Shown piece by piece: positions 1 through 64,000 of a stretch of 64,000 nt of DNA. The notes below the pieces were generated by a model, which ran no database searches, was not told where the DNA came from, and was given only the letters and a program-made list of their open reading frames with translations. How positions within the stretch are numbered: position 1 is the first letter of the stretch; each line of letters opens with the position of its first letter. The stretch is from Erysipelotrichaceae bacterium (GTDB taxonomy: Bacteria > Bacillota_I > Bacilli_A > Erysipelotrichales > Erysipelotrichaceae). Position numbers and translations under genes: made by a program. Location of the stretch: positions 1-64,000 of the forward strand of contig JAFRZA010000043.1 in assembly GCA_017442805.1 (NCBI GenBank), written 5' to 3'.

Positions 1-5
1 ATCAA

Positions 6-82
6 TGGTGCCGCATGCCGGACTCGAACCAGCGACCTACTCATTACGAATGAGTTGCTACTACCAACTGAGCTAAGGCGGC
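6..82 (-). tRNA. tRNA-Thr (anticodon CGT)
   Basis: On the minus strand the sequence folds as a tRNA: a 7-bp acceptor stem with one mismatch, a 7-nt anticodon loop TTCGTAA with anticodon CGT (reads ACG, threonine), a GGTTCGAGTCC T-arm, discriminator A, and CCA encoded in the DNA at 8-6. The D-loop is slightly long. Confidence 0.93.
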
Positions 83-119
83 ATAACATCAATAGTTTAA
101 CACAGGCTGACTGATGATG

Positions 120-635
120 CTATCTTTTCTTGAAGAAATCCAGAAGTCTGGACCACTTGAACGGTTCAGCCTTCATCTTCTCCAGACGGATGTGCTGGGA
201 CTCCTTATCCGGCATCAGCTTGTTGAGCTGGCGGTAGGCGACCATGGCCTGGAAGGTGTCCTTGTAGATGTGCCTTCCGTCTTCCAGAACGAAGTAAACA
301 CACTCGCTGCCGCCCTGCGATGCCTTGGAACTCCACTCGACAATGTCATCATATCTGACAAACATTCCCTTGGTATTGTCCTCAAGACCGTAGATCAGCA
401 CGCCGTCCTGATAGATGTCGATGACGTTGCGGTCCTTGATCTTCAGAAGGACAAACAGCGCGATTGCCACAAAGAAGACACCGAGGACGATGAACGCCCA
501 ATGCTTCAGGAAAAGCATACCGATGCCGGCAGCCGTTGCCACGTAGCAGGCAGTATAGGGTTTATAGGTAATGGCCTTCAGAGGCTTTCCGGCCGGTCTG
601 ATTTCTTCAATGTTCTGTAATTCTTCGTTGTTCAT
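120..635 (-). CDS. Hypothetical membrane protein, 171 aa
   Basis: No specific function recognised. The protein has a charged N-terminus, two closely spaced hydrophobic segments at about residues 28-62 forming a membrane hairpin, and a soluble C-terminal domain of about 100 residues with a beta-rich pattern (DVIDIYQDGVLIYG-like strands). That architecture resembles membrane-anchored PH-like proteins, but this is shape only. The start is supported by AGGAG about 10 nt upstream. It lies just upstream of tRNA-Thr on the same strand, and a divergent small membrane protein gene starts at 724. Confidence 0.75.
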   Translation of the reverse strand: MNNEELQNIEEIRPAGKPLKAITYKPYTACYVATAAGIGMLFLKHWAFIVLGVFFVAIALFVLLKIKDRNVIDIYQDGVLIYGLEDNTKGMFVRYDDIVEWSSKASQGGSECVYFVLEDGRHIYKDTFQAMVAYRQLNKLMPDKESQHIRLEKMKAEPFKWSRLLDFFKKR

Positions 636-723
636 AATCTCAAAACTCCTGTTTTTATTTTATCATACATTTCATTTTCTTAATTAAAAAAAGGCTTTAT
701 AATTAGTATAGGAGAATTTGGAT

Positions 724-1191
724 ATGCTTAAATACGCTCTTGGAATAATCGTAGGCGCCCTGATGGTCGTATACGGTTATGTTCGCATTTATAAGAACCG
801 CGAAGCGCTGGCTGAACTGCCGCTGCAGAAATACGAAAAGATGGAGTTTTCTTCTTCCATCATCCCCTGGCTGATCGGTTTGGCTGCTTTTTCCGTTTTC
901 TGTCTGTATGTTTCCCTTAAGGAAAACAACGACGCTCTGACCGCCGTTTCCATCGCCATTCTGGTTGACTGCGTGGTGGAATACGTCGTTGCCAGAAAGC
1001 TGATGGTCTTCTACTACAACAACGACCGCTGCATCCTGGAAGGCAAGCAGGTGCTCTACCGCAACATAAAGTCCTGCGGCAGAAGAAGCCGCCTGCCGCT
1101 GTCCAAGGGCCTGGTTTCCCTTTACAGCGGAGAAGTCAAAAAGGTTTACCCGCAGGCCATCCCGGTCATCAATGCTCATCTGAATCAATAA
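724..1191 (+). CDS. Hypothetical membrane protein, 155 aa
   Basis: Function not recognised. The N-terminus is a membrane helix, and a second hydrophobic hairpin spans about residues 45-95; the rest is short, basic and soluble (RRSRLPLSKG). The ATG at 724 was preferred to the in-frame TTG at 718 because AGGAGA sits 8 nt before it. A TATAAT box at about 697-702 precedes it. It reads away from the 171-aa gene and is followed by the DUF1232 gene. Confidence 0.72.
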   Translation: MLKYALGIIVGALMVVYGYVRIYKNREALAELPLQKYEKMEFSSSIIPWLIGLAAFSVFCLYVSLKENNDALTAVSIAILVDCVVEYVVARKLMVFYYNNDRCILEGKQVLYRNIKSCGRRSRLPLSKGLVSLYSGEVKKVYPQAIPVINAHLNQ

Positions 1192-1205
1192 GCAGAGACA
1201 TCAAC

Positions 1206-1236
1206 CATTCTGAAGCCATCACACACATTCAGAATG
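1206..1236. repeat. Inverted repeat between two plus-strand genes
   Basis: CATTCTGA (1206-1213) and TCAGAATG (1229-1236) form an 8-bp inverted repeat with a 15-nt loop between the genes at 724 and 1274. No T-run follows, so an operator or weak attenuator is as likely as a terminator. Confidence 0.4.
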
Positions 1237-1273
1237 TGAGATAATGATTATGTAAGTATAGGAGGAATACATA

Positions 1274-1684
1274 ATGGATTTAAACTTTATCGACACCGAG
1301 AAAATCAAAGCCGTTCTGGAAGAAGGCATGGACAAGGCTACCAACCTTCTCAAGAGCAATGAGCAGGTAAGCAACCTTATCGACATGGTTCAGACCAAGA
1401 TCCAGGATACCCCGTTACTGGGAACTGCCGTCGCCGGACTGCCGAACATGATCTCCATGGTCAAGAGCTACATCACCAAGGAATACGATGTCGTCTCACC
1501 CAAGGTCATTGCCACCATCGTCAGCGCCTTCATTTACCTGGTCAAGAGAAAAGACCTGATCAAGGACACCATTCCTGTTCTGGGTCAGCTGGATGACATC
1601 GCCGTCATCGTTCTGGCCATGAACTTCATCAAGCCGGAACTGGACGCCTACGCTGAGTGGAAGGCAGCCAGAGAAGAAGCTTAA
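1274..1684 (+). CDS. DUF1232 (YkvA-like) family protein, 136 aa
   Basis: The C-terminal half carries the DUF1232 signature: a hydrophobic segment followed by KRKDLIKDTIPVLGQLDD and a second hydrophobic stretch (about residues 88-125), matching the family's D-x-I-P-x-x-G-x-x-D-D core. The N-terminal half is an amphipathic helical region of unknown role. Family members are small, probably membrane-associated proteins without a settled function. A strong AGGAGG lies 8 nt before the ATG, and a clear terminator follows, so it is probably monocistronic. Confidence 0.8.
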   Translation: MDLNFIDTEKIKAVLEEGMDKATNLLKSNEQVSNLIDMVQTKIQDTPLLGTAVAGLPNMISMVKSYITKEYDVVSPKVIATIVSAFIYLVKRKDLIKDTIPVLGQLDDIAVIVLAMNFIKPELDAYAEWKAAREEA

Positions 1685-1705
1685 GGTTTTTCAAATCAGA
1701 AGAAA

Positions 1706-1741
1706 AACTGGAATCAGAATGAACTGCATTCCAGTTTTTTT
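1706..1741 (+). terminator. Rho-independent terminator after the DUF1232 gene
   Basis: A 9-bp stem AACTGGAAT / ATTCCAGTT (1706-1714 with 1728-1736) is followed directly by a T-run. Confidence 0.85.
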
Positions 1742-1832
1742 GTGGCTATACAGTCTCCTTTTCTATTTTTCAATTATATTGTATACAATTTAATTTTACG
1801 GGTCTTATGTTTTGCCCGTAAAAAAAGAGACA

Positions 1833-2261
1833 TCAGTCTCTTTCTTCCTTCTTAACAGGGTTGGTATCGATGCTGTCGCGGAAGACCACGAAGCGGTCGT
1901 ACAGGTATTCCGTAACGAAGTTCAGCGTCATGTTGATCAGCGTGGCAACGTATTCGTTCCAATGCCAGCCGTCAACGATGATCCGCTCCAGCTGGGTGGA
2001 CAGCGGCGTGAATACCAGATAGTACAGGAACACCTTGAACATGGCAACCGGCACGTTGTTGGCTGACTGGAAGGTGAACTTCCGGTTCAGGGTGAAGTTC
2101 CAGAGCACGGAAAGGGTCAGGGCAATAAGGTAACAGACCCAGTAATCCAACTTGGTAAACTCATTGAGAATGGTGAATGAACCGATCTGAATGATTCCCG
2201 CCGAAAGCGAGAACAGGGTAAACTTGATGGTCCTGATAAGTTCCTTTTTCTTTTCGCTCAT
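1833..2261 (-). CDS. GtrA family membrane protein, 142 aa
   Basis: A four-helix GtrA-type protein. Helices lie at roughly residues 14-38, 43-62, 73-95 and 105-125, with the typical NFTLNRKFTF and LNFVTEYLYDRFVVF motifs that follow helices 2 and 4. GtrA proteins act in moving or linking lipid-bound sugars during glycosylation of cell-surface polymers. The start at 2261 is set by GGAGG 8 nt upstream; a longer reading frame back to 2297 has no ribosome site. No glycosyltransferase partner is adjacent, so the substrate is unknown. Confidence 0.85.
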   Translation of the reverse strand: MSEKKKELIRTIKFTLFSLSAGIIQIGSFTILNEFTKLDYWVCYLIALTLSVLWNFTLNRKFTFQSANNVPVAMFKVFLYYLVFTPLSTQLERIIVDGWHWNEYVATLINMTLNFVTEYLYDRFVVFRDSIDTNPVKKEERD

Positions 2262-2312
2262 TTGCCTAACCTCCGTATCTACCCTTTTATTGTACAATGA
2301 ATGACCGTTTTG

Positions 2313-2996
2313 TTAAACAAGCGGTTCTGCCCAGCGGAAGTTTTCCTTTCCGGCACCGGCTTCAAAGTTATATTTGACGATACCCAGATCCAGCTTTACC
2401 AGCTGGCCTCTGCCGTCAGGCACGATGCTTATGACATCATCCTGCCGGTAGATCCGGAACTTCTGCTGGTTTACCGCCGTCGGCGCCTGCAGGGCCGCCT
2501 CGACGCCCTCCCGGTACCACTTCGGATCATCATCCCTGATCTGCGCCAGCTTGATGAGTTCCTTGTTGCGGTGCTGATGTCCCTGATCAGCACCATAGCC
2601 AAGGGATATGACGATTACCAGTTTCTCATCCTTTTCCAGACGCTTTCTTACTTCCTTCTTGTTGAAAGTCAGAGCTGCCCAGCAGGTATTGAGACCCAGC
2701 TGCTGCGCCAGGATGACCAGCCTTTCGCCATAGTATCCGCTTTTCTCGTCAACATCCCTGCCGCCTTTGGAAGCGATCAGAATGTAGTTTCTGACATTGC
2801 GGAAGCGGCCGTAATGAGCAAGGGCTGAATCAAAACCCTTTTCATCATCGTAAACGATGCGGAATGTCAGTCCGCTTTCCTGACTGCACAGCAGAGCTTC
2901 CGCGTCAAGCTGTTCTCTGACGGACGGCTCTATGATGTCTTCTTTGTACACTCTTACTGAATGTCTTTCCATAATTGCCTGTTTGGTTGTTATCAT
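2313..2996 (-). CDS. Nitroreductase-family protein, 227 aa
   Basis: N-terminal motif AIMERHSVRVYKEDIIE is the FMN-binding RRSxRxF/Y element of the nitroreductase superfamily; AQQLGLNTCWAAL and a later EAALQAPTAVNQQ segment fit the TM1586-like subgroup, in which one chain carries two related halves. Probable FMN-dependent NAD(P)H oxidoreductase with unknown substrate. ATG at 2996 was chosen because GAGGTG lies 6 nt upstream; an in-frame GTG at 3005 is part of that site. It sits downstream of the ABC importer terminator. Confidence 0.82.
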   Translation of the reverse strand: MITTKQAIMERHSVRVYKEDIIEPSVREQLDAEALLCSQESGLTFRIVYDDEKGFDSALAHYGRFRNVRNYILIASKGGRDVDEKSGYYGERLVILAQQLGLNTCWAALTFNKKEVRKRLEKDEKLVIVISLGYGADQGHQHRNKELIKLAQIRDDDPKWYREGVEAALQAPTAVNQQKFRIYRQDDVISIVPDGRGQLVKLDLGIVKYNFEAGAGKENFRWAEPLV

Positions 2997-3065
2997 GAAT
3001 GTCACCTCGTTTTTTTAATTATAGCTTCCCTCCTTCATTTCTTCATCTCTTCCGCCTTCAGGCCA

Positions 3066-3100
3066 TGAGAAAAGACGGGAGAACCGTGTTCTTCCGTCTT
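3066..3100 (-). terminator. Terminator of the ABC importer operon
   Basis: On the minus strand AAGACGG (3100-3094) pairs with CCGTCTT (3078-3072), and a pyrimidine/T-rich run follows. It lies just after the ATPase stop codon at 3113. Confidence 0.75.
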
Positions 3101-3112
3101 CACTTACTTGAT

Positions 3113-4225
3113 TTACTTGATCAGGGTTACCTTGCCCATCGCGAAGCGGTCGGTGGTATCAGCATCAAACAGGATGACGCCGCTGCCGGTGATATCAAAC
3201 TTCACCTTGGCACCATACTGATAGTCAACGGCACCGAACTTCATGGAAGTGACGATTTCCTTGTTGACTTCCAGCTTGACGGTGGTTTCCATGCCGGCCG
3301 GCAGAGTGGCGTAGATCTCGCCCTCATATGGGCCCTCATCGACCTGGATGAATTCCGGGCGGATGCCGACGACTACCTTCTCGTTGAAGGAAGCAAACGG
3401 CACTTCGCTTTCGAACTTCACCTTATGACCCAGGAACTCAACTTCAGCGTGAGTGTCATCGATCTTCTTAGCCTTGCCCTGCAGCATGTTCATGGTCGGG
3501 TTGCCGACGAAGTCAGCGACGAACAGATTGGCCGGCTTGTTGTAGACCTCTAATGGCGGAGCGTACTGCTGAAGCAGACCGTTCTTGATCAGGCATACTC
3601 TGGTAGCCAGGGTCATGGCTTCCAGCTGGTCGTGAGTGACATAGACGAAGGTTGAATCGGTATCGACGTGCAGTCTCTTCAGCTCGGTTCTCATTTCCAG
3701 ACGGAGCTTGGCGTCCAGGTTGGACAGCGGTTCATCCATGAACAGCACCTTGGGCTTGGGAGCCAGGGTACGGGCGATGGCGACACGCTGCTGCTGACCG
3801 CCGGAGAGTTCGCTGGGATAACGCTTCTCGAATTCCTCGATCTTCATCATCTGCAGCATTTCCGTAACTCTCTTGCGGATCTCGTCTTTCGGCCACTTGA
3901 GGTTTTCCAGACCGAAGGCAATGTTCTGATAGACTGTCATGTGCGGCCATAAGGCGTAGTTCTGGAACAGAAAGCCGATGTCACGCTTGGCCGGTGACAG
4001 GTTGATGCCTCTTTCCGAATCAAACACCACTTCATCGCCGATGGTGATCTTTCCTTCTGTCGGGGTTTCCAGTCCGGCAATCATGCGCAGCGTTGTTGTC
4101 TTGCCGCAGCCGGAGGGTCCCAGCAGAGTGATGAACTCACGGTCTTCGATGACCATGTTCAGATTTTCGACAGCCACAAACTTATCAAATCGTTTGGTTA
4201 CATTCTCTAATATAATTTTCGGCAT
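3113..4225 (-). CDS. ABC importer ATP-binding protein (Fe(III)/polyamine/UgpC-like), 370 aa
   Basis: Cytoplasmic ATPase of the importer encoded by the next two genes. Visible motifs in order are Walker A GPSGCGKTT (about residues 37-45), Q-loop LFQNYALWPH, signature LSGGQQQR, Walker B VLFMDEP and the switch histidine in YVTHDQLEAM. After about residue 235 a TOBE-type regulatory/substrate domain follows, the arrangement of MalK/PotA/FbpC proteins. Its start lies 3 nt after the permease stop, so it is the last gene of a three-gene operon. The family is certain, but the substrate is not. Confidence 0.92.
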   Translation of the reverse strand: MPKIILENVTKRFDKFVAVENLNMVIEDREFITLLGPSGCGKTTTLRMIAGLETPTEGKITIGDEVVFDSERGINLSPAKRDIGFLFQNYALWPHMTVYQNIAFGLENLKWPKDEIRKRVTEMLQMMKIEEFEKRYPSELSGGQQQRVAIARTLAPKPKVLFMDEPLSNLDAKLRLEMRTELKRLHVDTDSTFVYVTHDQLEAMTLATRVCLIKNGLLQQYAPPLEVYNKPANLFVADFVGNPTMNMLQGKAKKIDDTHAEVEFLGHKVKFESEVPFASFNEKVVVGIRPEFIQVDEGPYEGEIYATLPAGMETTVKLEVNKEIVTSMKFGAVDYQYGAKVKFDITGSGVILFDADTTDRFAMGKVTLIK

Positions 4226-4228
4226 ATT

Positions 4229-6058
4229 TTATCCTCCTACACCCTTATCGATGCTTGCTCCGGTGAGCTTATTGACCACATACTGAATGACAAGCACGAA
4301 GACAATGATTAACAGGTTGATCGCGTTGGATGCCTGTGTCAGACCGGTACGGCTGTATTCCTGCAGCACAGTGGTAACCAGCGTAGTATAGCTGGCTGCC
4401 AGCAGAACGAACAGTGACATTTCTCTCATACAGGAGATGAATGGCAGCAGGTATCCGCTCATGAAGCTGCTCTTCTGAATCGGGAACAGCACTCTGGTCA
4501 TGCGCTTCCACCACGGAGTACCCGTGATGACAGCGGCTTCCTCAATTTCACCGGACAGCTGCAGCATGGCATTGGTACCGGTACGGGAGGCAAACGGCAT
4601 GAACTTGAACGCGCCGACAAGCAGAAGCAGGAAGAATGAGCCGTCCAGCCAGGTGAATCCCTTGGTGTATGACAGCGCCAGGTAGACGGCACCGAAGCTC
4701 ATGGCCGGGATCAGGTAAGGCAGGAAGGCAATGTCGCTCAATAAGCTGGCAGCCTTGCTGCCGCGCTTGTGGGAGACGGCATAGCCAATCAGGATGCCGA
4801 AGGTACCAGCAATCAGGGAGACCAGCAGTGACAGCAGCAAACTGCGGCCCATAGCCGCCCACATGATGCCGCTGCGCAGGATGCCGATGGTGTCGCCCTT
4901 GTTGCTGCCCTCAAACGGTTCCGTGGACAGCCAGTACTTCAGGGTGAAGGTCGACAGGTCGCCCGGTACTTCCAGTAAGCTCTCCATTGCGAAGGAGACC
5001 ATGGGCATGATGGCGAAGAAGGCAACGATCACCACCAGGATGACCGCGATGACCATTCTGGCCTTGCCCAGCTTGACCAGGGAGACCTGACCGCTCTTGC
5101 CGGTAACCGTCGTGAAGGACTTACGCTTGCCGGTAAACCAGTTGTTCAGGGTGATGATGGCCAGGGAGAAGATCATCAGCACGATGGCGATGACATAGCC
5201 CTGTCCCTTGGTGAAGCCGGAGTTGATCAGGCTTCGCATCTGCACCGATATGGATATGAAGTTATTGCCGCTGTTGATCGAACTCTTGTTCAGAAAGAAC
5301 GGAACCGTGAAGGCTGAGATACTGCTGGAGAATACCAGAAGCACGGTTGAGATCAGAGCCGGCATGACAATGGGCAACGTGACTCTGGTCAGGATCTTCA
5401 GACGGCTGGCCTTCAGAACGGTAGCCGCCTCTTCGAGGTTGGCGTCCATGTTGCGCAGGATGCCGCCGATCAGGATGTAGGCGAAGGGAGCGTAGTGCAG
5501 GCCCAGGCACATCGCGCAGGGGAAGAAGCCGTAAACGACTGATTCCGGAACGCAGATGCCGGTGACCGCCTGCAGGATTCCCTTGCCGGCATTGATGGCG
5601 GTATTCTTGAAGAAGTTCTCCCAGAACATGGCCATGCTCCAGGCAGGCATGATGTAGGGGAAGACGAATACGGTCGAAATGAACTTCTTGAACGGGAGGT
5701 CGGAACGGGTGATGAACCAGGCCACGGTTCCGCCAAAGCCGACAGCCACCAAACAGGACAGCAAAGACATCAGACAGGACTTGAACAGCGGATCCCAGAA
5801 CTTGATCTGAGCGTAGTCGAAGTCCTTGCTGGTGAGCAGCTCTTTCCAGTGAGCGATCGTAAAGCTGCCGTCAGGAATGCCGGTGTACAGTGCTTCCTGG
5901 TTCCCGTTGATCTTGAAGGAACCGATCAGCAGGGTAAACAGCGGGATGACTACAGCCACGATCAGCAGCACAAGGAACAGAACGGTGATGATGTTTGCCG
6001 GTTTTGAGAAATAGGCCTTCAGATTGTTCTTAAATTTCTGTTTCTTAATTTCCGTCAT
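4229..6058 (-). CDS. ABC importer permease with two fused permease domains (FbpB-like), 609 aa
   Basis: One chain carries two complete BPD permease halves of about 300 residues each. Each half ends with an EAA coupling loop: EEAATVLKASRLK in the first and EEAAVITGTPWWK in the second. This fused arrangement is typical of Fe(III) (FbpB/AfuB) and some thiamine or phosphonate importers, which supports but does not prove an iron-type substrate. An N-terminal basic segment precedes the first helix. It pairs with the downstream ATPase and upstream binding protein; a stem-loop at 6083-6103 separates it from the latter. Confidence 0.92.
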   Translation of the reverse strand: MTEIKKQKFKNNLKAYFSKPANIITVLFLVLLIVAVVIPLFTLLIGSFKINGNQEALYTGIPDGSFTIAHWKELLTSKDFDYAQIKFWDPLFKSCLMSLLSCLVAVGFGGTVAWFITRSDLPFKKFISTVFVFPYIMPAWSMAMFWENFFKNTAINAGKGILQAVTGICVPESVVYGFFPCAMCLGLHYAPFAYILIGGILRNMDANLEEAATVLKASRLKILTRVTLPIVMPALISTVLLVFSSSISAFTVPFFLNKSSINSGNNFISISVQMRSLINSGFTKGQGYVIAIVLMIFSLAIITLNNWFTGKRKSFTTVTGKSGQVSLVKLGKARMVIAVILVVIVAFFAIMPMVSFAMESLLEVPGDLSTFTLKYWLSTEPFEGSNKGDTIGILRSGIMWAAMGRSLLLSLLVSLIAGTFGILIGYAVSHKRGSKAASLLSDIAFLPYLIPAMSFGAVYLALSYTKGFTWLDGSFFLLLLVGAFKFMPFASRTGTNAMLQLSGEIEEAAVITGTPWWKRMTRVLFPIQKSSFMSGYLLPFISCMREMSLFVLLAASYTTLVTTVLQEYSRTGLTQASNAINLLIIVFVLVIQYVVNKLTGASIDKGVGG

Positions 6059-6082
6059 AATTTTATTCCTCTGTTGAAAAGC

Positions 6083-6103
6083 AGGGGGAGCGGCGCTCCC
6101 CCT
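6083..6103 (-). other. Intercistronic stem-loop between binding protein and permease
   Basis: A GC-rich perfect 9-bp stem, AGGGGGAGC with GCTCCCCCT and a 3-nt loop, lies between the stop of the binding protein gene and the permease ribosome site. No T-run follows on the minus strand, so it more likely protects the upstream mRNA end or partly attenuates, as in other binding-protein operons. Confidence 0.7.
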
Positions 6104-6127
6104 TTAATTGATATTCCGTTAACTCAA

Positions 6128-7387
6128 TTATTTGGCAGCCAGCTGCATGTTGATGAACTTGACAACAGTAGCATAGACGGAGTCAATGTACTGAACGTCT
6201 TCAACAACACACTGCTGTTTCCAGACTGATAAAGCCGGGTCGCCTTCGACGGAGGCGATCTTCTGGTTGCCTGAATAGTAACCTAAGATTCCGCCCCAGC
6301 CGGCGTTGAAGCCTTCTTCGGATAACAGATATCTGATGAACAGGCATGAGGTATACGGAAGCTTGGCAGTCTTCGGGATCAGAGTCCACATGTTGTAAAC
6401 GAAGCCGTCGAAACCTTCGACATCGTTGTTCCAGCCGGCGGCAGTGATGGTCTTGGTGTAGTAGTCATCAGTGTCCTTGTAGTCGCCCTTGTAGTATTCA
6501 TAGTCTTTCAGCTTGCATAAGCCGGCGAAGATGATACGGCCTTCTTCGTTGTATTCATTGATCTTCTTGACTTCGCTGGAGTCTGATGAATGCCAGTAGC
6601 CAACGTTCTTGATGAATTCAGCAACGAACTTGTAGCCGATGTTCTGATAGTCGTCAGCGCTGCCGTCATAGTCAGTGCCGAAGTAGCTCTTGTAAGCCTT
6701 GGTCAGTCTGTCGCAGGCATCCGGGCTGGTCAGCATGATCAGGAAGCTCATGTTGATGTCTTCGCCTAACGGGTTCTGATAGGAGACATTGTGCAGACCC
6801 TTCAGGGTAGCGCCGTCAACACCGGTCATCTGCCAGACGTTCTTCAGCTGATCCGGTCCGACAGTCTTGTTGTAGTACATGAATACCTTGTTGAAGGTAA
6901 CGCCGACTAACGGAGTGCGGTCGCTTTCAGCAATGTCGAATTCTTCGCCTGACGGTACATAGCTCAGTAAGAAGCCGGTATCCAGCATGGCGTTCTTCAG
7001 GAATGAAGCATCCTGAATCATGACGAAATCGGCAATGTAGCTGTTAGCCTGCTGAGCGGCGATCAGCTTCGGCTGATATTCGCTGCCCTTCTTTGAGTTG
7101 TAGGCGGTCCTGCCGGCTGCCCAGGCGTACTTTTCTTCGAACTTGGCAAGAGCCTTCTTAACGCCTGAAGTCAGTGAGTCAGCATTGAAGGTCAGGTCCG
7201 GATTGGCTTCGAGCTCAGCCTTGGCGGCAGCTTCGAGTTCTTCCAGTGTCATGCCCTGAGCCTTTTCAATGGCTACTTCAACTTCTGATTTATCTCCTGA
7301 GGGCTTGTTGTTATTGTTTGAACAGCCGACAAAAGAGAACATCATCAGAACTACCAGCATGATAACCAGTACTTTTGAGAGTTTCAT
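6128..7387 (-). CDS. ABC importer substrate-binding lipoprotein, 419 aa
   Basis: The N-terminus is a lipoprotein signal: basic MKLSK, a hydrophobic core and lipobox FVGC, so the protein is anchored outside the membrane. The mature part begins with an Asn-rich linker and has the size of a periplasmic-binding-protein type II fold. It is the first gene of the importer operon, consistent with the binding subunit. The start at 7387 follows AGGAGG by 12 nt; an upstream in-frame extension lacks a signal-peptide layout. Ligand unknown: Fe(III), polyamine or organic anion remain possible. Confidence 0.88.
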   Translation of the reverse strand: MKLSKVLVIMLVVLMMFSFVGCSNNNNKPSGDKSEVEVAIEKAQGMTLEELEAAAKAELEANPDLTFNADSLTSGVKKALAKFEEKYAWAAGRTAYNSKKGSEYQPKLIAAQQANSYIADFVMIQDASFLKNAMLDTGFLLSYVPSGEEFDIAESDRTPLVGVTFNKVFMYYNKTVGPDQLKNVWQMTGVDGATLKGLHNVSYQNPLGEDINMSFLIMLTSPDACDRLTKAYKSYFGTDYDGSADDYQNIGYKFVAEFIKNVGYWHSSDSSEVKKINEYNEEGRIIFAGLCKLKDYEYYKGDYKDTDDYYTKTITAAGWNNDVEGFDGFVYNMWTLIPKTAKLPYTSCLFIRYLLSEEGFNAGWGGILGYYSGNQKIASVEGDPALSVWKQQCVVEDVQYIDSVYATVVKFINMQLAAK

Positions 7388-7516
7388 AATTGATAATTTC
7401 CTCCTTAACGTCTCAAATTCTTCAGCAAAAATCATTGATTATTGCTGAAATTTAGCTAAGTAAATTATACTCCTTTGAACCTCGACAATACAATAAAATG
7501 GAAAAGCCGTTTCCGA

Positions 7517-7548
7517 TAAAAACAGGCCTGAAATAATCAGTCAGGCCC
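7517..7548 (-). terminator. Second hairpin in the PTS downstream region
   Basis: GGCCTG and CAGGCC (7525-7530 with 7542-7547) pair around an 11-nt loop, and on the minus strand TGTTTTTATC follows. It may be a back-up terminator after the PTS operon terminator. Confidence 0.5.
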
Positions 7549-7583
7549 TTTTCTGTCCATTTGTTTTCCGCCTTCCGGCCATA

Positions 7584-7612
7584 AGAAAGCCCGGAGATTT
7601 CCGGGCTTTTCT
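7584..7612 (-). terminator. Terminator of the mannose-family PTS operon
   Basis: AAAGCCCGG (7586-7594) pairs with CCGGGCTTT (7601-7609) just after the IIB stop codon; on the minus strand the stem ends in CTTTCTT. Confidence 0.8.
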
Positions 7613-7632
7613 CATCTGTTTTTCTGCTCCTT

Positions 7633-8118
7633 TTAGAAGCCGTTTTTAGCCAGCAGTTCAAGGAAGTTATCAGGTTCGTTCATGGTCGTCAGACGGCTCA
7701 TGAGCTCTCCGCCTCTCATGTCGGCGATCTTGTGATAGATCTCGGCATCTTCAGCGGTTACAGCAATGGACTTGGTAACCATCTTGTATGTGGTTCCGGT
7801 AATCGGAGCAGCATTGCCGACGTTGACCGTCTCGACTTCCAGACCTGATTCCAGGATCTGTAAGGCATCTGACGGGAACTTGGCAATGATGAACATGGTT
7901 TCTTCAGGATGTTCAGTAGCATACTGGATAGTATCAGCTACAGACAGTACATATACAGTATTGCCTCTGGCTGCCATAGGCAGAGCCATTTTCTGAATCG
8001 GGTCAGCAGCTACTTTATCGTTGCAGACAATGATCTTGTCCGCGCCGATGCTGTTCATCCAGGTAACGGCGACTTGTCCGTGAATAAGCCGGTTGTCTAT
8101 CCTTAAATGCTTGATCAT
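7633..8118 (-). CDS. PTS mannose/fructose/sorbose-family IIB component, 161 aa
   Basis: The N-terminus has RIDNRLIHGQV, the IIB-Man/Sor active-site motif, with the phosphorylated histidine at residue 13. Length and the pattern DKIIVCNDKVA fit a stand-alone IIB. It would receive phosphate from a IIA and pass it to the sugar entering through the IIC/IID pair encoded just upstream. The gene begins 3 nt after the IID stop, so it is translationally coupled. No IIA gene is present in this operon or elsewhere in the window. Confidence 0.93.
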   Translation of the reverse strand: MIKHLRIDNRLIHGQVAVTWMNSIGADKIIVCNDKVAADPIQKMALPMAARGNTVYVLSVADTIQYATEHPEETMFIIAKFPSDALQILESGLEVETVNVGNAAPITGTTYKMVTKSIAVTAEDAEIYHKIADMRGGELMSRLTTMNEPDNFLELLAKNGF

Positions 8119-8121
8119 CGA

Positions 8122-8946
8122 TTATGCCATCCAGCCAATTGCGCCTAAGGCGAAGCAGAGGACTGCCAGGATTAAGATGACCTTTAACGGTGAAACCTTC
8201 TTATTCTTGATCAGATAGTAGCATCCGAAGGTCAGCAGCAGCGGTACGATGTGCGGGAAGATAGCATCAAGAACTTCCTGTAAGGTCTTGGCTTCGACAG
8301 TGACACCGTCGATGGTAGCGTCTTTACCTAACTTAATCGGTAAGGTCTTGCCGATCATTGACGGAACGAAGCCGCCCATGACAGTAACACCGAGGACGCT
8401 GGCGCCAAGCTGCAGCTTGTCAAGAGTACCAGCACCGGAAACGTCGTTAATGACTTCAACGCCCTTCTTATAGCCATAGTTGAATAACGGCCATCTCAGG
8501 ATGAATAAAGCCAGAACCGGTAAGGTTGAGAACAGGATAGCGCCAATGGAGTTGCCTTCGTTGGCTAAGCCTGCAGCAATGATGTTGAACGGCGGAGTAA
8601 CCAGGACGGCCTGGATGGTATCACCGATACCAGCTAACGGGCCCATCAGAGCGACCTTTAAGCTGTCGCCGGTTTCAGCCTGGTAAGCTTCTTCCAAAGC
8701 AACGTCGGCACCGAAGATCAGAGCAGATGCACCCGGATGGGTGTTGTAGAACTGCATGTGTCTTTCAAGCTGACGGCACTGTTCATCGTTGTCATCGTAT
8801 AATTCCTTGATTACAGGAACCATGGCGTATGCATAGCCGGCGGCCTGCATCTTTTCATAGTTCCAGCACCACTGTAATGCCCAGTTGTGTCTGTTAATTG
8901 CTTTCTTTAAAGCACCAGAAGTTAATTTTGCGTTAGTAGCAGTCAT
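8122..8946 (-). CDS. PTS mannose-family IID component, 274 aa
   Basis: Membrane partner of IIC in mannose-type PTS permeases. The family patterns NYEKMQAAGYAYAMVP and the GDSLKVALMGPLAGIGDTI loop are clear, and C-terminal membrane helices end with a short tail. It shares one base (TAATG) with the IIC stop codon, so expression is coupled. Substrate specificity cannot be read from IID; neighbouring SIS and MurQ genes hint at an amino or wall-derived sugar, which is inference. Confidence 0.94.
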   Translation of the reverse strand: MTATNAKLTSGALKKAINRHNWALQWCWNYEKMQAAGYAYAMVPVIKELYDDNDEQCRQLERHMQFYNTHPGASALIFGADVALEEAYQAETGDSLKVALMGPLAGIGDTIQAVLVTPPFNIIAAGLANEGNSIGAILFSTLPVLALFILRWPLFNYGYKKGVEVINDVSGAGTLDKLQLGASVLGVTVMGGFVPSMIGKTLPIKLGKDATIDGVTVEAKTLQEVLDAIFPHIVPLLLTFGCYYLIKNKKVSPLKVILILAVLCFALGAIGWMA

Positions 8947-9686
8947 TAGTTGACACCTCCTTTAACAACAAAACTGGCAGCGGCTAAGCCTAATAATGCC
9001 AGAGGCAGAGTGCCCATGCCGGCGAAAGCGAACATCAGGAAGCCAATGACGAAGAAGGGCCAGAACTTCTTGAGGTCCATGTAGGAAAGCAGTAAAGCGA
9101 AGCCGACTGCCGGTAAAGCACCACCGACGACGGCCAGACCCTTACGAATCCAGTCTACGCTGTTGGCGAAGTTGGCCAGAGCGACGACGTTGTCAATGAT
9201 CAGTAAGCCCAGGAAGACCGGGACTGCACGTGACAGGATCCAGGGTAAGGTTCCTAACAGAGTGTCTAACTCGAACTTAGGAATGTTGTTCTCTGCCAGA
9301 GCCTTTTCACCTAAGTGCTGGAAGACTGTGGTAGCGGCACGGCCTAAGACGTCCATCTGTGCCATTAACAGAGAAATGGAAGTAGCGACAACGATACCAT
9401 TATTGAGAGCTGTATCGAAGTCACCAGATGACTTGGCAGCAACTACTGTACCGAAGATTGAACCGGTAATGAAGTCAGGAATAGTTGCACCACCATAAGT
9501 GTAGAAGCCTAATGAGTTGATCAGCATGATTGAGCCAATCTTTAAACCAAGTTCTACATTGCCTACGCATAAGCCAGCGAGTAAACCGGTGATGATAGGC
9601 GTACGTACTCCTAAGCCTGACAGGTCTAGAGCCATAGCGACACCTGACCATAAGCCCAGGATAATACCTAATAGTAAATTGCTCAT
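8946..9686 (-). CDS. PTS mannose-family IIC component, 246 aa
   Basis: Polytopic membrane protein, first gene of the PTS operon. The N-terminal segment LLLGIILGLWSG, the GLLAGLCVGNVELGL loop and many Gly-rich helices match EIIC of the mannose/sorbose family. ATG at 9686 follows AGGAGG by 14 nt, longer than usual; an upstream in-frame ATG at about 9710 overlaps that ribosome site and lacks its own. The operon runs IIC-IID-IIB behind a strong sigma-A type promoter at 9715-9743. Confidence 0.93.
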   Translation of the reverse strand: MSNLLLGIILGLWSGVAMALDLSGLGVRTPIITGLLAGLCVGNVELGLKIGSIMLINSLGFYTYGGATIPDFITGSIFGTVVAAKSSGDFDTALNNGIVVATSISLLMAQMDVLGRAATTVFQHLGEKALAENNIPKFELDTLLGTLPWILSRAVPVFLGLLIIDNVVALANFANSVDWIRKGLAVVGGALPAVGFALLLSYMDLKKFWPFFVIGFLMFAFAGMGTLPLALLGLAAASFVVKGGVN

Positions 9687-9714
9687 AAGTGATTTATGAA
9701 CCTCCTTCATACTA

Positions 9715-9743
9715 ATTCTAGTGTATACAGGGGTATTATGCAA
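9715..9743 (-). promoter_or_regulatory. Predicted sigma-A promoter of the PTS operon
   Basis: On the minus strand TTGCAT (9743-9738), a 17-bp spacer and TAGAAT (9720-9715) precede the IIC ribosome site. No clear catabolite-repression operator overlaps it. Confidence 0.65.
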
Positions 9744-9842
9744 GCGAATACAATAAACATTCACACAGCTTTCACATTATTACGGCTCTTCGTTTTCCGT
9801 TTTTTCCGCGGTTGTATATAATAGATATGAGAGGTGAAAGCC

Positions 9843-10454
9843 ATGCAACTAAAGTACTATAAAAAGGCTACTGTCCTGATTGGAATCATCACGGCCGTGT
9901 CCGTGATCTCCCTGATCATTCTCATGCTGAACCGGGCCAAATGGCAGGAAAACAGCTTCATGGTCTTCGGCATCTACATTCTTGCCGTCTTTGTTCTGAC
10001 CTTCCTTTATGCCGACTACGATCTCAACGCTGCCCGCCGGGCGGTCATGAAGAAAGTCCGCGAAGGCCACATCGCCCTGGCGAAAATCAACAACGGCAGG
10101 ACTGAAAAGATGATCCGCGACGCCCGCTTCCGCGAATACATGCTGTGGGATCTGGACATCACCGTCATCGACAACAACATGGAATCCATTCATACTCACT
10201 GCATCGAGAAATTCTCCCTGCAGCAGCAGTCCATACCTTCCGGCCACGTCTATGTTACCTATGACCCGGCCAAGCCAGAAGAAATACTGATTCTGCCCAA
10301 CGCGCTGCTTCAGCAGCTGCCGGAATACCAGCCGCTGGTGGAAACCTACGAATACAAGATCAAGACTTCCTATCTTAACTGCTATTACAACCGCGGCCTG
10401 ATCCTGAAGACCTACAAGGATACACTGGCCGAAAGAAGGAACGGTGAGGAATAA
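9843..10454 (+). CDS. Hypothetical membrane protein, 203 aa
   Basis: Two N-terminal membrane helices (about residues 10-30 and 38-58) precede a soluble domain of about 140 residues with alternating strands (HVYVTYDPAKPEEILIL), reminiscent of NfeD/DUF3592-like membrane-tethered beta domains but without a firm match. ATG at 9843 is set by GAGGTG 6 nt upstream. Its TAA overlaps the start of the ceramidase-like gene by one base, so the two are co-translated and probably functionally linked. Confidence 0.72.
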   Translation: MQLKYYKKATVLIGIITAVSVISLIILMLNRAKWQENSFMVFGIYILAVFVLTFLYADYDLNAARRAVMKKVREGHIALAKINNGRTEKMIRDARFREYMLWDLDITVIDNNMESIHTHCIEKFSLQQQSIPSGHVYVTYDPAKPEEILILPNALLQQLPEYQPLVETYEYKIKTSYLNCYYNRGLILKTYKDTLAERRNGEE

Positions 10455-11605
10455 TGCTGTACGCTTTTAAACAGGTCTGTCTTAACCCCGATAAGCCGGT
10501 AAGGCAGTTTGGCCATTCCTGCCAGACGGAACCCGTTTCCCGGGTACATGATTCCCTGCACGGCCGCATTCTCGCCCTCGGCAACAGCAAGCGCTACTTC
10601 ATCAGCGTTTCCCTGGACCTGCTGGGCATCGATTATGAATTCACTACCAAGCTGACGGAAATGGCTCAGCCGCTGTTCGACAAACCTCTCAAGATCGTCG
10701 TCTCCGCCACTCACAACCATTACGGCGGCGACACCCGTGATCCTGATTACCACGCCCAGTGTCTGCAGGCCGTCTTTGAAGGCATCAGCTCGCTGGAGTT
10801 CCGTGAAGGCCAGCTTACCGCCAGCTACAAGTCCATTCCCTACGACGGCGTGGGCAGAAGCCGCATTACCAACCACCAGGCCACCGTGCTTCTTAACCTG
10901 ATTCAGATCTATGACGGTGAGACGGAAGTAATCGACATCATCAACTACAACTGCCATCCGACCATCATGCAGGCCGAGACCACCGACTTCTTCACCAGCG
11001 AGTATGTGGGCTACGCCCTCTCTCAGCTGAAGGAAGAAGACCGGGAGGTCTGCTTTACCTTCCTGCAGGGCGCCGCCGGAGACGTCTCCACCCGTTTCAC
11101 CAGAACCGGACAGAACTACGGCAGCGTCGTCCAGCTGGGCCAGCGCTTCGCTGACAAAGTCAGCTGGCTGCGTGACCAGCCCGCCAACAGACGGCCGCTG
11201 AACCTTACCTGGAAGGACAGGGAAATCGAGATCAGCTACGACCTCAGCGACATCGACACTTCCCTTTTACCGGACAACCTGTCCAAGCGGGAACTGTATA
11301 CCATTGAGCTGGGCAAGGAAGCGCGCAAAGAACTGATCGCTCATCCGGAAAGATGGCAGAAGAGCTCCACGCTGACGCAGCTAAATCTCGGAGCTGCCAA
11401 GATCATATTCGGACCCAACGAATTCTTCAGTTACTACCTGTCCGTGCTGGACACTTCCAGAGCCTTCCTGGTTTCCTACAGCAACGGCTACTGCCCCTAC
11501 ATCCTGCCGCCCGATGAAGTGATCTACACCTACGAAACCTTCACGGACATCCTCTCAAAGGAGACCAAGAAGCAGATTGTAAAGACTCTTAAGGAATTAA
11601 ACTGA
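10454..11605 (+). CDS. Neutral/alkaline ceramidase-like protein, 383 aa, no signal peptide
   Basis: The segment KIVVSATHNHYGGDTR corresponds to the zinc-binding S-A-T-H-x-H motif of the neutral/alkaline non-lysosomal ceramidase family, and later elements (NYNCHPTIM, FLQGAAGDVS, VSYSNGYCPYILP) follow the same order as in that family. Unlike secreted ceramidases it lacks a signal peptide and the C-terminal beta domain, so it should act in the cytoplasm. The real substrate in a bacterium without sphingolipids is probably another amide such as an N-acyl sugar; this is inference. It ends at a bidirectional terminator. Confidence 0.83.
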   Translation: MLYAFKQVCLNPDKPVRQFGHSCQTEPVSRVHDSLHGRILALGNSKRYFISVSLDLLGIDYEFTTKLTEMAQPLFDKPLKIVVSATHNHYGGDTRDPDYHAQCLQAVFEGISSLEFREGQLTASYKSIPYDGVGRSRITNHQATVLLNLIQIYDGETEVIDIINYNCHPTIMQAETTDFFTSEYVGYALSQLKEEDREVCFTFLQGAAGDVSTRFTRTGQNYGSVVQLGQRFADKVSWLRDQPANRRPLNLTWKDREIEISYDLSDIDTSLLPDNLSKRELYTIELGKEARKELIAHPERWQKSSTLTQLNLGAAKIIFGPNEFFSYYLSVLDTSRAFLVSYSNGYCPYILPPDEVIYTYETFTDILSKETKKQIVKTLKELN

Positions 11606-11617
11606 ATAATTAAAATG

Positions 11618-11649
11618 AAAACGCGATTCCCAATGGAAACCGCGTTTTT
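11618..11649. terminator. Bidirectional terminator between convergent genes
   Basis: AAAACGCG (11618-11625) and CGCGTTTTT (11641-11649) form a stem serving the ceramidase-like gene on plus and the SIS cluster on minus. Confidence 0.8.
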
Positions 11650-11667
11650 CTTCTGGCTTGCCAGTAT

Positions 11668-12393
11668 TTAGAAGTGCTTGATTCTTCCCTCGAAATGCTT
11701 GTAGATGGCATCGTTGTCGAAGCCGTCCACGTTCTGGGACTGGAAGACATACGGCTTGAAGCCCTTGGCGGTGACGATCTTCAGCGCTTCGGAGGTGATC
11801 GTATTCACCAGGAACATGCTGGCGATGGAACTTACCGCACCGGTAACGTAGCCGTTGATGTTCAGGCAGCCGTCTCCGGAAGGCGTGCAGTTGTCCAGCA
11901 CGCAGTCAGCCAGTTCGAACAGCCGCTTGCCGGAAGGATGGCGGGACGTCATGGCTGAAGACTGCTTCAGGGAAGTGATGGCTACGACGTAGATGCCTTC
12001 CTTTCTGCATCTCATGGCCATTTCGATCGGCATCGAGTTGCGGCCGCTGTTGGAAGTGATAATCATGATGTCGCCCTTCTCAATCTTGTGACCGTCATAG
12101 ATGATGTCGGAAATGCCGCTGGTCTTTTCCAGCAGGCTGCTTCTGACGGCGCCATAAGCAGTCAGGGTGTCGGGGTCAAGCATGGCATCGACATTGCCCA
12201 AACCGCCGGCTCTGGCGAACAGTTCGATTCCCAGCATGTGGGAATGGCCGGTGCCGAAGGTATGGATCAGCTTGTCGGCCATGATGTTCTCAGCGAACTT
12301 CTCCGCCAGCATCCTGATGTTATCCTTGTTGGTCTCGTAGACCTGCTCAAGGATCTCGGTAATCTTATTCATGTATTCAAACTCAGTATTCAT
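11668..12393 (-). CDS. SIS-domain phosphosugar-binding protein (UPF0309-like), paralogue 3 of 3
   Basis: Cytoplasmic 241-residue protein with one SIS domain. The sugar-phosphate loop reads ITSNSGRNS (about residues 112-120), preceded by FGTGHSHM near residue 46 and followed by the conserved SRHPSGKRL. These mark the COG4821/UPF0309 group, related to phosphosugar isomerases and MurQ. The start overlaps the preceding paralogue by 11 bp. It is the last of three tandem copies; the retained SxSG loop suggests it still binds a phosphosugar. Reaction unknown. Confidence 0.88.
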   Translation of the reverse strand: MNTEFEYMNKITEILEQVYETNKDNIRMLAEKFAENIMADKLIHTFGTGHSHMLGIELFARAGGLGNVDAMLDPDTLTAYGAVRSSLLEKTSGISDIIYDGHKIEKGDIMIITSNSGRNSMPIEMAMRCRKEGIYVVAITSLKQSSAMTSRHPSGKRLFELADCVLDNCTPSGDGCLNINGYVTGAVSSIASMFLVNTITSEALKIVTAKGFKPYVFQSQNVDGFDNDAIYKHFEGRIKHF

Positions 12394-13141
12394 TGTTCAG
12401 TTTCCCCTCATACTTTCTTTCCATTTCACGGTTGTGAGCGATGTTTTCTTCACTGTCTTCCAGTCTTCTGACCGGCAGATCATAGCCGTCAGCCTTCAGC
12501 TTTTCACAGGTTGCCAGTTCGATGGTCTGCCCGATGATGACACCGGTGATGGAGGAGATGGAAGCGACTTTCTCAACCTTATCGGTCTTAAGCAGGGCGT
12601 CTCCCATCGGTCCGCAGTTATCGATGACCACATCGGCAAACTCATAGAGTTTCTTGCCGGAGGCATGGCGGGATTTTTCGGAAGTGGTGTGCTCCCAGGA
12701 AGTTACGACGATGATCTTATGACCGGTCTTCTGAGCTTCAATGGCAATGTCGATGACCACACCGTTGATGCCGGAATTGGAGATGACGATGAATACATCT
12801 TCCAGGCCGATGTCATAGAGATTGAACAGCCTTTCGGCAACGCCGGCCCGTCTTTCGAAGATGTTGCTCATGTCCTTGTAGTCCGCAAGGGTGGTGTAAC
12901 CCAGCTTTACGAAGGAATCCATCATGAGCTGATGGACGGGGTACAGGCTGCCCGGTCTGTTGCGCATCTCCAGACCGAAGCCATAGGAATGCCCGGAGCC
13001 GAACACCTGAATGACGCCGCCCTTTTCAATGGCTTCAGCGCAGATCTGTCCGGCCTTTTCAATGTTTTGAGCCTGGGTATCGTAAAGCTTGTCAATGATC
13101 CTCGACAGTTCGTCGTGGAAGGTATGCATGTTGATACTCAT
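12383..13141 (-). CDS. SIS-domain phosphosugar-binding protein, paralogue 2 of 3
   Basis: A 252-residue protein of the same UPF0309-like family: FGSGHSYGFG near residue 45, the phosphosugar loop VISNSGINGV, then SRHASGKKL. The start at 13141 follows AGGTGG by 5 nt and overlaps the previous stop as ATGA, so the three genes form a tightly coupled operon. Divergence from its neighbours is large throughout, meaning an old duplication with probable difference in substrate. It may form a hetero-oligomer with the paralogues; this is inference. Confidence 0.88.
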   Translation of the reverse strand: MSINMHTFHDELSRIIDKLYDTQAQNIEKAGQICAEAIEKGGVIQVFGSGHSYGFGLEMRNRPGSLYPVHQLMMDSFVKLGYTTLADYKDMSNIFERRAGVAERLFNLYDIGLEDVFIVISNSGINGVVIDIAIEAQKTGHKIIVVTSWEHTTSEKSRHASGKKLYEFADVVIDNCGPMGDALLKTDKVEKVASISSITGVIIGQTIELATCEKLKADGYDLPVRRLEDSEENIAHNREMERKYEGKLNNEY

Positions 13142-13884
13142 GAGTTCCACCTGCCTTCATACTTGTCGCTGATGAGCTTGTTATGGACATCAGCTCCTGC
13201 CAGATTCTGACTCAGTAAGATCGGGCAGTCCTCATTGGCCTGCTGATAGAGATCATAGGCTTCAGCGGTGATGCACTGGGCGATGATGTTGCCGTTGTAG
13301 GTGTTCAGAGCGGCCATCTTTACGCCAGGTTCAACTTCGACGTTGACATCCGGATAGGGTGCCAGGGTGTCAATGGTCAGATCAGCCACATCCTGCAGTT
13401 TCTTTCCGCTGGGATGACGGCTCTCATTGGCATCAGCCGCCTTCTGATTGATCACGGCCAGAACCTTCTGGCCCTTTTCTCTGGCTTTCAGGGCCACTTC
13501 CACTACGACGGCTTCGCAACCGGTGTCTGAAGCGATGGCGTACATGTCCTCGTCATAGATGTTGTAGTTTTCCAGCAGCTTGTCAGCGACGCTCAGATCG
13601 TCGTAGACAGCCGGATCCTCATATTCCTTCTGCGTCAGTTTGCCCTTCATGACCAGATCGTTGACGTTCATCTTGTGAAACGGCATCAGACCGCCGGCCC
13701 GGTATCCTAGCTCCATGGCAAAGCCAAGCCCATGCTTGACACCGAAGAGCTGGACGACGCCGTTGTTGTCCATGCACTGCTTGAACATGACGGCAGCCTG
13801 GTGGATCTTATCTTCGTTTTCCCTGACAATCAGATCAAGATTCTGATGGGCTAGCTGAAAATAATCCCTTACTTTATTATTCAT
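13138..13884 (-). CDS. SIS-domain protein with altered sugar loop, paralogue 1 of 3
   Basis: First gene of the triple SIS operon, 248 residues. It keeps FGVKHGLGFAMELGYRAGG and SRHPSGKKL, but the phosphosugar loop is IASDTGCEAV instead of SNSG, and the first glycine motif has VKH where the others have TGH or SGH. This suggests altered ligand or a regulatory role. The start at 13884 is supported by GGAAAGG a few bases upstream; the longer frame to 14019 runs through the divergent promoter region and is not coding. Confidence 0.86.
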   Translation of the reverse strand: MNNKVRDYFQLAHQNLDLIVRENEDKIHQAAVMFKQCMDNNGVVQLFGVKHGLGFAMELGYRAGGLMPFHKMNVNDLVMKGKLTQKEYEDPAVYDDLSVADKLLENYNIYDEDMYAIASDTGCEAVVVEVALKAREKGQKVLAVINQKAADANESRHPSGKKLQDVADLTIDTLAPYPDVNVEVEPGVKMAALNTYNGNIIAQCITAEAYDLYQQANEDCPILLSQNLAGADVHNKLISDKYEGRWNS

Positions 13885-13963
13885 ACTGACCTTTCCTTTT
13901 CTATAGTTAATTATATCACTGCCGCAACGAAAGATAATATAATAGTGATTGAGGTATGTTAGC

Positions 13964-14899
13964 ATGATCGATCTGGAAAGACTGGAAACGGAAAAGCAGA
14001 ATAATGAATCCATGAACATCGACGAGATGAGTACGCTGGAGATCCTTCAGACCATCAACAGGGCTGACCGCAGCGTTCCCGAAGCAATCGGGAAAAAGCT
14101 GGACGTCATCGCTGAAGTCGTCGATGTCATCGTTGAAAAAATTAAGAACGGCGGAAAACTGTTCTACATCGGCGCAGGCACCTCTGGCCGTCTGGGTTTC
14201 CTGGATGCCGCCGAATGCCCGCCGACTTACGGTGTTGACGAGAAAACCGTTCAGGGCATCATGTGCGGCGGCTTCTCCGCCCTGTATAAAGCCAAGGAGG
14301 GCGCTGAAGACGACCGCCAGATGGCTGTTGAAGACGTCAGAAAATATGAAGTAAGCGATAAGGATGTCCTGGTTGGCATCGCGGCCTCAGGACGGACGCC
14401 CTATACCATCGCCGCCCTGGATTATGCCAATAAGCTTGGCGCCGTTACCATTGCGCTGACCTGTAACGAGGGCAGTGAACTGGGTAAGACGGCTCAATAC
14501 GCCATCGAGATCGTAACCGGCCCGGAAGTCATTTCCGGTTCGACCAGAATGAAGGCCGGAACAGCCCAGAAACTGGTTCTCAACATGATCTCCACCACCG
14601 TGTTTGTCCGCCTGGGCCGGGCCTACAACAACCTGATGGTCCAGGCTAAGGCCACTAACGCCAAACTCGTTCAGCGCTCCCACAATAACCTGATGCGGGC
14701 AACTGGCTGCTCAGCTGAAGAGGCCGATGAACTGTACCGTTGTACCGGCGGCGATCTGAAGAAGGCCATCTTCATCTACCTGACCAGCACCGATGAAAAG
14801 ACGGCCGAAGAATACATCGAAGCCTGCGAAGGACATCTCAAGCAGGCCATCCGCAAATATTCAGAAAACGGACACAAACCGGCTGAACCGATGGTTTAG
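13964..14899 (+). CDS. murQ: N-acetylmuramic acid 6-phosphate etherase, 311 aa
   Basis: MurQ cleaves the lactyl ether of MurNAc-6-phosphate, giving GlcNAc-6-phosphate and D-lactate in peptidoglycan recycling. The signature GAGTSGRLGFLDAAECPPTYG is intact (split here: GAGTSGRLG near residue 60, then the catalytic Glu in DAAECPPTYG), followed by AASGRTPY and the family GPEVISGSTRMKAGTAQK helix. Start at 13964 follows GAGG by about 8 nt, with TATAAT at 13938-13943. It is divergent from the SIS triplet, 79 bp apart, suggesting shared control. Confidence 0.96.
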   Translation: MIDLERLETEKQNNESMNIDEMSTLEILQTINRADRSVPEAIGKKLDVIAEVVDVIVEKIKNGGKLFYIGAGTSGRLGFLDAAECPPTYGVDEKTVQGIMCGGFSALYKAKEGAEDDRQMAVEDVRKYEVSDKDVLVGIAASGRTPYTIAALDYANKLGAVTIALTCNEGSELGKTAQYAIEIVTGPEVISGSTRMKAGTAQKLVLNMISTTVFVRLGRAYNNLMVQAKATNAKLVQRSHNNLMRATGCSAEEADELYRCTGGDLKKAIFIYLTSTDEKTAEEYIEACEGHLKQAIRKYSENGHKPAEPMV

Positions 14900-14941
14900 A
14901 ATGTTATTGACAATCTTTATGGGCAATAGAAGGAGACGCAC

Positions 14942-16786
14942 ATGGCACCACGTGGATTAGGCCCCAGAGGCTTCTTAACTGACGAAGAAAAGGAAAACAA
15001 GCCGCAGGTAAGCTGGCCGCTTATCAAGCGCATCTTTTCCTACCTTACACCGTACTGGTTTCCTCTGTTACTGGTACTGATCATCATTCTGGTATCTTCG
15101 GTTGTCGGTCTGTTACCTTCAATCATCACCGGAAAGATCATCGACACCGCCATTCTGGGCAAGGACTTTGATCTGCTCATCAAGCTGATCATCGCCGCCA
15201 TCGGCACCCTGACCCTTTCCCAGGTCATCGGCGTGCTGGAAAGCTACATCAACAGCTGGGTATCCTCACGAATCGTCTGCGACATGAAGAACGAGATGTT
15301 CCAGCATCTGCAGACCATGCCGCATTCCTTCTTCACTACGGAGAAACAGGGTGACATCATCACCCGAATGAACTCCGACATCTCCGGAGTTTCCTCGGCC
15401 ATATCCTCAACCCTGACTAACTGCATCTCCAACATCGCCACGGTGGTCACTACCATCGTCGCTCTGCTGAAGATGGATTCCAAGCTGGCCATTATCGGCA
15501 TACTGGTCATTCCGCTGCTGGTCTTACCAACCAAGTCAGCCGGCAAGAACCGCTGGAAACTCCTGTCGGAATCCCAGAAGAAAACCGATGAACTGAATGA
15601 CCTGACCAACGAAGCTCTTTCCGTCTCCGGCTCACTGCTGATCAAGCTGTTCTGCCAGGAAGAAAACAAGAACAAAGAGTTTGCCAGGATAAACAAGGAA
15701 GTTACCGACATGTCCGTAAGGGAAAGACGGGCCGGCCAGTGGTTCCGGGTCGTCATGGGCATCTTCACCAACCTGGGACCGTTGCTGATCTATCTGGCTG
15801 GCGGTTATCTCATCATCAAGATGAATGACACCACCCTGACCGTCGGTACCATTACCGCGACCGTCAACATGATCAACCGCCTGTACCGTCCGGTTGAATC
15901 GCTCTTAAGCATCTCCGTCGATTTCACCAGATCGCTGGCCCTGTTCTCCAGGATCTTCGAATATCTGGACATGAAGCCGTCCGTCGTCAACCGCAAGAAC
16001 GCTCTGAAGCCGGAATTCAAGGACACCAACATCTCCTACAATCACGTGGAGTTTTACTATAACGAAGACGTGCCGCTGATCAAGGATTTGTCCTTCAAGG
16101 TTCCTTCAGGCAAGATGTACGCCATCGTCGGTCCTTCCGGTTCCGGTAAGTCAACGGTCGTCAACCTGCTGCCGAGACTGTATGATGTCGTCTCCGGCTC
16201 CATCACTATTAACGGCCGGGACATCCGTGACATCGATTTGACCTTCTTAAGAAACAACATCGGCATGGTCACCCAGGAAGCCTACATGTTCAACGGCACC
16301 ATCGCTGACAACCTCCGCTTCGCCAAGATCAACGCCACCGACGAGGAACTGGTTGAAGCCTGCAAAATCGCCAACATCCACGACTTCATCGTTTCCCAGC
16401 CTGACGGCTATAACACTCAGGTTGGCAATCGCGGTCTGAAGCTCTCCGGCGGCGAAAAGCAGCGTCTGTCCATTGCCAGGGTCATCCTCAAGAACCCGCG
16501 CATCCTGATCCTCGACGAGGCCACTTCCTCGCTGGACTCCATTTCCGAAAGTTCCATCCAGAACGCTCTGGACGTCATGATGGTCGGCAGGACTTCCATC
16601 GTCATTGCCCACCGTCTGTCCACCATTCTGGCGGCTGACCGCATTCTGGTCATCAGCGACGGCAGAATTGCCGAGGAAGGACAGCACGAAGAACTGCTGG
16701 CCAAGGGCGGCATCTACAAGCAGCTTTACGAAACCCAGTTCCGTAAGGTCATCGACATGGAAAGCGAAAAGTCTGCTGAGAAATAA
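14942..16786 (+). CDS. ABC exporter, fused permease-ATPase (multidrug/lipid type), 614 aa
   Basis: Half-transporter with six membrane helices in residues 25-330 and an ATPase domain after about residue 355. Motifs: Walker A GPSGSGKST, Q-loop TQEAYMFNGT, signature LSGGEKQR, Walker B ILILDEATSSLD and switch His in AHRLS. It should work as a homodimer since no partner is adjacent. AAGGAG lies 6 nt before the ATG, 43 bp after murQ, so the two may share a transcript. Substrate cannot be assigned from sequence. Confidence 0.93.
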   Translation: MAPRGLGPRGFLTDEEKENKPQVSWPLIKRIFSYLTPYWFPLLLVLIIILVSSVVGLLPSIITGKIIDTAILGKDFDLLIKLIIAAIGTLTLSQVIGVLESYINSWVSSRIVCDMKNEMFQHLQTMPHSFFTTEKQGDIITRMNSDISGVSSAISSTLTNCISNIATVVTTIVALLKMDSKLAIIGILVIPLLVLPTKSAGKNRWKLLSESQKKTDELNDLTNEALSVSGSLLIKLFCQEENKNKEFARINKEVTDMSVRERRAGQWFRVVMGIFTNLGPLLIYLAGGYLIIKMNDTTLTVGTITATVNMINRLYRPVESLLSISVDFTRSLALFSRIFEYLDMKPSVVNRKNALKPEFKDTNISYNHVEFYYNEDVPLIKDLSFKVPSGKMYAIVGPSGSGKSTVVNLLPRLYDVVSGSITINGRDIRDIDLTFLRNNIGMVTQEAYMFNGTIADNLRFAKINATDEELVEACKIANIHDFIVSQPDGYNTQVGNRGLKLSGGEKQRLSIARVILKNPRILILDEATSSLDSISESSIQNALDVMMVGRTSIVIAHRLSTILAADRILVISDGRIAEEGQHEELLAKGGIYKQLYETQFRKVIDMESEKSAEK

Positions 16787-16789
16787 GAC

Positions 16790-16816
16790 AAAAGCGCTGT
16801 ACATCAGCGCTTTTCC
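16790..16816 (+). terminator. Terminator after the ABC exporter
   Basis: AAAAGCGCTG (16790-16799) pairs with CAGCGCTTTT (16805-16814) around a 5-nt loop. Confidence 0.85.
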
Positions 16817-16826
16817 TTATCAATGG

Positions 16827-16849
16827 AAAAAAGGCGTTTCCGCCTTTTT
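16827..16849 (-). terminator. Terminator of the ecf-truA-tRNA-Leu transcript
   Basis: AAAAAAGGCG with CGCCTTTTT; on the minus strand the stem ends in a T6 run just after the tRNA-Leu 3' end. Confidence 0.82.
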
Positions 16850-16857
16850 CTTTTAAC

Positions 16858-16941
16858 TGGTGCAGCAGATGAGACTTGAACTCACACGGGATTTCCCATA
16901 CGCCCCTCAAACGTACGCGTCTGCCATTCCGCCACTACTGC
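16858..16941 (-). tRNA. tRNA-Leu (anticodon GAG)
   Basis: Class II tRNA of 84 nt with an acceptor stem GCAGTAG/CTGCTGC, anticodon stem TACGT/GCGTA, loop TTGAGGG (anticodon GAG, reads CTC/CTT), a long variable arm (GGGAAATCCC) and encoded CCA at 16860-16858. Its first seven bases overlap the end of truA, so it is probably cut from the same transcript. Confidence 0.95.
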
Positions 16942-17678
16942 ATCTTAAAGGGCTGATAGCCCACTTCCACAAGGTAGAGACCCTGCGGTTCGCCGTTATA
17001 ATGACAGGCTTCCTTGTCCTTCTTTTCCAGCATCTCTCTGATCTCGCCCAGACTGATCTTTCCCTTGCCCGCTTCCATGAGCGTGCGGGCGATCATTCTG
17101 ACCATGTAGCGCAGAAAGCCGCTGCCGTAGAAGGATAACCGGATCATGTCATCTTCCCTGGCGACAGTGATATTATAAACCGTTCTTTCCTGATTGACAA
17201 TCTCATCTTTCCCTGTTGCATTAAAACTGGTGAAATCATTGGTTCCAACAAAGATCTGAGCGGCTTCTTTCATGATGTCTAAATCAAGATGTTCTCTTTC
17301 AAAGCAGCAGTAATCCCGTTTCAGCGGGTCATACTCGCCGTTATTGATCAGATAGTCGTAATGTTTCCAGCAGACATCGTACCGGCTGTGAAAGTCATCC
17401 GCCACCGCTTCCAGACTTCTGACGTAAACGGAAGCAGGCAGCTGGGAATTGATGGATGTCCTGAGATCCCTGTAGGTCTTCTCCAGATCAAAGTGAAAGA
17501 CCTGGCCATAGGCATGAACGCCGGCATCCGTCCGCCCTGAGCCGGTTATCCTCACCGGCTGATCAGCAATCCTGCTTATGGCCTGTTCAATGGTCTGCTG
17601 AACGGATGGACGGTCGTTTTGAACCTGCCAGCCGGAAAAGCGGCTGCCGTCATAACTGACAATGGCCTTATATCGCAT
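16935..17678 (-). CDS. truA: tRNA pseudouridine(38-40) synthase
   Basis: TruA isomerises uridines 38-40 of tRNA anticodon stems. The catalytic aspartate lies in GSGRTDAGVHAYGQ (about residues 46-59, D51), and the N-terminal YDGSRFSGWQ and C-terminal FLRYMVRMI motifs are intact; 247 residues is the normal length. It overlaps ecfT by 11 bp and is the last protein gene of the ECF operon, a linkage common in Bacillota. Its TAG stop is the last three bases of the tRNA-Leu acceptor 5' strand. Confidence 0.96.
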   Translation of the reverse strand: MRYKAIVSYDGSRFSGWQVQNDRPSVQQTIEQAISRIADQPVRITGSGRTDAGVHAYGQVFHFDLEKTYRDLRTSINSQLPASVYVRSLEAVADDFHSRYDVCWKHYDYLINNGEYDPLKRDYCCFEREHLDLDIMKEAAQIFVGTNDFTSFNATGKDEIVNQERTVYNITVAREDDMIRLSFYGSGFLRYMVRMIARTLMEAGKGKISLGEIREMLEKKDKEACHYNGEPQGLYLVEVGYQPFKMQ

Positions 17679-18486
17679 TATTCTTCCTCAGCCAGACAGC
17701 CGCGAAAATGAAGCCGGCCATCAGAACATTGACCAGAATGATGGTCATGACATCGCCGAAGCGCAGCTTCAGCTGCTTATACCTGACTCTCCTGGCTCCG
17801 ACCACATAGCCTCGAGCCTCCATGGCGTCAGCCAGGTCATCGGCTTTCTGGAAACAGGAGACAAACAGCGGCACGATCAGCGACAGAATGGCTCTGATCT
17901 TTTCCCTGATCGATCCGTTTTCCATGTCAACACCCCGGGATGCCTGTGCCTTGATGATGCGCTCGGCCTCTTCCAACAGCTGCGGGATGAAGCGCAGGGC
18001 CAGTGAGATCATCATGGCCACGTCATGGGTGGGGAAGTGCAGTTTCTGCAAGGGTGAAAGCAGGTCCTCAATGCCCAGAGTCATGTCCAGCGGCTTGGTA
18101 GTCGCCGTCAGCAGGGTGGTGATGATGATCATCAGCATCAGCCTTAAGACAATGTAAAGCGTCTGGGTAATGGCCCCGGAGTACAGGGTAAAGCCCTTGA
18201 AGGTAAACAGCGGATCGCCGGTCTTGATGAAGAAGGCGTTGACCACGGACAGGAAAAGCATCATTAACAGCATCGGCTTGAAGGAACGCAGAATGTAAGT
18301 CAGTTCCAGCTTGGCCATCAGGCAGCAGATCACCAGAATCAGGGCAATGACGCCGTAGCCGTAGAAGCCGGTGGGAATGAAGATGCAGATCATCAGCACG
18401 AACATGGCGATGATCTTGGCCCGGGGATCCATCCGGTGAATGGGCGAATCCAGGGGGATGTACTTACCTAAGGTGATGTTGTTCAT
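17668..18486 (-). CDS. ecfT: Energy-coupling factor transporter transmembrane protein
   Basis: EcfT is the membrane scaffold that couples the EcfA1/EcfA2 ATPases to exchangeable vitamin-binding S components. Motifs PKTKI-like DPRAKII near the N-terminus, and two coupling helices ending in A-R-G patterns (AQASRGVDMEN and AMEARGYVVG), are clear. It has five predicted membrane segments and 272 residues, typical length. It overlaps ecfA2 by 4 bp and truA by 11 bp. No S-component gene is nearby, so this is a group II module serving unlinked genes. Confidence 0.95.
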   Translation of the reverse strand: MNNITLGKYIPLDSPIHRMDPRAKIIAMFVLMICIFIPTGFYGYGVIALILVICCLMAKLELTYILRSFKPMLLMMLFLSVVNAFFIKTGDPLFTFKGFTLYSGAITQTLYIVLRLMLMIIITTLLTATTKPLDMTLGIEDLLSPLQKLHFPTHDVAMMISLALRFIPQLLEEAERIIKAQASRGVDMENGSIREKIRAILSLIVPLFVSCFQKADDLADAMEARGYVVGARRVRYKQLKLRFGDVMTIILVNVLMAGFIFAAVWLRKNNAI

Positions 18487-19340
18487 TTCTTCTTCCTCCT
18501 GGCGGCCACCTGTCTGGCCAACTGTTCAATCGAGAGAGTATCCCTGTCAAACTCCAGGCCTCTCTGCCGGCACAGTTCCTTGAATCGGATGATGTTGGGA
18601 GCGTCGATCCTGGCTCTTTCCATGTACTGCGGGTTTTCAAAGAATTCCCGGGCGGTATCGTGGAAGATGACCTTGCCCTTTTCCAGGATGACGGTCTCGT
18701 CGCAGTAGTCGAGTACGTGCTCCATGTTGTGAGTGACGATGATGATGGTGATGCCGCTCTTCTTATTGATGGAGCGGAACAGTTCCATCATGTTCTTGGC
18801 TCCCTGGGGGTCCAGGCCGGCCGTCGGTTCGTCCAGCACCAGGAGTCTGGGCTGCATGGCCAGGATGCCGGCAATGGCGACCCGGCGCTTCTGACCGCCG
18901 GAAAGCTCCAGCGGAGATTTCTCGTAATCGGCTTCATCGATGCCGACGGTCTTCAGAGCTCTTTTTGCTGCCTCGTTAGCCGTCAGTTCGTCCACGCCGA
19001 AGTTCTGCGGTCCGAAAGCCACATCCTTCAGGATGGTCTCCTCAAACAGCTGGTATTCGGCAAACTGGAAGACCAGTCCGACATTCTTTCTCAGATCCTT
19101 GACGTTCTTAAGCTTTTCGCCGGCCTTAATGGTATGCTCGCCGACGGTGACGCTGCCCTTGGTGGGCAGTAACAGACCATTCAGGTGTTGAACCAGCGTG
19201 GTCTTGCCGCTGCCGGTAGCGCCGATGACGGCCGTGATCTTTCCTTCGGTGAATTCCAGGTCAATGTCCTGGAGAGCCAGGAAGGCGAAAGGAGTCTTCG
19301 GCGAATACTCGTGGTCTACTTTTTCAAAGCGTATTGACAT
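18483..19340 (-). CDS. ecfA2: Energy-coupling factor ATPase A2
   Basis: ATPase of the ECF vitamin transporter. The N-terminal extension YSPKTPFAFLALQDI is typical of EcfA2, followed by Walker A GATGSGKTT, Q-loop VFQFAEYQLFE, signature LSGGQKRR, Walker B LLVLDEPTAGLDP and switch His in VTHNMEH. 285 residues, full length. It starts inside the end of ecfA1 with a 25-bp overlap, so ribosomes ending ecfA1 probably help initiate it; a premature stop in ecfA1 could reduce its expression. Confidence 0.96.
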   Translation of the reverse strand: MSIRFEKVDHEYSPKTPFAFLALQDIDLEFTEGKITAVIGATGSGKTTLVQHLNGLLLPTKGSVTVGEHTIKAGEKLKNVKDLRKNVGLVFQFAEYQLFEETILKDVAFGPQNFGVDELTANEAAKRALKTVGIDEADYEKSPLELSGGQKRRVAIAGILAMQPRLLVLDEPTAGLDPQGAKNMMELFRSINKKSGITIIIVTHNMEHVLDYCDETVILEKGKVIFHDTAREFFENPQYMERARIDAPNIIRFKELCRQRGLEFDRDTLSIEQLARQVAARRKKK

Positions 19341-20143
19341 ACTTCATCCGCCATCCTTTCCATCTCCAGCGTCTCAGGCAGCTTGACGCCCTGCGCTGCC
19401 AGCGCGTTTCTGAGCTTATAGACAAAGGGAATGTCCAGCTGCATCTTTACCATCAGCTTTTCGTTTCTGAAGACTTCTTCCGGCGTGCCGTGCATGGCAA
19501 CGGTGCCATGGTCAATGACCAGCACCTTGTCGCTCTGAACGACTTCCTCAATGTCGTGGGTTATCGAAATGACTGTCAGTTTGTTTTCCTTATGGAGCTG
19601 ATTGATCAGCCGGTTGATGTCGCGCTTGCCGGTGGGATCCAGCATGCTGGTAGCCTCATCGAAGACGATGATGCCCAGGTTCATGGCCAGAACGGCCGCG
19701 ATGGCCACGCGATGCTTCTGACCGCCGGAGAGCTATCCCGGCTCGCTGTTGAGGAACTCGGGCATCGATACCTTCTCGGCGAATTCCTCAATCAGAGGAT
19801 CCATCTTTTCCCTGTCTACACAGTGGTTCTCCAGACCAAAGGCGATGTCGTCGCGGACCGTTGAACCGATGAACTGGTTATCGGGGTTCTGGAAGACGAT
19901 GCCGATGCGGTTGCGGATCTCACCGAGATTCTCCACGGTCAGTGGCAGACCGCCGATCTCGATCGTTCCGCTTTCCTTTTCCAATAACCCGAGCAAAAGC
20001 TTGGCAATGGTGCTCTTGCCGGATCCGTTATGCCCGATGACCGTTGTATATGAGCCTTCCTCAATGTCAAAGCTGACATTCCGGACGACCGGTTTTCCCT
20101 TTTCATAGCTGTAATTCAAGTCTTTTACGTGAATGACACTCAT
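19316..20143 (-). pseudogene. ecfA1: Energy-coupling factor ATPase A1, interrupted by an in-frame amber codon
   Basis: Reading from 20143, the N-terminal half is a normal EcfA1: Walker A GHNGSGKST, Q-loop VFQNPDNQF, then EFLNSEPG followed by TAG at 19735-19733. The same frame continues directly into LSGGQKHRVAIAAVLAMN, Walker B IIVFDEATSMLDP and SITHDIEE to a TAG at 19316. The family has two residues between EP and LSGG (such as EPSQLSGG), so one substitution, e.g. CAG to TAG, explains the break without an indel; the signature also has KHR where KQR is usual. The product would end before the signature motif and be inactive unless the codon is suppressed or is a sequencing error. Confidence 0.88.
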
Positions 20144-20187
20144 AACATCAACCTCAATTATTAATTATACCATATCCTGCCCTTTTA

Positions 20188-20215
20188 CGAAAAACCCCGG
20201 CCTGTTGCCGGGGTT
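20188..20215 (-). terminator. Terminator after the acidic repeat protein gene
   Basis: AACCCCGG (20193-20200) pairs with CCGGGGTT (20208-20215); on minus a TTTTTC run follows. The ecfA1 promoter region starts immediately beyond. Confidence 0.87.
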
Positions 20216-20235
20216 GGTTTCCTTATGACTTGGCT

Positions 20236-21579
20236 CTACTTGATGGCCCATCCTTTGTAGGTTCCGTGATACCTTACGGCATCATTGGCCAGGGTCAGGA
20301 TGGTCTTGAGCAGTTCGGATTCATTGTTGTCCATGGTGTTGAAGATGGACAGAGTCAGATCATCAGCGTTCTTTCTGACATCCATTCCCTCGATGGTGAA
20401 GATGTTGGCCAGCATGTCACGGTCTTCCTCACTGTTGAAGGCGATGAAGTGTTCGATGTCAATTCTCTCAGCCGTGAAGGTTTCCCTCATGCGGTTGATG
20501 GTCTTGATGATCGTGGCGATCTTGTTTACGGAAATATCCGGATACTGCTGGGACAGATTGGCCAGCAGCTCTTCCGCGGAGACGACCGGGTTCACCGGCT
20601 CAGGCTTTGCTTCCGCAACCGGTTCCTCGGCCTTTGCTTCGGGAACTTCAATGGCCTCTTCTTCGGCTTCGGCAACCGCTTCCTTAATGTCCTCAATGAC
20701 ATCTCTGACTTCCTCAGCCTTTTCCTCAACCGCTTCCTTTACTTCTTCAACGGTTTCAGCGACGGCTTCCTTGGCGTCCTCGACCTTCTCAGCTGCTTCT
20801 TCAGCAAACTGTTCAGCGGCTTCGACGACCGGCGCAGCGGCTTCTTCCACGGCTTCCCTGATCGGTTCGACGGTTTCCGCAACGGCCTCTTCAACGGTTT
20901 CGGCAACCGGTTCAACGGCTTCCCTGACGTCCTCGACAGTTTCTTCAACGGTTTCACCGACGGTTTCCTTAATGTCCTCAATCTTTTCGGCTGCTTCCTC
21001 AGCGAAGGCTTCAGCGGCCTCAGCGGCTTCTTCAACGATCTGTTCAACCGGAGCGATCATTTCCTCTTCGGGCTGCTGGAAGATGTCGGTTACCTCGGCA
21101 GCCTCTTCAGGCTGCTCATTCTGCTGAGGAACCAGGGTTTCATATACCGGGGCGTCCGGCTGGCCGAACAGTTCTTCAGGGCTGGCAATGACCGGTTCTT
21201 CTTCAATCGGCTGTTGAGGATTCTCTTCTTCAGCCTGCTGGCTTTCGATTCTCTCTCCTACCTTGTCCAGAAGTTCGTCAATGCCTTCATCGTAAGCCTC
21301 TTCCGGCTGCTCAGGCATCAGTTCCTCTTCCATTTCGTGCAGGTCCTTCTTGACCTGTTCGACGACATCCTGCAGAGTATCGACAACCGGCGCTACGGTC
21401 TCTTCGACAGTCTCTTCAACGGTTTCCAGAACGGTCTGCTTGACCGGTTCTTCGGCCGGTGTTTCTTCCGGAGTAACGACGGTTACGCCGGGCTCCTCAT
21501 CGGTAAGCTTCTTAAGATATGCCGATACGGCGGCTGTCGCGGCAGCTGCCATGATGATGGTGGAAATAAATCTCTTCAT
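20236..21579 (-). CDS. Acidic Val/Glu/Ala-rich repeat protein with C-terminal domain, 447 aa
   Basis: Not a family I can name. Residues 1-24 are MKRF plus an Ala-rich hydrophobic stretch, a short membrane anchor or signal. Residues 25-180 are acidic and Pro/Gln-rich. Residues 180-327 are degenerate repeats of the form EAVEETVEE/EEAAEKVED, predicted long amphipathic helix, LEA- or apolipoprotein-like. Residues 330-447 look like a compact helical domain (SAEELLANLSQQYPD...). AGGAGG-type site supports the start. The second strand shows long open frames only because of the repetitive codons. Confidence 0.82.
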   Translation of the reverse strand: MKRFISTIIMAAAATAAVSAYLKKLTDEEPGVTVVTPEETPAEEPVKQTVLETVEETVEETVAPVVDTLQDVVEQVKKDLHEMEEELMPEQPEEAYDEGIDELLDKVGERIESQQAEEENPQQPIEEEPVIASPEELFGQPDAPVYETLVPQQNEQPEEAAEVTDIFQQPEEEMIAPVEQIVEEAAEAAEAFAEEAAEKIEDIKETVGETVEETVEDVREAVEPVAETVEEAVAETVEPIREAVEEAAAPVVEAAEQFAEEAAEKVEDAKEAVAETVEEVKEAVEEKAEEVRDVIEDIKEAVAEAEEEAIEVPEAKAEEPVAEAKPEPVNPVVSAEELLANLSQQYPDISVNKIATIIKTINRMRETFTAERIDIEHFIAFNSEEDRDMLANIFTIEGMDVRKNADDLTLSIFNTMDNNESELLKTILTLANDAVRYHGTYKGWAIK

Positions 21580-21670
21580 TAGATGCCCCTCCTAAACAAT
21601 GTAGTCTTTTACAGGTAAATATATTATAATATAGATGCTTTGAATTTGCACACTTTGTAAGGAGCTGTTT

Positions 21671-22513
21671 TTGAAAATGCGAAAATTATTTATCAGTTTT
21701 ATCTGCATTCTGCTGGTGCTCAGCGGATGCAAGAGCAAGACTTTTGAACCGGTTGTTTCGCTGAAGCAGGATATCCTGGAACTTGACCAGGACATCGACC
21801 CGCTGGATCTCCTTCAGGATGTCCAGGGCCTCGGACTGGCCTTTGAGGTCGTCTCCACTGATCTGAACACCTCCGTTCCCGGCACTTACAGCATCACCTA
21901 CCGTATCAGCTATAACCGCGACACCGTTGAAAAGACCTATGAAGTAACCGTCAAGGACAACGATCCTCCGGTCATTGAATGCCCTGACAAGATCGAGATC
22001 CTCTACGGCAACCCCTTCATCTTCAGGCAGTACGCCAAGGCGACTGACTATCAGGACGGCGACGTTACCGATCTGATGCATTACGAAGGCGTCATCAACA
22101 CCTACAAGGAAGGCACCTATGAGATCACCCTCATAGCCCCTGACCGCTTCAACAACACCTCCAGCAAGACGGTCACCATCACCGTTACCAAGGACAAGGA
22201 CGAGTCCTACCGCGAAAGCATCTGCGGCACCTACAAGGACAGCAGCTACACCTCCGGCCAGGCCCCGACCCTGACGCTCAACAATGACGGCACCTTCCTG
22301 CTGTACATCAGCAACTGCAGCCTGCTCAACCTGGTTGAAGGAACCTACATGCAGTATGAAGACATCCTCTACCTGACCAGTCCGGATTACGAATTCTCCT
22401 ACACTCCGGAGGAAAACCTGGTAAGATTCATCGTCCAGGTCGACGGTTCGCTGATGTTCGACAGCCAGCTGAACCTGTGCGCCCCCAACTACGGCGACGT
22501 CTTCGAAAAGTAA
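21671..22513 (+). CDS. Lipoprotein with Ig-like (DUF5011-type) domains, 280 aa
   Basis: The N-terminus has a basic start, hydrophobic core and lipobox VLSGC, so it is a surface lipoprotein. Two Ig-like modules follow (about residues 35-102 and 103-178), the second opening with KDNDPPVIECPDKI, the usual DUF5011 junction. The C-terminal 90 residues hold a small lipocalin-like motif (GTYKDSS...LTLNNDGTFLLYI). Start uncertain: TTG at 21671 is 6 nt after AAGGAG, while ATG at 21677 is 12 nt after it. It is divergent from the acidic repeat gene. Confidence 0.8.
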   Translation: MKMRKLFISFICILLVLSGCKSKTFEPVVSLKQDILELDQDIDPLDLLQDVQGLGLAFEVVSTDLNTSVPGTYSITYRISYNRDTVEKTYEVTVKDNDPPVIECPDKIEILYGNPFIFRQYAKATDYQDGDVTDLMHYEGVINTYKEGTYEITLIAPDRFNNTSSKTVTITVTKDKDESYRESICGTYKDSSYTSGQAPTLTLNNDGTFLLYISNCSLLNLVEGTYMQYEDILYLTSPDYEFSYTPEENLVRFIVQVDGSLMFDSQLNLCAPNYGDVFEK

Positions 22514-22521
22514 GCCATGTA

Positions 22522-22545
22522 AAAAGCCCCGCAAGGGGCTTTTCG
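22522..22545. terminator. Bidirectional terminator between convergent genes
   Basis: AAAAGCCCC and GGGGCTTTT with a GCAA-type loop lie between the Ig-like lipoprotein and DUF885 genes. Confidence 0.88.
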
Positions 22546-22568
22546 TTTGCGTGCGGCATTGCCGATTT

Positions 22569-24320
22569 TCATTTGTGAGACTTGATGTACCTGTCGACCT
22601 GTTCGCCCAGGATCTCAAAGGTCGTTTCGCCGGTGTCCAGCAGGACCTTGTTGAACTCAACGGCGCTGTAGTTCTTGCCGAGCTTGTCCTGAGCCGTCTT
22701 CTGCAGATCAAGCATCTGATACATGCCCAGCGCGTAGGGTACGAAGACAGCCGGGTCGCCCAGCAGCATGTCATAGATCATTGCGGCGGCGTCTCTGTTG
22801 AAACCCATGTCGTCGAGTTCGTCAGCCAGCTGGCTGACGCTGTAGCCTTCATAGTGGATCAGGATGTCCAGATAGGCTTCCAGGTAGTAGTTGAGCTGAT
22901 TGTCGAGCTGATCCAGATAGGCAATCTTGTCATCCGGTGAGAAGTAGCCCATCGCGTAGTTTTCCACGTACATGGCCCAGCCTTCAGAATAACCGATAAA
23001 GCCCAGTAGGTAGCGGATCTCGCTGTCGGGATGAGTGGTGAAGTAATAGGTGTTCTGGTACAGGTGACCGGGATAGCCCTCATGCGACAAGGTGACGACG
23101 TAGCCGTTGGGATCATTCTCACTGTAGGCGGGATTGGCCTTGACGACGTTGTAGTTCATGTTGTCATAGGGAGCCACCAGATAATAGGCGGCGATGTTTT
23201 CGCTGGTGACGCTGGGATCGAGGTAGCTGATCGTATAGTCTACTTCCGGATACATCGGGAAGTCAGCCACGAGCTTCTGCTTCAGAGCCGTGAAGATCTC
23301 GTAGGCGTCATCCATGCCGTAGTTGTAGTCATCGTCGATCCAGCTGATGTAGGCGTCGTAGTTCTTTCTGGCGAAGGCGATCTCCTGCTTGACCAGATTA
23401 TTGATGGTCTTCTTCAGGGTCTTCTCCCATTCGCTGACGCTGGTGGAAGAGGAACTCTTGTCCCGGAACAGCAGTTCGTAGAAACGCTTGCCTTCCTGAC
23501 CGTAATTGGCCATGGCGCCCTTGGCCTTGCCTGAGCCTCTGATCTGCTCATACATGGCCAGGATGTCGTGGTAAGCCGGGATCAGATAATTGAGCACGGC
23601 GTCGCGCATCTGCGCCTTGTATTCCGCCGCGTTGCTGAGACCGAGTTCCTCAACGTTTTCATTGAAGATCCGGATGACCTCGTTGTCTTCGGTCTTGGAG
23701 ATGAATCTCTTCACCTGCTCAATGACCAGTTCGATGACGCCTTCGGTCTGAACGATGCCCTGGTCAAACTGATCCATGGTGTAGGTGATGCAGTCGGCGA
23801 CGTAGCGCTTACTGTCTTTGACCAGTTCGATCAGGTCTCTGACTTCCTGCTCGTTGCGGGGCACGAACTCCGTAAAGATGGTCGTCAGGTTGTTGTTGGC
23901 GCCGCTGTTGGGCGTGAAGGCAAAGGAATAGTCATTCTCAATGGCATCCCAGTCCAGCGTGCTCTGATAATAGGCCAGCAGGGAGTCCAGGGTGATCAGC
24001 TGGTCTTCCGTCAGCTCGGCGCGGCTGAAACTTTTCAGCTTCTCCGTTCTTTCCCTGATCTGGTTTTTGGATTCATCGGATCTTTCGATTTCTCCCAGAG
24101 AAACCTTAACATCGGTAATGCCGTACTTTTCAGGATGTTCCAGAGTAAAGTGCAGGTCAACGTAGTCGGAAGCGATGTCTTCCTTAAACCAGTCCACCAT
24201 CAGGGCTCTGAACTCTTCGCTGCTGATCGGCGTGCCGGTTTCTTCCGGTTTTTTCTTGCAGGCGGCCGTCGGCAGGATCATTGCCGCCGCCAGCATGATT
24301 ATCATTAATTTCTTCTTCAT
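22569..24320 (-). CDS. DUF885-family lipoprotein, putative metallopeptidase, 583 aa
   Basis: DUF885 proteins resemble zinc metallopeptidases. The putative zinc motif HEGYPGH lies at about residues 413-419, followed by EGWAMYVE about 35 residues later, which carries the expected third ligand. The N-terminus is a lipoprotein-type signal ending TAAC at residue 21 followed by KKK, so the enzyme should face outside; the lipobox -3 position is Thr, slightly off consensus. Full length for the family. Substrates are uncharacterised; oligopeptides are likely. Confidence 0.88.
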   Translation of the reverse strand: MKKKLMIIMLAAAMILPTAACKKKPEETGTPISSEEFRALMVDWFKEDIASDYVDLHFTLEHPEKYGITDVKVSLGEIERSDESKNQIRERTEKLKSFSRAELTEDQLITLDSLLAYYQSTLDWDAIENDYSFAFTPNSGANNNLTTIFTEFVPRNEQEVRDLIELVKDSKRYVADCITYTMDQFDQGIVQTEGVIELVIEQVKRFISKTEDNEVIRIFNENVEELGLSNAAEYKAQMRDAVLNYLIPAYHDILAMYEQIRGSGKAKGAMANYGQEGKRFYELLFRDKSSSSTSVSEWEKTLKKTINNLVKQEIAFARKNYDAYISWIDDDYNYGMDDAYEIFTALKQKLVADFPMYPEVDYTISYLDPSVTSENIAAYYLVAPYDNMNYNVVKANPAYSENDPNGYVVTLSHEGYPGHLYQNTYYFTTHPDSEIRYLLGFIGYSEGWAMYVENYAMGYFSPDDKIAYLDQLDNQLNYYLEAYLDILIHYEGYSVSQLADELDDMGFNRDAAAMIYDMLLGDPAVFVPYALGMYQMLDLQKTAQDKLGKNYSAVEFNKVLLDTGETTFEILGEQVDRYIKSHK

Positions 24321-24336
24321 GTTTTCCTCCGCAGGA

Positions 24337-24363
24337 AGAAAATAGCGATTTCCTCAATCGCTA
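24337..24363 (-). terminator. Terminator after the 49-aa small gene
   Basis: TAGCGATT (24343-24350) and AATCGCTA (24356-24363) pair; on minus a TTTTC run follows, ahead of the DUF885 ribosome site. Confidence 0.78.
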
Positions 24364-24370
24364 ATTTTCG

Positions 24371-24520
24371 TTATTCTTCTGTTTTCTCTTCTTCTTCAGG
24401 CTGATCTAACTCGATGACATTCTTTTCTTCTTCATCAGCTTTGAGGATGTCATTAACGACCTTTGCGCCAGCAGCTACTACTGCAGCTGCGACAGCAGTT
24501 CCGAATAATCTCTTTAACAT
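24371..24520 (-). CDS. Small acidic anchored protein, 49 aa
   Basis: A short gene: ATG at 24520, TAA at 24371, with AAGGAGG 7 nt upstream and a terminator right after, so it is an independent transcription unit. The protein starts MLKRLFGTAVAAAVVAAGAK, a basic plus Ala-rich hydrophobic segment, and ends in a Glu-rich acidic tail (ADEEEKNVIELDQPEEEEK). The layout mirrors the first 50 residues of the 447-aa acidic repeat protein 3 kb away. Function unknown. Confidence 0.78.
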   Translation of the reverse strand: MLKRLFGTAVAAAVVAAGAKVVNDILKADEEEKNVIELDQPEEEEKTEE

Positions 24521-24607
24521 GATGCAACCTCCTTTATCGCTACTACTGATATAGTAATCGCTGTTTACACTACTTATGATAATAAAAATCAGCTGACTTT
24601 ACAAGTT

Positions 24608-25621
24608 TTATTGTTTCTGCGCCTTCTGCTGGTAGTTGAAGGCGTCCCGGCACATGTCCTCAACGGAGCGGTGGGTCTCAAAGCCCAGCAGTTCTCTGGC
24701 CCTGTCGGCGTTGGCGAAGAAGATCGGCAGGTCACCGGCTCTCCGGGGGGCGAACTGATAGGGCAGTTTCATGTCATTGGCCTTCTCAAAGGCCGTGACC
24801 AGTTCCATGACGGAAACGCCGTGGCCGGATCCGATGTTGATCTCCAGGCAGCAGCTGTCATTCTTAAGAAGATAGTCAAAGGCCTTCACATGGGCGTCCG
24901 CCAGGTCGCAGACATGGATGTAGTCGCGCACGCAGGTGCCGTCCTTGGTCTCGTAGTCGTTGCCGAAGATGTTGAGATGGTCAAGCTTTCCGACCGCGAC
25001 CTGCTGAATGTAGGGCATCAGGTTGTTGGGAATGCCCTGCGGGTTTTCCCCGATGACGCCGGAAGGATGCGCTCCTACCGGGTTGAAGTATCTGAGCATG
25101 ATGGCGCTCAGCTGCGGATAGGCGTGGCAGCAGTCCCGGATGATCTGCTCGATCATGAACTTGCTCCAGCCGTAGGGGCAGGTACAGTTGCCGGTCGGCA
25201 TGCCTTCGACTCTTTCCGGATCATTGGCCGGGTCATAGACCGTGGCGCTGGAGGAGAAGACGAGGCGTGTCACGCCGTTTTTCAGCATCTCCCTGATCAG
25301 TACCAAAGTGGAATCCAGATTGTTCTGATAGTATTCCAGCGGCTTGTAGACCGATTCGCTGACGGCCTTCAGGCCGGCAAAGTGAATGACGGCGTCGATC
25401 TCGTTTTCCCTGAAGATCCGCTCCAGCAGTTCTTCATCGCGCAGATCGCCGATGTACAGCGGGATCTTTGCGTTCATCAGCTTTTCCACTGCCCTGATCG
25501 AATCCTCCCTGGAATTGACCAGATTGTCGATGACGACAACGTCATGGCCGTTTTCCAGCAGGCTTACGGCCGTATGCGAACCGATGTAGCCGGTTCCGCC
25601 GGTTAATAGAACTCTGCTCAT
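24608..25621 (-). CDS. galE: UDP-glucose 4-epimerase
   Basis: Short-chain dehydrogenase-type epimerase interconverting UDP-glucose and UDP-galactose. Motifs: NAD-binding GGTGYIGSHT at the N-terminus, SSSATVYD with catalytic Ser/Thr, and YGWSK with catalytic Tyr and Lys (about residues 150-154). 337 residues, family length. The ATG overlaps the stop of the preceding LOG-family gene by one base. It likely feeds surface glycan synthesis together with the envelope genes around it, although no glycosyltransferases are adjacent. Confidence 0.95.
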   Translation of the reverse strand: MSRVLLTGGTGYIGSHTAVSLLENGHDVVVIDNLVNSREDSIRAVEKLMNAKIPLYIGDLRDEELLERIFRENEIDAVIHFAGLKAVSESVYKPLEYYQNNLDSTLVLIREMLKNGVTRLVFSSSATVYDPANDPERVEGMPTGNCTCPYGWSKFMIEQIIRDCCHAYPQLSAIMLRYFNPVGAHPSGVIGENPQGIPNNLMPYIQQVAVGKLDHLNIFGNDYETKDGTCVRDYIHVCDLADAHVKAFDYLLKNDSCCLEINIGSGHGVSVMELVTAFEKANDMKLPYQFAPRRAGDLPIFFANADRARELLGFETHRSVEDMCRDAFNYQQKAQKQ

Positions 25622-26160
25622 TATCTTATCTCCTCAAGTAATCTGACCGCCTCATCGGCTTGGCTGCAGACATGGTACAGTTCAGCCTCATAGCTGCGCA
25701 TGAAGCCCTCTTCGGCAGTGTACGCCAGCATGTCCAGCAGGCGGTCATAGAATCCGTTTACATTATACACGATGATCGGCTTGTGATGGTATTCCAGCTG
25801 ACCTTCGACCATCACCTCGAACAGCTCGTCATAGGTTCCGATGCCGCCGGGCAGGGCGACGAAGGCGTCCGCCATTTCCATCATCTTCTTCTTGCGTGAG
25901 GACATGTCCTCGGTAATTATCTTTTCGTCGCATTCCCTTAACAGGATGTCGCCGACGTCAAAGAGCTTAGGCGCAACGCCGATGACCCGGCCGCCGCCCT
26001 GCTTGAATCCCCGGGCTACGGCACCCATCAGTCCGCGGCTGCCGCCGCCGAAGATCAGGGTGTGTCCGGCCCCGGCCAGCGCTTCTCCCAGTTCAAAGGA
26101 CCGCTGCTTATAGCTCTGGTCGATCCGTTCGCTGCTGGCTCCAAATACACAGATGTTCAT
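25621..26160 (-). CDS. LOG family protein (TIGR00730-type nucleotide 5'-phosphoribohydrolase), 179 aa
   Basis: Contains GGGSRGLMGAVARG near residue 38 and PGGIGTYDELFE near residue 105, the PGGxGTxxE motif of the LONELY GUY / 'lysine decarboxylase-like' family. Members hydrolyse purine ribonucleotide 5'-monophosphates to base plus ribose 5-phosphate; the bacterial role is nucleotide salvage or unknown. Length and motif spacing are normal. It is sandwiched between vanY-like and galE genes with 2-nt and 1-nt junctions in one operon. Confidence 0.92.
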   Translation of the reverse strand: MNICVFGASSERIDQSYKQRSFELGEALAGAGHTLIFGGGSRGLMGAVARGFKQGGGRVIGVAPKLFDVGDILLRECDEKIITEDMSSRKKKMMEMADAFVALPGGIGTYDELFEVMVEGQLEYHHKPIIVYNVNGFYDRLLDMLAYTAEEGFMRSYEAELYHVCSQADEAVRLLEEIR

Positions 26161-26162
26161 AA

Positions 26163-27284
26163 TCAGTCTCCGTATTCACTGGTAATCATGAAGTACTCTT
26201 CAATGCAGATCCAGTTTCCGTCGTTGTAGAAAACCTTTGCCCACTGTTCACCGACATAGGTGATGTGCCAGGGTTCAAAGACATAGCCGGTATAATCCGT
26301 CTTGCCCTGCGGGTAGCGGATGATGAATCCGTATTTGTAACAGTTTTTGTTGAGCCACTCATACTCCCTGGTCTGAGCGAAGCTCTCCTTGAAGGAATTA
26401 ACGTCCAGGGCAATGCCGGCCTGATGCTCGGAATGGCCGGCCTTCTCGGAAGTCAGGAGAGCCTGCTGCTCACCTTCTTCCGCTACTTTCTTGTTGAAGA
26501 CTTCCTCCTGGTGGCCGTAATTGCGGTAGGCGCTGAGCACCTTCAGGGTTATTCCGTCAGCTGCAGCGGCTTCCTTCATCTTCTGCCAGGCAGCGCTGGT
26601 ATCTTTGGTGAGGCCTCTGGCCCCGTAACCTGAAGGCAGGCCATAGGTCTTGTTGATGATCGGGATTCCTTCAATGAAGGTCCGGCCGTTTTCCCTGTAG
26701 CCGCTGTGTCCGCTGTAGGTCAGGAAATAATCGCGCTGATCGTCTTCGTTTTCCTTAACCACCACGCTGGTCCGGCAGCCGGATACATTGCCACTGGTGT
26801 CAACGGCACGGTATTCAATCATCTGCATGCCGACCTTCTGCGGATCATAACCTTCTATCAGCTCCAGCGTTGCTTCACCGGCATCGTCGGTAACGCTGGC
26901 GTAGGCAAGCAGGTCCACCTGCTGGCCCCTTACCAGCGTAATGCGGTCCGGAGCCGTGATTACCGGCGCCTGAATGTCCTTGACCGTAATCGAAACATCG
27001 CAGCTGTACTTGCGGCCATAGTGGTTCTTCGTCTTTACCGTTACCTGCTGAGCGCCAAGAACGGCGGCGTCTATTTCTTCTTCGCCATTGATCAGTTCTC
27101 CCTTTTTCACTTCGCTGACCAGATCGGAAACGGTAAGCTTCTGTCTGTATTCATACTCCAGCGGCTCTTTGAAGGTGATCTCCGGCCTGTCAAAGATAAG
27201 GTGCGCGCAGATGCTGCCCATGAGGATTACCAGCAGTCCGGACAGGATCACGATCCATCCTCTCTTGCTGAGACGTCTTGCCAT
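26163..27284 (-). CDS. D-alanyl-D-alanine carboxypeptidase (VanY/M15B) with Ig-like repeats, 373 aa
   Basis: A membrane-anchored peptidoglycan enzyme. Residues 1-30 are basic then hydrophobic (uncleaved anchor or signal). Two Ig-like DUF5011-type modules follow (about 30-180, with VKDIQAPVITAPDRI at their junction). The C-terminal peptidase domain has the M15 zinc motifs SEHQAGIALDV and EPWHITYVG. It trims terminal D-Ala from wall stem peptides. The start at 27284 is supported by GGAAGGGAAG upstream; the longer frame to 27377 runs into tRNA-Asn. Confidence 0.92.
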   Translation of the reverse strand: MARRLSKRGWIVILSGLLVILMGSICAHLIFDRPEITFKEPLEYEYRQKLTVSDLVSEVKKGELINGEEEIDAAVLGAQQVTVKTKNHYGRKYSCDVSITVKDIQAPVITAPDRITLVRGQQVDLLAYASVTDDAGEATLELIEGYDPQKVGMQMIEYRAVDTSGNVSGCRTSVVVKENEDDQRDYFLTYSGHSGYRENGRTFIEGIPIINKTYGLPSGYGARGLTKDTSAAWQKMKEAAAADGITLKVLSAYRNYGHQEEVFNKKVAEEGEQQALLTSEKAGHSEHQAGIALDVNSFKESFAQTREYEWLNKNCYKYGFIIRYPQGKTDYTGYVFEPWHITYVGEQWAKVFYNDGNWICIEEYFMITSEYGD

Positions 27285-27312
27285 TTTTGCTTCCCTTCCT
27301 TTCATTTTCTTC

Positions 27313-27341
27313 TTGATTTGTATATGGCTGTGTGCTAATAT
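27313..27341 (+). promoter_or_regulatory. Promoter of tRNA-Asn
   Basis: TTGATT (27313-27318), a 17-bp spacer and TAATAT (27336-27341), placing the transcript start within a few bases of the tRNA 5' end at 27351. Confidence 0.72.
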
Positions 27342-27350
27342 GATTGTGCT

Positions 27351-27426
27351 GCCTGAATAGCTCAATCGGTAGAGCAATCGGCTGTTAACCGATCGGTCGT
27401 AGGTTCGAGTCCTACTTCAGGCGCCA
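27351..27426 (+). tRNA. tRNA-Asn (anticodon GTT)
   Basis: A 76-nt tRNA with acceptor GCCTGAA/TTCAGGC, anticodon loop CTGTTAA (anticodon GTT), T-arm GGTTCGAGTCC, discriminator G and encoded CCA at 27424-27426. Own promoter and terminator flank it. Confidence 0.97.
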
Positions 27427-27436
27427 TTTTTTTAAG

Positions 27437-27460
27437 AAAACCTAGATGATTCTAGGTTTT
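27437..27460. terminator. Terminator of tRNA-Asn, shared with a convergent gene
   Basis: AAAACCTAG (27437-27445) pairs with CTAGGTTTT (27452-27460). The stop codon of the minus-strand membrane protein gene (27444-27442) lies inside this stem. Confidence 0.85.
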
Positions 27461-27822
27461 TTATTGGCTACGTAGTGAATGTAGTGGAAGATCTCGCAGA
27501 TGGCCGTGGTAACAAGGATCACCACCGTGAACAGAACGATGATCCGCGGGCCGAAGTGATTGAACTTGAAGTAGAAGATGGCCGCGCCTTCCGCCAGCAG
27601 CGTCAGAACCAGATAGATCGGTATGTGATGCCAGACTGTTTTGGTTTTGATCTTGAACAGTTCAATGATCATGGCCAGAAAGATGACCGCGCCCGGTACC
27701 GCCAGAAGAAAGACTCCGGCGCCTTCCACCGTCACCGTGCTCCTTATCTCAATCAGCAGGCCCACCGCCAGCAGGATGGCCGCCAGCAGCAGCTGCAGGA
27801 AATAGTATAATCCCTTATTCAT
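27442..27822 (-). CDS. Hypothetical four-helix membrane protein, 126 aa, probably leaderless
   Basis: Almost the whole chain is hydrophobic with four predicted helices (about residues 5-25, 33-53, 65-85, 90-115), separated by short charged loops; no family recognised. ATG at 27822 lies only 7 nt after a TATAAT box that forms a strong promoter with TTGCAA, so translation probably begins at the very 5' end of the mRNA; no proper ribosome site is visible. The last codons and TAG stop are within the terminator hairpin shared with tRNA-Asn. Confidence 0.7.
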   Translation of the reverse strand: MNKGLYYFLQLLLAAILLAVGLLIEIRSTVTVEGAGVFLLAVPGAVIFLAMIIELFKIKTKTVWHHIPIYLVLTLLAEGAAIFYFKFNHFGPRIIVLFTVVILVTTAICEIFHYIHYVANKKPRII

Positions 27823-27829
27823 AAACCCT

Positions 27830-27858
27830 ATTATAGTATGATTGATTTCAACTTGCAA
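27830..27858 (-). promoter_or_regulatory. Promoter of the leaderless membrane protein gene
   Basis: Minus strand TTGCAA (27858-27853), 17-bp spacer, TATAAT (27835-27830). Predicted +1 is at 27823-27822, coinciding with the ATG. Confidence 0.72.
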
Positions 27859-27879
27859 AGCCGACGGGCTCTGCGTTTT

Positions 27880-28461
27880 TTAACGGTTTTCCCCAAGCAG
27901 GTCTTCCAGCTTGCGGTTGAGCTTGGCGTAGATGTTCTCCCTCATCCACTTCTCACTGCTGGCGGCGACTGCCTCATCGCGGTCAAACCAGCGTACCGCG
28001 CGGTTTTCGTCTTCCTTTCTCTTCAGGGGCTGACTCTCATCAGCCTGCAGAAGATAGGTCAGGTTGAGGTGCAGATGGCTGGAGACATACTGCCCTCGTT
28101 TGACATGACCGTCAACGGTCAGGATCTCCAGCGAAAAGATGTCTCTGATCAGCGGTCTGACATTCTTCAGTCCGCTTTCCTCCTCAACTTCTCTGACGGC
28201 TACGGCCAGCAGGTCCCTTTCCCCGTCAGCGTGGCCGCCCAGCCAGCTCCAGGAATCATAGATGTTGTGGTAGGCCATCAGGATCCTGGAACCGTCCTGA
28301 TTGGTCACCCAGCCGGAAGCGGTGAAATGCGCCGGATCGCCGCGCTGAAAGAGGTCTTCTCCCCGCTCCAGCATTTCCAGGATCACCCGGCGGTCTCTTT
28401 CCTCCTGCTGGTTGGCAGGCTGAAATCTTCTGATTGCTTCCCTGACGTCTCTGTCGTTCAT
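27880..28461 (-). CDS. Nudix hydrolase, 193 aa
   Basis: The Nudix box is GHADGERDLLAVAVREVEEESG (about residues 76-97; catalytic core REVEEESG intact). The first glutamate of the consensus GX5E is an Arg here, a structural rather than metal-binding position, so activity is still expected. Proteins of this length with GGHADG resemble housekeeping-type Nudix enzymes acting on nucleoside diphosphate derivatives; the substrate is not assignable. It follows the small lipoprotein gene by 15 nt and probably shares its transcript. Confidence 0.88.
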   Translation of the reverse strand: MNDRDVREAIRRFQPANQQEERDRRVILEMLERGEDLFQRGDPAHFTASGWVTNQDGSRILMAYHNIYDSWSWLGGHADGERDLLAVAVREVEEESGLKNVRPLIRDIFSLEILTVDGHVKRGQYVSSHLHLNLTYLLQADESQPLKRKEDENRAVRWFDRDEAVAASSEKWMRENIYAKLNRKLEDLLGENR

Positions 28462-28476
28462 TCTTCTTCCTCCGAA

Positions 28477-28863
28477 TCAGATGTCCGTCAGCGGCGGGGT
28501 AATGGGATCGTCAAGCTTGATGATGTAGTCGTATTCCGCCGATCTGACGAAACTGACCTGTTCGATTTCCGCCCGGATGGCAGCCAGGTCCCTGGCGCTG
28601 AACGGCAGCTCGCTTTCCAGAATGACGATCGTACCGCTCATCAGCGGCAGAAAGGACATGCCGTAACGGCCGGCCAGTTTTTCCAGTTCATCGTTTCCGG
28701 TTCCCTCATCAACGGTCAGAAGCAGGCGGCAGGCGGAATAGCTGCGGCCGCTGATCTCATCATCGATCTCAACCGGATTGTTCTCATCAGGCATGTACCT
28801 GCCTGTTTCGGCGCAGCCGCAGACAAGCAGGAGCGTTAACAGTGAAATCATGATCTTCTTCAT
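28477..28863 (-). CDS. Small lipoprotein of unknown function, 128 aa
   Basis: A signal of MKKIMISLLTLLLV followed by CGC gives a lipoprotein cleavage site at about residue 17. The mature part is acidic and about 110 residues long, with two alpha/beta stretches (SACRLLLTVDEG and SGTIVILESELPF) that recall small ferredoxin-like protease-propeptide folds; this is only a shape impression. It precedes the Nudix gene in the same direction. No family name can be supported. Confidence 0.72.
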   Translation of the reverse strand: MKKIMISLLTLLLVCGCAETGRYMPDENNPVEIDDEISGRSYSACRLLLTVDEGTGNDELEKLAGRYGMSFLPLMSGTIVILESELPFSARDLAAIRAEIEQVSFVRSAEYDYIIKLDDPITPPLTDI

Positions 28864-28930
28864 TTCTCCCTCCTGTTATTCTCATCATATCACATTACCC
28901 GTACCGTACTCCCCTGCGGTGCCCCGGCGT

Positions 28931-29047
28931 TCATTCCAGGCGGGCATCGACGATGGCCCAGTGGGTAATGTCATCCACTACATAGAAGTCATAGTGGCCG
29001 GTGACAATGATTTCCGAATGGTCAAATAATTTGGAAATTATTTTCAT
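28931..29047 (-). CDS. Possible 38-aa ORF or gene remnant
   Basis: Between a SIS gene and the small lipoprotein gene an open frame runs ATG 29047 to TGA 28931. Codon use is like real genes of the window and the peptide (MKIISKLFDHSEIIVTGHYD, then FYVVDDITHWAIVDARLE) looks protein-like, with alternating strands. No good ribosome site is visible before the ATG. It may be a small protein or the tail of a decayed gene. Confidence 0.35.
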   Translation of the reverse strand: MKIISKLFDHSEIIVTGHYDFYVVDDITHWAIVDARLE

Positions 29048-29078
29048 TTTCTGACAAAGAGGTCTCTTTTTCTCCAAA

Positions 29079-29098
29079 GAAAAACAGGCAGCGCCTGT
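29079..29098 (-). terminator. Terminator after the SIS isomerase gene
   Basis: ACAGGC (29084-29089) and GCCTGT (29093-29098); on minus a T5 run follows the stem. Confidence 0.78.
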
Positions 29099-29108
29099 CT
29101 TTTGATCT

Positions 29109-29717
29109 CTACTTCTTTCCGCCTTGCAGCCTTTCGCCGACCGCTCCGCCGGGATGGTTAAGAGCGAAGGATTCTCTGGTAAAGCCCCGGTATTTCATCA
29201 GGGCGACGCAGATGGCGTCAAACACGGCGATCACGGCCATCGTACTGGCCGTCGCCAGCATGTTGAACTCGTCGGGTTCCCTCTCGATTTTCACCTTCAC
29301 GAAGATGTCGGACTGCTGAGCCAGCAGGGAGTCTTCATTTTCGGAAACGGTGATCAGCGTATCCGCCTTCTGACGCGCGTTAGCCGCGAAGGCAGTCAGT
29401 TCAGAGGTGTTGCCGCCCTTGGAAATGAAGACGACGATGTCATCCTTCTGCAGTACGCCCAGGGAACCGTGAACGGCGTCACTGGGAACCAGAAAGACGG
29501 CGGGAATGTCGATGACGGTCAGCGAGTGGACGATCTTCTTAGCCGCGGCGGCGGAAGTGCCGCAGCCGGTGATCACGACCTTGCCCCGGCAGGCGGCGAT
29601 TTTCTCAACGACTTCGGACAGCACGGCAAAATCAGCGTATTCTCTCAGTCTGTCTATTTCCCGGGCTTCAATGGCCAGGGTATTGTTCATGTCAGCAATC
29701 AGTTCTTCTCTGTTCAT
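29109..29717 (-). CDS. SIS-domain sugar-phosphate isomerase (KpsF/GutQ-like, no CBS domains), 202 aa
   Basis: Single SIS domain: GCGTSAAAAKKIVHSL near residue 52, phosphosugar loop FISKGGNTSE near residue 98 and the C-terminal HPGGAVGERL motif characteristic of arabinose-5-phosphate isomerases. It lacks the paired CBS domains of KdsD and GutQ, as do many Gram-positive versions of unknown sugar specificity. KDO synthesis is not expected in this organism, so its role is more likely in sugar catabolism. Distinct from the three UPF0309-like SIS genes. Confidence 0.85.
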   Translation of the reverse strand: MNREELIADMNNTLAIEAREIDRLREYADFAVLSEVVEKIAACRGKVVITGCGTSAAAAKKIVHSLTVIDIPAVFLVPSDAVHGSLGVLQKDDIVVFISKGGNTSELTAFAANARQKADTLITVSENEDSLLAQQSDIFVKVKIEREPDEFNMLATASTMAVIAVFDAICVALMKYRGFTRESFALNHPGGAVGERLQGGKK

Positions 29718-29792
29718 GAATTCATTATATATCAGCCGCGGCTATAAGCCATAATGTTATAATGTGTTTATATAAAAGATGGGGGTGTCCGC

Positions 29793-30218
29793 ATGTTAAG
29801 AGACGAACTTGTCAGATATTATTACGGGCCTAACGGCTACGACTACAACTGCGCGGAAGCCATGCTTCACGCGGTAAATGATTACTATCAGCTGAATCTT
29901 CCGAAGGAAATGTTTCTGGCGGCCAGCGGCTTCGGCGGCGGCTGTTTCCATGACGAGATGTGCGGCAGCCTGAACTCCGCCATAACCGTACTGGGCCTTC
30001 TCTATTCCGTTGACGGCCACGGTCATCAGTCCAAGCTGCTAACCCAGCTGGAAATGGAGCTGCTGAACCGCTTTGAGGAGCGTTTCCACACCACCCACTG
30101 CAAGCAGCTCAAGCGGGAAAACTACATTCCCGTCCGCAAGTGCGAAAACATCATCGTTGCCTGCGCCGACATCCTGGAAGAGATTATCAGCGAAAACCCC
30201 GTCATCAACAAGCGCTAG
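29793..30218 (+). CDS. C_GCAxxG_C_C family protein (putative redox protein), 141 aa
   Basis: Cysteine spacing defines the family: DYNCAEAML near residue 20, GGGCFHDEMCGSLNSAITVLG near residues 49-70 (family GxxxCGAxxGA), HCKQL near 99 and RKCENIIVACADILEE near the end. Members are small predicted redox-active or metal/heme-binding proteins, often beside reductases; function is unproven. GGGGGTG precedes the ATG by about 6 nt. It is the sole plus-strand gene here and abuts the sigma-factor operon tail to tail. Confidence 0.85.
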   Translation: MLRDELVRYYYGPNGYDYNCAEAMLHAVNDYYQLNLPKEMFLAASGFGGGCFHDEMCGSLNSAITVLGLLYSVDGHGHQSKLLTQLEMELLNRFEERFHTTHCKQLKRENYIPVRKCENIIVACADILEEIISENPVINKR

Positions 30219-30245
30219 TTGTCAGTTAAGCTCATCCAAAGTCAG

Positions 30246-30268
30246 TAAAGCCGTCCTTCCGGGCGGCT
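30246..30268 (-). terminator. Likely terminator of the ECF sigma operon
   Basis: AGCCGTCC (30249-30256) pairs with GGGCGGCT (30261-30268) and overlaps the stop codon of the last gene. The T-tract on minus is short. Confidence 0.5.
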
Positions 30269-30857
30269 ATTCTGTTGCCTTGATGATGGGCTTGATGTCG
30301 TCAAGACTGAGTCCTTCCGGAGCCAGCACGGCGTAGGAGAACTGACCATCAGTCCAGATGGCCTTGCAGATCAGAGCGCCATTGCCTTCAAGCGTTACCT
30401 CACGGGACTCCAGACTGATGACGCTTCTTTCAGCGTATTCGTTATAGTCTCCGCTGACGTCTTCACTGCCTTTGCCCTTTACGATGATCACGGAAACATT
30501 TTCCTCATCGCCGTAATAGACGGAAATGGCGGTATTCTCGATGACTCCGATTTTGCCGATCGGCTGGTCCCCGGCGCTCTCAGGTACGCTGATGGGGAAT
30601 GAAGCGATTCTTTCCGCTTCGGCGAGGCTTTCCGCCGGTATCTCATAGCCTCCGGTGATCACATCGCCGCGATGGCCCAGCTGCGTCACCGTCAGCGCGA
30701 CGGCCAGAACCATGACCGCCATCACCGGAGCCAGTCTCCGGAAATCAAGATTCAGAAACGGTTTTCTTTCCCGGCCGTATGATTCCTCATTGGCTTCCAT
30801 GATCAGATCATCGTCAATGTCGTTCATTGCCTTCAGGATCTTCAGCGGTTCCTTCAT
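30267..30857 (-). CDS. Probable membrane-anchored anti-sigma factor with DUF4367-like domain, 196 aa
   Basis: The N-terminal cytoplasmic segment (MKEPLKILKAMNDIDDDLIMEA) resembles the short helix used by Gram-positive anti-sigma proteins. One membrane helix spans about residues 42-62, and an outer domain follows with SGDYNEY... and a final LDDIKPIIKATE. That outer domain is clearly related to the lipoprotein two genes upstream. ATGA overlap with the sigma gene supports a sigma/anti-sigma pair. The assignment is from context and layout; no catalytic motif exists. Confidence 0.78.
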   Translation of the reverse strand: MKEPLKILKAMNDIDDDLIMEANEESYGRERKPFLNLDFRRLAPVMAVMVLAVALTVTQLGHRGDVITGGYEIPAESLAEAERIASFPISVPESAGDQPIGKIGVIENTAISVYYGDEENVSVIIVKGKGSEDVSGDYNEYAERSVISLESREVTLEGNGALICKAIWTDGQFSYAVLAPEGLSLDDIKPIIKATE

Positions 30858-31414
30858 AATTCGTAGCCCTCCCCGACAAGATACTCTTTCAGTTTTTCTC
30901 TTGTCCTTTTCAGCATCACCTTGACATTGCTATCCGTCAGCCCGTAGCTGCGGGCAATCTCCCTGGTCGATGACATGTACCAGTAACGTCTGACAAAGAC
31001 CTTTCTGGCGATCTCATTCTGTTGCCTGAGAAACTTCGCTATCAGTTCCGTCAGAACCTTTTCATCAATGTACTTCTCAACGTCGGACTGCTCGCCAATC
31101 ACTTCGGAAAGCTCATCCAGCACGACATCCACATGCCGGCCTCCCCTTTTCTGGGCGGTCAGCTTTTCATAGATGTTGAGAGCGAGATTTCTGGTGATCT
31201 TCCCCAGATAGGGGCCCAGCTTTTCCGGCCGCTGCGGCGGAATGGTCTGCCAGGCCTTCAGCCAGGTTTCGTTGACGCACTCCTTGGTGTCCTCCGCATT
31301 GAAAAGAATACTGTAGGCAATGCCTGAACAATACCGGTTGTATTTTCTGTCGGTATGGTAGATCGCGTCTTCATCGCGGTCCCAGTACATCTTTACAATG
31401 TCGAAGTCTTCCAT
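30854..31414 (-). CDS. ECF-type RNA polymerase sigma factor, 186 aa
   Basis: Group IV sigma-70 factor. Region 2 is visible as YNRYCSGIAYSILFNAEDTKECVNE.. (family DAEDVVQETFLK equivalent, here split around residue 40-52), and region 4 as REIARSYGLTDSNVKVMLKRTREKLK near the C-terminus, a helix-turn-helix. It would direct transcription of a stress or envelope regulon, possibly including its own operon. It lies 6 nt after the sensor-like lipoprotein gene and overlaps the anti-sigma gene by 4 bp. Confidence 0.93.
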   Translation of the reverse strand: MEDFDIVKMYWDRDEDAIYHTDRKYNRYCSGIAYSILFNAEDTKECVNETWLKAWQTIPPQRPEKLGPYLGKITRNLALNIYEKLTAQKRGGRHVDVVLDELSEVIGEQSDVEKYIDEKVLTELIAKFLRQQNEIARKVFVRRYWYMSSTREIARSYGLTDSNVKVMLKRTREKLKEYLVGEGYEL

Positions 31415-31420
31415 GGTTCC

Positions 31421-32164
31421 TTACTTTGTTTTGGCGATGATGTCCCTGGCGGCCTGAACGCTCAGACCGTATTCGTTAAACAGCGCATAGGTATAGCCGT
31501 CACGCTGCCAGATGGCGCTGTAAACCTTGTTGTTACTGATTCTTAATGTGACCGGCGCGCCGTCAATGACGGTTTCTTCGGTTACCGGATACTGGTTGTA
31601 ATCACCGGAGATGTCGTCCTTGCCGTTCTGCTTTCTCAGCATGGTGCCGTCCTCGAAATCCACCTGCAGCATGATATCGTTCATTGTCGATATGTTCAGG
31701 ATCTTATAGCCGTCTTCTTCCGTGGGAATGCTCATTTTGAATCCCGTTGCCTTTTCCGCGTCCGCCAGCGTCTGATAGCCGACAAACGGATTGGGGATCT
31801 GCTCCAGGCCCTCTCCATTGTCTTCGATGTCAATGATCTCAGCGTTGCCGTTAAGATCCTGGTAAACCGTTACGTAAACTTCCCTGCTGGTCGGCTGCTG
31901 GGTCACGGTGATTTCCTCACACAGGAACTTATAATTCCAGCCTTCGGTCTGCTGCCTGGCCACCAGTCTGATCGGCCGATAGCTGACGCCTGTCAGCGTC
32001 TCCGCTGCCTTGTTGAAGATCTCCTGCAGTTCAGCGGTGATGTTTTCTTCATCAACATCTGTCCAGCCACCCGCAGCCGGTACATCCTTCCGGCAGCCTG
32101 CCAGCGTCATTACCAGCAGAGCCGCTGTCAGCATGATCAATGCGTTTCTTAATGTCTTTTTCAT
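31421..32164 (-). CDS. Lipoprotein with DUF4367-like domain, first gene of the sigma operon, 247 aa
   Basis: Lipoprotein signal with lipobox LAGC at about residue 24. The mature protein ends in SGDYNQYPVTEETVIDG... AIWQRDGYTYALFNEYGLS, which aligns over about 60 residues with the end of the anti-sigma protein of the same operon (SGDYNEY... AIWTDGQFSYAVLAPEGLS). This suggests an outside sensor that could compete with or bind the anti-sigma domain. GGGAGG precedes the ATG. Function is inferred from position. Confidence 0.78.
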   Translation of the reverse strand: MKKTLRNALIMLTAALLVMTLAGCRKDVPAAGGWTDVDEENITAELQEIFNKAAETLTGVSYRPIRLVARQQTEGWNYKFLCEEITVTQQPTSREVYVTVYQDLNGNAEIIDIEDNGEGLEQIPNPFVGYQTLADAEKATGFKMSIPTEEDGYKILNISTMNDIMLQVDFEDGTMLRKQNGKDDISGDYNQYPVTEETVIDGAPVTLRISNNKVYSAIWQRDGYTYALFNEYGLSVQAARDIIAKTK

Positions 32165-32203
32165 AATTCAACCTCCCGGATCATCAGGTCCTTCACCTAT
32201 TAA

Positions 32204-32230
32204 TACCGGAAAAAGCCATGTCCGGTTACA
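32204..32230 (-). promoter_or_regulatory. Candidate autoregulatory ECF promoter
   Basis: On minus, TGTAAC (32230-32225), 16 bp, then CGGTA (32208-32204): the arrangement of sigma-X/W-like ECF promoters (TGTAAC...CGTA/CGTC). A plain TATAAT also lies just upstream at 32239-32234. Unproven. Confidence 0.35.
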
Positions 32231-32277
32231 CTAATTATACAATTTCCGCAAAGAGATGAGAAAACCTCTCAATGCCG

Positions 32278-32307
32278 GAAAAACGCCCAGCCAATTTGGC
32301 TGGGCGT
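32278..32307 (-). terminator. Terminator of the rocA-rocD operon
   Basis: ACGCCCAGCCA (32283-32293) pairs with TGGCTGGGCGT (32297-32307); on minus a T5 run follows. Confidence 0.88.
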
Positions 32308-32329
32308 CACTGTTTCATCAGATTTCCGA

Positions 32330-33523
32330 TTACCGGCTGAGGGCTCTGGTGATGCGGGCAAGCGCGTCATCCATTTCCTCATAGGTCACGGTGATTGGCG
32401 GAGCGAAGCGGATCGTGTGATCGTGGGTCTCCTTGCAGAGGACGCCTTCGTGGATGCAGGCCTTGACATAATCGAAGGCATTGCCGTAGAACTCAACGCC
32501 GATCAATAAGCCGCGGCCGCGGACTTCCTTGATGTCCGGATTGACGATCTTCTTCAGGCCGTCCATGAAGTACCTGCCCTTCTCACGGGCCATCTTCGGA
32601 TAGTCGTCGCGCTGCAGGATCTCGATGGCCTTGGTGCCGCAGGCACAGGCTAAGGGGTTACCGCCGAAAGTCGAGCCGTGGGAACCGGGCGTGAAGAGAC
32701 CCAGGATATCCTCGTTGGCCGCGATTGCGGACAGCGGCATGACGCCTCCGCCCAGAGCCTTGCCCATGATGTAAATGTCCGGAACCACGTTTTCATGCCA
32801 GCAGGCGAACATGTCGCCGGTACGGGCAAACCCGGTCTGGACCTCGTCAGCCAGGAAAAGAACGTTGTTTTCCGTACAAATCTCCCTTACTTCCTTCAGC
32901 CATCCTTCCGGAGGAATGATGATGCCGGCTTCGCCCTGAATGGGTTCAGCCAGGAAAGCCACGGTGTTGGGGGTGATGGCCTGGCGCAGAGCCTGAGCGT
33001 CGCCGTATGGAATGGTCACAAACCCCGGGGTATAGGGGCCATAGCCGTCCTTCGCCAGCGGATCGGTCGAGAAGCTGATGATGGTCGTCGTGCGGCCGTG
33101 GAAGTTGTTGGCACAGGTAATGATCTCCTGCTTGCCGTTTTCCACGCCCTTGACGCGGGTGCCCCACAGACGGGCGGCCTTCATGGCGGTCTCAACCGCT
33201 TCGGCGCCGGTATTCATCGGCAGCACCATGTCCTTGCCTGTCAGTTTGGAGAGGGCTTCATAGAATTCGCCGAGGTTCTCGCAATGGAAGGCCCGGCTGG
33301 TCAGCGTGCACTTGTCCAGCTGTGCCTTGGCCGCGGCAACGATCTCCGGGTGACGGTGGCCGAAGTTGTGTGCTGAATACGCTGACAGCATGTCATAGTA
33401 CTTATTGCCTTCCGGGTCCGTGACCACGGCTCCTTCAGCCTTGACGATGACGACGGGCTTGGGGGCATAGTTGTGCGCGCCGTATTTATTGGTTTTTTCG
33501 ATGATTTCCTTTGAACTGTACAT
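32330..33523 (-). CDS. rocD: Ornithine aminotransferase
   Basis: PLP-dependent class III aminotransferase converting ornithine plus 2-oxoglutarate to glutamate-5-semialdehyde and glutamate. Visible are the N-terminal NYAPKPVVIVKAEGA, MNTGAEAVETAMKAAR, the PLP region LADEVQTGFARTG and the lysine in MGKALGGGVMPLSA (about residue 254). 397 residues, normal for RocD. It is downstream of rocA by 34 bp in one operon, forming the ornithine-to-glutamate route. Confidence 0.95.
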   Translation of the reverse strand: MYSSKEIIEKTNKYGAHNYAPKPVVIVKAEGAVVTDPEGNKYYDMLSAYSAHNFGHRHPEIVAAAKAQLDKCTLTSRAFHCENLGEFYEALSKLTGKDMVLPMNTGAEAVETAMKAARLWGTRVKGVENGKQEIITCANNFHGRTTTIISFSTDPLAKDGYGPYTPGFVTIPYGDAQALRQAITPNTVAFLAEPIQGEAGIIIPPEGWLKEVREICTENNVLFLADEVQTGFARTGDMFACWHENVVPDIYIMGKALGGGVMPLSAIAANEDILGLFTPGSHGSTFGGNPLACACGTKAIEILQRDDYPKMAREKGRYFMDGLKKIVNPDIKEVRGRGLLIGVEFYGNAFDYVKACIHEGVLCKETHDHTIRFAPPITVTYEEMDDALARITRALSR

Positions 33524-33557
33524 ATTTATTTCCTTTTCTATTAATTGATTACGGGTT

Positions 33558-35186
33558 CTATTTCTCGGCCATGTAGGGATAGACGATGGCTTCGGAGGGA
33601 CTGAAGGTTTCCTTGACGGAATGCGGGCTCATCCAGCGGATCATGTTGAGCGCCGTACCGGCCTTGTCGTTGGTTCCGGATGCCCGGGCTCCGCCGAAAG
33701 GCTGCTGGCCGACGACGGCTCCGGTGCATTTGTCATTGATGTAGAAGTTGCCTTCCGCATGCTGAAGCGCCTTTTCCATCTTAACGATGGCCTGGCGGTC
33801 CTGGGCGAAGATGGCACCGGTCAGGGCGTAAGGTGAAGCCTCGTCGCAGATCTTCAGGGTCTCTTCCAGCTTATCATCCGGATAGACGTAGACGGACAGG
33901 ATCGGTCCGAAGATCTCCTTGACCATGGATTCATAATCCGGTTTCTTACAGACGATGACGGTAGGCTCTACGAACCAGCCCCTGGAATCATCACAGCCGC
34001 CGCCGATGACGATGTCGCAGTCCGGACTCTCCTTGGCCCGCTGCAGATAGCCTTTGTTTCTTTCGAAGGAAGCCTTGTCAATGACCGCGGCCAGGAAGGT
34101 GTCGAAGTCCCGGACATCTCCCATCTTAACTTCCTTCATCATCTGCTTCATGGTCTCAAGGACCTGCGGCCAGATGCTTTCCGGTATGAAGGCCCGGGAG
34201 CAGGCGGAACATTTCTGTCCCTGATATTCGAAGGATCCGCGGATCAAGGCCGCCGCCAGCGGGCGGATGTCAGCGCTCTTATGGGCAAAGATGAAGTCCT
34301 TGCCGCCAGTCTCGCCGACGATGCGTGGGTAATTGCGGTAGGAGGCGATGTTTTCACCGATCTGCTTCCAGACACCCTGGAAGACCTCCGTGGAGCCGGT
34401 GAAGTGGAAGCCGGCCAGTTCCTTGCGGGAAAGCACGTATCTGGCCACATCGCTGCCTTCTGACGGCACGAAGTTGATGACGCCGGCGGGAAGTCCGCAG
34501 TTCATCAGCAGTTTCATGTAGTAGTAGTTGGAGAGCACGGCCGTACGGGACGGCTTCCAGACCGCCACGTTGCCGACAATGGCCGGAGCGGTAGGAAGAT
34601 TGCCTCCGATGGAAGTGAAGTTAAACGGGGTAATGGCGCAGATGAAACCGTCCAAAGCACGGTAGTCCTGGCGGTCCCAGATACCGGGGATGGAAGCCGG
34701 CTGATCCTTGAAGATCTCCTGGGCGGACCAGACGCCAAAGCGCAGGAAGTCTGCGAGTTCAGCAATGTCGATCTCAGCCTGGAAGACGGTCTTGGACTGG
34801 CCCAGCATGGTCGCGGCGTTCAGGACCTTCCGGTAACTGCCGGTTATGGCGTCAGCTGCCTTCAGGAAGATGGCGGAACGGTGTTCCCAGGGCATTTCTT
34901 CCCAGGCTTCCTTGGCCGCCAGCGCGGCCTCAACCGCCATGGTCAGTTCCTTTTCTCCCGCCATTGAGCATTCAGCGATGACATGACCGTGATCATGCGG
35001 CATGGTGACCTTGAAGGTCTTTTCCGTATAGATTTCCCGGCCTCCGATGATCAGCGGGATCTTCACGACCTCAGCAGACTGACGGGCAAGCTCTTCCTTC
35101 AGTTCCGCGCGCTCTTTAGACCCGGGCAGATAGCCGCGAAAAGCGTCGTTTTCAGGACGGGCAATGGTGAAATAAGCGTTTGGCAT
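33558..35186 (-). CDS. pruA: L-glutamate gamma-semialdehyde (1-pyrroline-5-carboxylate) dehydrogenase, 542 aa
   Basis: Aldehyde dehydrogenase oxidising glutamate-5-semialdehyde to glutamate with NAD+. The N-terminal NAYFTIARPENDAFRGYLPGSKER is typical of P5C dehydrogenase; FTGSTEVFQGVWKQIG, ETGGKDFIFAHKSAD (catalytic Glu) and FEYQGQKCSACSRAF (catalytic Cys) follow in order. It receives the product of the next gene, rocD. A strong AGGAGG site and a TTGTCA-18-TATAAT promoter sit upstream. The symbol rocA would also fit. Confidence 0.95.
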   Translation of the reverse strand: MPNAYFTIARPENDAFRGYLPGSKERAELKEELARQSAEVVKIPLIIGGREIYTEKTFKVTMPHDHGHVIAECSMAGEKELTMAVEAALAAKEAWEEMPWEHRSAIFLKAADAITGSYRKVLNAATMLGQSKTVFQAEIDIAELADFLRFGVWSAQEIFKDQPASIPGIWDRQDYRALDGFICAITPFNFTSIGGNLPTAPAIVGNVAVWKPSRTAVLSNYYYMKLLMNCGLPAGVINFVPSEGSDVARYVLSRKELAGFHFTGSTEVFQGVWKQIGENIASYRNYPRIVGETGGKDFIFAHKSADIRPLAAALIRGSFEYQGQKCSACSRAFIPESIWPQVLETMKQMMKEVKMGDVRDFDTFLAAVIDKASFERNKGYLQRAKESPDCDIVIGGGCDDSRGWFVEPTVIVCKKPDYESMVKEIFGPILSVYVYPDDKLEETLKICDEASPYALTGAIFAQDRQAIVKMEKALQHAEGNFYINDKCTGAVVGQQPFGGARASGTNDKAGTALNMIRWMSPHSVKETFSPSEAIVYPYMAEK

Positions 35187-35262
35187 AATTCCTCCTGTTA
35201 TGACTTAAATAAGTGCCAATTCTGTTTTTATTGTCTATTTGTCTGACATTTTCTCTATCTAA

Positions 35263-35292
35263 ATTATAAGTTTTCTACCGTATTCATGACAA
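35263..35292 (-). promoter_or_regulatory. Promoter of the pruA-rocD operon
   Basis: Minus strand TTGTCA (35292-35287), 18-bp spacer and TATAAT (35268-35263), 77 bp before the start codon. The leader is AT-rich. Confidence 0.6.
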
Positions 35293-35325
35293 GATGGTAT
35301 CCGCATAAACAGACCGTCAGCGCAG

Positions 35326-35355
35326 TCAGAAAGAAGGGACCGTCCGGTCCCTTCT
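35326..35355 (-). terminator. Terminator after the CofE-like gene
   Basis: AGAAGGGACC (35332-35341) pairs with GGTCCCTTCT (35346-35355); TTTCT follows on minus. Confidence 0.86.
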
Positions 35356-35372
35356 GCTGATTCATGCTTCCT

Positions 35373-36572
35373 TTATCTGGTTGAATAATTGTCAAAATAA
35401 CCCTGAATGTAGACGACCGGGGTGCCCTTGTCACCGGAACCGCTGGTAAGATCGCTCAGCGATCCGATCAGGTCCGTCAGCTGTCTAGGCGTCGTGCCTT
35501 CAGAGGCCATCTTACCGACCAGACTGCCGTCCTTCTTTCTGATTTCTCCCAGAATGGCTTCCCTGAGATCTTCGCCCGAGAGATCACCGAAACTGCTATC
35601 GGCCAGATACTTGATCTTCAGTTCATTGGGCGTGCCTTCCAGGCCCTTGGTGTAGAAAGGTGAGACGACCGGGTCGGCAAATTCCCAGATGCCGCCGACC
35701 GGATCCTTGAAGCCGCCGTCACCGTAGATCATGACCTCGATCTTCTTACCGGTTTTCTCCTGCAGTTCGGCGGCAATGTCTTCAACCAGGCCCTGAGCGT
35801 CGCGCGGGAAAAGCTTTACGGTGTCTTCAGTTGCCTTATTGGACCCGAGCAGACCATACTTTTCGTTATAGCCGCTGCCGTCAACCGGAGCGTTCAGGAT
35901 CTCGTCAACGCCGATCAGCGTTTTAACACCGGCTTCTCTCAGCGTCTTCTTGGTGTGCTGCAGAGTATGAATATCACAGGCAACGACCGTGTCGGTATAG
36001 TCAAGAATGGTCTCCGGACGGTTCGAGAAGATGATCTGTGCTTCCGTTCCGACGCTTTCAATCAGTTCCTTGTAGAAAGCGATGTAGTCAACGCCGGTAA
36101 AACGGTGAACGCCGTAGCCGAATAATTCGCGGTATTTCTCCAGGGTCAGGACATCCCTGAACGGATCAACGCCTTTTCTTTCCACTTCTTCGGGTTCAAC
36201 CAGCTTGTTGCCGACTTCATCGCCCGGGTAGGAAAGCATCAGAACGATCTTTCTGGCGCCTTTGGCGATGCCTTTCAAGCAGACTGCGAAGCGGTTGCGG
36301 CTGAGAATCGGGAAAACCACACCGACCGTTCCGCCGCCGGTCTTGTTCCGGATGTCGTTGGCAATGTCATCGACCGTTGCGTAGTTTCCCTGCGCTCTGG
36401 CGACGATTGCCTCAGTGATGGCGACAATGTCGCGGTCATGGAACCTGAAGCCCCATTCCTCGTCCTTGCTGGCCTCTAATACTGCGTCGACCACGATACG
36501 CCTGACATCGTCATTCTCTCTGATGATCGGGCATCTGATGCCTCTCGATACCGTACCTACTAATCTTGCCAT
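35373..36572 (-). CDS. Coenzyme F420-0:L-glutamate ligase (CofE)-like protein, 399 aa
   Basis: Related to the F420 gamma-glutamyl ligase family: early DRDIVAITEAIVARAQGNYA, the KTGGGTVGVVFPILSRNR segment and SRNRFAVCLKGIAKG, then long alpha/beta stretches with IYGDGGFKDPVGGIWEF. At 399 residues it is longer than archaeal CofE (about 250) and matches the stand-alone version seen in many Bacillota that do not make F420. The amide bond it forms is unknown. No other F420 gene is in the window. Flanked by its own terminator. Confidence 0.82.
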   Translation of the reverse strand: MARLVGTVSRGIRCPIIRENDDVRRIVVDAVLEASKDEEWGFRFHDRDIVAITEAIVARAQGNYATVDDIANDIRNKTGGGTVGVVFPILSRNRFAVCLKGIAKGARKIVLMLSYPGDEVGNKLVEPEEVERKGVDPFRDVLTLEKYRELFGYGVHRFTGVDYIAFYKELIESVGTEAQIIFSNRPETILDYTDTVVACDIHTLQHTKKTLREAGVKTLIGVDEILNAPVDGSGYNEKYGLLGSNKATEDTVKLFPRDAQGLVEDIAAELQEKTGKKIEVMIYGDGGFKDPVGGIWEFADPVVSPFYTKGLEGTPNELKIKYLADSSFGDLSGEDLREAILGEIRKKDGSLVGKMASEGTTPRQLTDLIGSLSDLTSGSGDKGTPVVYIQGYFDNYSTR

Positions 36573-36636
36573 AAAAACTCTCCTCTAAAATGACACATTA
36601 ATTATACCTTATTTTCCTAATGATCTTCTCAGGAGA

Positions 36637-36666
36637 TGAAAACGACGCTGTGTTTTCAGCGTCGTT
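36637..36666 (-). terminator. Terminator after the BamE-like gene
   Basis: AACGACGCTG (36641-36650) and CAGCGTCGTT (36657-36666); TTTTC follows on minus. Confidence 0.82.
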
Positions 36667-36699
36667 TATCCCTGTATTTTAAGAACAAATCAAATGAGC

Positions 36700-37170
36700 C
36701 TAAACATTATGTGCTTTTACAGATACGACTTTATTATCTTCAAATTTGACAGCAACGTTAGATGTCCTGGGGCTAATATACGTTGTAGAATAAACATTTC
36801 CGTGATGCGTTGTTGTTGCATGTCCAGCTTTCGTTAATGCCCAAACATATGTCTCGCTATTTTTATCAAAAGACTTAACAAAGTCATATCCCATTATTTC
36901 TACAACTTCAAAGGGTGACATTCCTTTTTGAATTAATTGATAATCTCTAAGTTTTTTCTTTGCTATGCTATTTAAAACTGACATTTGAATTCCAGCGAAC
37001 ACCAGAAATACAAGCAAAGTAATTACGCCGCAAATCATCCATTCAGACAGTTTCTGCGGCCATCCAACTATGATGTTAAAAACAACCATAGTAATAATCG
37101 CAAGGATAATTGAAATATACAGGTGCTTTTTCCTTTTTCTGGGTTGAAGACTAATACTACTGTTGTCCAT
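36700..37170 (-). CDS. Membrane protein with C-terminal SmpA/BamE-like domain, 156 aa, AT-rich
   Basis: Two membrane helices (about residues 15-38 and 45-65) precede a small domain with GMSPFEVVEIMG, a YVWAL strand and VAVKFEDNKVVSV, the pattern of SmpA/BamE-like folds found also in Gram-positive lipoproteins. Base composition and codon choice (AAT, ATA, TTA) are clearly more AT-rich than surrounding genes, suggesting acquisition. It lies directly downstream of the tmRNA 3' end, a usual insertion site. Function unknown. Confidence 0.75.
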   Translation of the reverse strand: MDNSSISLQPRKRKKHLYISIILAIITMVVFNIIVGWPQKLSEWMICGVITLLVFLVFAGIQMSVLNSIAKKKLRDYQLIQKGMSPFEVVEIMGYDFVKSFDKNSETYVWALTKAGHATTTHHGNVYSTTYISPRTSNVAVKFEDNKVVSVKAHNV

Positions 37171-37263
37171 GTTACACCTTCTTTTTTAATACCATTATAG
37201 CAAACTTGCCATATTTTCGTCTTTGTACAAGTCCTTACATCTTTATAATCAACTAAAAGCCAT

Positions 37264-37285
37264 AGAAAAAGCCTCTTTCGAGGCT
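37264..37285 (-). terminator. Terminator of tmRNA
   Basis: AGCCTC and GAGGCT with a GAAA-type loop, followed on minus by TTTTTC, 12 nt after the mature 3' end. Confidence 0.85.
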
Positions 37286-37296
37286 GTTCTCTCTTT

Positions 37297-37645
37297 TGGT
37301 GGAGGCGAGGGGAATCGAACCCCTGTCCAAAACGTGTCCCACATTCAGACTTCTACAGTTTAGTCTGTCAGAGTTACGTAAGGCAGGTGACAGACAGCCA
37401 ATGCCGTACGGTTTCCCAATGAGCTTCGGCTTAATTTATTGAGAATCGTTAAGCCTATCCTATGTCTTTGACACCAATCCCTGACCCAGAGGAGTAATCA
37501 GGGTTGACGGCTGCGAGCCTTCAGCGGCTACTAAGCAGCAAATGATAATTGACTATTGCCAGTTATATTTAAGTTTTCGCCTGTGAGGTAGGCACACCAC
37601 TGCTGTCCGAATCCAACAGCGCCCTGTCGAAACCAAGACGCCCCC
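37297..37645 (-). ncRNA. ssrA: Transfer-messenger RNA
   Basis: On minus, the 5' end GGGGGCGTCTTGGTTTCGACAGG and the 3' end with GGGGTTCGATTCCCCTCGCC and encoded CCA form the tRNA-like part (given here in pieces: acceptor GGGGGCG with CGCCTCC). It rescues stalled ribosomes. The tag reading frame at 37581-37534 gives GENLNITGNSQLSFAA followed by two TAG stops; the first residue of the tag is uncertain. Promoter is a perfect consensus at 37687-37659. Confidence 0.95.
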
Positions 37646-37658
37646 AATTCGCGATGAC

Positions 37659-37687
37659 ATTATACAAAACCGCTCTGTCAATGTCAA
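37659..37687 (-). promoter_or_regulatory. Consensus sigma-A promoter of ssrA
   Basis: TTGACA (37687-37682), exactly 17 bp, TATAAT (37664-37659): full match to consensus, 14 nt before the mature tmRNA 5' end. Confidence 0.9.
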
Positions 37688-37698
37688 ACGCTTTTCAG

Positions 37699-37724
37699 AA
37701 GAAAGGAAGTCCTCTTGACTTCCT
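37699..37724 (-). terminator. Terminator of rpoE
   Basis: AGGAAGTC (37704-37711) pairs with GACTTCCT (37717-37724); TTTCTTC follows on minus, just before the tmRNA promoter. Confidence 0.78.
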
Positions 37725-37733
37725 GCTTCGTTT

Positions 37734-38078
37734 TCAGTATTCTGCTTCGCCTTCTTCGTCTTCCGCAGCTTCGGTTTCCTCTTCCTCTTCCTCGATCTCC
37801 TCGTCTTCTTCGTCTTCCTCAGACTCTTCGAAATCCTCTTCCCTGACCGCGACGTCATTGTACTTGCAGTGGGCCTTCAGATTCCAGACATTGTTTTCGA
37901 GGCTGGCAAACCGGCCATCCAGTGACAGGTTGGTGTAGAACTGGGAAACCTTCTTGTTGGCGATGGTCTCGCTGTATCCCAGCTGATCTCTGACGACTGC
38001 CCAGAGGTCCTTGAATGTCATTCCATCCCTCTGGTTAAGCAGACAGTTGTAAGCAACGTCGATTGCTCTGATACTCAT
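37734..38078 (-). CDS. rpoE: DNA-directed RNA polymerase delta subunit
   Basis: The delta subunit speeds RNA polymerase recycling and is specific to Gram-positives. Residues 1-75 form the HARE-HTH domain (MTFKDLWAVVRDQLGYSE, VSQFYTNLSLDGRFASLENNVWNLK), and residues 80-114 are an almost uninterrupted Glu/Asp tail, the disordered region that displaces nucleic acid. At 114 residues it is shorter than the 170-residue Bacillus protein but has both parts. The nearest GGAG is about 13 nt upstream. Confidence 0.93.
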   Translation of the reverse strand: MSIRAIDVAYNCLLNQRDGMTFKDLWAVVRDQLGYSETIANKKVSQFYTNLSLDGRFASLENNVWNLKAHCKYNDVAVREEDFEESEEDEEDEEIEEEEEETEAAEDEEGEAEY

Positions 38079-38188
38079 TCTGTTTCGTTCATCTCCTGTG
38101 ATTCATCTGTAGCAGTTAAGATTATACTATATCATTCATATATTGCAACCCCTTATTTTCGAAAATTCCGAACCCTTTTCACCCCTCA

Positions 38189-38217
38189 GAAAACGCCTGC
38201 CGTAAGCCGGCAGACGT
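38189..38217 (-). terminator. Terminator after the YczE-like gene
   Basis: ACGCCTGCCG and CGGCAGACGT form a stem with one mismatch; GTTTTC follows on minus. Confidence 0.78.
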
Positions 38218-38242
38218 CCTTTTTTTCCAATAATTATTTTCC

Positions 38243-38836
38243 CTACGCCCTGATGTGTTTTTTCAGCAGTTCGATGAAGATCTTCGCGGTGATCCCGGTC
38301 ACCGCGATGGCGTAGAAGGTGCCGATGCCGAAACTGCCTCCCAGCAGTACGCCGATCAGCAGAACGGCGATGTCGACGATCCATCTGACGATCCGGTAGT
38401 CCATGTTCAGTTTTTCCGCCAGGGCCAGCACGAAGCCGTCATAGGGGTTGGAGCCGGTTTCGCTCTGAGCCCCCACCCCGATGCCCAGGGCAATGATGAG
38501 ATAGCCCAGTACCAGACAGACGACCCTCATGGCCATGCCGCTGACCTGAGGAAGCAACTGGTTGGCGGCCTTGATGCCCAGGGTGATCAGAAACGGGCAT
38601 AACAGGGTATCCACAGATACCCGTCTGCGGTTAACCGCCAGCAGAGCCAGCACGAACAGTCCGTTGGCGACTAACGGAGCCAGCGACATGTCGATATTCA
38701 GAAACCGGGAGATGCCCTGTTCCAGAGTCGTCATCGAGTCGCTGCCCAGATCGCCCGCGATCACCACGGCCACGCCGGCGCCGATGATCAGACTGCCGGC
38801 GATCATGATGAGAAATCTTCTCACACTTCTGCTCAT
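38243..38836 (-). CDS. YczE/YitT-like membrane protein, 197 aa
   Basis: Five predicted helices with family motifs: GAGVAVVIAGDLGSDSMTTLEQGIS near the N-terminus (split: GVAVVIAGDLGSD then MTTLEQG), a second-half repeat GVGAQSETGSNPYDGF and final GTFYAIAVTG. This is the COG2364 YczE group; a transport role is often proposed without proof. It overlaps the LplA-like gene by 4 bp (ATGA) as the third gene of the HD-LplA-like-YczE operon. Confidence 0.85.
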   Translation of the reverse strand: MSRSVRRFLIMIAGSLIIGAGVAVVIAGDLGSDSMTTLEQGISRFLNIDMSLAPLVANGLFVLALLAVNRRRVSVDTLLCPFLITLGIKAANQLLPQVSGMAMRVVCLVLGYLIIALGIGVGAQSETGSNPYDGFVLALAEKLNMDYRIVRWIVDIAVLLIGVLLGGSFGIGTFYAIAVTGITAKIFIELLKKHIRA

Positions 38837-39786
38837 ACGTTATAACATTCTTTCCTGATGGTCTCGTAGATGCGGTTAATGTCTGAGCGGTATTTCTCCT
38901 CCACTTCAGCGCTGCGCTTTCTGAACAGCACGTCGTCGATCTGCAGATCCTTGAAAACGGCGGTCAGGGTCTCCCGGAACTGATAATCGTCATCCTTGTC
39001 GGAATAGACGCTGACATCAGTCACGGTCTTTCTGATCATGTCGACATAGATGACCATGTGGCCGACATCGTAGGTGTCATTGAGGATCAGCGTATAAGGC
39101 CGTTCGGTCTGATAGATGTATCTGGTGGAACGGAACAGGTCAATGCTTTCCTCCAGATTCTCGGAAACGGAAAGCTGATAGACCGGACCGTAGCGGTCAG
39201 CCAGCGACTGCAGGATCCTTCTGGTCAGATCGTTGAGGCTGATCAGCGGATTGGTGTCGGTGATGTTGGCGAGTTTGCTCTTGGATTTCTCGTCCCGGAT
39301 CAGCCGGCCCCGCTTGGCCTTGTCGGCGTCCCAGTAAATGGTGCCGGAGTGCAGGCAGCGCTCATTGCTGGTGAGGAAGCTGCTGTCGGTGATGCGGTTC
39401 TGACCCAGCCGGATCTCGTTATTGGTGTCCAGGTAGATGGAAAGTCCCAGCTGGCATAAGGCCTGGTAGATGACGTTTACCTGATTGACGATGTTGTAGT
39501 TGTTCTGGTAGACAAAGAAGGCGAAATTAAGACAGCCCAGGTCATTGTAGACGATCTTGTCCGGGGTTTCCTTGCGGGCCAGATAGGTGTGTTCCAGCTC
39601 CAGGCTGTTGACATTCAGGCTCATGTAGGCGTTCTGCTGATTGCCGATGACCACCGTGTCGATGTTCTTCCAGAGCATCATCACCATGCTGTCATCGGGA
39701 ATGTGGTTGAACAGATACTTCAGCAGGGCCTGGTTGTGATAGGGATTGATGTTATTGCTCTGTACAAAATACACTCTTTCTACCAT
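38833..39786 (-). CDS. Lipoate-protein ligase A-like protein with degenerate active site, 317 aa
   Basis: Fold order follows LplA: WKNIDTVVIGNQQN near residues 39-52, VYNDLGCLNFAFF at 79-91, SGTIYWDAD near 147-154 and a C-terminal accessory domain. Key elements are changed: the RRxSGGGAVYHD lipoate loop is ARKETPDKIVYND, losing the glycines, and the catalytic-lysine segment K-I-S-G is R-I-T-D (R131). So it is either an inactive relative or has another substrate. Start at 39786 has AAGGAG 7 nt upstream; 2 nt after the HD gene. Confidence 0.8.
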   Translation of the reverse strand: MVERVYFVQSNNINPYHNQALLKYLFNHIPDDSMVMMLWKNIDTVVIGNQQNAYMSLNVNSLELEHTYLARKETPDKIVYNDLGCLNFAFFVYQNNYNIVNQVNVIYQALCQLGLSIYLDTNNEIRLGQNRITDSSFLTSNERCLHSGTIYWDADKAKRGRLIRDEKSKSKLANITDTNPLISLNDLTRRILQSLADRYGPVYQLSVSENLEESIDLFRSTRYIYQTERPYTLILNDTYDVGHMVIYVDMIRKTVTDVSVYSDKDDDYQFRETLTAVFKDLQIDDVLFRKRSAEVEEKYRSDINRIYETIRKECYNV

Positions 39787-39788
39787 GT

Positions 39789-40994
39789 TCAAACTCCTTT
39801 GGGATAAAACACCAGCGCGTCATCGCTTTCGCTGTTGTAACAGATCGCGGAGACGATCCTGCTGATGTGGGAAAGTTCTCTGATGTTTCCCTTTTCATCC
39901 AGCATCCAGATGCCGTGAGAGGGATGGTCGGAATACGGCTCGTAGGGATTCTGGATCTGCCGGTCGGTATAGATGTAATACCTCTCATCGTAGCCGGCTT
40001 CCGTTACTCTCTTTCTGATTTCATCGTATCTTTCGATCGGCGCCGATTCAAGCAGCCGGCGGTTGAGTAGCCTTCCGGCCAGATCAGCCAGCACCGGATC
40101 GTCCATTCTTTCCATCAGCTGGAAGGAATACAGGCAGGTGGCGTCGTCAAGGCGGAAGTATTCGTCGTTGCTCAGCACGGACTTGCTGAGAAGAGCCCGG
40201 TACATCGGCAGCTGCTCAACGATGGCGCTGTCCTGATGATACAGGTCCAGCAGCCGCTGAAACAGCTTGGCCAGCAGGGCTTCATGAGCCCGTGATACCG
40301 GATGGTAGTAGACCTGCCAGTACATGTGGTAGCGGGCCATGATGTAGTCCTCGATGGTGTGCATGCCGCTCACCTTGATGACCAGCCGATCATCAGCCAC
40401 TCTCATGGTCCGTAAGATCCTTTCCAGATCGAATTCGCCGTACTTGGTACCGGTGAAGTAGCTGTCTCTTAACAGGTAGTCCATGCGGTCAGCGTCAAGC
40501 TGGGAGCTGATCAGCTGGCAGAGGATGCTGTTGGGGTGGTTGCCGCGGATGACGCTGGCGACGTCTTCCGGCAGCCTTTCGTCATATTCCTTCAGGATGC
40601 GGTTCAGTTCGCTGTCCTGAGTGATGATCTGAATGGTGTATTCCTCATGCTTTCTCTTCATGATGGCTTCGAAGGAATGGGAGAAGGGGGCGTGACCGAT
40701 GTCGTGCAGAAGTCCCGCCAGCATGACGGTTATCTTCTCGTATTCGCTGAGGTTCTCCCGCAGGTCCTTTACTTCACTCACCATTCTCCTGACAATCTCG
40801 TAGACGCCCAGGGAATGGGTGAAGCGGCTGTGCTCGCCGGTATGGTAGACCATCGAGGTACTGCCCAGCTGGTTGATCCTTCTCAGACGCTGAAACTCGC
40901 GGCTGGCCATGCAGCGCCAGATGATCTCTTCGCTGACGCGTACGTAACCATGAACGGGATCACGCAGAACCTTTTCTTCTGACAGTTTATTCAT
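39789..40994 (-). CDS. HD-domain phosphohydrolase, YwfO/dGTPase-like, 401 aa
   Basis: N-terminal KVLRDPVHGYVRV, then LRRINQLGSTSMVYHTGEHSRFTHSLG and the HD pair in AGLLHDIGHAPFSHSFE (about residues 92-108), followed by SSQLDADRMDYLLRDSYFTG. This order is typical of COG1078 proteins such as YwfO and EF1143, which hydrolyse dNTPs. AAGGTGG lies upstream of the ATG. First gene of an operon with the LplA-like and YczE-like genes. Confidence 0.93.
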   Translation of the reverse strand: MNKLSEEKVLRDPVHGYVRVSEEIIWRCMASREFQRLRRINQLGSTSMVYHTGEHSRFTHSLGVYEIVRRMVSEVKDLRENLSEYEKITVMLAGLLHDIGHAPFSHSFEAIMKRKHEEYTIQIITQDSELNRILKEYDERLPEDVASVIRGNHPNSILCQLISSQLDADRMDYLLRDSYFTGTKYGEFDLERILRTMRVADDRLVIKVSGMHTIEDYIMARYHMYWQVYYHPVSRAHEALLAKLFQRLLDLYHQDSAIVEQLPMYRALLSKSVLSNDEYFRLDDATCLYSFQLMERMDDPVLADLAGRLLNRRLLESAPIERYDEIRKRVTEAGYDERYYIYTDRQIQNPYEPYSDHPSHGIWMLDEKGNIRELSHISRIVSAICYNSESDDALVFYPKGV

Positions 40995-41060
40995 TCGGAT
41001 TCCACCTTTTCAGTATCTATATTCTAGCATAATTGCCCTGACAATATTATTCTTTGCCGA

Positions 41061-41086
41061 AAGAAAGACGGCGTCCTGCCGTCTTT
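41061..41086 (-). terminator. Terminator after prs
   Basis: AAAGACGGC (41064-41072) and GCCGTCTTT (41078-41086), with CTTTCTTT following on minus. Confidence 0.85.
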
Positions 41087-41095
41087 GACTTATTG

Positions 41096-42052
41096 CTAGT
41101 TCTTGAAGATGTTGTAGACGTCGGAGATCGGCTTGCTGTCGGCAATGGCCTCGATGCTCTTGGCCAGTAATACACCGACCGACAGGATCACCAGGTTGGG
41201 GACGCCCTTGAGTTCCTCAGGCGTTCTCTCAATGGTGTTGGTGATGACGAACTCCTTGACGCCGCTGGCGGCGATGCGCTCAATGGCACCGTTGGAGAAG
41301 ACGCCGTGAACGGCAGCGCAGTAGACATCCTTGGCGCCGTGGTCCTTCAGCATCTTTATGCATCCCAGCAGGGAGCCGCCGGTATCGACCAGGTCATCAA
41401 CGATGATGCAGTTCTTGTCCTTGACATCGCCGATCAGGTTCATGGCTTCAGCGACGTTGGGCTGGCTTCTGCGCTTGTCGACGATGGCGATGGTGGAATC
41501 GTCAATGCCGTCAGCCATCTTTCTGGCTCTGGTGACGCCGCCGTGGTCCGGTGAGACGACGACGACTTCGCCCATCTTCTTCTTGCGGAAGTACTGAGCC
41601 AGCAGATCCATGGCGGTCAGGTTGTCTGACGGGATCTTGAAGAAGCCCTGGATCTGGGAAGCGTGCAGGTCAACGGCGACCACACGGTCAGCGCCGGCTG
41701 CCTGCAGCAGGTCGGCGACCAGACGGGCGCTGATCGGCTGTCTGGGCTTGGCCTTGCGGTCCTGTCTGGCGTAGCCGAAATACGGCATGACGCAGGTAAC
41801 TTCCTTGCAGCTGGCTCTTCTGACGGCGTCCAGACAGATCAGAACTTCCATCAGGTTTTCGTTGACCGGTCCGCAGGTCGACTGAATGATGAAGACGTGC
41901 TTGCCGCGGACTGTCTCCTGAGGTTCGATCAGAATCTCTCCGTCCGCGAAATGATTGACCAGGATCTTGCCTTCCTCGACACCGAGGATGTTAACGATCT
42001 CCTGAGTCAGCTTCTTGCTGGATGTCAGTGAGAAAATCACAACGTTATCCAT
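41096..42052 (-). CDS. prs: Ribose-phosphate pyrophosphokinase
   Basis: Makes PRPP from ribose-5-phosphate and ATP for nucleotide, His and Trp synthesis. Clear motifs: N-terminal HFADGEILIEPQETVRGKHV, YARQDRKAKPRQPISARLVADLL (split around residue 100-122), and the PRPP-binding loop IIVDDLVDTGGSLLG. 318 residues, family length. It follows glmU by 13 bp, a conserved glmU-prs order in Bacillota. GGAGGGGG precedes the ATG. Confidence 0.97.
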   Translation of the reverse strand: MDNVVIFSLTSSKKLTQEIVNILGVEEGKILVNHFADGEILIEPQETVRGKHVFIIQSTCGPVNENLMEVLICLDAVRRASCKEVTCVMPYFGYARQDRKAKPRQPISARLVADLLQAAGADRVVAVDLHASQIQGFFKIPSDNLTAMDLLAQYFRKKKMGEVVVVSPDHGGVTRARKMADGIDDSTIAIVDKRRSQPNVAEAMNLIGDVKDKNCIIVDDLVDTGGSLLGCIKMLKDHGAKDVYCAAVHGVFSNGAIERIAASGVKEFVITNTIERTPEELKGVPNLVILSVGVLLAKSIEAIADSKPISDVYNIFKN

Positions 42053-42065
42053 ACTTCCCCCTCCG

Positions 42066-43424
42066 CTATTTTTCCGTCTTCAAATATTTCAAACCGTATC
42101 CCGGCTTGTTTTCCTGTCTGACGCGGCCGATGGCCATGTCGCCTTCGAGTACGTCTTTGGTGATCGTACTGCCGGCGGCCAGGACGCTGTTGTCCTGAAT
42201 GGTGACCGGCGCGATGATGTTGACGTTGGAACCGATGAAGCAGTTGTCACCGATGGTTGTATGGAACTTATGCTTACCGTCGTAGTTGACGGTGACGACG
42301 CCGCAGCCGAAATTGCACTTCTTGCCGACGGTGGCGTCGCCGACATAGGTGAGGTGGGCGCACTTGCTGCCGTCGGAGAAGACGGTGTTCTTCATCTCGA
42401 CGTAGTTGCCGATGCGGCAGTTGCTTCCGATGTGGCAGCCGTTGCGCAGGTGGGCATTGGGTCCGATCTTATTGTCGTCATCTACCTGCGAATCGGTGAT
42501 CCGGCAGCAGATGATCTGGTTGTTGTTGCCGATGACGGCGTTATTGAAGTAGCTTCCCTCTTCAATGATGTTGTCCGTGCCGATGACGGTCTTGCCTTCC
42601 AGACGGACATTGGGGTAGATCATGGTATCCTGACCGATCTGAACGTCTGGTCCGATCCATGTGTTTTCCGGATCGACGATGCTTACGCCTTTGTCCATCC
42701 AGCCGTAGTTGATCTTTCTCTGCAGCCACTTGGCGGCATGAGCCAGCTCGGCGTGAGAGTTGATGCCCTGCAGCTCCTCGCTGTCGCCGACCAGCGCCGC
42801 GACCTTGTGACCATGGCGGCGGAAGATCTCCACCAGATCGGTGACGTAGTATTCCTTCTGGGCATTGTCATTCTTTACTTCGGGAAGGTATTTCCATAAG
42901 AGTTCGTTGTCGGCGCAGTAGATGCCGGCGTTGATCTCCCGGATCTTCAGCTGTTCCTCAGTGCAGTCCTTCTTTTCCACGATGGCTTCGAATTCACCGT
43001 CAGCATTGCGGATGATGCGGCCGTAGCTGGCCGGATCGGCGGGAACCGTCGATAAAACGACCAGAGGATACTCGCTGGCCTTGTCCAGTAATGCCTTGTA
43101 GGTATCGGTACTGATCAGCGGGCAGTCGCCGTTGATGATCAGGGTCTTTCCGGTTTCTTCCTTAAGCTGTGTGGCCTGCATGACGGCATGAGCCGTTCCG
43201 TACTGAGGCTCCTGCAGAGCATACTGGCAGCGTTCGCCAAGGTAGTTTTTAATGCTGTCGCCGTCAAAGCCGATGACGAAGACCTTGTTTTCCACTTCCA
43301 GTTTTTCCAATGTGTCGCAGATGTGTTCAATCATCGGTCTGTCCAGAAGCTTATGCATCGTCTTTCCGTGACGGGAATGCATCCTGGTTCCTTTTCCTGC
43401 TGCCATAACAATCGCAGATGTCAT
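42066..43424 (-). CDS. glmU: Bifunctional GlcNAc-1-P uridyltransferase / GlcN-1-P acetyltransferase
   Basis: Produces UDP-GlcNAc for peptidoglycan. The uridyltransferase half begins with MAAGKGTRMHSRHGKTMH (nucleotide loop GxGTRM) and includes NGDCPLI and EINAGIYC; the C-terminal half after about residue 250 is a left-handed beta helix of hexapeptide repeats (IGPDVQIGQDTMIYP, VGKKCNFGCGVVTVNYDGK). 452 residues. AAGGAG before the ATG. Cotranscribed with prs. Confidence 0.97.
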   Translation of the reverse strand: MTSAIVMAAGKGTRMHSRHGKTMHKLLDRPMIEHICDTLEKLEVENKVFVIGFDGDSIKNYLGERCQYALQEPQYGTAHAVMQATQLKEETGKTLIINGDCPLISTDTYKALLDKASEYPLVVLSTVPADPASYGRIIRNADGEFEAIVEKKDCTEEQLKIREINAGIYCADNELLWKYLPEVKNDNAQKEYYVTDLVEIFRRHGHKVAALVGDSEELQGINSHAELAHAAKWLQRKINYGWMDKGVSIVDPENTWIGPDVQIGQDTMIYPNVRLEGKTVIGTDNIIEEGSYFNNAVIGNNNQIICCRITDSQVDDDNKIGPNAHLRNGCHIGSNCRIGNYVEMKNTVFSDGSKCAHLTYVGDATVGKKCNFGCGVVTVNYDGKHKFHTTIGDNCFIGSNVNIIAPVTIQDNSVLAAGSTITKDVLEGDMAIGRVRQENKPGYGLKYLKTEK

Positions 43425-43475
43425 AAATCGCTCCTTAGAATATACAATAATTCTAACACAGAAACAGCTTGTTTA

Positions 43476-44306
43476 TTAAGACAAAATGGTTGTTTTCCTG
43501 ACAAACTCGTAGCGTTCTTTCATTGCTTCATAAAGGGCGGAAATGTCCTCGTCCTTTTCCGAAAGCACGAAGCAGGTTGAGCCGCTGCCGCTCATCATGA
43601 CGCTGTCATAACCCAGGCTGCGGCACTGCCCGATGATCTCGCTGATGACCGGCTCCAGGCGCTCGGCGCTTTCCAGCAGGCTGTTGCCCAAAAGCCCGCC
43701 CAGAGGCTGATGGTGCATGAGCGCCAGCTGGACTTTTTCGATGTCGGGGTGCTGGGCCCGGGCGATGTCCAGCGTTTCGTAGGCTTCTCTGGTACAGACG
43801 CCCTGCCGCGGCTTGATGAGCAGGATGTCATAGCCCTTTTCCAGTTCAAAGGGCTCAATGACCTCACCGATGCCCCTGACCCGGGCCGGCTTGCTGACCA
43901 GACAATAGGGCACATCGGCTCCGATGGCGGTTCCGAATTCGATTTTCTGCTGAAGGGTCAGGTCAAGACCGGTCAGATCGCTGATCAGATGAATGACCGC
44001 GGCGGCATCAGCGCTGCCGCCGGCCAGTCCGGCGTTCATCGGAATGTTCTTGTTTACTCTGATGGCGAAATTATCCCTGAAGCCGTATCTTTCTCTCATT
44101 TTCTCAACGGTCCTGAAGATCAGGTTCTTTTCGTCATACGGCAGATTTATGTTGCATTCATAAGACGGCTCATCGCTGAGCGTCATTTCTATTTCATCAT
44201 AAAGGTCGATCGACAGTTCGATCATGTCCAGGTCGTGGTAGCCGTCTTCGTTGCGGCCCAGCACGTCGATGGACAGATTTATCTTGCCATAGGCTCTTCT
44301 AATCAT
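43476..44306 (-). CDS. ispE: 4-diphosphocytidyl-2-C-methyl-D-erythritol kinase
   Basis: GHMP kinase of the MEP isoprenoid pathway. N-terminal AYGKINLSIDVLGRNEDGYH carries the substrate-binding Lys, and the ATP loop is MNAGLAGGSADAAAVI (about residues 91-106). The C-terminal MMSGSGSTCFVL strand is the third GHMP motif. 276 residues. It overlaps rsmA by 8 bp. Presence implies isoprenoids are made by the MEP route. Confidence 0.96.
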   Translation of the reverse strand: MIRRAYGKINLSIDVLGRNEDGYHDLDMIELSIDLYDEIEMTLSDEPSYECNINLPYDEKNLIFRTVEKMRERYGFRDNFAIRVNKNIPMNAGLAGGSADAAAVIHLISDLTGLDLTLQQKIEFGTAIGADVPYCLVSKPARVRGIGEVIEPFELEKGYDILLIKPRQGVCTREAYETLDIARAQHPDIEKVQLALMHHQPLGGLLGNSLLESAERLEPVISEIIGQCRSLGYDSVMMSGSGSTCFVLSEKDEDISALYEAMKERYEFVRKTTILS

Positions 44307-45138
44307 CGCTTAACACCTCGTATAACCTGATGTAATCATCAAGGGACAGCTGCTCACAGCGGGCAGTTTCCTTAATATTTATATCATTTAATTGTTGTTT
44401 ATTTATGTGATATCCGCTGTTTGTCAGATTGGTGAGTACGATTTTGCGCCGCTGGGAATAACAGGCCCTGATGATGTCCAGAAGTCTCTGCTCATCTTCC
44501 ACGGGATGATGATAAGGACGCCTGGTAAAAAGCAGGACGGCGCTGTCGACCCTGGGCTGAGGCAGGAAGTTGCGCTTATTGACCCGGCTGAGCAGACTGA
44601 TCTCGCAGTAGTAGGGAGCGATGACCTGCAGGGGGCCGTAGTCCTTGTCGGCCTGCTTCTTGAAGAAGCGCTCCGCCACTTCCTTCTGCATCATGGCGAT
44701 GATCCGGCTGATCTTACCGCTTTCCGTCAGCAGCTTAAGCAGGATCTCGCTGGTTATGTAGTAGGGCAGATTGGAGACGACTGTCACCCTGCCTTCGATC
44801 TCATTCAGAATGGCGTCCAGATCGGTCTGCAGAATATCCTCATTACGGATCTCGAGATTATCAGGATCCTTCAGTTCTTCCCGGAGGATCCCGCAGAGCT
44901 GCTCATCGATCTCGATGGCGATGACCCGGCGGCACTTCCGGGCCATCGGCAGGGTAAGGGAACCCAGGCCGGGGCCGATCTCAATGACGGTATCCTCTTC
45001 GCTCAGCTGATCGACGATCTTGTTGATGACGGAAGGCTCCACGAGAAAATTCTGACCGTACTGCTTACGGGCAGTCAGCTGATGTTTCTTCATCAGATGG
45101 GTTATCTCGCTTTTACAGCCGATGATTCTCTCGCTCAT
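44299..45138 (-). CDS. rsmA: 16S rRNA (adenine1518-N6/adenine1519-N6)-dimethyltransferase
   Basis: Dimethylates two adenosines near the 3' end of 16S rRNA. Motifs: KQYGQNFLVEPSVINKI, SAM-binding IEIGPGLGSLTLPMA, and NLPYYITSEILLKL (the NLPY catalytic motif). Start at 45138 (MSERIIGCK) gives the usual 25-30 residues before GQNFL; ATG at 45093 is an alternative. It overlaps rnmV by 26 bp, the conserved tatD-rnmV-rsmA-ispE order of Bacillota. Confidence 0.95.
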   Translation of the reverse strand: MSERIIGCKSEITHLMKKHQLTARKQYGQNFLVEPSVINKIVDQLSEEDTVIEIGPGLGSLTLPMARKCRRVIAIEIDEQLCGILREELKDPDNLEIRNEDILQTDLDAILNEIEGRVTVVSNLPYYITSEILLKLLTESGKISRIIAMMQKEVAERFFKKQADKDYGPLQVIAPYYCEISLLSRVNKRNFLPQPRVDSAVLLFTRRPYHHPVEDEQRLLDIIRACYSQRRKIVLTNLTNSGYHINKQQLNDINIKETARCEQLSLDDYIRLYEVLSDD

Positions 45139-45658
45139 AAGCTTCCGCGATCTCCTTGACCTTCTCAAATTCAATTCCCAGCATGTTCAAATACCGGCGC
45201 AGCCTTTTGTTGTTGCACTTGCCCAGATGAAGCTGTGAAGTTACGTATTCTCTTTTCCTGCTGTCACCGCTCAACCCCAGGCTTTCATACTGCCTCAGGC
45301 TGACGGTTTCTCTGTTTTCACCAAAGCTGACGAGGTTTTCCAGGGCATCCCGTATGGCCTCTTCCCTGGCGTATTCAACACCGACGTTGCGCCTGCCGAT
45401 GGCGTCATTTTTTTCGATGAAAGCGTGCTGAGCCTGCGGCGCAGCCTCTCTGAGAGCGTCTCTGATGCGGACGCCGGGATGGTCGGGGTCGGTCAGAATG
45501 ATGGCTCCGCGGCCTTCAGAGGCCTGACGGACGATCTCCAGAATGTCATTATCAAAACCCAGACCGTTGGTGCACAGCACGTCACAGTCAAACAGTTTTT
45601 TCAGTCTGGCTTCGTCGTGTTTGCCTTCCACGACCAGAAGCTGCTCGATGCGCTTCAT
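45113..45658 (-). CDS. rnmV: Ribonuclease M5
   Basis: Toprim nuclease that completes 5S rRNA maturation. LLVVEGKHDEARLKKLF holds the catalytic Glu, and ILTDPDHPGVRIRDAL the DxD motif; the C-terminal LSGDSRKREYVTSQLHLGKCNNKRL is family-specific. 181 residues, normal. ATG at 45658 overlaps the tatD stop (ATGA); the frame open further to 45844 lies inside tatD and is rejected. Confidence 0.95.
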   Translation of the reverse strand: MKRIEQLLVVEGKHDEARLKKLFDCDVLCTNGLGFDNDILEIVRQASEGRGAIILTDPDHPGVRIRDALREAAPQAQHAFIEKNDAIGRRNVGVEYAREEAIRDALENLVSFGENRETVSLRQYESLGLSGDSRKREYVTSQLHLGKCNNKRLRRYLNMLGIEFEKVKEIAEAYERENHRL

Positions 45659-46413
45659 TGGGCTTTCCACTCCTCGTAGTTTCTGATCAGCTGATCCTGC
45701 AGCTCTTCCACGCTGATGCCCCGCAGCTGGGCAATGTATTCCCCGGTATATCTGACATAGGCCGTCTGGTTTCTCTGCCCCCGGAAGGGGACCGGAGTCA
45801 GATAGGGGCAGTCGGTTTCGATCATCATTCTGTTCAGCGGACATTCCAAAGCGTTTTCCTTAGGCTCCCGGGCATTCTTGAAAGTCACGACCCCGGGGAA
45901 GGAAATGTAGTAGCCCAGCTTCAGGTATTGGCGCATCATCTCCGTCGATTCGGAAAAACAGTGCATGATGACCTTGGTGCGGGCGTACTGTTTCAGTATT
46001 TCGTAGGTGTCTCTGGCCGCCGAACGGCTGTGGATCATGATCGGCTTGTTATGGCGGTTGGCGACCTCGATCTGGCAGATGAACATCTCTTTCTGCTTTT
46101 CCTTTTCTTCCTTATTCCAGTAGTAGTCCAATCCGATCTCGCCGACGGCGATGATCTCATCGACGACGCTTTCCAGATAGTCCATGTCACCGTCATTGAG
46201 ATGGTGAACGTCTTCGGGGAAGTAGCCGAAAGTGATGTCCAGGTTCGGATATCTTTCCTTTAACTGTTTGGTGTATTCAAAGTCTTCCCGGTTGAGACAG
46301 ACGATGTTGCTGACACGGACGTTGTTTGCCCCGGCCAGCTTCATGTAACCGTCGAAGTCTTCGCAATAGACTTCCTCATTCATGTGACAGTGGGTATCGA
46401 TCCAGTAACTCAT
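45655..46413 (-). CDS. TatD-family metal-dependent hydrolase (deoxyribonuclease), 252 aa
   Basis: TIM-barrel metallohydrolase with N-terminal DTHCHMNE, IGEIGLDYYW, MIHSRSAARDTYEIL, MHCFS and a final ETDCPYL motif supplying metal ligands. Family members have 3'-5' DNase activity linked to DNA repair. It sits 2 nt after mnmE and overlaps rnmV, so it is translated as part of the RNA-maturation operon. Confidence 0.94.
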   Translation of the reverse strand: MSYWIDTHCHMNEEVYCEDFDGYMKLAGANNVRVSNIVCLNREDFEYTKQLKERYPNLDITFGYFPEDVHHLNDGDMDYLESVVDEIIAVGEIGLDYYWNKEEKEKQKEMFICQIEVANRHNKPIMIHSRSAARDTYEILKQYARTKVIMHCFSESTEMMRQYLKLGYYISFPGVVTFKNAREPKENALECPLNRMMIETDCPYLTPVPFRGQRNQTAYVRYTGEYIAQLRGISVEELQDQLIRNYEEWKAQ

Positions 46414-46415
46414 CT

Positions 46416-47750
46416 TTACTTACCCACGCAGAAACGCGAGAAGATGCCGTCCAGCAGATCTTCCCGGGCGTACTGTCCCAATATTTCCCTGAGGCAGCGG
46501 TAGGCTGCCTGAATGTCTTCACTTACCAGATCCAGCGGCACGCCGCTGCTGAGCTGATCTTCAGCCTGGCGGATGAACCGGCGGGCCTGGCGCATCAGCG
46601 AGATCTGTCTTTCGTTGTTCAGTGAGGGCTCTTGAAGAGCGATCTGATCATGAGCGAACATCTCGTTGATCTTATCAGTCAGCTGGGAAATGTCGCCGTT
46701 AAGGGCGCTGACGCAGATCTCGCCTTCACGCGGCCTGATGTCGGCCTTGTTGTAGACGATGATGCGGTTGCGTCCCTCGGTCATTTCCAGAATCTCCTGA
46801 TCCTGCTTATCCTCAGCTTCCGAGCCGTCGATGATGATGATGACCAGCTGAGCCCGGTCCAGAGCTTCCAGCGACTTCTGAATGCCGATGCTTTCGACGT
46901 AGTCCTGACTCTCATGGATGCCGGCGGTATCGATCAGATGCAGGGTGACATTCCTAAGGTGAATGTCGCCCTCGACCAGATCGCGGGTCGTGCCGGCGTA
47001 TTCGGAAACGATGGCCTTGTCCTGCGCCAATAAGGCGTTTAAGAGGCTGCTCTTGCCGACGTTGGGCTTGCCGACGATGACGGTATCAACGCCTTCCTTG
47101 ATGACCATGGTGCTTTCCGCTCTCTCCATGATATCGTCGCAGCGCTTCAGCCAGTCAGCAATCAGCGGTTCGATCTCTCCTGCGGTAATTACGCCGTTAT
47201 CGTCATATTCGGGATAGTCGATGTTGACTTCGATGTGGGCGATGACCTGTTCCAGATCGTTGATCAATGGCGTAAGCAGGCGGCTGATGCTGCCGGAAAG
47301 GGAATTGACAGCCAGCCTGGCGTTGTTGCGGCTGTCAGCCATGATCAGATCATTGATGGCCTCTGCCTGGGTAAGGTCAATGCGGCCGTTGAGGAAGGCC
47401 CGCTTGGAGAACTCGCCCTTTTCCGCCTGCCGGGCTCCGGCTGCCAGTAAGAGGGTCAGGATCCTTCTGGTGACGTACAGGCCGCCATGGCAGTTGATTT
47501 CCGCCATGTTCTCCCCGGTAAAGGAATGGGGCGCCCGGAAGATGCTGACGAGAACTTCGTCAACGACTTCCTGATCCTGCGGATCGATGATGTGACCGTA
47601 ATAGATGCGGTAGCCTTCATATTCATGAGTGCGGCAGCGGAAGACCTTATCGAGCACGTCAAAGCAGTCCTCTCCGGAGAGACGGACGATCGATATGGCA
47701 CCAGCTGACAGCATGCTGGTGGAAACGGCAGCTATCGTATCTTCAAACAT
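46416..47750 (-). CDS. mnmE: tRNA modification GTPase
   Basis: With MnmG, forms (carboxymethyl)aminomethyluridine at wobble U34. The N-terminal tetrahydrofolate domain begins DTIAAVSTSMLSAGAISIVRLSG (split: DTIAAVSTS then GAISIVRLSG); the G domain has GKPNVGKSSLLNAL (P-loop), GTTRD, DTAGI and NKAD; the C-terminus ends FSRFCVGK, keeping the catalytic Cys. 444 residues. First gene of the operon running down to prs. Confidence 0.97.
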   Translation of the reverse strand: MFEDTIAAVSTSMLSAGAISIVRLSGEDCFDVLDKVFRCRTHEYEGYRIYYGHIIDPQDQEVVDEVLVSIFRAPHSFTGENMAEINCHGGLYVTRRILTLLLAAGARQAEKGEFSKRAFLNGRIDLTQAEAINDLIMADSRNNARLAVNSLSGSISRLLTPLINDLEQVIAHIEVNIDYPEYDDNGVITAGEIEPLIADWLKRCDDIMERAESTMVIKEGVDTVIVGKPNVGKSSLLNALLAQDKAIVSEYAGTTRDLVEGDIHLRNVTLHLIDTAGIHESQDYVESIGIQKSLEALDRAQLVIIIIDGSEAEDKQDQEILEMTEGRNRIIVYNKADIRPREGEICVSALNGDISQLTDKINEMFAHDQIALQEPSLNNERQISLMRQARRFIRQAEDQLSSGVPLDLVSEDIQAAYRCLREILGQYAREDLLDGIFSRFCVGK

Positions 47751-47801
47751 GTTTTCACCTTGAAACTATTTTAACACATTAGCCTTCCTTATGGACGCAC
47801 T

Positions 47802-47824
47802 GAAGGGCCTGATGCAGGCCCTTC
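47802..47824 (-). terminator. Stem-loop after the atp operon
   Basis: GAAGGGCCTG and CAGGCCCTTC form a perfect 10-bp stem 4 nt after atpC. On minus no T-run follows, so it may stabilise the mRNA end rather than terminate by itself. Confidence 0.6.
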
Positions 47825-47827
47825 GGT

Positions 47828-48231
47828 TTAATTGAAATACTTGTTCTTGAGATCGATCAGGTTGGTGGCTCTGGCCAGGGCAACGCGCGCTCTCATGATG
47901 TCGCTTTCCCGGCTGGCACCGGCCAGCTTCTTTCTCGCCTTGTTGATGGCCGCCTGCGCTTCCTCGATGTTGATCTCCTCAACGCTGATGATCTCATCGC
48001 ACAGCACGGTAGCGACGTTGTCCTCAAACAGCACCATGCCGTCGGAGACGGCCCAGTGGGACAGCTTGTTGTCCACGCTGGTCTCAATGACGCCGATGTC
48101 AATGGGGATCATGGTCGGCATGTGGTTGGATAACAGCGTCCTTCTTCCGTCGATGGCCGGCAGCGTAAGCTTGTCGGTCTCAATGGAACGGTAGGTCCCG
48201 TTATAGGTAACGAAGTCCACTCTGAACAGCA

Positions 48232-48232
<1 letters not shown>
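47828..48232 (-). CDS. atpC: ATP synthase F1 epsilon subunit
   Basis: Central-stalk subunit, 134 residues. The N-terminal beta sandwich shows VDFVTYNGTYRSIETDKLTLPAIDGRRTLL.. and NHMPTMIPIDIGVI (the family GxxxLxxxHxP/A-P-like turn), and the C-terminal helical hairpin AQAAINKARKKLAGA...RARVALARATN is complete. It shares one base with the end of atpD (TAATG). Last gene of the atp operon. Confidence 0.95.
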
Positions 48233-50477
<2,245 letters not shown>

Positions 50478-50478
50478 C

Positions 50479-52548
50479 TTACTTCACCGCCACCTTGTAT
50501 CGCGTGGTAAAGTCCGCGATGAACCGGTTGAGTTCCTCGGTCAGTTCCACCGACATCTTTTCGCCGGTGGCGATCTGCTGGACCAGATGCGGAGCTGAGG
50601 AATGGACTTCCATCAGCAGGTTCTTCTCATAGTCCCTGACCCTGTTGAGCGGCACGGTATCGACATAGCCGCGCTGGTTGGCAAACAGGGAAATGATCTG
50701 GTCTTCCTGGGCAAACGGCGAGTACTGCGGCTGCTTGAGCAGCTCGGTCAGATGCTGGCCGTGGTTGATGGTCCTTCTGGTTGACTGGTCCAGGTCGGAA
50801 CCGAACTGGGCGAAGTCGAGAACTTCCTGGTACTGAGCCAAATCGAGCTTCAGTGAGGAGGCAACCTTCTTCATGGCCTTGCTCTGGGCAGCGGAACCGA
50901 CACGGCTGACGCTTAAGCCGCTGTCCACGGCCGGGCGGACGCCGCTGTTGAACAGCTCGGTCTGTAAGAAGATCTGACCGTCGGTGATGGAAATGACGTT
51001 GGTCGGAATGTAGGCGGAAATGTCGCCGGCCAGGGTCTCGACGATCGGAAGGGCGGTCAGTGAACCGCCGCCGTTGCGCTCGGAAAGCCTGGCGCTTCTT
51101 TCCAGCAGGCGTGAATGGAGGTAGAAGACATCACCGGGATAAGCTTCTCTTCCCGGAGGTCTTCTTAATAACAGTGAAAGGGTACGGTAAGCCACGGCGT
51201 GCTTGCTGAGGTCGTCGTAGACGATCAGCACGTCTTCGCCGCGGTTCATCCAGTATTCGCCGATGGTGCAGCCGGTATAGGGAGCGACATACTGCAGGGA
51301 AGCCAGTTCGCTGGCTCCGGCCACCACGACGGTCGTATAGTTCATGGCGCCGTTCTGCTTGAGTTTCTCCACGATCTGGGCCACGGTCGAGTTCTTCTGT
51401 CCGATGGCCACGTAGATGCACTTAACGTTTTTGCCCTGCTGGTTGAGGATGGTGTCGACGGCGATGGCGGTCTTGCCGGTCTGGCGGTCGCCGATGATCA
51501 GCTCACGCTGACCCTTGCCGATGGGGACCATGGCGTCGATGATCTTGATGCCGGTCTGCAGCGGTTCGTTGACCGACTGGCGGTCAATGACGCCGGGAGC
51601 CGGCTTTTCGATGGGCATGTAAGCCGCGGCCTTAATGGAGCCCTTGCCGTCCAGCGGACGGCCGATGGCGTCCACGACCCGGCCCAGAAGGGCATCGCCG
51701 ACCGGCGTCTCAACGACTCTTCCGGTCGAGAAGACTTCCATGCCTTCCCTTACTTCGGCGGAATCGTCCAGAAGGACGGCGCCGACGCTTTCTTCCTCAA
51801 GGTTCATGACCATGGCGCTGCCTTCGCCGATGCGCAGCAGCTCTCCGGACATGGCCTTGTTGATTCCCTTAATGGTGACGATGCCGTCAGCTACGGTAGT
51901 GACGTAGCCGTTGGTATCGGCGGATTTGACGGAAACGTTCTGGCGGTCATAGGAATCGATCTGTTCCTTAATGACCTCATTCATTTCCCTGACTGAGGTT
52001 TCAGTGCGGTCCTCACGGGAAAGCAGTTCGTCCTTCAGTCCCCTGAGCCGGCTCTGGTAGGAGCCATCCCAGACATTGTTGCCCACGGTAACCTTGATGC
52101 CGCCCAGAAGTTCGCTTTCCACGCGGTTCTCCAATTTGACCTTCTGACCGATCTGCTCAGCGATGGTCTTCTCAATCATGACGATCTCCTTTTCGTTCAG
52201 CTTTCTGGCTGAATGAACGGTGCCGAAGATCATGCCCTTGAGCTGATAAGCGTATGTTAAAAAGTCGTGAATGAGCATCACTTCACTGTAGTTCTTATCC
52301 TTAAGTTCACCGATGGTGAAGAAGGCGTTCAGCACGTCATCATCAAGGGTGTTTCCAAAGTACTGCTGTAATCTCGCTTTTTTATCACTTACGCTATTGT
52401 CAGAAGATGTCAGAAATGAAGACAATTCGCTGTTTTGGTTAATCAGTCCGCTGACTTTCTCCAGCTCCGTCCGGTAAAGATCGACCTTACCTTCCTGCTT
52501 GGCCAGTTCCATCAGCAGGGTGGCATAACGCGTGTTGGTGGCACTCAT
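50479..52548 (-). CDS. atpHA: Fused ATP synthase delta-alpha subunit, 689 aa
   Basis: One open frame holds both F1 delta and alpha. Residues 1-178 are a delta (OSCP) chain: [18 protein letters not shown], then [18 protein letters not shown] and [10 protein letters not shown] at its normal end. Residues about 189-689 are a full alpha chain: [21 protein letters not shown], Walker [14 protein letters not shown] at 353-365, and the rest of the noncatalytic subunit. The linker is [12 protein letters not shown]. Inside the junction there is no good ribosome site before the candidate alpha ATG. Fusion should fix a delta to every alpha unless it is cleaved. The alternative is a sequencing frameshift. 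Confidence 0.9.
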
Positions 52549-53057
52549 TGACCGCTTACTTCCTTAATGAAGTCCTCAATGCTCTCGCGGTCAGACTTGC
52601 TGTCCAGCTTCTGCTGGAGCATCTTCTCCGCGGCACTCAGAGCGATCTCAACGACCTCTTCGTGCATGTCTTCCAACATCTTGTTCTTTTCCAAAGTGAT
52701 ATTGCGCTGGGCATCTTCCACCAGCTGCCGGGATTTCTGCCGGCCCTCGTCGATCAGGCTGTCCTTCAGCTTCTGACCTTCTTCCTGGGCCCTGGCAATG
52801 ATCTGCTGGGCCTGCATGTTGGCCTCTTCGATCTCCTGGCTGGCTTCGGCGTTCAGCTCTTCATTTCTCTTCTTCATTTCTTCCGCGCTGGTCAGACGGC
52901 TCTGTTCATACTCGCTTCTGGTGTCCAGGATCTTCTTGACCGGTTTCCAGGCCAGTTTGTACATGAGCAGAAAAAGCACGGCAGTGGCGCACAGCTGAGT
53001 AATTACAGTCAAGATATTTGGCATTAATTGGCTTAATACATCAATATCTATGTTCAT
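52545..53057 (-). CDS. atpF: ATP synthase Fo b subunit
   Basis: Peripheral stalk, 170 residues: one N-terminal membrane helix (about 15-35), then a long charged amphipathic helix ([39 protein letters not shown]) and a C-terminal part that binds delta. It overlaps the fused atpHA gene by 4 bp. Normal length, so the delta fusion concerns alpha and not b. Confidence 0.96.
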
Positions 53058-53070
53058 AATTACCTGCCTC

Positions 53071-53307
53071 TTATAATTTGTTGCCTAAGACGAAGATGAT
53101 CAAAAATGAAATCAGCAGGCCGTAAATGGCGCAGGTTTCGGAAATGGCGGCGCCGATGATGGCCATGGACTGGATCTTGCCGGCAGCATCGGGGTTCTTG
53201 CCGATGGCTTCAACGGCGGCGATGGCAACCTTGCCTTCGAAGATACCGGTAACCATGCCGGTCATGACTGATAAGGTGGCGGCGAACGCTAACAGTGCTA
53301 CTTCCAT
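53071..53307 (-). CDS. atpE: ATP synthase Fo c subunit, two-carboxylate type
   Basis: Rotor ring subunit, 78 residues, two membrane helices joined by the GKNPDAAGKI loop. Besides the essential Glu in helix 2 (E57, followed by T58 and with Y62), helix 1 has Glu at residue 24 where Na+-type rings have Gln; the spacing of 33 residues equals that of Q32-E65 in Ilyobacter. A pair of carboxylates here is the arrangement described for the Na+ ring of Fusobacterium nucleatum. Na+ coupling is inference. Confidence 0.96.
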   Translation of the reverse strand: MEVALLAFAATLSVMTGMVTGIFEGKVAIAAVEAIGKNPDAAGKIQSMAIIGAAISETCAIYGLLISFLIIFVLGNKL

Positions 53308-53321
53308 AAGTTTCCTCCTAT

Positions 53322-54005
53322 TTACTCATTGCTCGGCAGTTCCTTGCCGATGAACGAAATTGACAGTATTACGAAGATGTAGGTCTGCATGGCTCCTGAG
53401 AACAGGTCAAAGTAGAAATGCAGGACCGGGGCGACGATGACTCCAATCAGGTTAAAGTTGTGCAGCAGCGGGATCGCTGAGGACACCGCTGCCAGCATGG
53501 CATAGATGACCTTCATCAGGATGCCGCCGGAAATGATGTTTCCGAACAGACGCAGCGACAGGGAAGCCAGTGTGGAGACCTTGCTGATGACGTTGATCAG
53601 AACGAAGGGGGCAAAGGGCTCAAACCAGCTCTTGATGTACCCTCCGGTTCCCCTGGCCTTGGCGGAGCAGACCTCGATCAGAATGCAGGTGATGGCCGCC
53701 AGGGTGAAGGTGACGCTGTAGTTTGCCGTTGGGCTTTCCAGGGCAAACAGACCGGCGATGTTGGAAACGAAGATGTACAGGCCGACGGTGGCGATGTACG
53801 GCGACAGCTTTCTGGCCAGGTTTTCATTGGTCTTGTCTCTGACAATGTTCTCAATGGCCTGGGCTGCCATCAGGCACACCAGTACGACGCCCTTGGGCTG
53901 CGACAGCGGATCGAATTTGCGGAGCCTGCTGTTAACGAACAGCAGCAGCAGCGCGATCATTCCGGTAACGGCCCAGATGTAGTAGACGGTTGACTGAATT
54001 TCCAT
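53322..54005 (-). CDS. atpB: ATP synthase Fo a subunit
   Basis: Membrane stator that carries ions to the c-ring, 227 residues with five to six helices. The essential Arg is in SLSLRLFGNIISGGIL (about residue 165), and the C-terminal helix has LHFYFDLFSGAMQTYIFVILSI. First core gene of the operon behind atpI. Na+/H+ choice cannot be read from this subunit alone. Confidence 0.96.
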   Translation of the reverse strand: MEIQSTVYYIWAVTGMIALLLLFVNSRLRKFDPLSQPKGVVLVCLMAAQAIENIVRDKTNENLARKLSPYIATVGLYIFVSNIAGLFALESPTANYSVTFTLAAITCILIEVCSAKARGTGGYIKSWFEPFAPFVLINVISKVSTLASLSLRLFGNIISGGILMKVIYAMLAAVSSAIPLLHNFNLIGVIVAPVLHFYFDLFSGAMQTYIFVILSISFIGKELPSNE

Positions 54006-54009
54006 GACA

Positions 54010-54318
54010 TCACCTCCTTTTCAGAAACAGAATTTCCTTAAAAAATAAATAAAGCTTAACTGACATCAGCCCCAGGGCAACGGTGAATACGCTGAGATAA
54101 CGGGGAATTACCATCGCCGTTAACAGCGGCAACGCCAGTACCGTGATTCTCAGTACGGCGCCGGCCAGGAGAGAGCCTTTCGCTTTATTATGTCTTTTTA
54201 TCGCCTTTCTCATGCTTTCTTCCACCATCCAGCGGTGGACGAGACTGAACGCCATGCCTGTCAGCAAACCGGCAATCAGCGCTGCAGCTGTAGGCTTGAG
54301 AATCAGCTCGGTGTTCAT
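54010..54318 (-). CDS. atpI: ATP synthase protein I-like membrane protein, 102 aa
   Basis: Small membrane protein preceding atpB, as AtpI does in most Bacillota. Four hydrophobic segments: residues 9-28, 48-65, 68-82 and 84-98 approximately, with a basic loop RKAIKRHNKAKG between the first two. AtpI helps assemble the c-ring or transport Mg2+; sequence conservation is low across the family, so the call rests on position and layout. Its start overlaps the stop of a 22-residue ORF. Confidence 0.75.
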   Translation of the reverse strand: MNTELILKPTAAALIAGLLTGMAFSLVHRWMVEESMRKAIKRHNKAKGSLLAGAVLRITVLALPLLTAMVIPRYLSVFTVALGLMSVKLYLFFKEILFLKRR

Positions 54319-54383
54319 TCAGAAGCGCGATAACAAGACAGTTTACATCCGGCCGATTCAGGCACCTTAGGTTTGTAGAACAT
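54315..54383 (-). CDS. Possible 22-aa leader ORF coupled to atpI
   Basis: ATG at 54383 opens a 22-codon frame whose TGA overlaps the atpI ATG (ATGA). AAGGGG about 10 nt upstream could serve as ribosome site. The peptide is MFYKPKVPESAGCKLSCYRA plus SE. It could couple translation into the operon or be chance; no sequence homology can be judged. Confidence 0.35.
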   Translation of the reverse strand: MFYKPKVPESAGCKLSCYRASE

Positions 54384-54466
54384 ATCCCGTTATCCCCTTT
54401 CTTTAGAACAATAAGATTTTAGCATATCTGCCTTCTCTTTGCATTAAAAATCGGTCGTAACGGAAG

Positions 54467-54491
54467 CGGCGGCAGTTGGTTTCTGCCGCCG
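54467..54491 (-). terminator. Hairpin after the MsrA-DNPH1 gene
   Basis: CGGCGGCAG (54467-54475) pairs with CTGCCGCCG (54483-54491) directly after the stop codon at 54492. The following T-tract is weak. Confidence 0.65.
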
Positions 54492-55397
54492 TCATTTCAG
54501 AATCTCATCGATCTTTTCCAGCACTTCTTCCGGCTTTTCGTAGAAGAAGATCTGGAAATACGGATCCCCCGTCAGCATTGCCGACAGGTTGACATCCTTA
54601 CGGCAGAACAGATAACAGGGCAGTCCGATCTTTTCAGCATAGGCCAGTTCGTAGCCTACCCCCAGCGAAGGCGTGCTGCATTCGCCGATCAGCACATCAC
54701 TCTCTCTGAGCCAGGCGGTGTCCTGGTCATAGATGTCTCTGGCCGATGGCCTGACTTCCAGGTCAAGATTGCCGACGTGTTCGGTCAGAACGTCCGCCTT
54801 CTTCTGCATGTGAGCGATGATCTGCCGGTAGACTTCCGCGTCATTGCGGCCGCCTCTGATCGAGCCGGCAAAGTAGACTCGGGTACGATCCTTCTGTCTG
54901 TTCAGTTCTCTGATCTCTTCAAACTCGGCAAAGCTGACATGGCAGTAGCCGTTGGGGTTGTTGATCAGATAGTTCTGGTGATAGTCTTCGGCGTCATAGA
55001 AGCGTTCCAGCGGCTTGAGTTCCACATGGAATTCCGGATAATTCCGCTTCTTTTCCTCAAAGATCTTTCTCAGCAGCGGCAGATCAGATTCATTGTCGTA
55101 ATAGACGCCGGTCTGATACTGCGATCCGATGTCTTCCTTCTGGCGGTTGGCCTGCGTCGGGTCAATGCAGATGAAGAAAGCGTCGATGATCTTTCTCATC
55201 GAGATCTTCTTAGCCTCATATACCACCTTTACGGTCTCCCGGTAGCCGGTGGTGTCGGTGCACACTTCCTTATAGGTCGGATTGTCGGTATGACCGTTGG
55301 CATAGCCCACTTTCGTGGAGACAATGCCATCCAGCATCTGCATGGCTCTTTCCATGCCCCAGAAGCAGCCTCCGGCCAGATAAATCGTCTTTTCCAT
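54492..55397 (-). CDS. Peptide methionine sulfoxide reductase A fused to a DNPH1/Rcl-like nucleotide N-hydrolase, 301 aa
   Basis: Residues 1-165 are a complete MsrA: AGGCFWGMERA with catalytic Cys11, TGYRETV, QYQTGVYY and EDYHQNYL. Residues 172-300 are unrelated and read RVYFAGSIRGGRNDAEVYRQI, VLTEHVG, YDQDTAWLRESDVLIGECS and PSLGVGYELAYA, the order and spacing of 2'-deoxynucleoside 5'-monophosphate N-glycosidase (mammalian DNPH1/Rcl), with the catalytic Glu at 250 and Asp at 226. So one protein would repair oxidised methionine and hydrolyse (possibly damaged) dNMPs. Single open frame; GTG/ATG start at 55397 is the natural MsrA N-terminus. Confidence 0.9.
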   Translation of the reverse strand: MEKTIYLAGGCFWGMERAMQMLDGIVSTKVGYANGHTDNPTYKEVCTDTTGYRETVKVVYEAKKISMRKIIDAFFICIDPTQANRQKEDIGSQYQTGVYYDNESDLPLLRKIFEEKKRNYPEFHVELKPLERFYDAEDYHQNYLINNPNGYCHVSFAEFEEIRELNRQKDRTRVYFAGSIRGGRNDAEVYRQIIAHMQKKADVLTEHVGNLDLEVRPSARDIYDQDTAWLRESDVLIGECSTPSLGVGYELAYAEKIGLPCYLFCRKDVNLSAMLTGDPYFQIFFYEKPEEVLEKIDEILK

Positions 55398-55401
55398 GTC
55401 G

Positions 55402-56685
55402 TTATCTCCGCTCTGCCAGTTTCAGCAGTTCTTCTCTCTCGTTCGGGTAGCCTTCCAGCACCCGTTCCATGATCTCTTCCAGCTTGTCGCCGATCTCCCT
55501 GCCCTGATAGCCCAGCGCCAGCAGATCGTTGCCGTTGATCTGCAGGTCCGCTATCCTGACCGCTGCGTTTTCCGCGATGAGTTTTTCGACTTCTTCAGCC
55601 AGTTTGTCGCACTCTTCCGGATGACTGTATTCGGTATTCTGTGCCAGGCAGTCAGCCTTCTTCAGGACAATCAGATCAAGGGCGTATTCGCCCATCCGGC
55701 TTAACAGCCTTCTGGCCTTAGGCAGCTGGTCGTGATTTTCAATCAGCAGCAGAGCCGCCTTTGATGTTCTGTTGTCCATGCGCAGCCGCTCAAAGATCTT
55801 CTCCGCGATCTCCGCAGACACCACGGCATGACCGTAGAAATGGTCCTTTCCGTTTTCGTCCGTCGTCCTGACTACCGCCTTGCCGATGTCGTGAAACAGG
55901 GCGGCCCAGCGGACGTAGGGTTTGGCCGGCGAACCGGCGACGACCTTGACAGTATGATGCCACAGGTCATAAAGATGATATTTATGGTGCTGGGGAACAT
56001 CCTGCATCATGGCCAGTTCTGGCAGGAAGATTTCAAAGATCTCCTCGTATTCCAGCAGGTACGGCTCAATGTATTCGCTGCAGAGGATCTCGTTCATTTC
56101 CTTCAGGATGCGCTCCTGGGAAACGTAACGCAGATCTTCCTTTCTTTCAAACATTGCTTCCCGGGTCTTTTCCTCGATCGCAAAGCCGAAGCGGCTGGCG
56201 AAGCGGATCGCCCTCAGGATGCGCAGGGCATCTTCGCCGAAGCGCTCCCGCGGATCGCCGACAGTTCTGATGATGCCGTCCTGCAGGTCCTGCTGACCGC
56301 CGAAAAGATCGACCAGATCTTTACCGTTATAAGCCATCGCGTTGATGGTGAAGTCCCGCCGGCTCAGATCATCGCTGATGTTTCTGGAGAAACTCACCTC
56401 ATCGGGATGGCGGTGGTCGCTGTAAACGGTCTCCGTGCGGTAAGTGGTTACTTCAAAGCCCTCATGGTCAACGATCACCGTTACCGTGCCATGCTGCAGA
56501 CCGGTGTCGCTGTACCTCTCGAAGATCTCATGCATCTGTTCGGGAGTGGCGTTGGTGGTGATGTCATAGTCGTGAGGCTGCAGGCCTAAAAGGCTGTCGC
56601 GCACGCAGCCGCCGACGATATAGCCTTCAAAACCGGCGTCCGCCAGTTTCTGAAGGATGTAGCTTACCTTTTCGGGAATGTTCAT
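55402..56685 (-). CDS. CCA tRNA nucleotidyltransferase / poly(A)-polymerase family with HD domain, 427 aa
   Basis: Nucleotidyltransferase core: GYIVGGCVRDSLLG, HDYDITTNATPEQM (metal DxD), RRDFTINAMAYN and GEDALRILRAIRFASRFGF. After about residue 230 an HD domain follows (AALFHDIGKAVVR, then HAVVSAEIAEKIF). It adds or repairs tRNA CCA ends. tRNA genes in this window already encode CCA, so repair may be its main role. No ribosome site is visible before the ATG; a possible -10 lies 8 nt upstream, hinting at a leaderless mRNA. Confidence 0.93.
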   Translation of the reverse strand: MNIPEKVSYILQKLADAGFEGYIVGGCVRDSLLGLQPHDYDITTNATPEQMHEIFERYSDTGLQHGTVTVIVDHEGFEVTTYRTETVYSDHRHPDEVSFSRNISDDLSRRDFTINAMAYNGKDLVDLFGGQQDLQDGIIRTVGDPRERFGEDALRILRAIRFASRFGFAIEEKTREAMFERKEDLRYVSQERILKEMNEILCSEYIEPYLLEYEEIFEIFLPELAMMQDVPQHHKYHLYDLWHHTVKVVAGSPAKPYVRWAALFHDIGKAVVRTTDENGKDHFYGHAVVSAEIAEKIFERLRMDNRTSKAALLLIENHDQLPKARRLLSRMGEYALDLIVLKKADCLAQNTEYSHPEECDKLAEEVEKLIAENAAVRIADLQINGNDLLALGYQGREIGDKLEEIMERVLEGYPNEREELLKLAERR

Positions 56686-56736
56686 ACTATTAATTTATCA
56701 CATTTGAGTGCGCTATAATACAGAGGAGGAAAGGTG

Positions 56737-57603
56737 ATGAGAATGATCAGACTTGTCGCAACCGACATTGACGGAACCCTCGTTGACGGTAATCTTAATT
56801 TCCCGGGAAATACCATGGAGACGCTTTACTGGCTCAACGATCAGGGCATTGAGGTCATGCTGGCATCGGGACGTTCCTACGAGGAAGCCCTGCAGGTCGT
56901 CGACGCCGTCGACTTTCCCGTCGGCTGCATCTGTTACAACGGCGCCCAGACCCGGGACGGTCAGGGACCGATCGTTGAAAGCTTTCCCATGGACCTTTCC
57001 ATTCTTCAGAGCATGGAGAAGATCCATGACCGCCTTCCGGTCATTCTGCTTTATCTGACCAGCGATAAGACATACTGCTGCGAAAGTCTGGAGAAATACC
57101 GCCGGGAATGCCTGCGCTTCAGTGTTGAAGAAGAGGGGCTTCCGACTGATGTTTCCGTAAAGCGCTTTGAAGAGGTCGTGCTGTTAAGGGAAATCGTCTT
57201 CAGCTGTCCCTTTGAAGAAATTCCTCTTGATGACGTGCTGAAATGCGAGTGGCTGTTTCTCAGCCCCGCTCAGTTCAGCGCTCTTGCCGGCGAGCTTTCC
57301 GAGGTCAAAGGAATTGACTTCATGACCGGCGGCTACTTCAACAACATGGAAGTCATTCAGTCCGGCGTCTCCAAGGGCAAGGCCCTCAGGGACTACTGCC
57401 TGACCAGGGGAATCAGCCTTAATGAAATCATCACTCTGGGCGACAGTGAAAACGATGTCTCAATGCTTGAGGGCATAGAGTATTCCGTAGCCATGGGCCA
57501 GAGTCCCCAGAGTGTTAAGGACAAGGCCGGTTATGTCACCGGAGACATTCAGGACGACGGCTTCACTCAGGCGGTCAGAACAATAATCACAAACGAAAAG
57601 TGA
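56737..57603 (+). CDS. Cof-type HAD-superfamily phosphatase, 288 aa
   Basis: HAD class IIB hydrolase: VATDIDGTLVDGN holds the nucleophile Asp and its neighbour, LASGRSYEEAL motif II, the Lys in SKGKALRDYC, and TLGDSENDVSMLEG motif IV. Full length for Cof/YidA-type sugar or flavin phosphatases; substrate unknown. Start at 56737 follows GGAGG by about 8 nt with TATAAT at 56714-56719. Its stop lies inside the following terminator stem. Confidence 0.92.
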   Translation: MRMIRLVATDIDGTLVDGNLNFPGNTMETLYWLNDQGIEVMLASGRSYEEALQVVDAVDFPVGCICYNGAQTRDGQGPIVESFPMDLSILQSMEKIHDRLPVILLYLTSDKTYCCESLEKYRRECLRFSVEEEGLPTDVSVKRFEEVVLLREIVFSCPFEEIPLDDVLKCEWLFLSPAQFSALAGELSEVKGIDFMTGGYFNNMEVIQSGVSKGKALRDYCLTRGISLNEIITLGDSENDVSMLEGIEYSVAMGQSPQSVKDKAGYVTGDIQDDGFTQAVRTIITNEK

Positions 57604-57630
57604 TGTGCTTTCAAGTTCACATCACTTTTT
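57597..57630. terminator. Bidirectional terminator between HAD gene and upp
   Basis: AAAAGTGATGTG and CACATCACTTTT form a 12-bp stem with T-runs on both strands. Confidence 0.9.
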
Positions 57631-57638
57631 TCTCTGTC

Positions 57639-58259
57639 TTACTTGGTTCCAAAGATGCGGTCGCCGGCATCGCCCAGACCGGGAACGATGTAGCCGATCT
57701 CATTCAGCCTTTCATCCTTGGCGGCCAGATAGATATCAACATCCGGATGAGCCTTCTCGACGGCGTCAATGCCTTCCTGAACGCCGACCAGGCAGACCAG
57801 GGTAATGTCGGTGGCGCCGGCTTCCTTGACGAAGTTGATGGCGGCGGTGGCGCTGCCGCCGGTTGCCAGCATCGGGTCAACGACAAAGACCTTGGCAGAA
57901 GCGATGTTGGGCGGGAACTTGGCATAGTATGAGTGCGGCTCCAGCGTCTCCTCGTCACGGTACAGACCGACGTGACCGACCTTGGCGGTCGGGATGATGG
58001 CCTGAATGCCGTCAACCATGCCCAGACCGGCTCTCAGAATGGGAACGAGCACGACCGGCTTGTCCAGTTCATAGCCGATGGCCTTTCCCATCGGGGTTTC
58101 AATGGGAACTTCCTTCAGGGCAATGTCCTGCATGATTTCATAAACCATCAGTCCGCCGATCTCGTCCAGGTTCTGCCGGAAATCCTTGGTTCCGGTTTCC
58201 TTGCGGCGCATGATGGTCAGCTTATGCTTAATTAACGGGTGGTCTAATAAATGCAACAT
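57639..58259 (-). CDS. upp: Uracil phosphoribosyltransferase
   Basis: Salvages uracil with PRPP to [30 protein letters not shown] at the N-terminus (typical start), [13 protein letters not shown], and the PRPP loop [16 protein letters not shown], then [29 protein letters not shown] at the C-terminus (last 20 as [12 protein letters not shown]). 206 residues. A very strong AGAGGAGG site precedes the ATG. Confidence 0.97.
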
Positions 58260-58283
58260 GTGATTACCTCCTCTTTTATAATC

Positions 58284-58874
58284 CTAAAGCAGCGCTTTAT
58301 TGATGTCTTCAAGTTTCAAATCGCCCTGGCGCAGCAGCTTAAGTTCTTCGCCGGTGCAGTCGATGATGGTGCTGGCGGTCTTGGAAAAGGCCTCGCCGGC
58401 AACGATCAGGTCAATGCGGCCGTCCAGCTGCTGCAGAACTTCCGCGTCGGTATTGCAGGCCGGTTCGCCGGACAGGTTGGCGCTGGTGACGTACATCGGT
58501 CCGACTCTTTCCAGCAGGGTCAGGGCAAACAGGTCATTGGGGATGCGCACGGCCACGGTGTCCAGTCCGTTGTCAATGACATATTTCTTCTTTAAGACCA
58601 GGGTCAGGGCTCCGGGCATGAAGCGCAGAGCCAGTTTTCTTTCTCTGTCACTCAGCCAGGCGATGGCTTCCAGATCAGCCAGCGAAGCTACCATTACCGG
58701 AAAGGGCTTGGTCTCCGGCCTCTTCTTGGCATTCTTCAGTTTTTCAGCGGCAGTCCTGCTGCTGCATAAAACACCGATACCATAAACAGTATCGGTGGGA
58801 AAAGCTAAAATACAGTCATTATGTAAAGCCTGGACGATTTCTTCGAATTTGTCTTTCGTTAAAACTCTGGTCAT
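58284..58874 (-). CDS. L-threonylcarbamoyladenylate synthase (Sua5/YciO/YrdC family), 196 aa
   Basis: Makes threonylcarbamoyl-AMP for t6A37 of tRNA. Visible: CILAFPTDTVYGIG, KKRPETKPFPVMV (substrate-binding K and R), FMPGALTLVLKK and MYVTSANLSGEPA. Single YrdC domain without the C-terminal Sua5 domain, so a TsaC-type short enzyme. It is upstream of upp in the same direction with a 24-bp gap. An inverted repeat sits upstream of its start. Confidence 0.93.
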   Translation of the reverse strand: MTRVLTKDKFEEIVQALHNDCILAFPTDTVYGIGVLCSSRTAAEKLKNAKKRPETKPFPVMVASLADLEAIAWLSDRERKLALRFMPGALTLVLKKKYVIDNGLDTVAVRIPNDLFALTLLERVGPMYVTSANLSGEPACNTDAEVLQQLDGRIDLIVAGEAFSKTASTIIDCTGEELKLLRQGDLKLEDINKALL

Positions 58875-58891
58875 AAGCAGTCCTTACATCC

Positions 58892-58912
58892 GTCATCCTA
58901 TAATTGGATGAC
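58892..58912. repeat. Inverted repeat upstream of the threonylcarbamoyl-AMP synthase gene
   Basis: GTCATCC (58892-58898) and GGATGAC (58906-58912), 7-nt AT loop. Short loop and no T-run; could be an operator or a simple hairpin between the MFS gene and this operon. Confidence 0.4.
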
Positions 58913-58949
58913 CCTGAATTCCTTACCTGTTATTCTAATACAGCCGGTC

Positions 58950-60116
58950 TTACTGTGCAATTGTCTTTTTCTTTTCCCGGTAGTACAGCCATAACAGGAA
59001 AAGCGATGCCAGGCCGAATGCGGCCAGGGTGAACAGAGCGCTGTTGATGCCGATGCTGTCCTCCAGATAACCGGTCAGAAGCGGGGCGATCAGCGATGGA
59101 ATGTTGTTGTAGATGGCCAGGCCGATCAGCTGGCCGGAAGACTTCAGGCTCTCCGGCGATTCATCATCCACAAGTTCCTTGGTGGCAACCATGGTCAAGG
59201 GGAAAGTGAAGCCCTGCAGAACGGACAGAACCAGCACGAAGTTCAGGCTGTCGGACATGCCGTAAAGCAGGTAGCGCAGGGAATAGATGATCACGGAAAA
59301 ACCATAGACCGCTATGGCGCCATACCGTCTGACGAGCCGGTTGCCGGTAAAGAACAGCGGCAGCTCGCAGAGTGCCATGACTGACCAGAACAGAGACACA
59401 TGTCTCTCCACTCCGCCGACATAGAGGATCTTGTCGACGATTATGAAGTCGATGGCTACCATCATCGTGTAGCAGAAGGTCAGCGAAGCGACGATGAGGA
59501 CGTAGGTTTTCTTCTTCATCAGCTTGCCGACATCGCTCCAGTTGATCTTCTCGTTGGAAATCTTGATGGCATCCTCCATCATGGCATTCACCATGATCAG
59601 CAGGGCGATGGCGATGACCGCAGCCAGCGCCAGCATCTTATAAGTTCCCTTCTCGACGATCCGGCTGATCATTTCCGAGCCGACAGCCCAGCCGATTGAG
59701 CCATAAGCCCGGATGATGCCGTAGCGTCTCTTCAGTTCATCTCCGCTTTCCAACGCATAACTGTCATAGACGTTGATGACGACCTTGAAGAACATGATGA
59801 CCAGTGAAGCGGCGATGAAATGGAAAAGGTAGTTGTATTCGCTGTGGCGGTAAAGCAGAACGCAGCAGACGGCAAACACCACATTCATGATGTTCAGATA
59901 GCGCTTGATGGTCCGGTTCCTGTCGCACAGATAGCCGACGAGAAACTGCAGAACGGTTCCCAGAACGGCACCGAAGGAAAGAATGGCGCTTCTCTGCATG
60001 GCGCTGTAGCCGATGTTGGTAAGATACGGAATCAGAAGGCAATAGGCAATCGCCTGAGCTACGTATTCAATAAAGAATGTAATCTTAAACATCAGCAGTT
60101 TCTTCTTATCGTTCAT
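58950..60116 (-). CDS. MFS transporter, 388 aa
   Basis: Twelve predicted membrane helices in two six-helix halves, with the cytoplasmic loop YLCDRNRTIKRY after helix 2 (the motif A position) and a long basic stretch (GKLMKKKTY) between the halves. The pattern resembles the LacY/nucleoside-type MFS_1_like group, but no substrate residues can be assigned. Start at 60116 has AAGGAGG 8 nt upstream; the ATG at 60137 is upstream of that site and is rejected. Confidence 0.88.
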   Translation of the reverse strand: MNDKKKLLMFKITFFIEYVAQAIAYCLLIPYLTNIGYSAMQRSAILSFGAVLGTVLQFLVGYLCDRNRTIKRYLNIMNVVFAVCCVLLYRHSEYNYLFHFIAASLVIMFFKVVINVYDSYALESGDELKRRYGIIRAYGSIGWAVGSEMISRIVEKGTYKMLALAAVIAIALLIMVNAMMEDAIKISNEKINWSDVGKLMKKKTYVLIVASLTFCYTMMVAIDFIIVDKILYVGGVERHVSLFWSVMALCELPLFFTGNRLVRRYGAIAVYGFSVIIYSLRYLLYGMSDSLNFVLVLSVLQGFTFPLTMVATKELVDDESPESLKSSGQLIGLAIYNNIPSLIAPLLTGYLEDSIGINSALFTLAAFGLASLFLLWLYYREKKKTIAQ

Positions 60117-60228
60117 GGTTCCCGCCTCCTTTTTCATTTTACCACACCCTGTCTTTCCCTTCTTTTGCGAAGCCCCGAAAATTTTTCTCGCTTTTTCAGC
60201 AAAATACTATATAATGGTTATGCACCTT

Positions 60229-60316
60229 GGAGAGTTGGCCGAGCGGTTTAAGGCACCATCTTGGAAAGGTGGCGATGTGAAAGCATCCGTGAGTTCGAAT
60301 CTCATGCTCTCCGCCA
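60229..60316 (+). tRNA. tRNA-Ser (anticodon GGA)
   Basis: Class II tRNA of 88 nt: acceptor GGAGAGT/GCTCTCC with a terminal T-G pair, anticodon loop CTTGGAAAG with GGA, a long variable arm, T-arm GAGTTCGAATC, discriminator G and encoded CCA at 60314-60316. TATAAT lies at 60210-60215. Confidence 0.96.
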
Positions 60317-60324
60317 TTACAGAC

Positions 60325-60355
60325 AAAAGAACCTGTCTCACAGATCGGTTCTTTT
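60325..60355 (+). terminator. Terminator of tRNA-Ser
   Basis: AAAAGAACC (60325-60333) pairs with GGTTCTTTT (60347-60355), followed by TT. Confidence 0.82.
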
Positions 60356-60385
60356 TTCATGTGCTATAATCGTTATGGAAATCTT

Positions 60386-61090
60386 ATGGGAACTGTTGTT
60401 TTGTTTTACATACTCTTAATCCTCTTCATCATTTTTGTATTCTTTGCTTTCTATCGATCCAACGACAGTGACACAGACACTCCTGTGACGCCGCCGATAA
60501 TCGTTCCCAAAAAGCCATTAAGTGAGCAGGAAGCTTTTGGCATTGCCGGTGAGCAGCAAGTAGGTTACATGCTCAAAAGGATTGCCGCATCCTGCAATGG
60601 TCATGTATTTAATGATTATACATTTGCTGATCAGCAGGGCTATTCAACAAACATTGACCATCTGCTCATATGCAAAGGCGGTTTATTTATCATCGAAACA
60701 AAGGCGAATAAGGGCATTATTTACGGAAGCGATCGGGATGAATTATGGTATGCCGTAAAGGAAGAGTGGCAGGAAAACAGAGAGTTCAAAAACCCGGTAC
60801 TCCAGAATCAGGGCCACATCAACCACCTTCGCCGAATGATGGGGCAGAATCCGCCTAAGATGATTTCGATGATTATTTTTACATCAGCGAAATCACTCAA
60901 TAATGTCGTCAGTTCTTGCACCTATGATATTGATTCCGCTTCCCGTTTCCTGATGGAAAAGACAAAGACGGACAAATACAGCCCTAAAACCGTCGAACGG
61001 ATTTATCGCGAACTTATTTACATAAGAGAAGAATTCGGCATTTCCATTGAGGAACATAACGCCATTGTGAAAGACAGATTCTGTTCTTAA
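60386..61090 (+). CDS. NERD-domain protein, 234 aa, AT-rich
   Basis: One N-terminal membrane helix (about residues 4-24) then a nuclease-related domain: GEQQVGYMLKRI, NIDHLLICKGGLFIIETKANKG (split; the core D and E-x-K of the nuclease fold). NERD proteins are predicted DNA-processing or restriction-like nucleases. Its sequence is visibly AT-richer than neighbours and it starts 70 bp after tRNA-Ser, both signs of acquisition. The start is uncertain: ATG 60386 is 16 nt after a TATAAT and has no ribosome site. Confidence 0.85.
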   Translation: MGTVVLFYILLILFIIFVFFAFYRSNDSDTDTPVTPPIIVPKKPLSEQEAFGIAGEQQVGYMLKRIAASCNGHVFNDYTFADQQGYSTNIDHLLICKGGLFIIETKANKGIIYGSDRDELWYAVKEEWQENREFKNPVLQNQGHINHLRRMMGQNPPKMISMIIFTSAKSLNNVVSSCTYDIDSASRFLMEKTKTDKYSPKTVERIYRELIYIREEFGISIEEHNAIVKDRFCS

Positions 61091-61135
61091 TTTGTGATTG
61101 AGCAATTTCCCATGCCGATTATATCGATAGAAGTA

Positions 61136-61161
61136 AAATCTCCTGCCTGAACAGGAGATTT
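61136..61161. terminator. Bidirectional terminator between NERD and rsmD genes
   Basis: AAATCTCCTG and CAGGAGATTT form a 10-bp stem; T-runs on both sides. The rsmD stop codon overlaps its edge. Confidence 0.85.
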
Positions 61162-61732
61162 ATTCTGTTGTATTGTTGCCCAGCTGATAGAAATGCATGT
61201 GGGAAAGACCGTAAGTCTTCTCCCGGTATTTCACCAGGCTGCCGTACTCCTCAGCCAGCTCCAGGTCCTTTTCGCTTCTGATGGCCAGAGAACCGTTTTC
61301 ATCAAGAAGATTACCGGAACCAAGCGCCTGCATCAGCGGTTCGTAGAGTTCCGGCTGGGTAAAGGGCGGGTCGGCGTATATTAAGTCGAACTTATATCCC
61401 AATCCATCAAGTCTTCTGATGGCGTTGAAGACATCTTCCTTACACACTTCGTGACGTATGTCCTTCAGCCTGCAGTTGTCAATATTCTTTTTAATGACTG
61501 CCACCGCTTCCCGGCCGGCATCAACCATGACCGTCAACTGAGCTCCCCGGCTCATGGCTTCAATGCCTACCGAGCCACTGCCGGAAAACAGATCAAGAAA
61601 ACGGCTGTCTTCAACTCTGAACTGCCAGATGTTGAACAGCGATTCCTTGATCCGGTCGGTGATCGGTCTGGTATCCAGACCCTTGGGCGCCTCAAGACGG
61701 CGGTTACGGGCGATTCCTGAAATTACGCGCAT
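61160..61732 (-). CDS. rsmD: 16S rRNA (guanine966-N2)-methyltransferase
   Basis: SAM methyltransferase. N-terminal MRVISGIARNRRLEAPKG, DLFSGSGSVGIEAMSRGA (SAM loop) and catalytic DLIYADPPF (about residues 117-125) are diagnostic. 190 residues. AAGGAG 7 nt before the ATG. It sits alone, divergent from the MalY-like gene. Confidence 0.95.
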   Translation of the reverse strand: MRVISGIARNRRLEAPKGLDTRPITDRIKESLFNIWQFRVEDSRFLDLFSGSGSVGIEAMSRGAQLTVMVDAGREAVAVIKKNIDNCRLKDIRHEVCKEDVFNAIRRLDGLGYKFDLIYADPPFTQPELYEPLMQALGSGNLLDENGSLAIRSEKDLELAEEYGSLVKYREKTYGLSHMHFYQLGNNTTE

Positions 61733-61831
61733 TGGTTTCTCCTTACTTAAATATTACTCTATTTCTCCGGAAAACAGAATCAGCGTCCTGTAGGTCATGT
61801 TATAATCTAACTGAAAAAAGAGGGTGTAAAT

Positions 61832-62998
61832 ATGATTGATTTTGATACCATCCTGCAGCGTAAGGGAACCAACTGTCATAAATGGGATTCTCTGGTCAGT
61901 GAATACGGCAAAGACAACGACATCATACCCATGGGCATTGCCGACATGGATTTTCCCTGCAGCGACGAGATACTTGCCGCTCTGCGGAAAAAAATCGATG
62001 AACGGGCTTTCGGCTACTGCGAAGATCCCCTGGACGGCTTAAGGGAACTGATCGTCGAGCGCTATAACGCCAGAGACTACAACATCACCGCTGATGACAT
62101 CGTCATCGCTACCGGCGTCGTCTACGCCATCAACAATGTCATCCGCGCCTTCAGCAAGCCCGGCGATAAGATCGTCCTTCCGGTGCCTTACTATACCCCC
62201 TTCAGACCATTGGTTGAGAAAAACGGCTGTCAGGTTCTGGAATGCCCGATGGTCATCCGTAACGGCCGCTATGAAATGGACCTGGCTGCCATTGAGGACG
62301 CCGTTGACGAAAGAACCACCATGTTCATCTTCTGCAACCCGCATAACCCGACCGGACGCATCTTTGATGAAGATGAGCTGCGGGAAGTGGCTGATTTCTG
62401 TCAGAGACATGCTCTCTGGATCATCAACGACGAGATCCACGCCGATTTCACTCTCAACAAGCCGATGAGATCAATTCTCAACATCAGCGAATACACCCGC
62501 TCTCATACCTTCACCTTCCTGAGCGCCACCAAGACCTTTAACCTGGCCGGCATGAAGATGTCCTTCGGATTCATTACCGATCCCCAGTGCCGTGACCGTT
62601 ATCACCAGCAGGCCGGATTAACCGGTCTGGAAAGCATCAACAGTCTGGCTCCGGAGGCCGTCAAGGCGGCCTACCGTTCTTCCGCTCTCTGGGAAAAGGG
62701 ACTGATTGACTATCTGCGCGCCAACTGCGCCTACGCCTGCCAGTTCATTAAGGAGAGACTGCCTCAGATAACCGTTTATCCCAATGAGGGGACCTATCTG
62801 TTATGGCTGGACATGCGCAATTGCGGCATTGAAGCGGAAAAGCTGAACGAATATCTCATCAACGAGGCTCACGTTCAGCTCAATGACGGCGTCTACTACG
62901 GCAGACAGTTCGCCGGTTATCAGCGCATGAACTGTGCCCTGCCGCTTAGCCAGTTGAGGGAAGCGCTGGAAAGAATGGAAAAAGCCCTGAACCGGTGA
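61832..62998 (+). CDS. MalY/PatB-type aminotransferase (cystathionine beta-lyase-like), 388 aa
   Basis: PLP-dependent class I/II enzyme. Typical MalY start DFDTILQRKGTNCHKWD, GIADMDFPCSDEI, then IFCNPHNPTGR and the PLP lysine in SATKTFNLAGMK (about residue 233); final RMNCALPLSQL. Family members cleave C-S bonds of cystathionine or cysteine conjugates. AGAGGG lies upstream. It may be cotranscribed with tmk and holB, but a TATAAT precedes tmk at 63005-63010. Confidence 0.92.
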   Translation: MIDFDTILQRKGTNCHKWDSLVSEYGKDNDIIPMGIADMDFPCSDEILAALRKKIDERAFGYCEDPLDGLRELIVERYNARDYNITADDIVIATGVVYAINNVIRAFSKPGDKIVLPVPYYTPFRPLVEKNGCQVLECPMVIRNGRYEMDLAAIEDAVDERTTMFIFCNPHNPTGRIFDEDELREVADFCQRHALWIINDEIHADFTLNKPMRSILNISEYTRSHTFTFLSATKTFNLAGMKMSFGFITDPQCRDRYHQQAGLTGLESINSLAPEAVKAAYRSSALWEKGLIDYLRANCAYACQFIKERLPQITVYPNEGTYLLWLDMRNCGIEAEKLNEYLINEAHVQLNDGVYYGRQFAGYQRMNCALPLSQLREALERMEKALNR

Positions 62999-63028
62999 CA
63001 TATGCTATAATTTAAGGTGGAGTTTAAG

Positions 63029-63664
63029 ATGGAAAAAGGACTGTTCATAACCTTAGAGGGCTGTGAAGGCTCGGGAAAAACCACTGCTGCCAAGACCGTA
63101 AGCCGTAAACTGACGGAAGACGGTTTTGACGTGCTCTATACCCGGGAGCCCGGCGGCATCGACATCGCCGAACAGATCAGAAGAGTCATCCTGGACATCA
63201 ACAACACCGCCATGGACGAAAGGACCGAAGCCCTGCTGTTTGCGGCCAGCCGCCGCCAGCACCTGGTCGAAAAGGTCATCCCCGCTCTGGAGCAGGGAAA
63301 GATCGTCATCTGCGACCGCTTCATCGACTCCTCGCTGGCCTACCAGGGCTATGCCCGGGGCATCGGCATGGACAACGTCATGAAGATCAACGAATTCGCC
63401 ATCGACAAGCACATGCCGGATCTGACCGTCTATTTTGCCATCGATCCTGAAGATGGTCTGAAGAGGCTGACCGGCAGAGATGAGATCAACCGTCTGGACG
63501 TGGAAAAGGTCAACTTCCATAAGAAGGTTCAGGAAGGCTACGAAAAGCTGCTGGAGATGTTCCCGGAAAGGATCAGGACCATTGACGCCTCGAAAGACCG
63601 TCAGACCGTCGCCGAGGACTGTTACCGGCTGATCAGAAACTGGCTGAGGGAACGAGATGTTTAG
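63029..63664 (+). CDS. tmk: Thymidylate kinase
   Basis: Phosphorylates dTMP to dTDP. P-loop [28 protein letters not shown] (the DR(Y/E)-like EPGG motif), [15 protein letters not shown]. 211 residues. Start at 63029 is chosen by GGTGGAG about 6 nt upstream; the GTG at 63017 belongs to that site. It overlaps holB by 8 bp, a conserved tmk-holB order. Confidence 0.96.
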
Positions 63665-64000
63665 AGAAATCCTCCAGCGTCAGCAGCCGACCGTCTACCA
63701 GATCCTGTCCAATTCCCTGAAGGACAGCAAGCTGTCGCACTGCTATCTGTTTACCGGTCCCAAGGGCACGCCCAAGAAGGAGACAGCCCTGTTGCTGGCT
63801 CAGAGTCTGGTCTGCGAAAAGAAAGGTGACTGGGCCTGCGAAGAGTGCGCCAGCTGCCGGAGAGTTCAGGAAGGCAACTATGGTGATCTGGTTTACATCG
63901 ACGGCGCAGGCAAGCCCATCAAGGTCGAAATGATCGATGCCCTGAAGACCCGCTTTGAAAAGACCGCTCTGGAAAAGAACGGCCACAAGATCTTCATCAT
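63657..64000 (+). CDS. holB: DNA polymerase III delta' subunit, 5' part
   Basis: Open frame from ATG 63657 to the window end, 114 residues seen. [22 protein letters not shown] is the degenerate P-loop region, followed by the zinc finger [18 protein letters not shown] and [15 protein letters not shown]. Clamp-loader subunit that opens the sliding clamp. Partial because the window ends. Confidence 0.92.

Follow-up and report, generated by a model that had tools for sequence, protein, structure and literature searches.

A predicted fusion of methionine sulfoxide reductase A with a DNPH1-type nucleotide hydrolase in one genus of Erysipelotrichaceae

In a draft genome of an Erysipelotrichaceae bacterium (G000), a single open reading frame within the 64,000-nucleotide stretch analysed here (the window) joins a complete methionine sulfoxide reductase A (MsrA) to a C-terminal domain of the DNPH1/Rcl type, and the two domains are, judged from the sequence, most likely translated as a single chain. 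The product is probably a bifunctional damage-repair enzyme combining MsrA with a DNPH1-type hydrolase, for which a 5-modified dUMP would be the likeliest substrate. The residues of both halves predict catalytic competence with high confidence, and a preference for 5-hydroxymethyl-dUMP has an about even chance. That the join itself confers a benefit is somewhat doubtful, and the full proposition of one enzyme in which protein repair is physically coupled to cleansing of the nucleotide pool following oxidative stress, and whose DNPH1 domain truly prefers 5-hydroxymethyl-dUMP, is put forward as tentative and rather doubtful as a whole.

The coordinates of gene, domains and key residues are collected in Table 1. 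The frame consists of 301 codons, starts with ATG and is uninterrupted; with both domains matched by profile, the 301-residue MsrA-DNPH1 chain proposed in the initial annotation is confirmed, and the motifs then listed, GGCFWG (Cys11), EDYHQNYL, GSIRGGR (178-184), VLTEHV (203-208), DQDTAWLRESDV (224-235) and SLGVGYEL (244-251), were recovered exactly. In-frame ATG, GTG and TTG codons are absent from the domain junction (codons 151-176), which makes separate initiation of the second domain from an internal start codon unlikely. The linker shows the lowest conservation within the protein when the two fused orthologs of G000 and G003 are compared and is predicted in the structure model to be partly helical (156-167). 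Directly after the stop codon follows a hairpin with no T-tract immediately behind it, which was not called in a terminator scan. The product of the upstream gene is presumably a CCA tRNA nucleotidyltransferase (cca), and the order of cca-like gene, fused gene and downstream atp operon is common to G000 and G003.

Table 1. Features of the fused gene and its surroundings, with positions in the window
Feature	Position	Strand	Basis
msrA-dnph1 fused gene, whole, 301 aa	54492..55397	-	ORF list; ortholog with 84% aa identity in G003
MsrA domain, residues 4-153	54939..55388	-	Pfam PMSR E=1.1e-56
Cys11, catalytic Cys of GGCFWG	55365..55367	-	invariant in 24 MsrA rows
Cys152 of NPNGYCH, likely resolving Cys	54942..54944	-	nearly invariant in 24 MsrA rows
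Linker, residues 157-172	54882..54929	-	comparison of two fused orthologs and structure model
DNPH1/Rcl-type domain, residues 173-301	54495..54881	-	phmmer against PDB; Foldseek
Tyr175 = human Y24, catalytic triad; Phe17 in ribo-specific MilB	54873..54875	-	alignment; PMC10603095
LTEHV 204-208: E206 = E55 (water activation), H207 = H56 (base recognition)	54774..54788	-	alignment; PMC10603095
Asp226 = human D80, general acid	54720..54722	-	alignment
Glu250 = human E104 / rat E93, nucleophile	54648..54650	-	alignment
LSAM 271-274 = human S128/M130 region, extension reaching the other subunit	54576..54587	-	alignment
Hairpin, GC-rich, 8 bp, GGCGGCAG...CTGCCGCC	54468..54490	-	read by eye
Upstream gene, 427 aa, cca-like	55402..56685	-	ORF list; end lies 4 bases before fused gene

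The N-terminal half covers all 153 positions of the Pfam PMSR model and equally exceeds the curated cut-off of the NCBIfam msrA family (TIGR00401; residues 3-152, 183.6 bits versus 108.1), so that its designation as a complete MsrA holds. Features of MsrA membership, Cys11 in GCFWG and the FYDAEDYHQ motif at residues 133-141, are present, and among solved structures the closest match is to the MsrA of Neisseria PilB (3bqe, E=4.9e-51). The likely resolving role of Cys152 is assigned by analogy with two-Cys MsrA enzymes. A search for MsrB (PF01641), positive in 10 of 14 well-known control genomes, found none in G000-G006, G029 and G261; thus, the fused protein is the sole MsrA/MsrB-type enzyme found in its genome, and in MsrB-free genomes methionine-R-sulfoxide would have no repair unless by some other enzyme.

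The C-terminal half matches Pfam Nuc_deoxyrib_tr over residues 174-269 (E=6.1e-12, 46.1 bits versus a gathering cut-off of 28.8). Searched with phmmer against PDB chains, it retrieves DNPH1 structures at E-values of 1e-19 to 5e-22, with rat Rcl (2khz) at 4.6e-22 and human DNPH1 at 7e-21, and aligns better to no other family, in agreement with the DNPH1 identity initially suggested; rat DNPH1 and the domain share 45% identity. AlphaFold2 modelled the fused chain with modest confidence (pLDDT 71.7, pTM 0.52), and Foldseek with this model retrieved MsrA structures (best 3bqf) and structures resembling the predicted second domain, namely DNPH1 (TM by target 0.69-0.80). MAFFT applied to mixed MsrA and DNPH1 halves wrongly placed the DNPH1 rows over the MsrA half; the structure prediction used another alignment.

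Residues of recognized importance in DNPH1 (PMC10603095, PMC12751057, PMC3834327) were mapped in an alignment of 17 bacterial relatives and rat DNPH1. Kept are the equivalents of human Y24 (Y175), I29 (I180), R30 (R181), E55/H56 (E206/H207), I76 (I222), D80 (D226), S98 (S244), E104 (E250), S128 (S272) and M130 (M274), the last two by a rat-to-human shift of 11 set in the present analysis, and all mapped columns from Y24 to M130, as well as LSAM, are invariant in the 17 relatives and rat. The catalytic triad Tyr-Asp-Glu is intact (Y175, D226, E250), including the conserved Asp and Glu expected from the initial annotation, as are LTEHV (204-208) and the equivalent of the base-contacting R30 (R181). 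On the other hand, D73, the salt-bridge partner of R30 in human DNPH1, has no aligned Asp, its place being taken by A219; the nearby D221 might substitute in a region, 209-223, modelled with a pLDDT <50. The shielding loop is approximately five residues shorter than in human DNPH1.

For the fused protein, we infer the activities, the substrate, the dimer and the joint purpose as follows. Cys11 would attack methionine-S-sulfoxide and Cys152 would resolve the Cys11 intermediate, with thioredoxin recycling the MsrA half. In the DNPH1 half, Glu250 would attack C1' of a 2'-deoxynucleoside 5'-monophosphate with Asp226 as the acid in a double displacement, whereby His207 would hold the base and Glu206 activate water, with the free base and deoxyribose 5-phosphate as predicted products; 5-hydroxymethyl-dUMP or another 5-modified dUMP is probably the preferred substrate. 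Since the active form of DNPH1 is dimeric, two MsrA heads would be expected on each dimer of the fused protein; S272 and M274, in the region of the extension that reaches the other subunit, are kept in the fused domain, and in the rat enzyme Met119' is a contact from the other subunit (PMC3834327). The benefit would probably lie in the co-expression of two oxidative clean-up activities. One oxidative-damage protein repairing proteins and cleaning the nucleotide pool, the idea initially advanced, is plausible; the host bacteria are, however, probably anaerobes with only episodic oxidative damage, which counts against an oxidative reading.

A fused ortholog with 84% amino acid identity over residues 1-300 occupies the same chromosomal place in a second genome of the genus (G003), hence the fusion is not confined to the source assembly. 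Between the two, the Nei-Gojobori dN/dS amounts to 0.073 for the MsrA half and 0.108 for the DNPH1 half at a dS near 1, indicating purifying selection on both halves. A wider spread across related genomes, considered at the outset, was not found: the fusion is restricted to two genomes of one genus, that is G000 and G003 among its seven genomes, while the other five, three of them 80-88% complete, possess neither half. Queried with the C-terminal half, 44 of 273 genomes of the family gave a match, the same 44 among the 316 of the order, and only in G000 and G003 was it joined to MsrA. Judged by open-frame length, no further MsrA fusion occurred in even samples of the phylum (392 genomes), the class (395) and a Bacteroidales-centred order (393), and among the matches listed from about 1,900 genomes searched there was no other MsrA-DNPH1 fusion. 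A contig scan gave at least 80 loci with one half only at each, and among the matches listed from phages, plasmids and viral contigs no record spanned both halves. These scans are based on best matches or exact seed patterns, by which a distant independent fusion could be missed.

Candidates for additional fusions were rejected. At loci such as L055, L069 and L095, with a match start at residues 139-157, the open reading frames encode DNPH1 only, and the long frames of G072, G083, G118 and G121 apparently represent upstream read-through ahead of a Met codon that is a plausible start in the customary position. Separately, frames of 447 and 471 amino acids in the wider samples represent joins other than to MsrA: an N-terminal DNPH1 domain followed by a PALP pyridoxal-phosphate enzyme (470 aa; L193 2187-3596, minus strand, G1036) and a DNPH1-type domain with a C-terminal stretch containing a Por secretion sorting domain (446 aa; L194 2476-3813, minus strand, G857), which could represent either a true fusion or a join caused by a frameshift.

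With respect to origin, separate maximum-likelihood trees place the fused pair in one clade with support of 100/100 for DNPH1 and 100/99 for MsrA. The MsrA half lies among MsrAs mostly from the same family, the DNPH1 half among DNPH1s of gut Bacillota and Bacteroidales. Genus g24, represented by G029, encodes a free MsrA, 64% identical to the MsrA half over 154 residues, and a free DNPH1 on different contigs, and looks like the nearest genus sampled as it shares a fusion of the ATP synthase delta and alpha subunits with the genus of G000. Because this sister genus has both genes free, a single recent fusion event within the genus is probably the simplest history; the five genomes without both halves would reflect either loss or a gain of the genes by the fused branch only.

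The strongest rival to a joint purpose is a neutral fusion, in which the two genes came to adjoin downstream of cca, a stop codon was lost and the harmless join of two active enzymes persisted without a shared purpose. We regard this as unlikely, even though the extremely narrow distribution, the free genes on different contigs in the sister genus and the short and fast-changing linker all speak for it. Both halves and their join have nevertheless been kept in two species at 84% amino acid identity and a dN/dS of about 0.1, which separate selection on each half would also explain. Free DNPH1 relatives are, furthermore, repeatedly located beside antioxidant or clean-up genes: in the family, a NUDIX gene is nearby at 13 loci, mostly divergent and adjacent, and in L120 and L124 the next gene downstream, on the same strand as DNPH1, encodes an AhpC/TSA peroxiredoxin. 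In g24 (L184 6029-8747, L181 6181-8120), a flavin-reductase gene precedes the free DNPH1 gene and a SRAP (HMCES/YedK-type) gene lies two to three genes further on. Such neighbourhoods provide indirect support for an association of bacterial DNPH1 with genes of oxidative or nucleotide clean-up, although those in related genomes partly reflect shared ancestry rather than independent cases.

Also unlikely, in our estimation, is a DNPH1 half with a role in the general degradation of dNMPs, or one that acts on modified nucleotides from phages or the diet instead of endogenous oxidation products. Human DNPH1 slowly accepts other dNMPs as well (PMC10483697), the phage superfamily enzyme DmtZ is specific for dAMP (PMC12884076) and one DNPH1 relative resides on a viral contig (L141). 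Against this, R181, E206 and H207 are kept, whose equivalents act on the hydroxymethyl-uracil nucleotide in human DNPH1, and PADLOC gave no match to an anti-phage family. Comparison of viral contigs with the DNPH1 alignment yielded no confirmed relative. As PHROGs, for its part, offered no more than an MsrA-type family without an assigned function and a weak match to a deoxyribosyltransferase, a role in phage defence was dropped from consideration.

Far less probable still is a C-terminal half that is a nucleoside 2-deoxyribosyltransferase or a MilB-type CMP/hmCMP N-glycosidase, as the Pfam family name and the annotation of one plasmid relative would have it. In the PDB search that retrieved DNPH1, MilB-type CMP hydrolases reached E=0.14 at best and no deoxyribosyltransferase was among the 18 matches up to E=10; equally, the 50 fold matches listed were MsrA or DNPH1 only. 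MilB possesses Phe (Phe17) at the Y24 position and Glu (Glu62) at the H56 position (PMC10603095), which, compared with Tyr175 and His207, assigns the fused domain to the DNPH1 type rather than to that of MilB; Tyr175, and His207 in place of the MilB Glu, point to a predicted specificity for deoxynucleotides and against CMP. That two separate genes were joined artificially during assembly or binning can practically be dismissed, since, although G000 is a fragmented draft of 47 contigs (94% complete, 4.5% contaminated), the G003 assembly contains the same fusion, at 84% identity, with matching flanking genes.

Compared with known systems, the fused domain shares with mammalian DNPH1/Rcl the equivalents of the catalytic Y/D/E, R30, E55/H56, S98 and S128 but forms only the C-terminal part of a longer chain. 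The free DNPH1-type proteins of rumen and gut bacteria, from Bacteroidales and from genera g51 and g24 of the same family, are about 50-68% identical and have the same invariant residues, but are encoded by stand-alone genes of about 135-160 amino acids without MsrA. MilB-type N-glycosidases share the superfamily and the dimeric fold, but differ in their ribonucleotide preference and in Glu62 replacing His56 (PMC10603095). On the MsrA side, joining to a partner domain is common, as in MSRAB, MSRBA and Trx-MSRAB (PMC6211008), and Neisseria PilB MsrA and the MsrAB fusions have the MsrA fold and motifs in common with the fused half; in the fusions described in that paper, however, the partner is MsrB or a thiol-relay domain and not a nucleotide hydrolase. 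A loose precedent is the ThyX-MSRB fusion of Thaumarchaeota (archaea), with a ThyX part devoid of the catalytic serine (PMC6211008), which ties an Msr domain to a domain of thymidylate/dUMP metabolism, but involves MsrB instead of MsrA and bears no relation to DNPH1. In the open-access literature searched, neither a description of an MsrA-DNPH1 fusion nor a characterised bacterial DNPH1 was found.

Gut bacteria possess close DNPH1 relatives with the human active-site residues mapped above. DNPH1 keeps hydroxymethyl-dUMP out of DNA and is a drug target in humans, where its loss potentiates PARP inhibitors. Its natural fusion to MsrA hints at a possible function of bacterial DNPH1 in the clean-up of oxidative damage, an idea directly testable with one small protein; if true, some bacteria would have a DNPH1-dependent hmdU defence resembling that of human cells.

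Two observations concern the surroundings of the atp operon. In non-fused genomes of the genus, a protein of approximately 394 amino acids with a weak, sub-threshold Card1-endonuclease match only is encoded between atpI and upp (L177 8107-9291, minus strand; same place in L178 and L179). In the window, the F1 ATP synthase subunits delta (AtpH/OSCP, 6-175) and alpha (AtpA, 186-684) are encoded in one 689-aa open reading frame (50479..52548, minus strand), for which a literature search retrieved no described counterpart. The same frame occurs in G001, G003, G004 and G005 and, outside the genus, in G029, with two genes in other members of the family; it would tie delta to every alpha subunit, or need processing.
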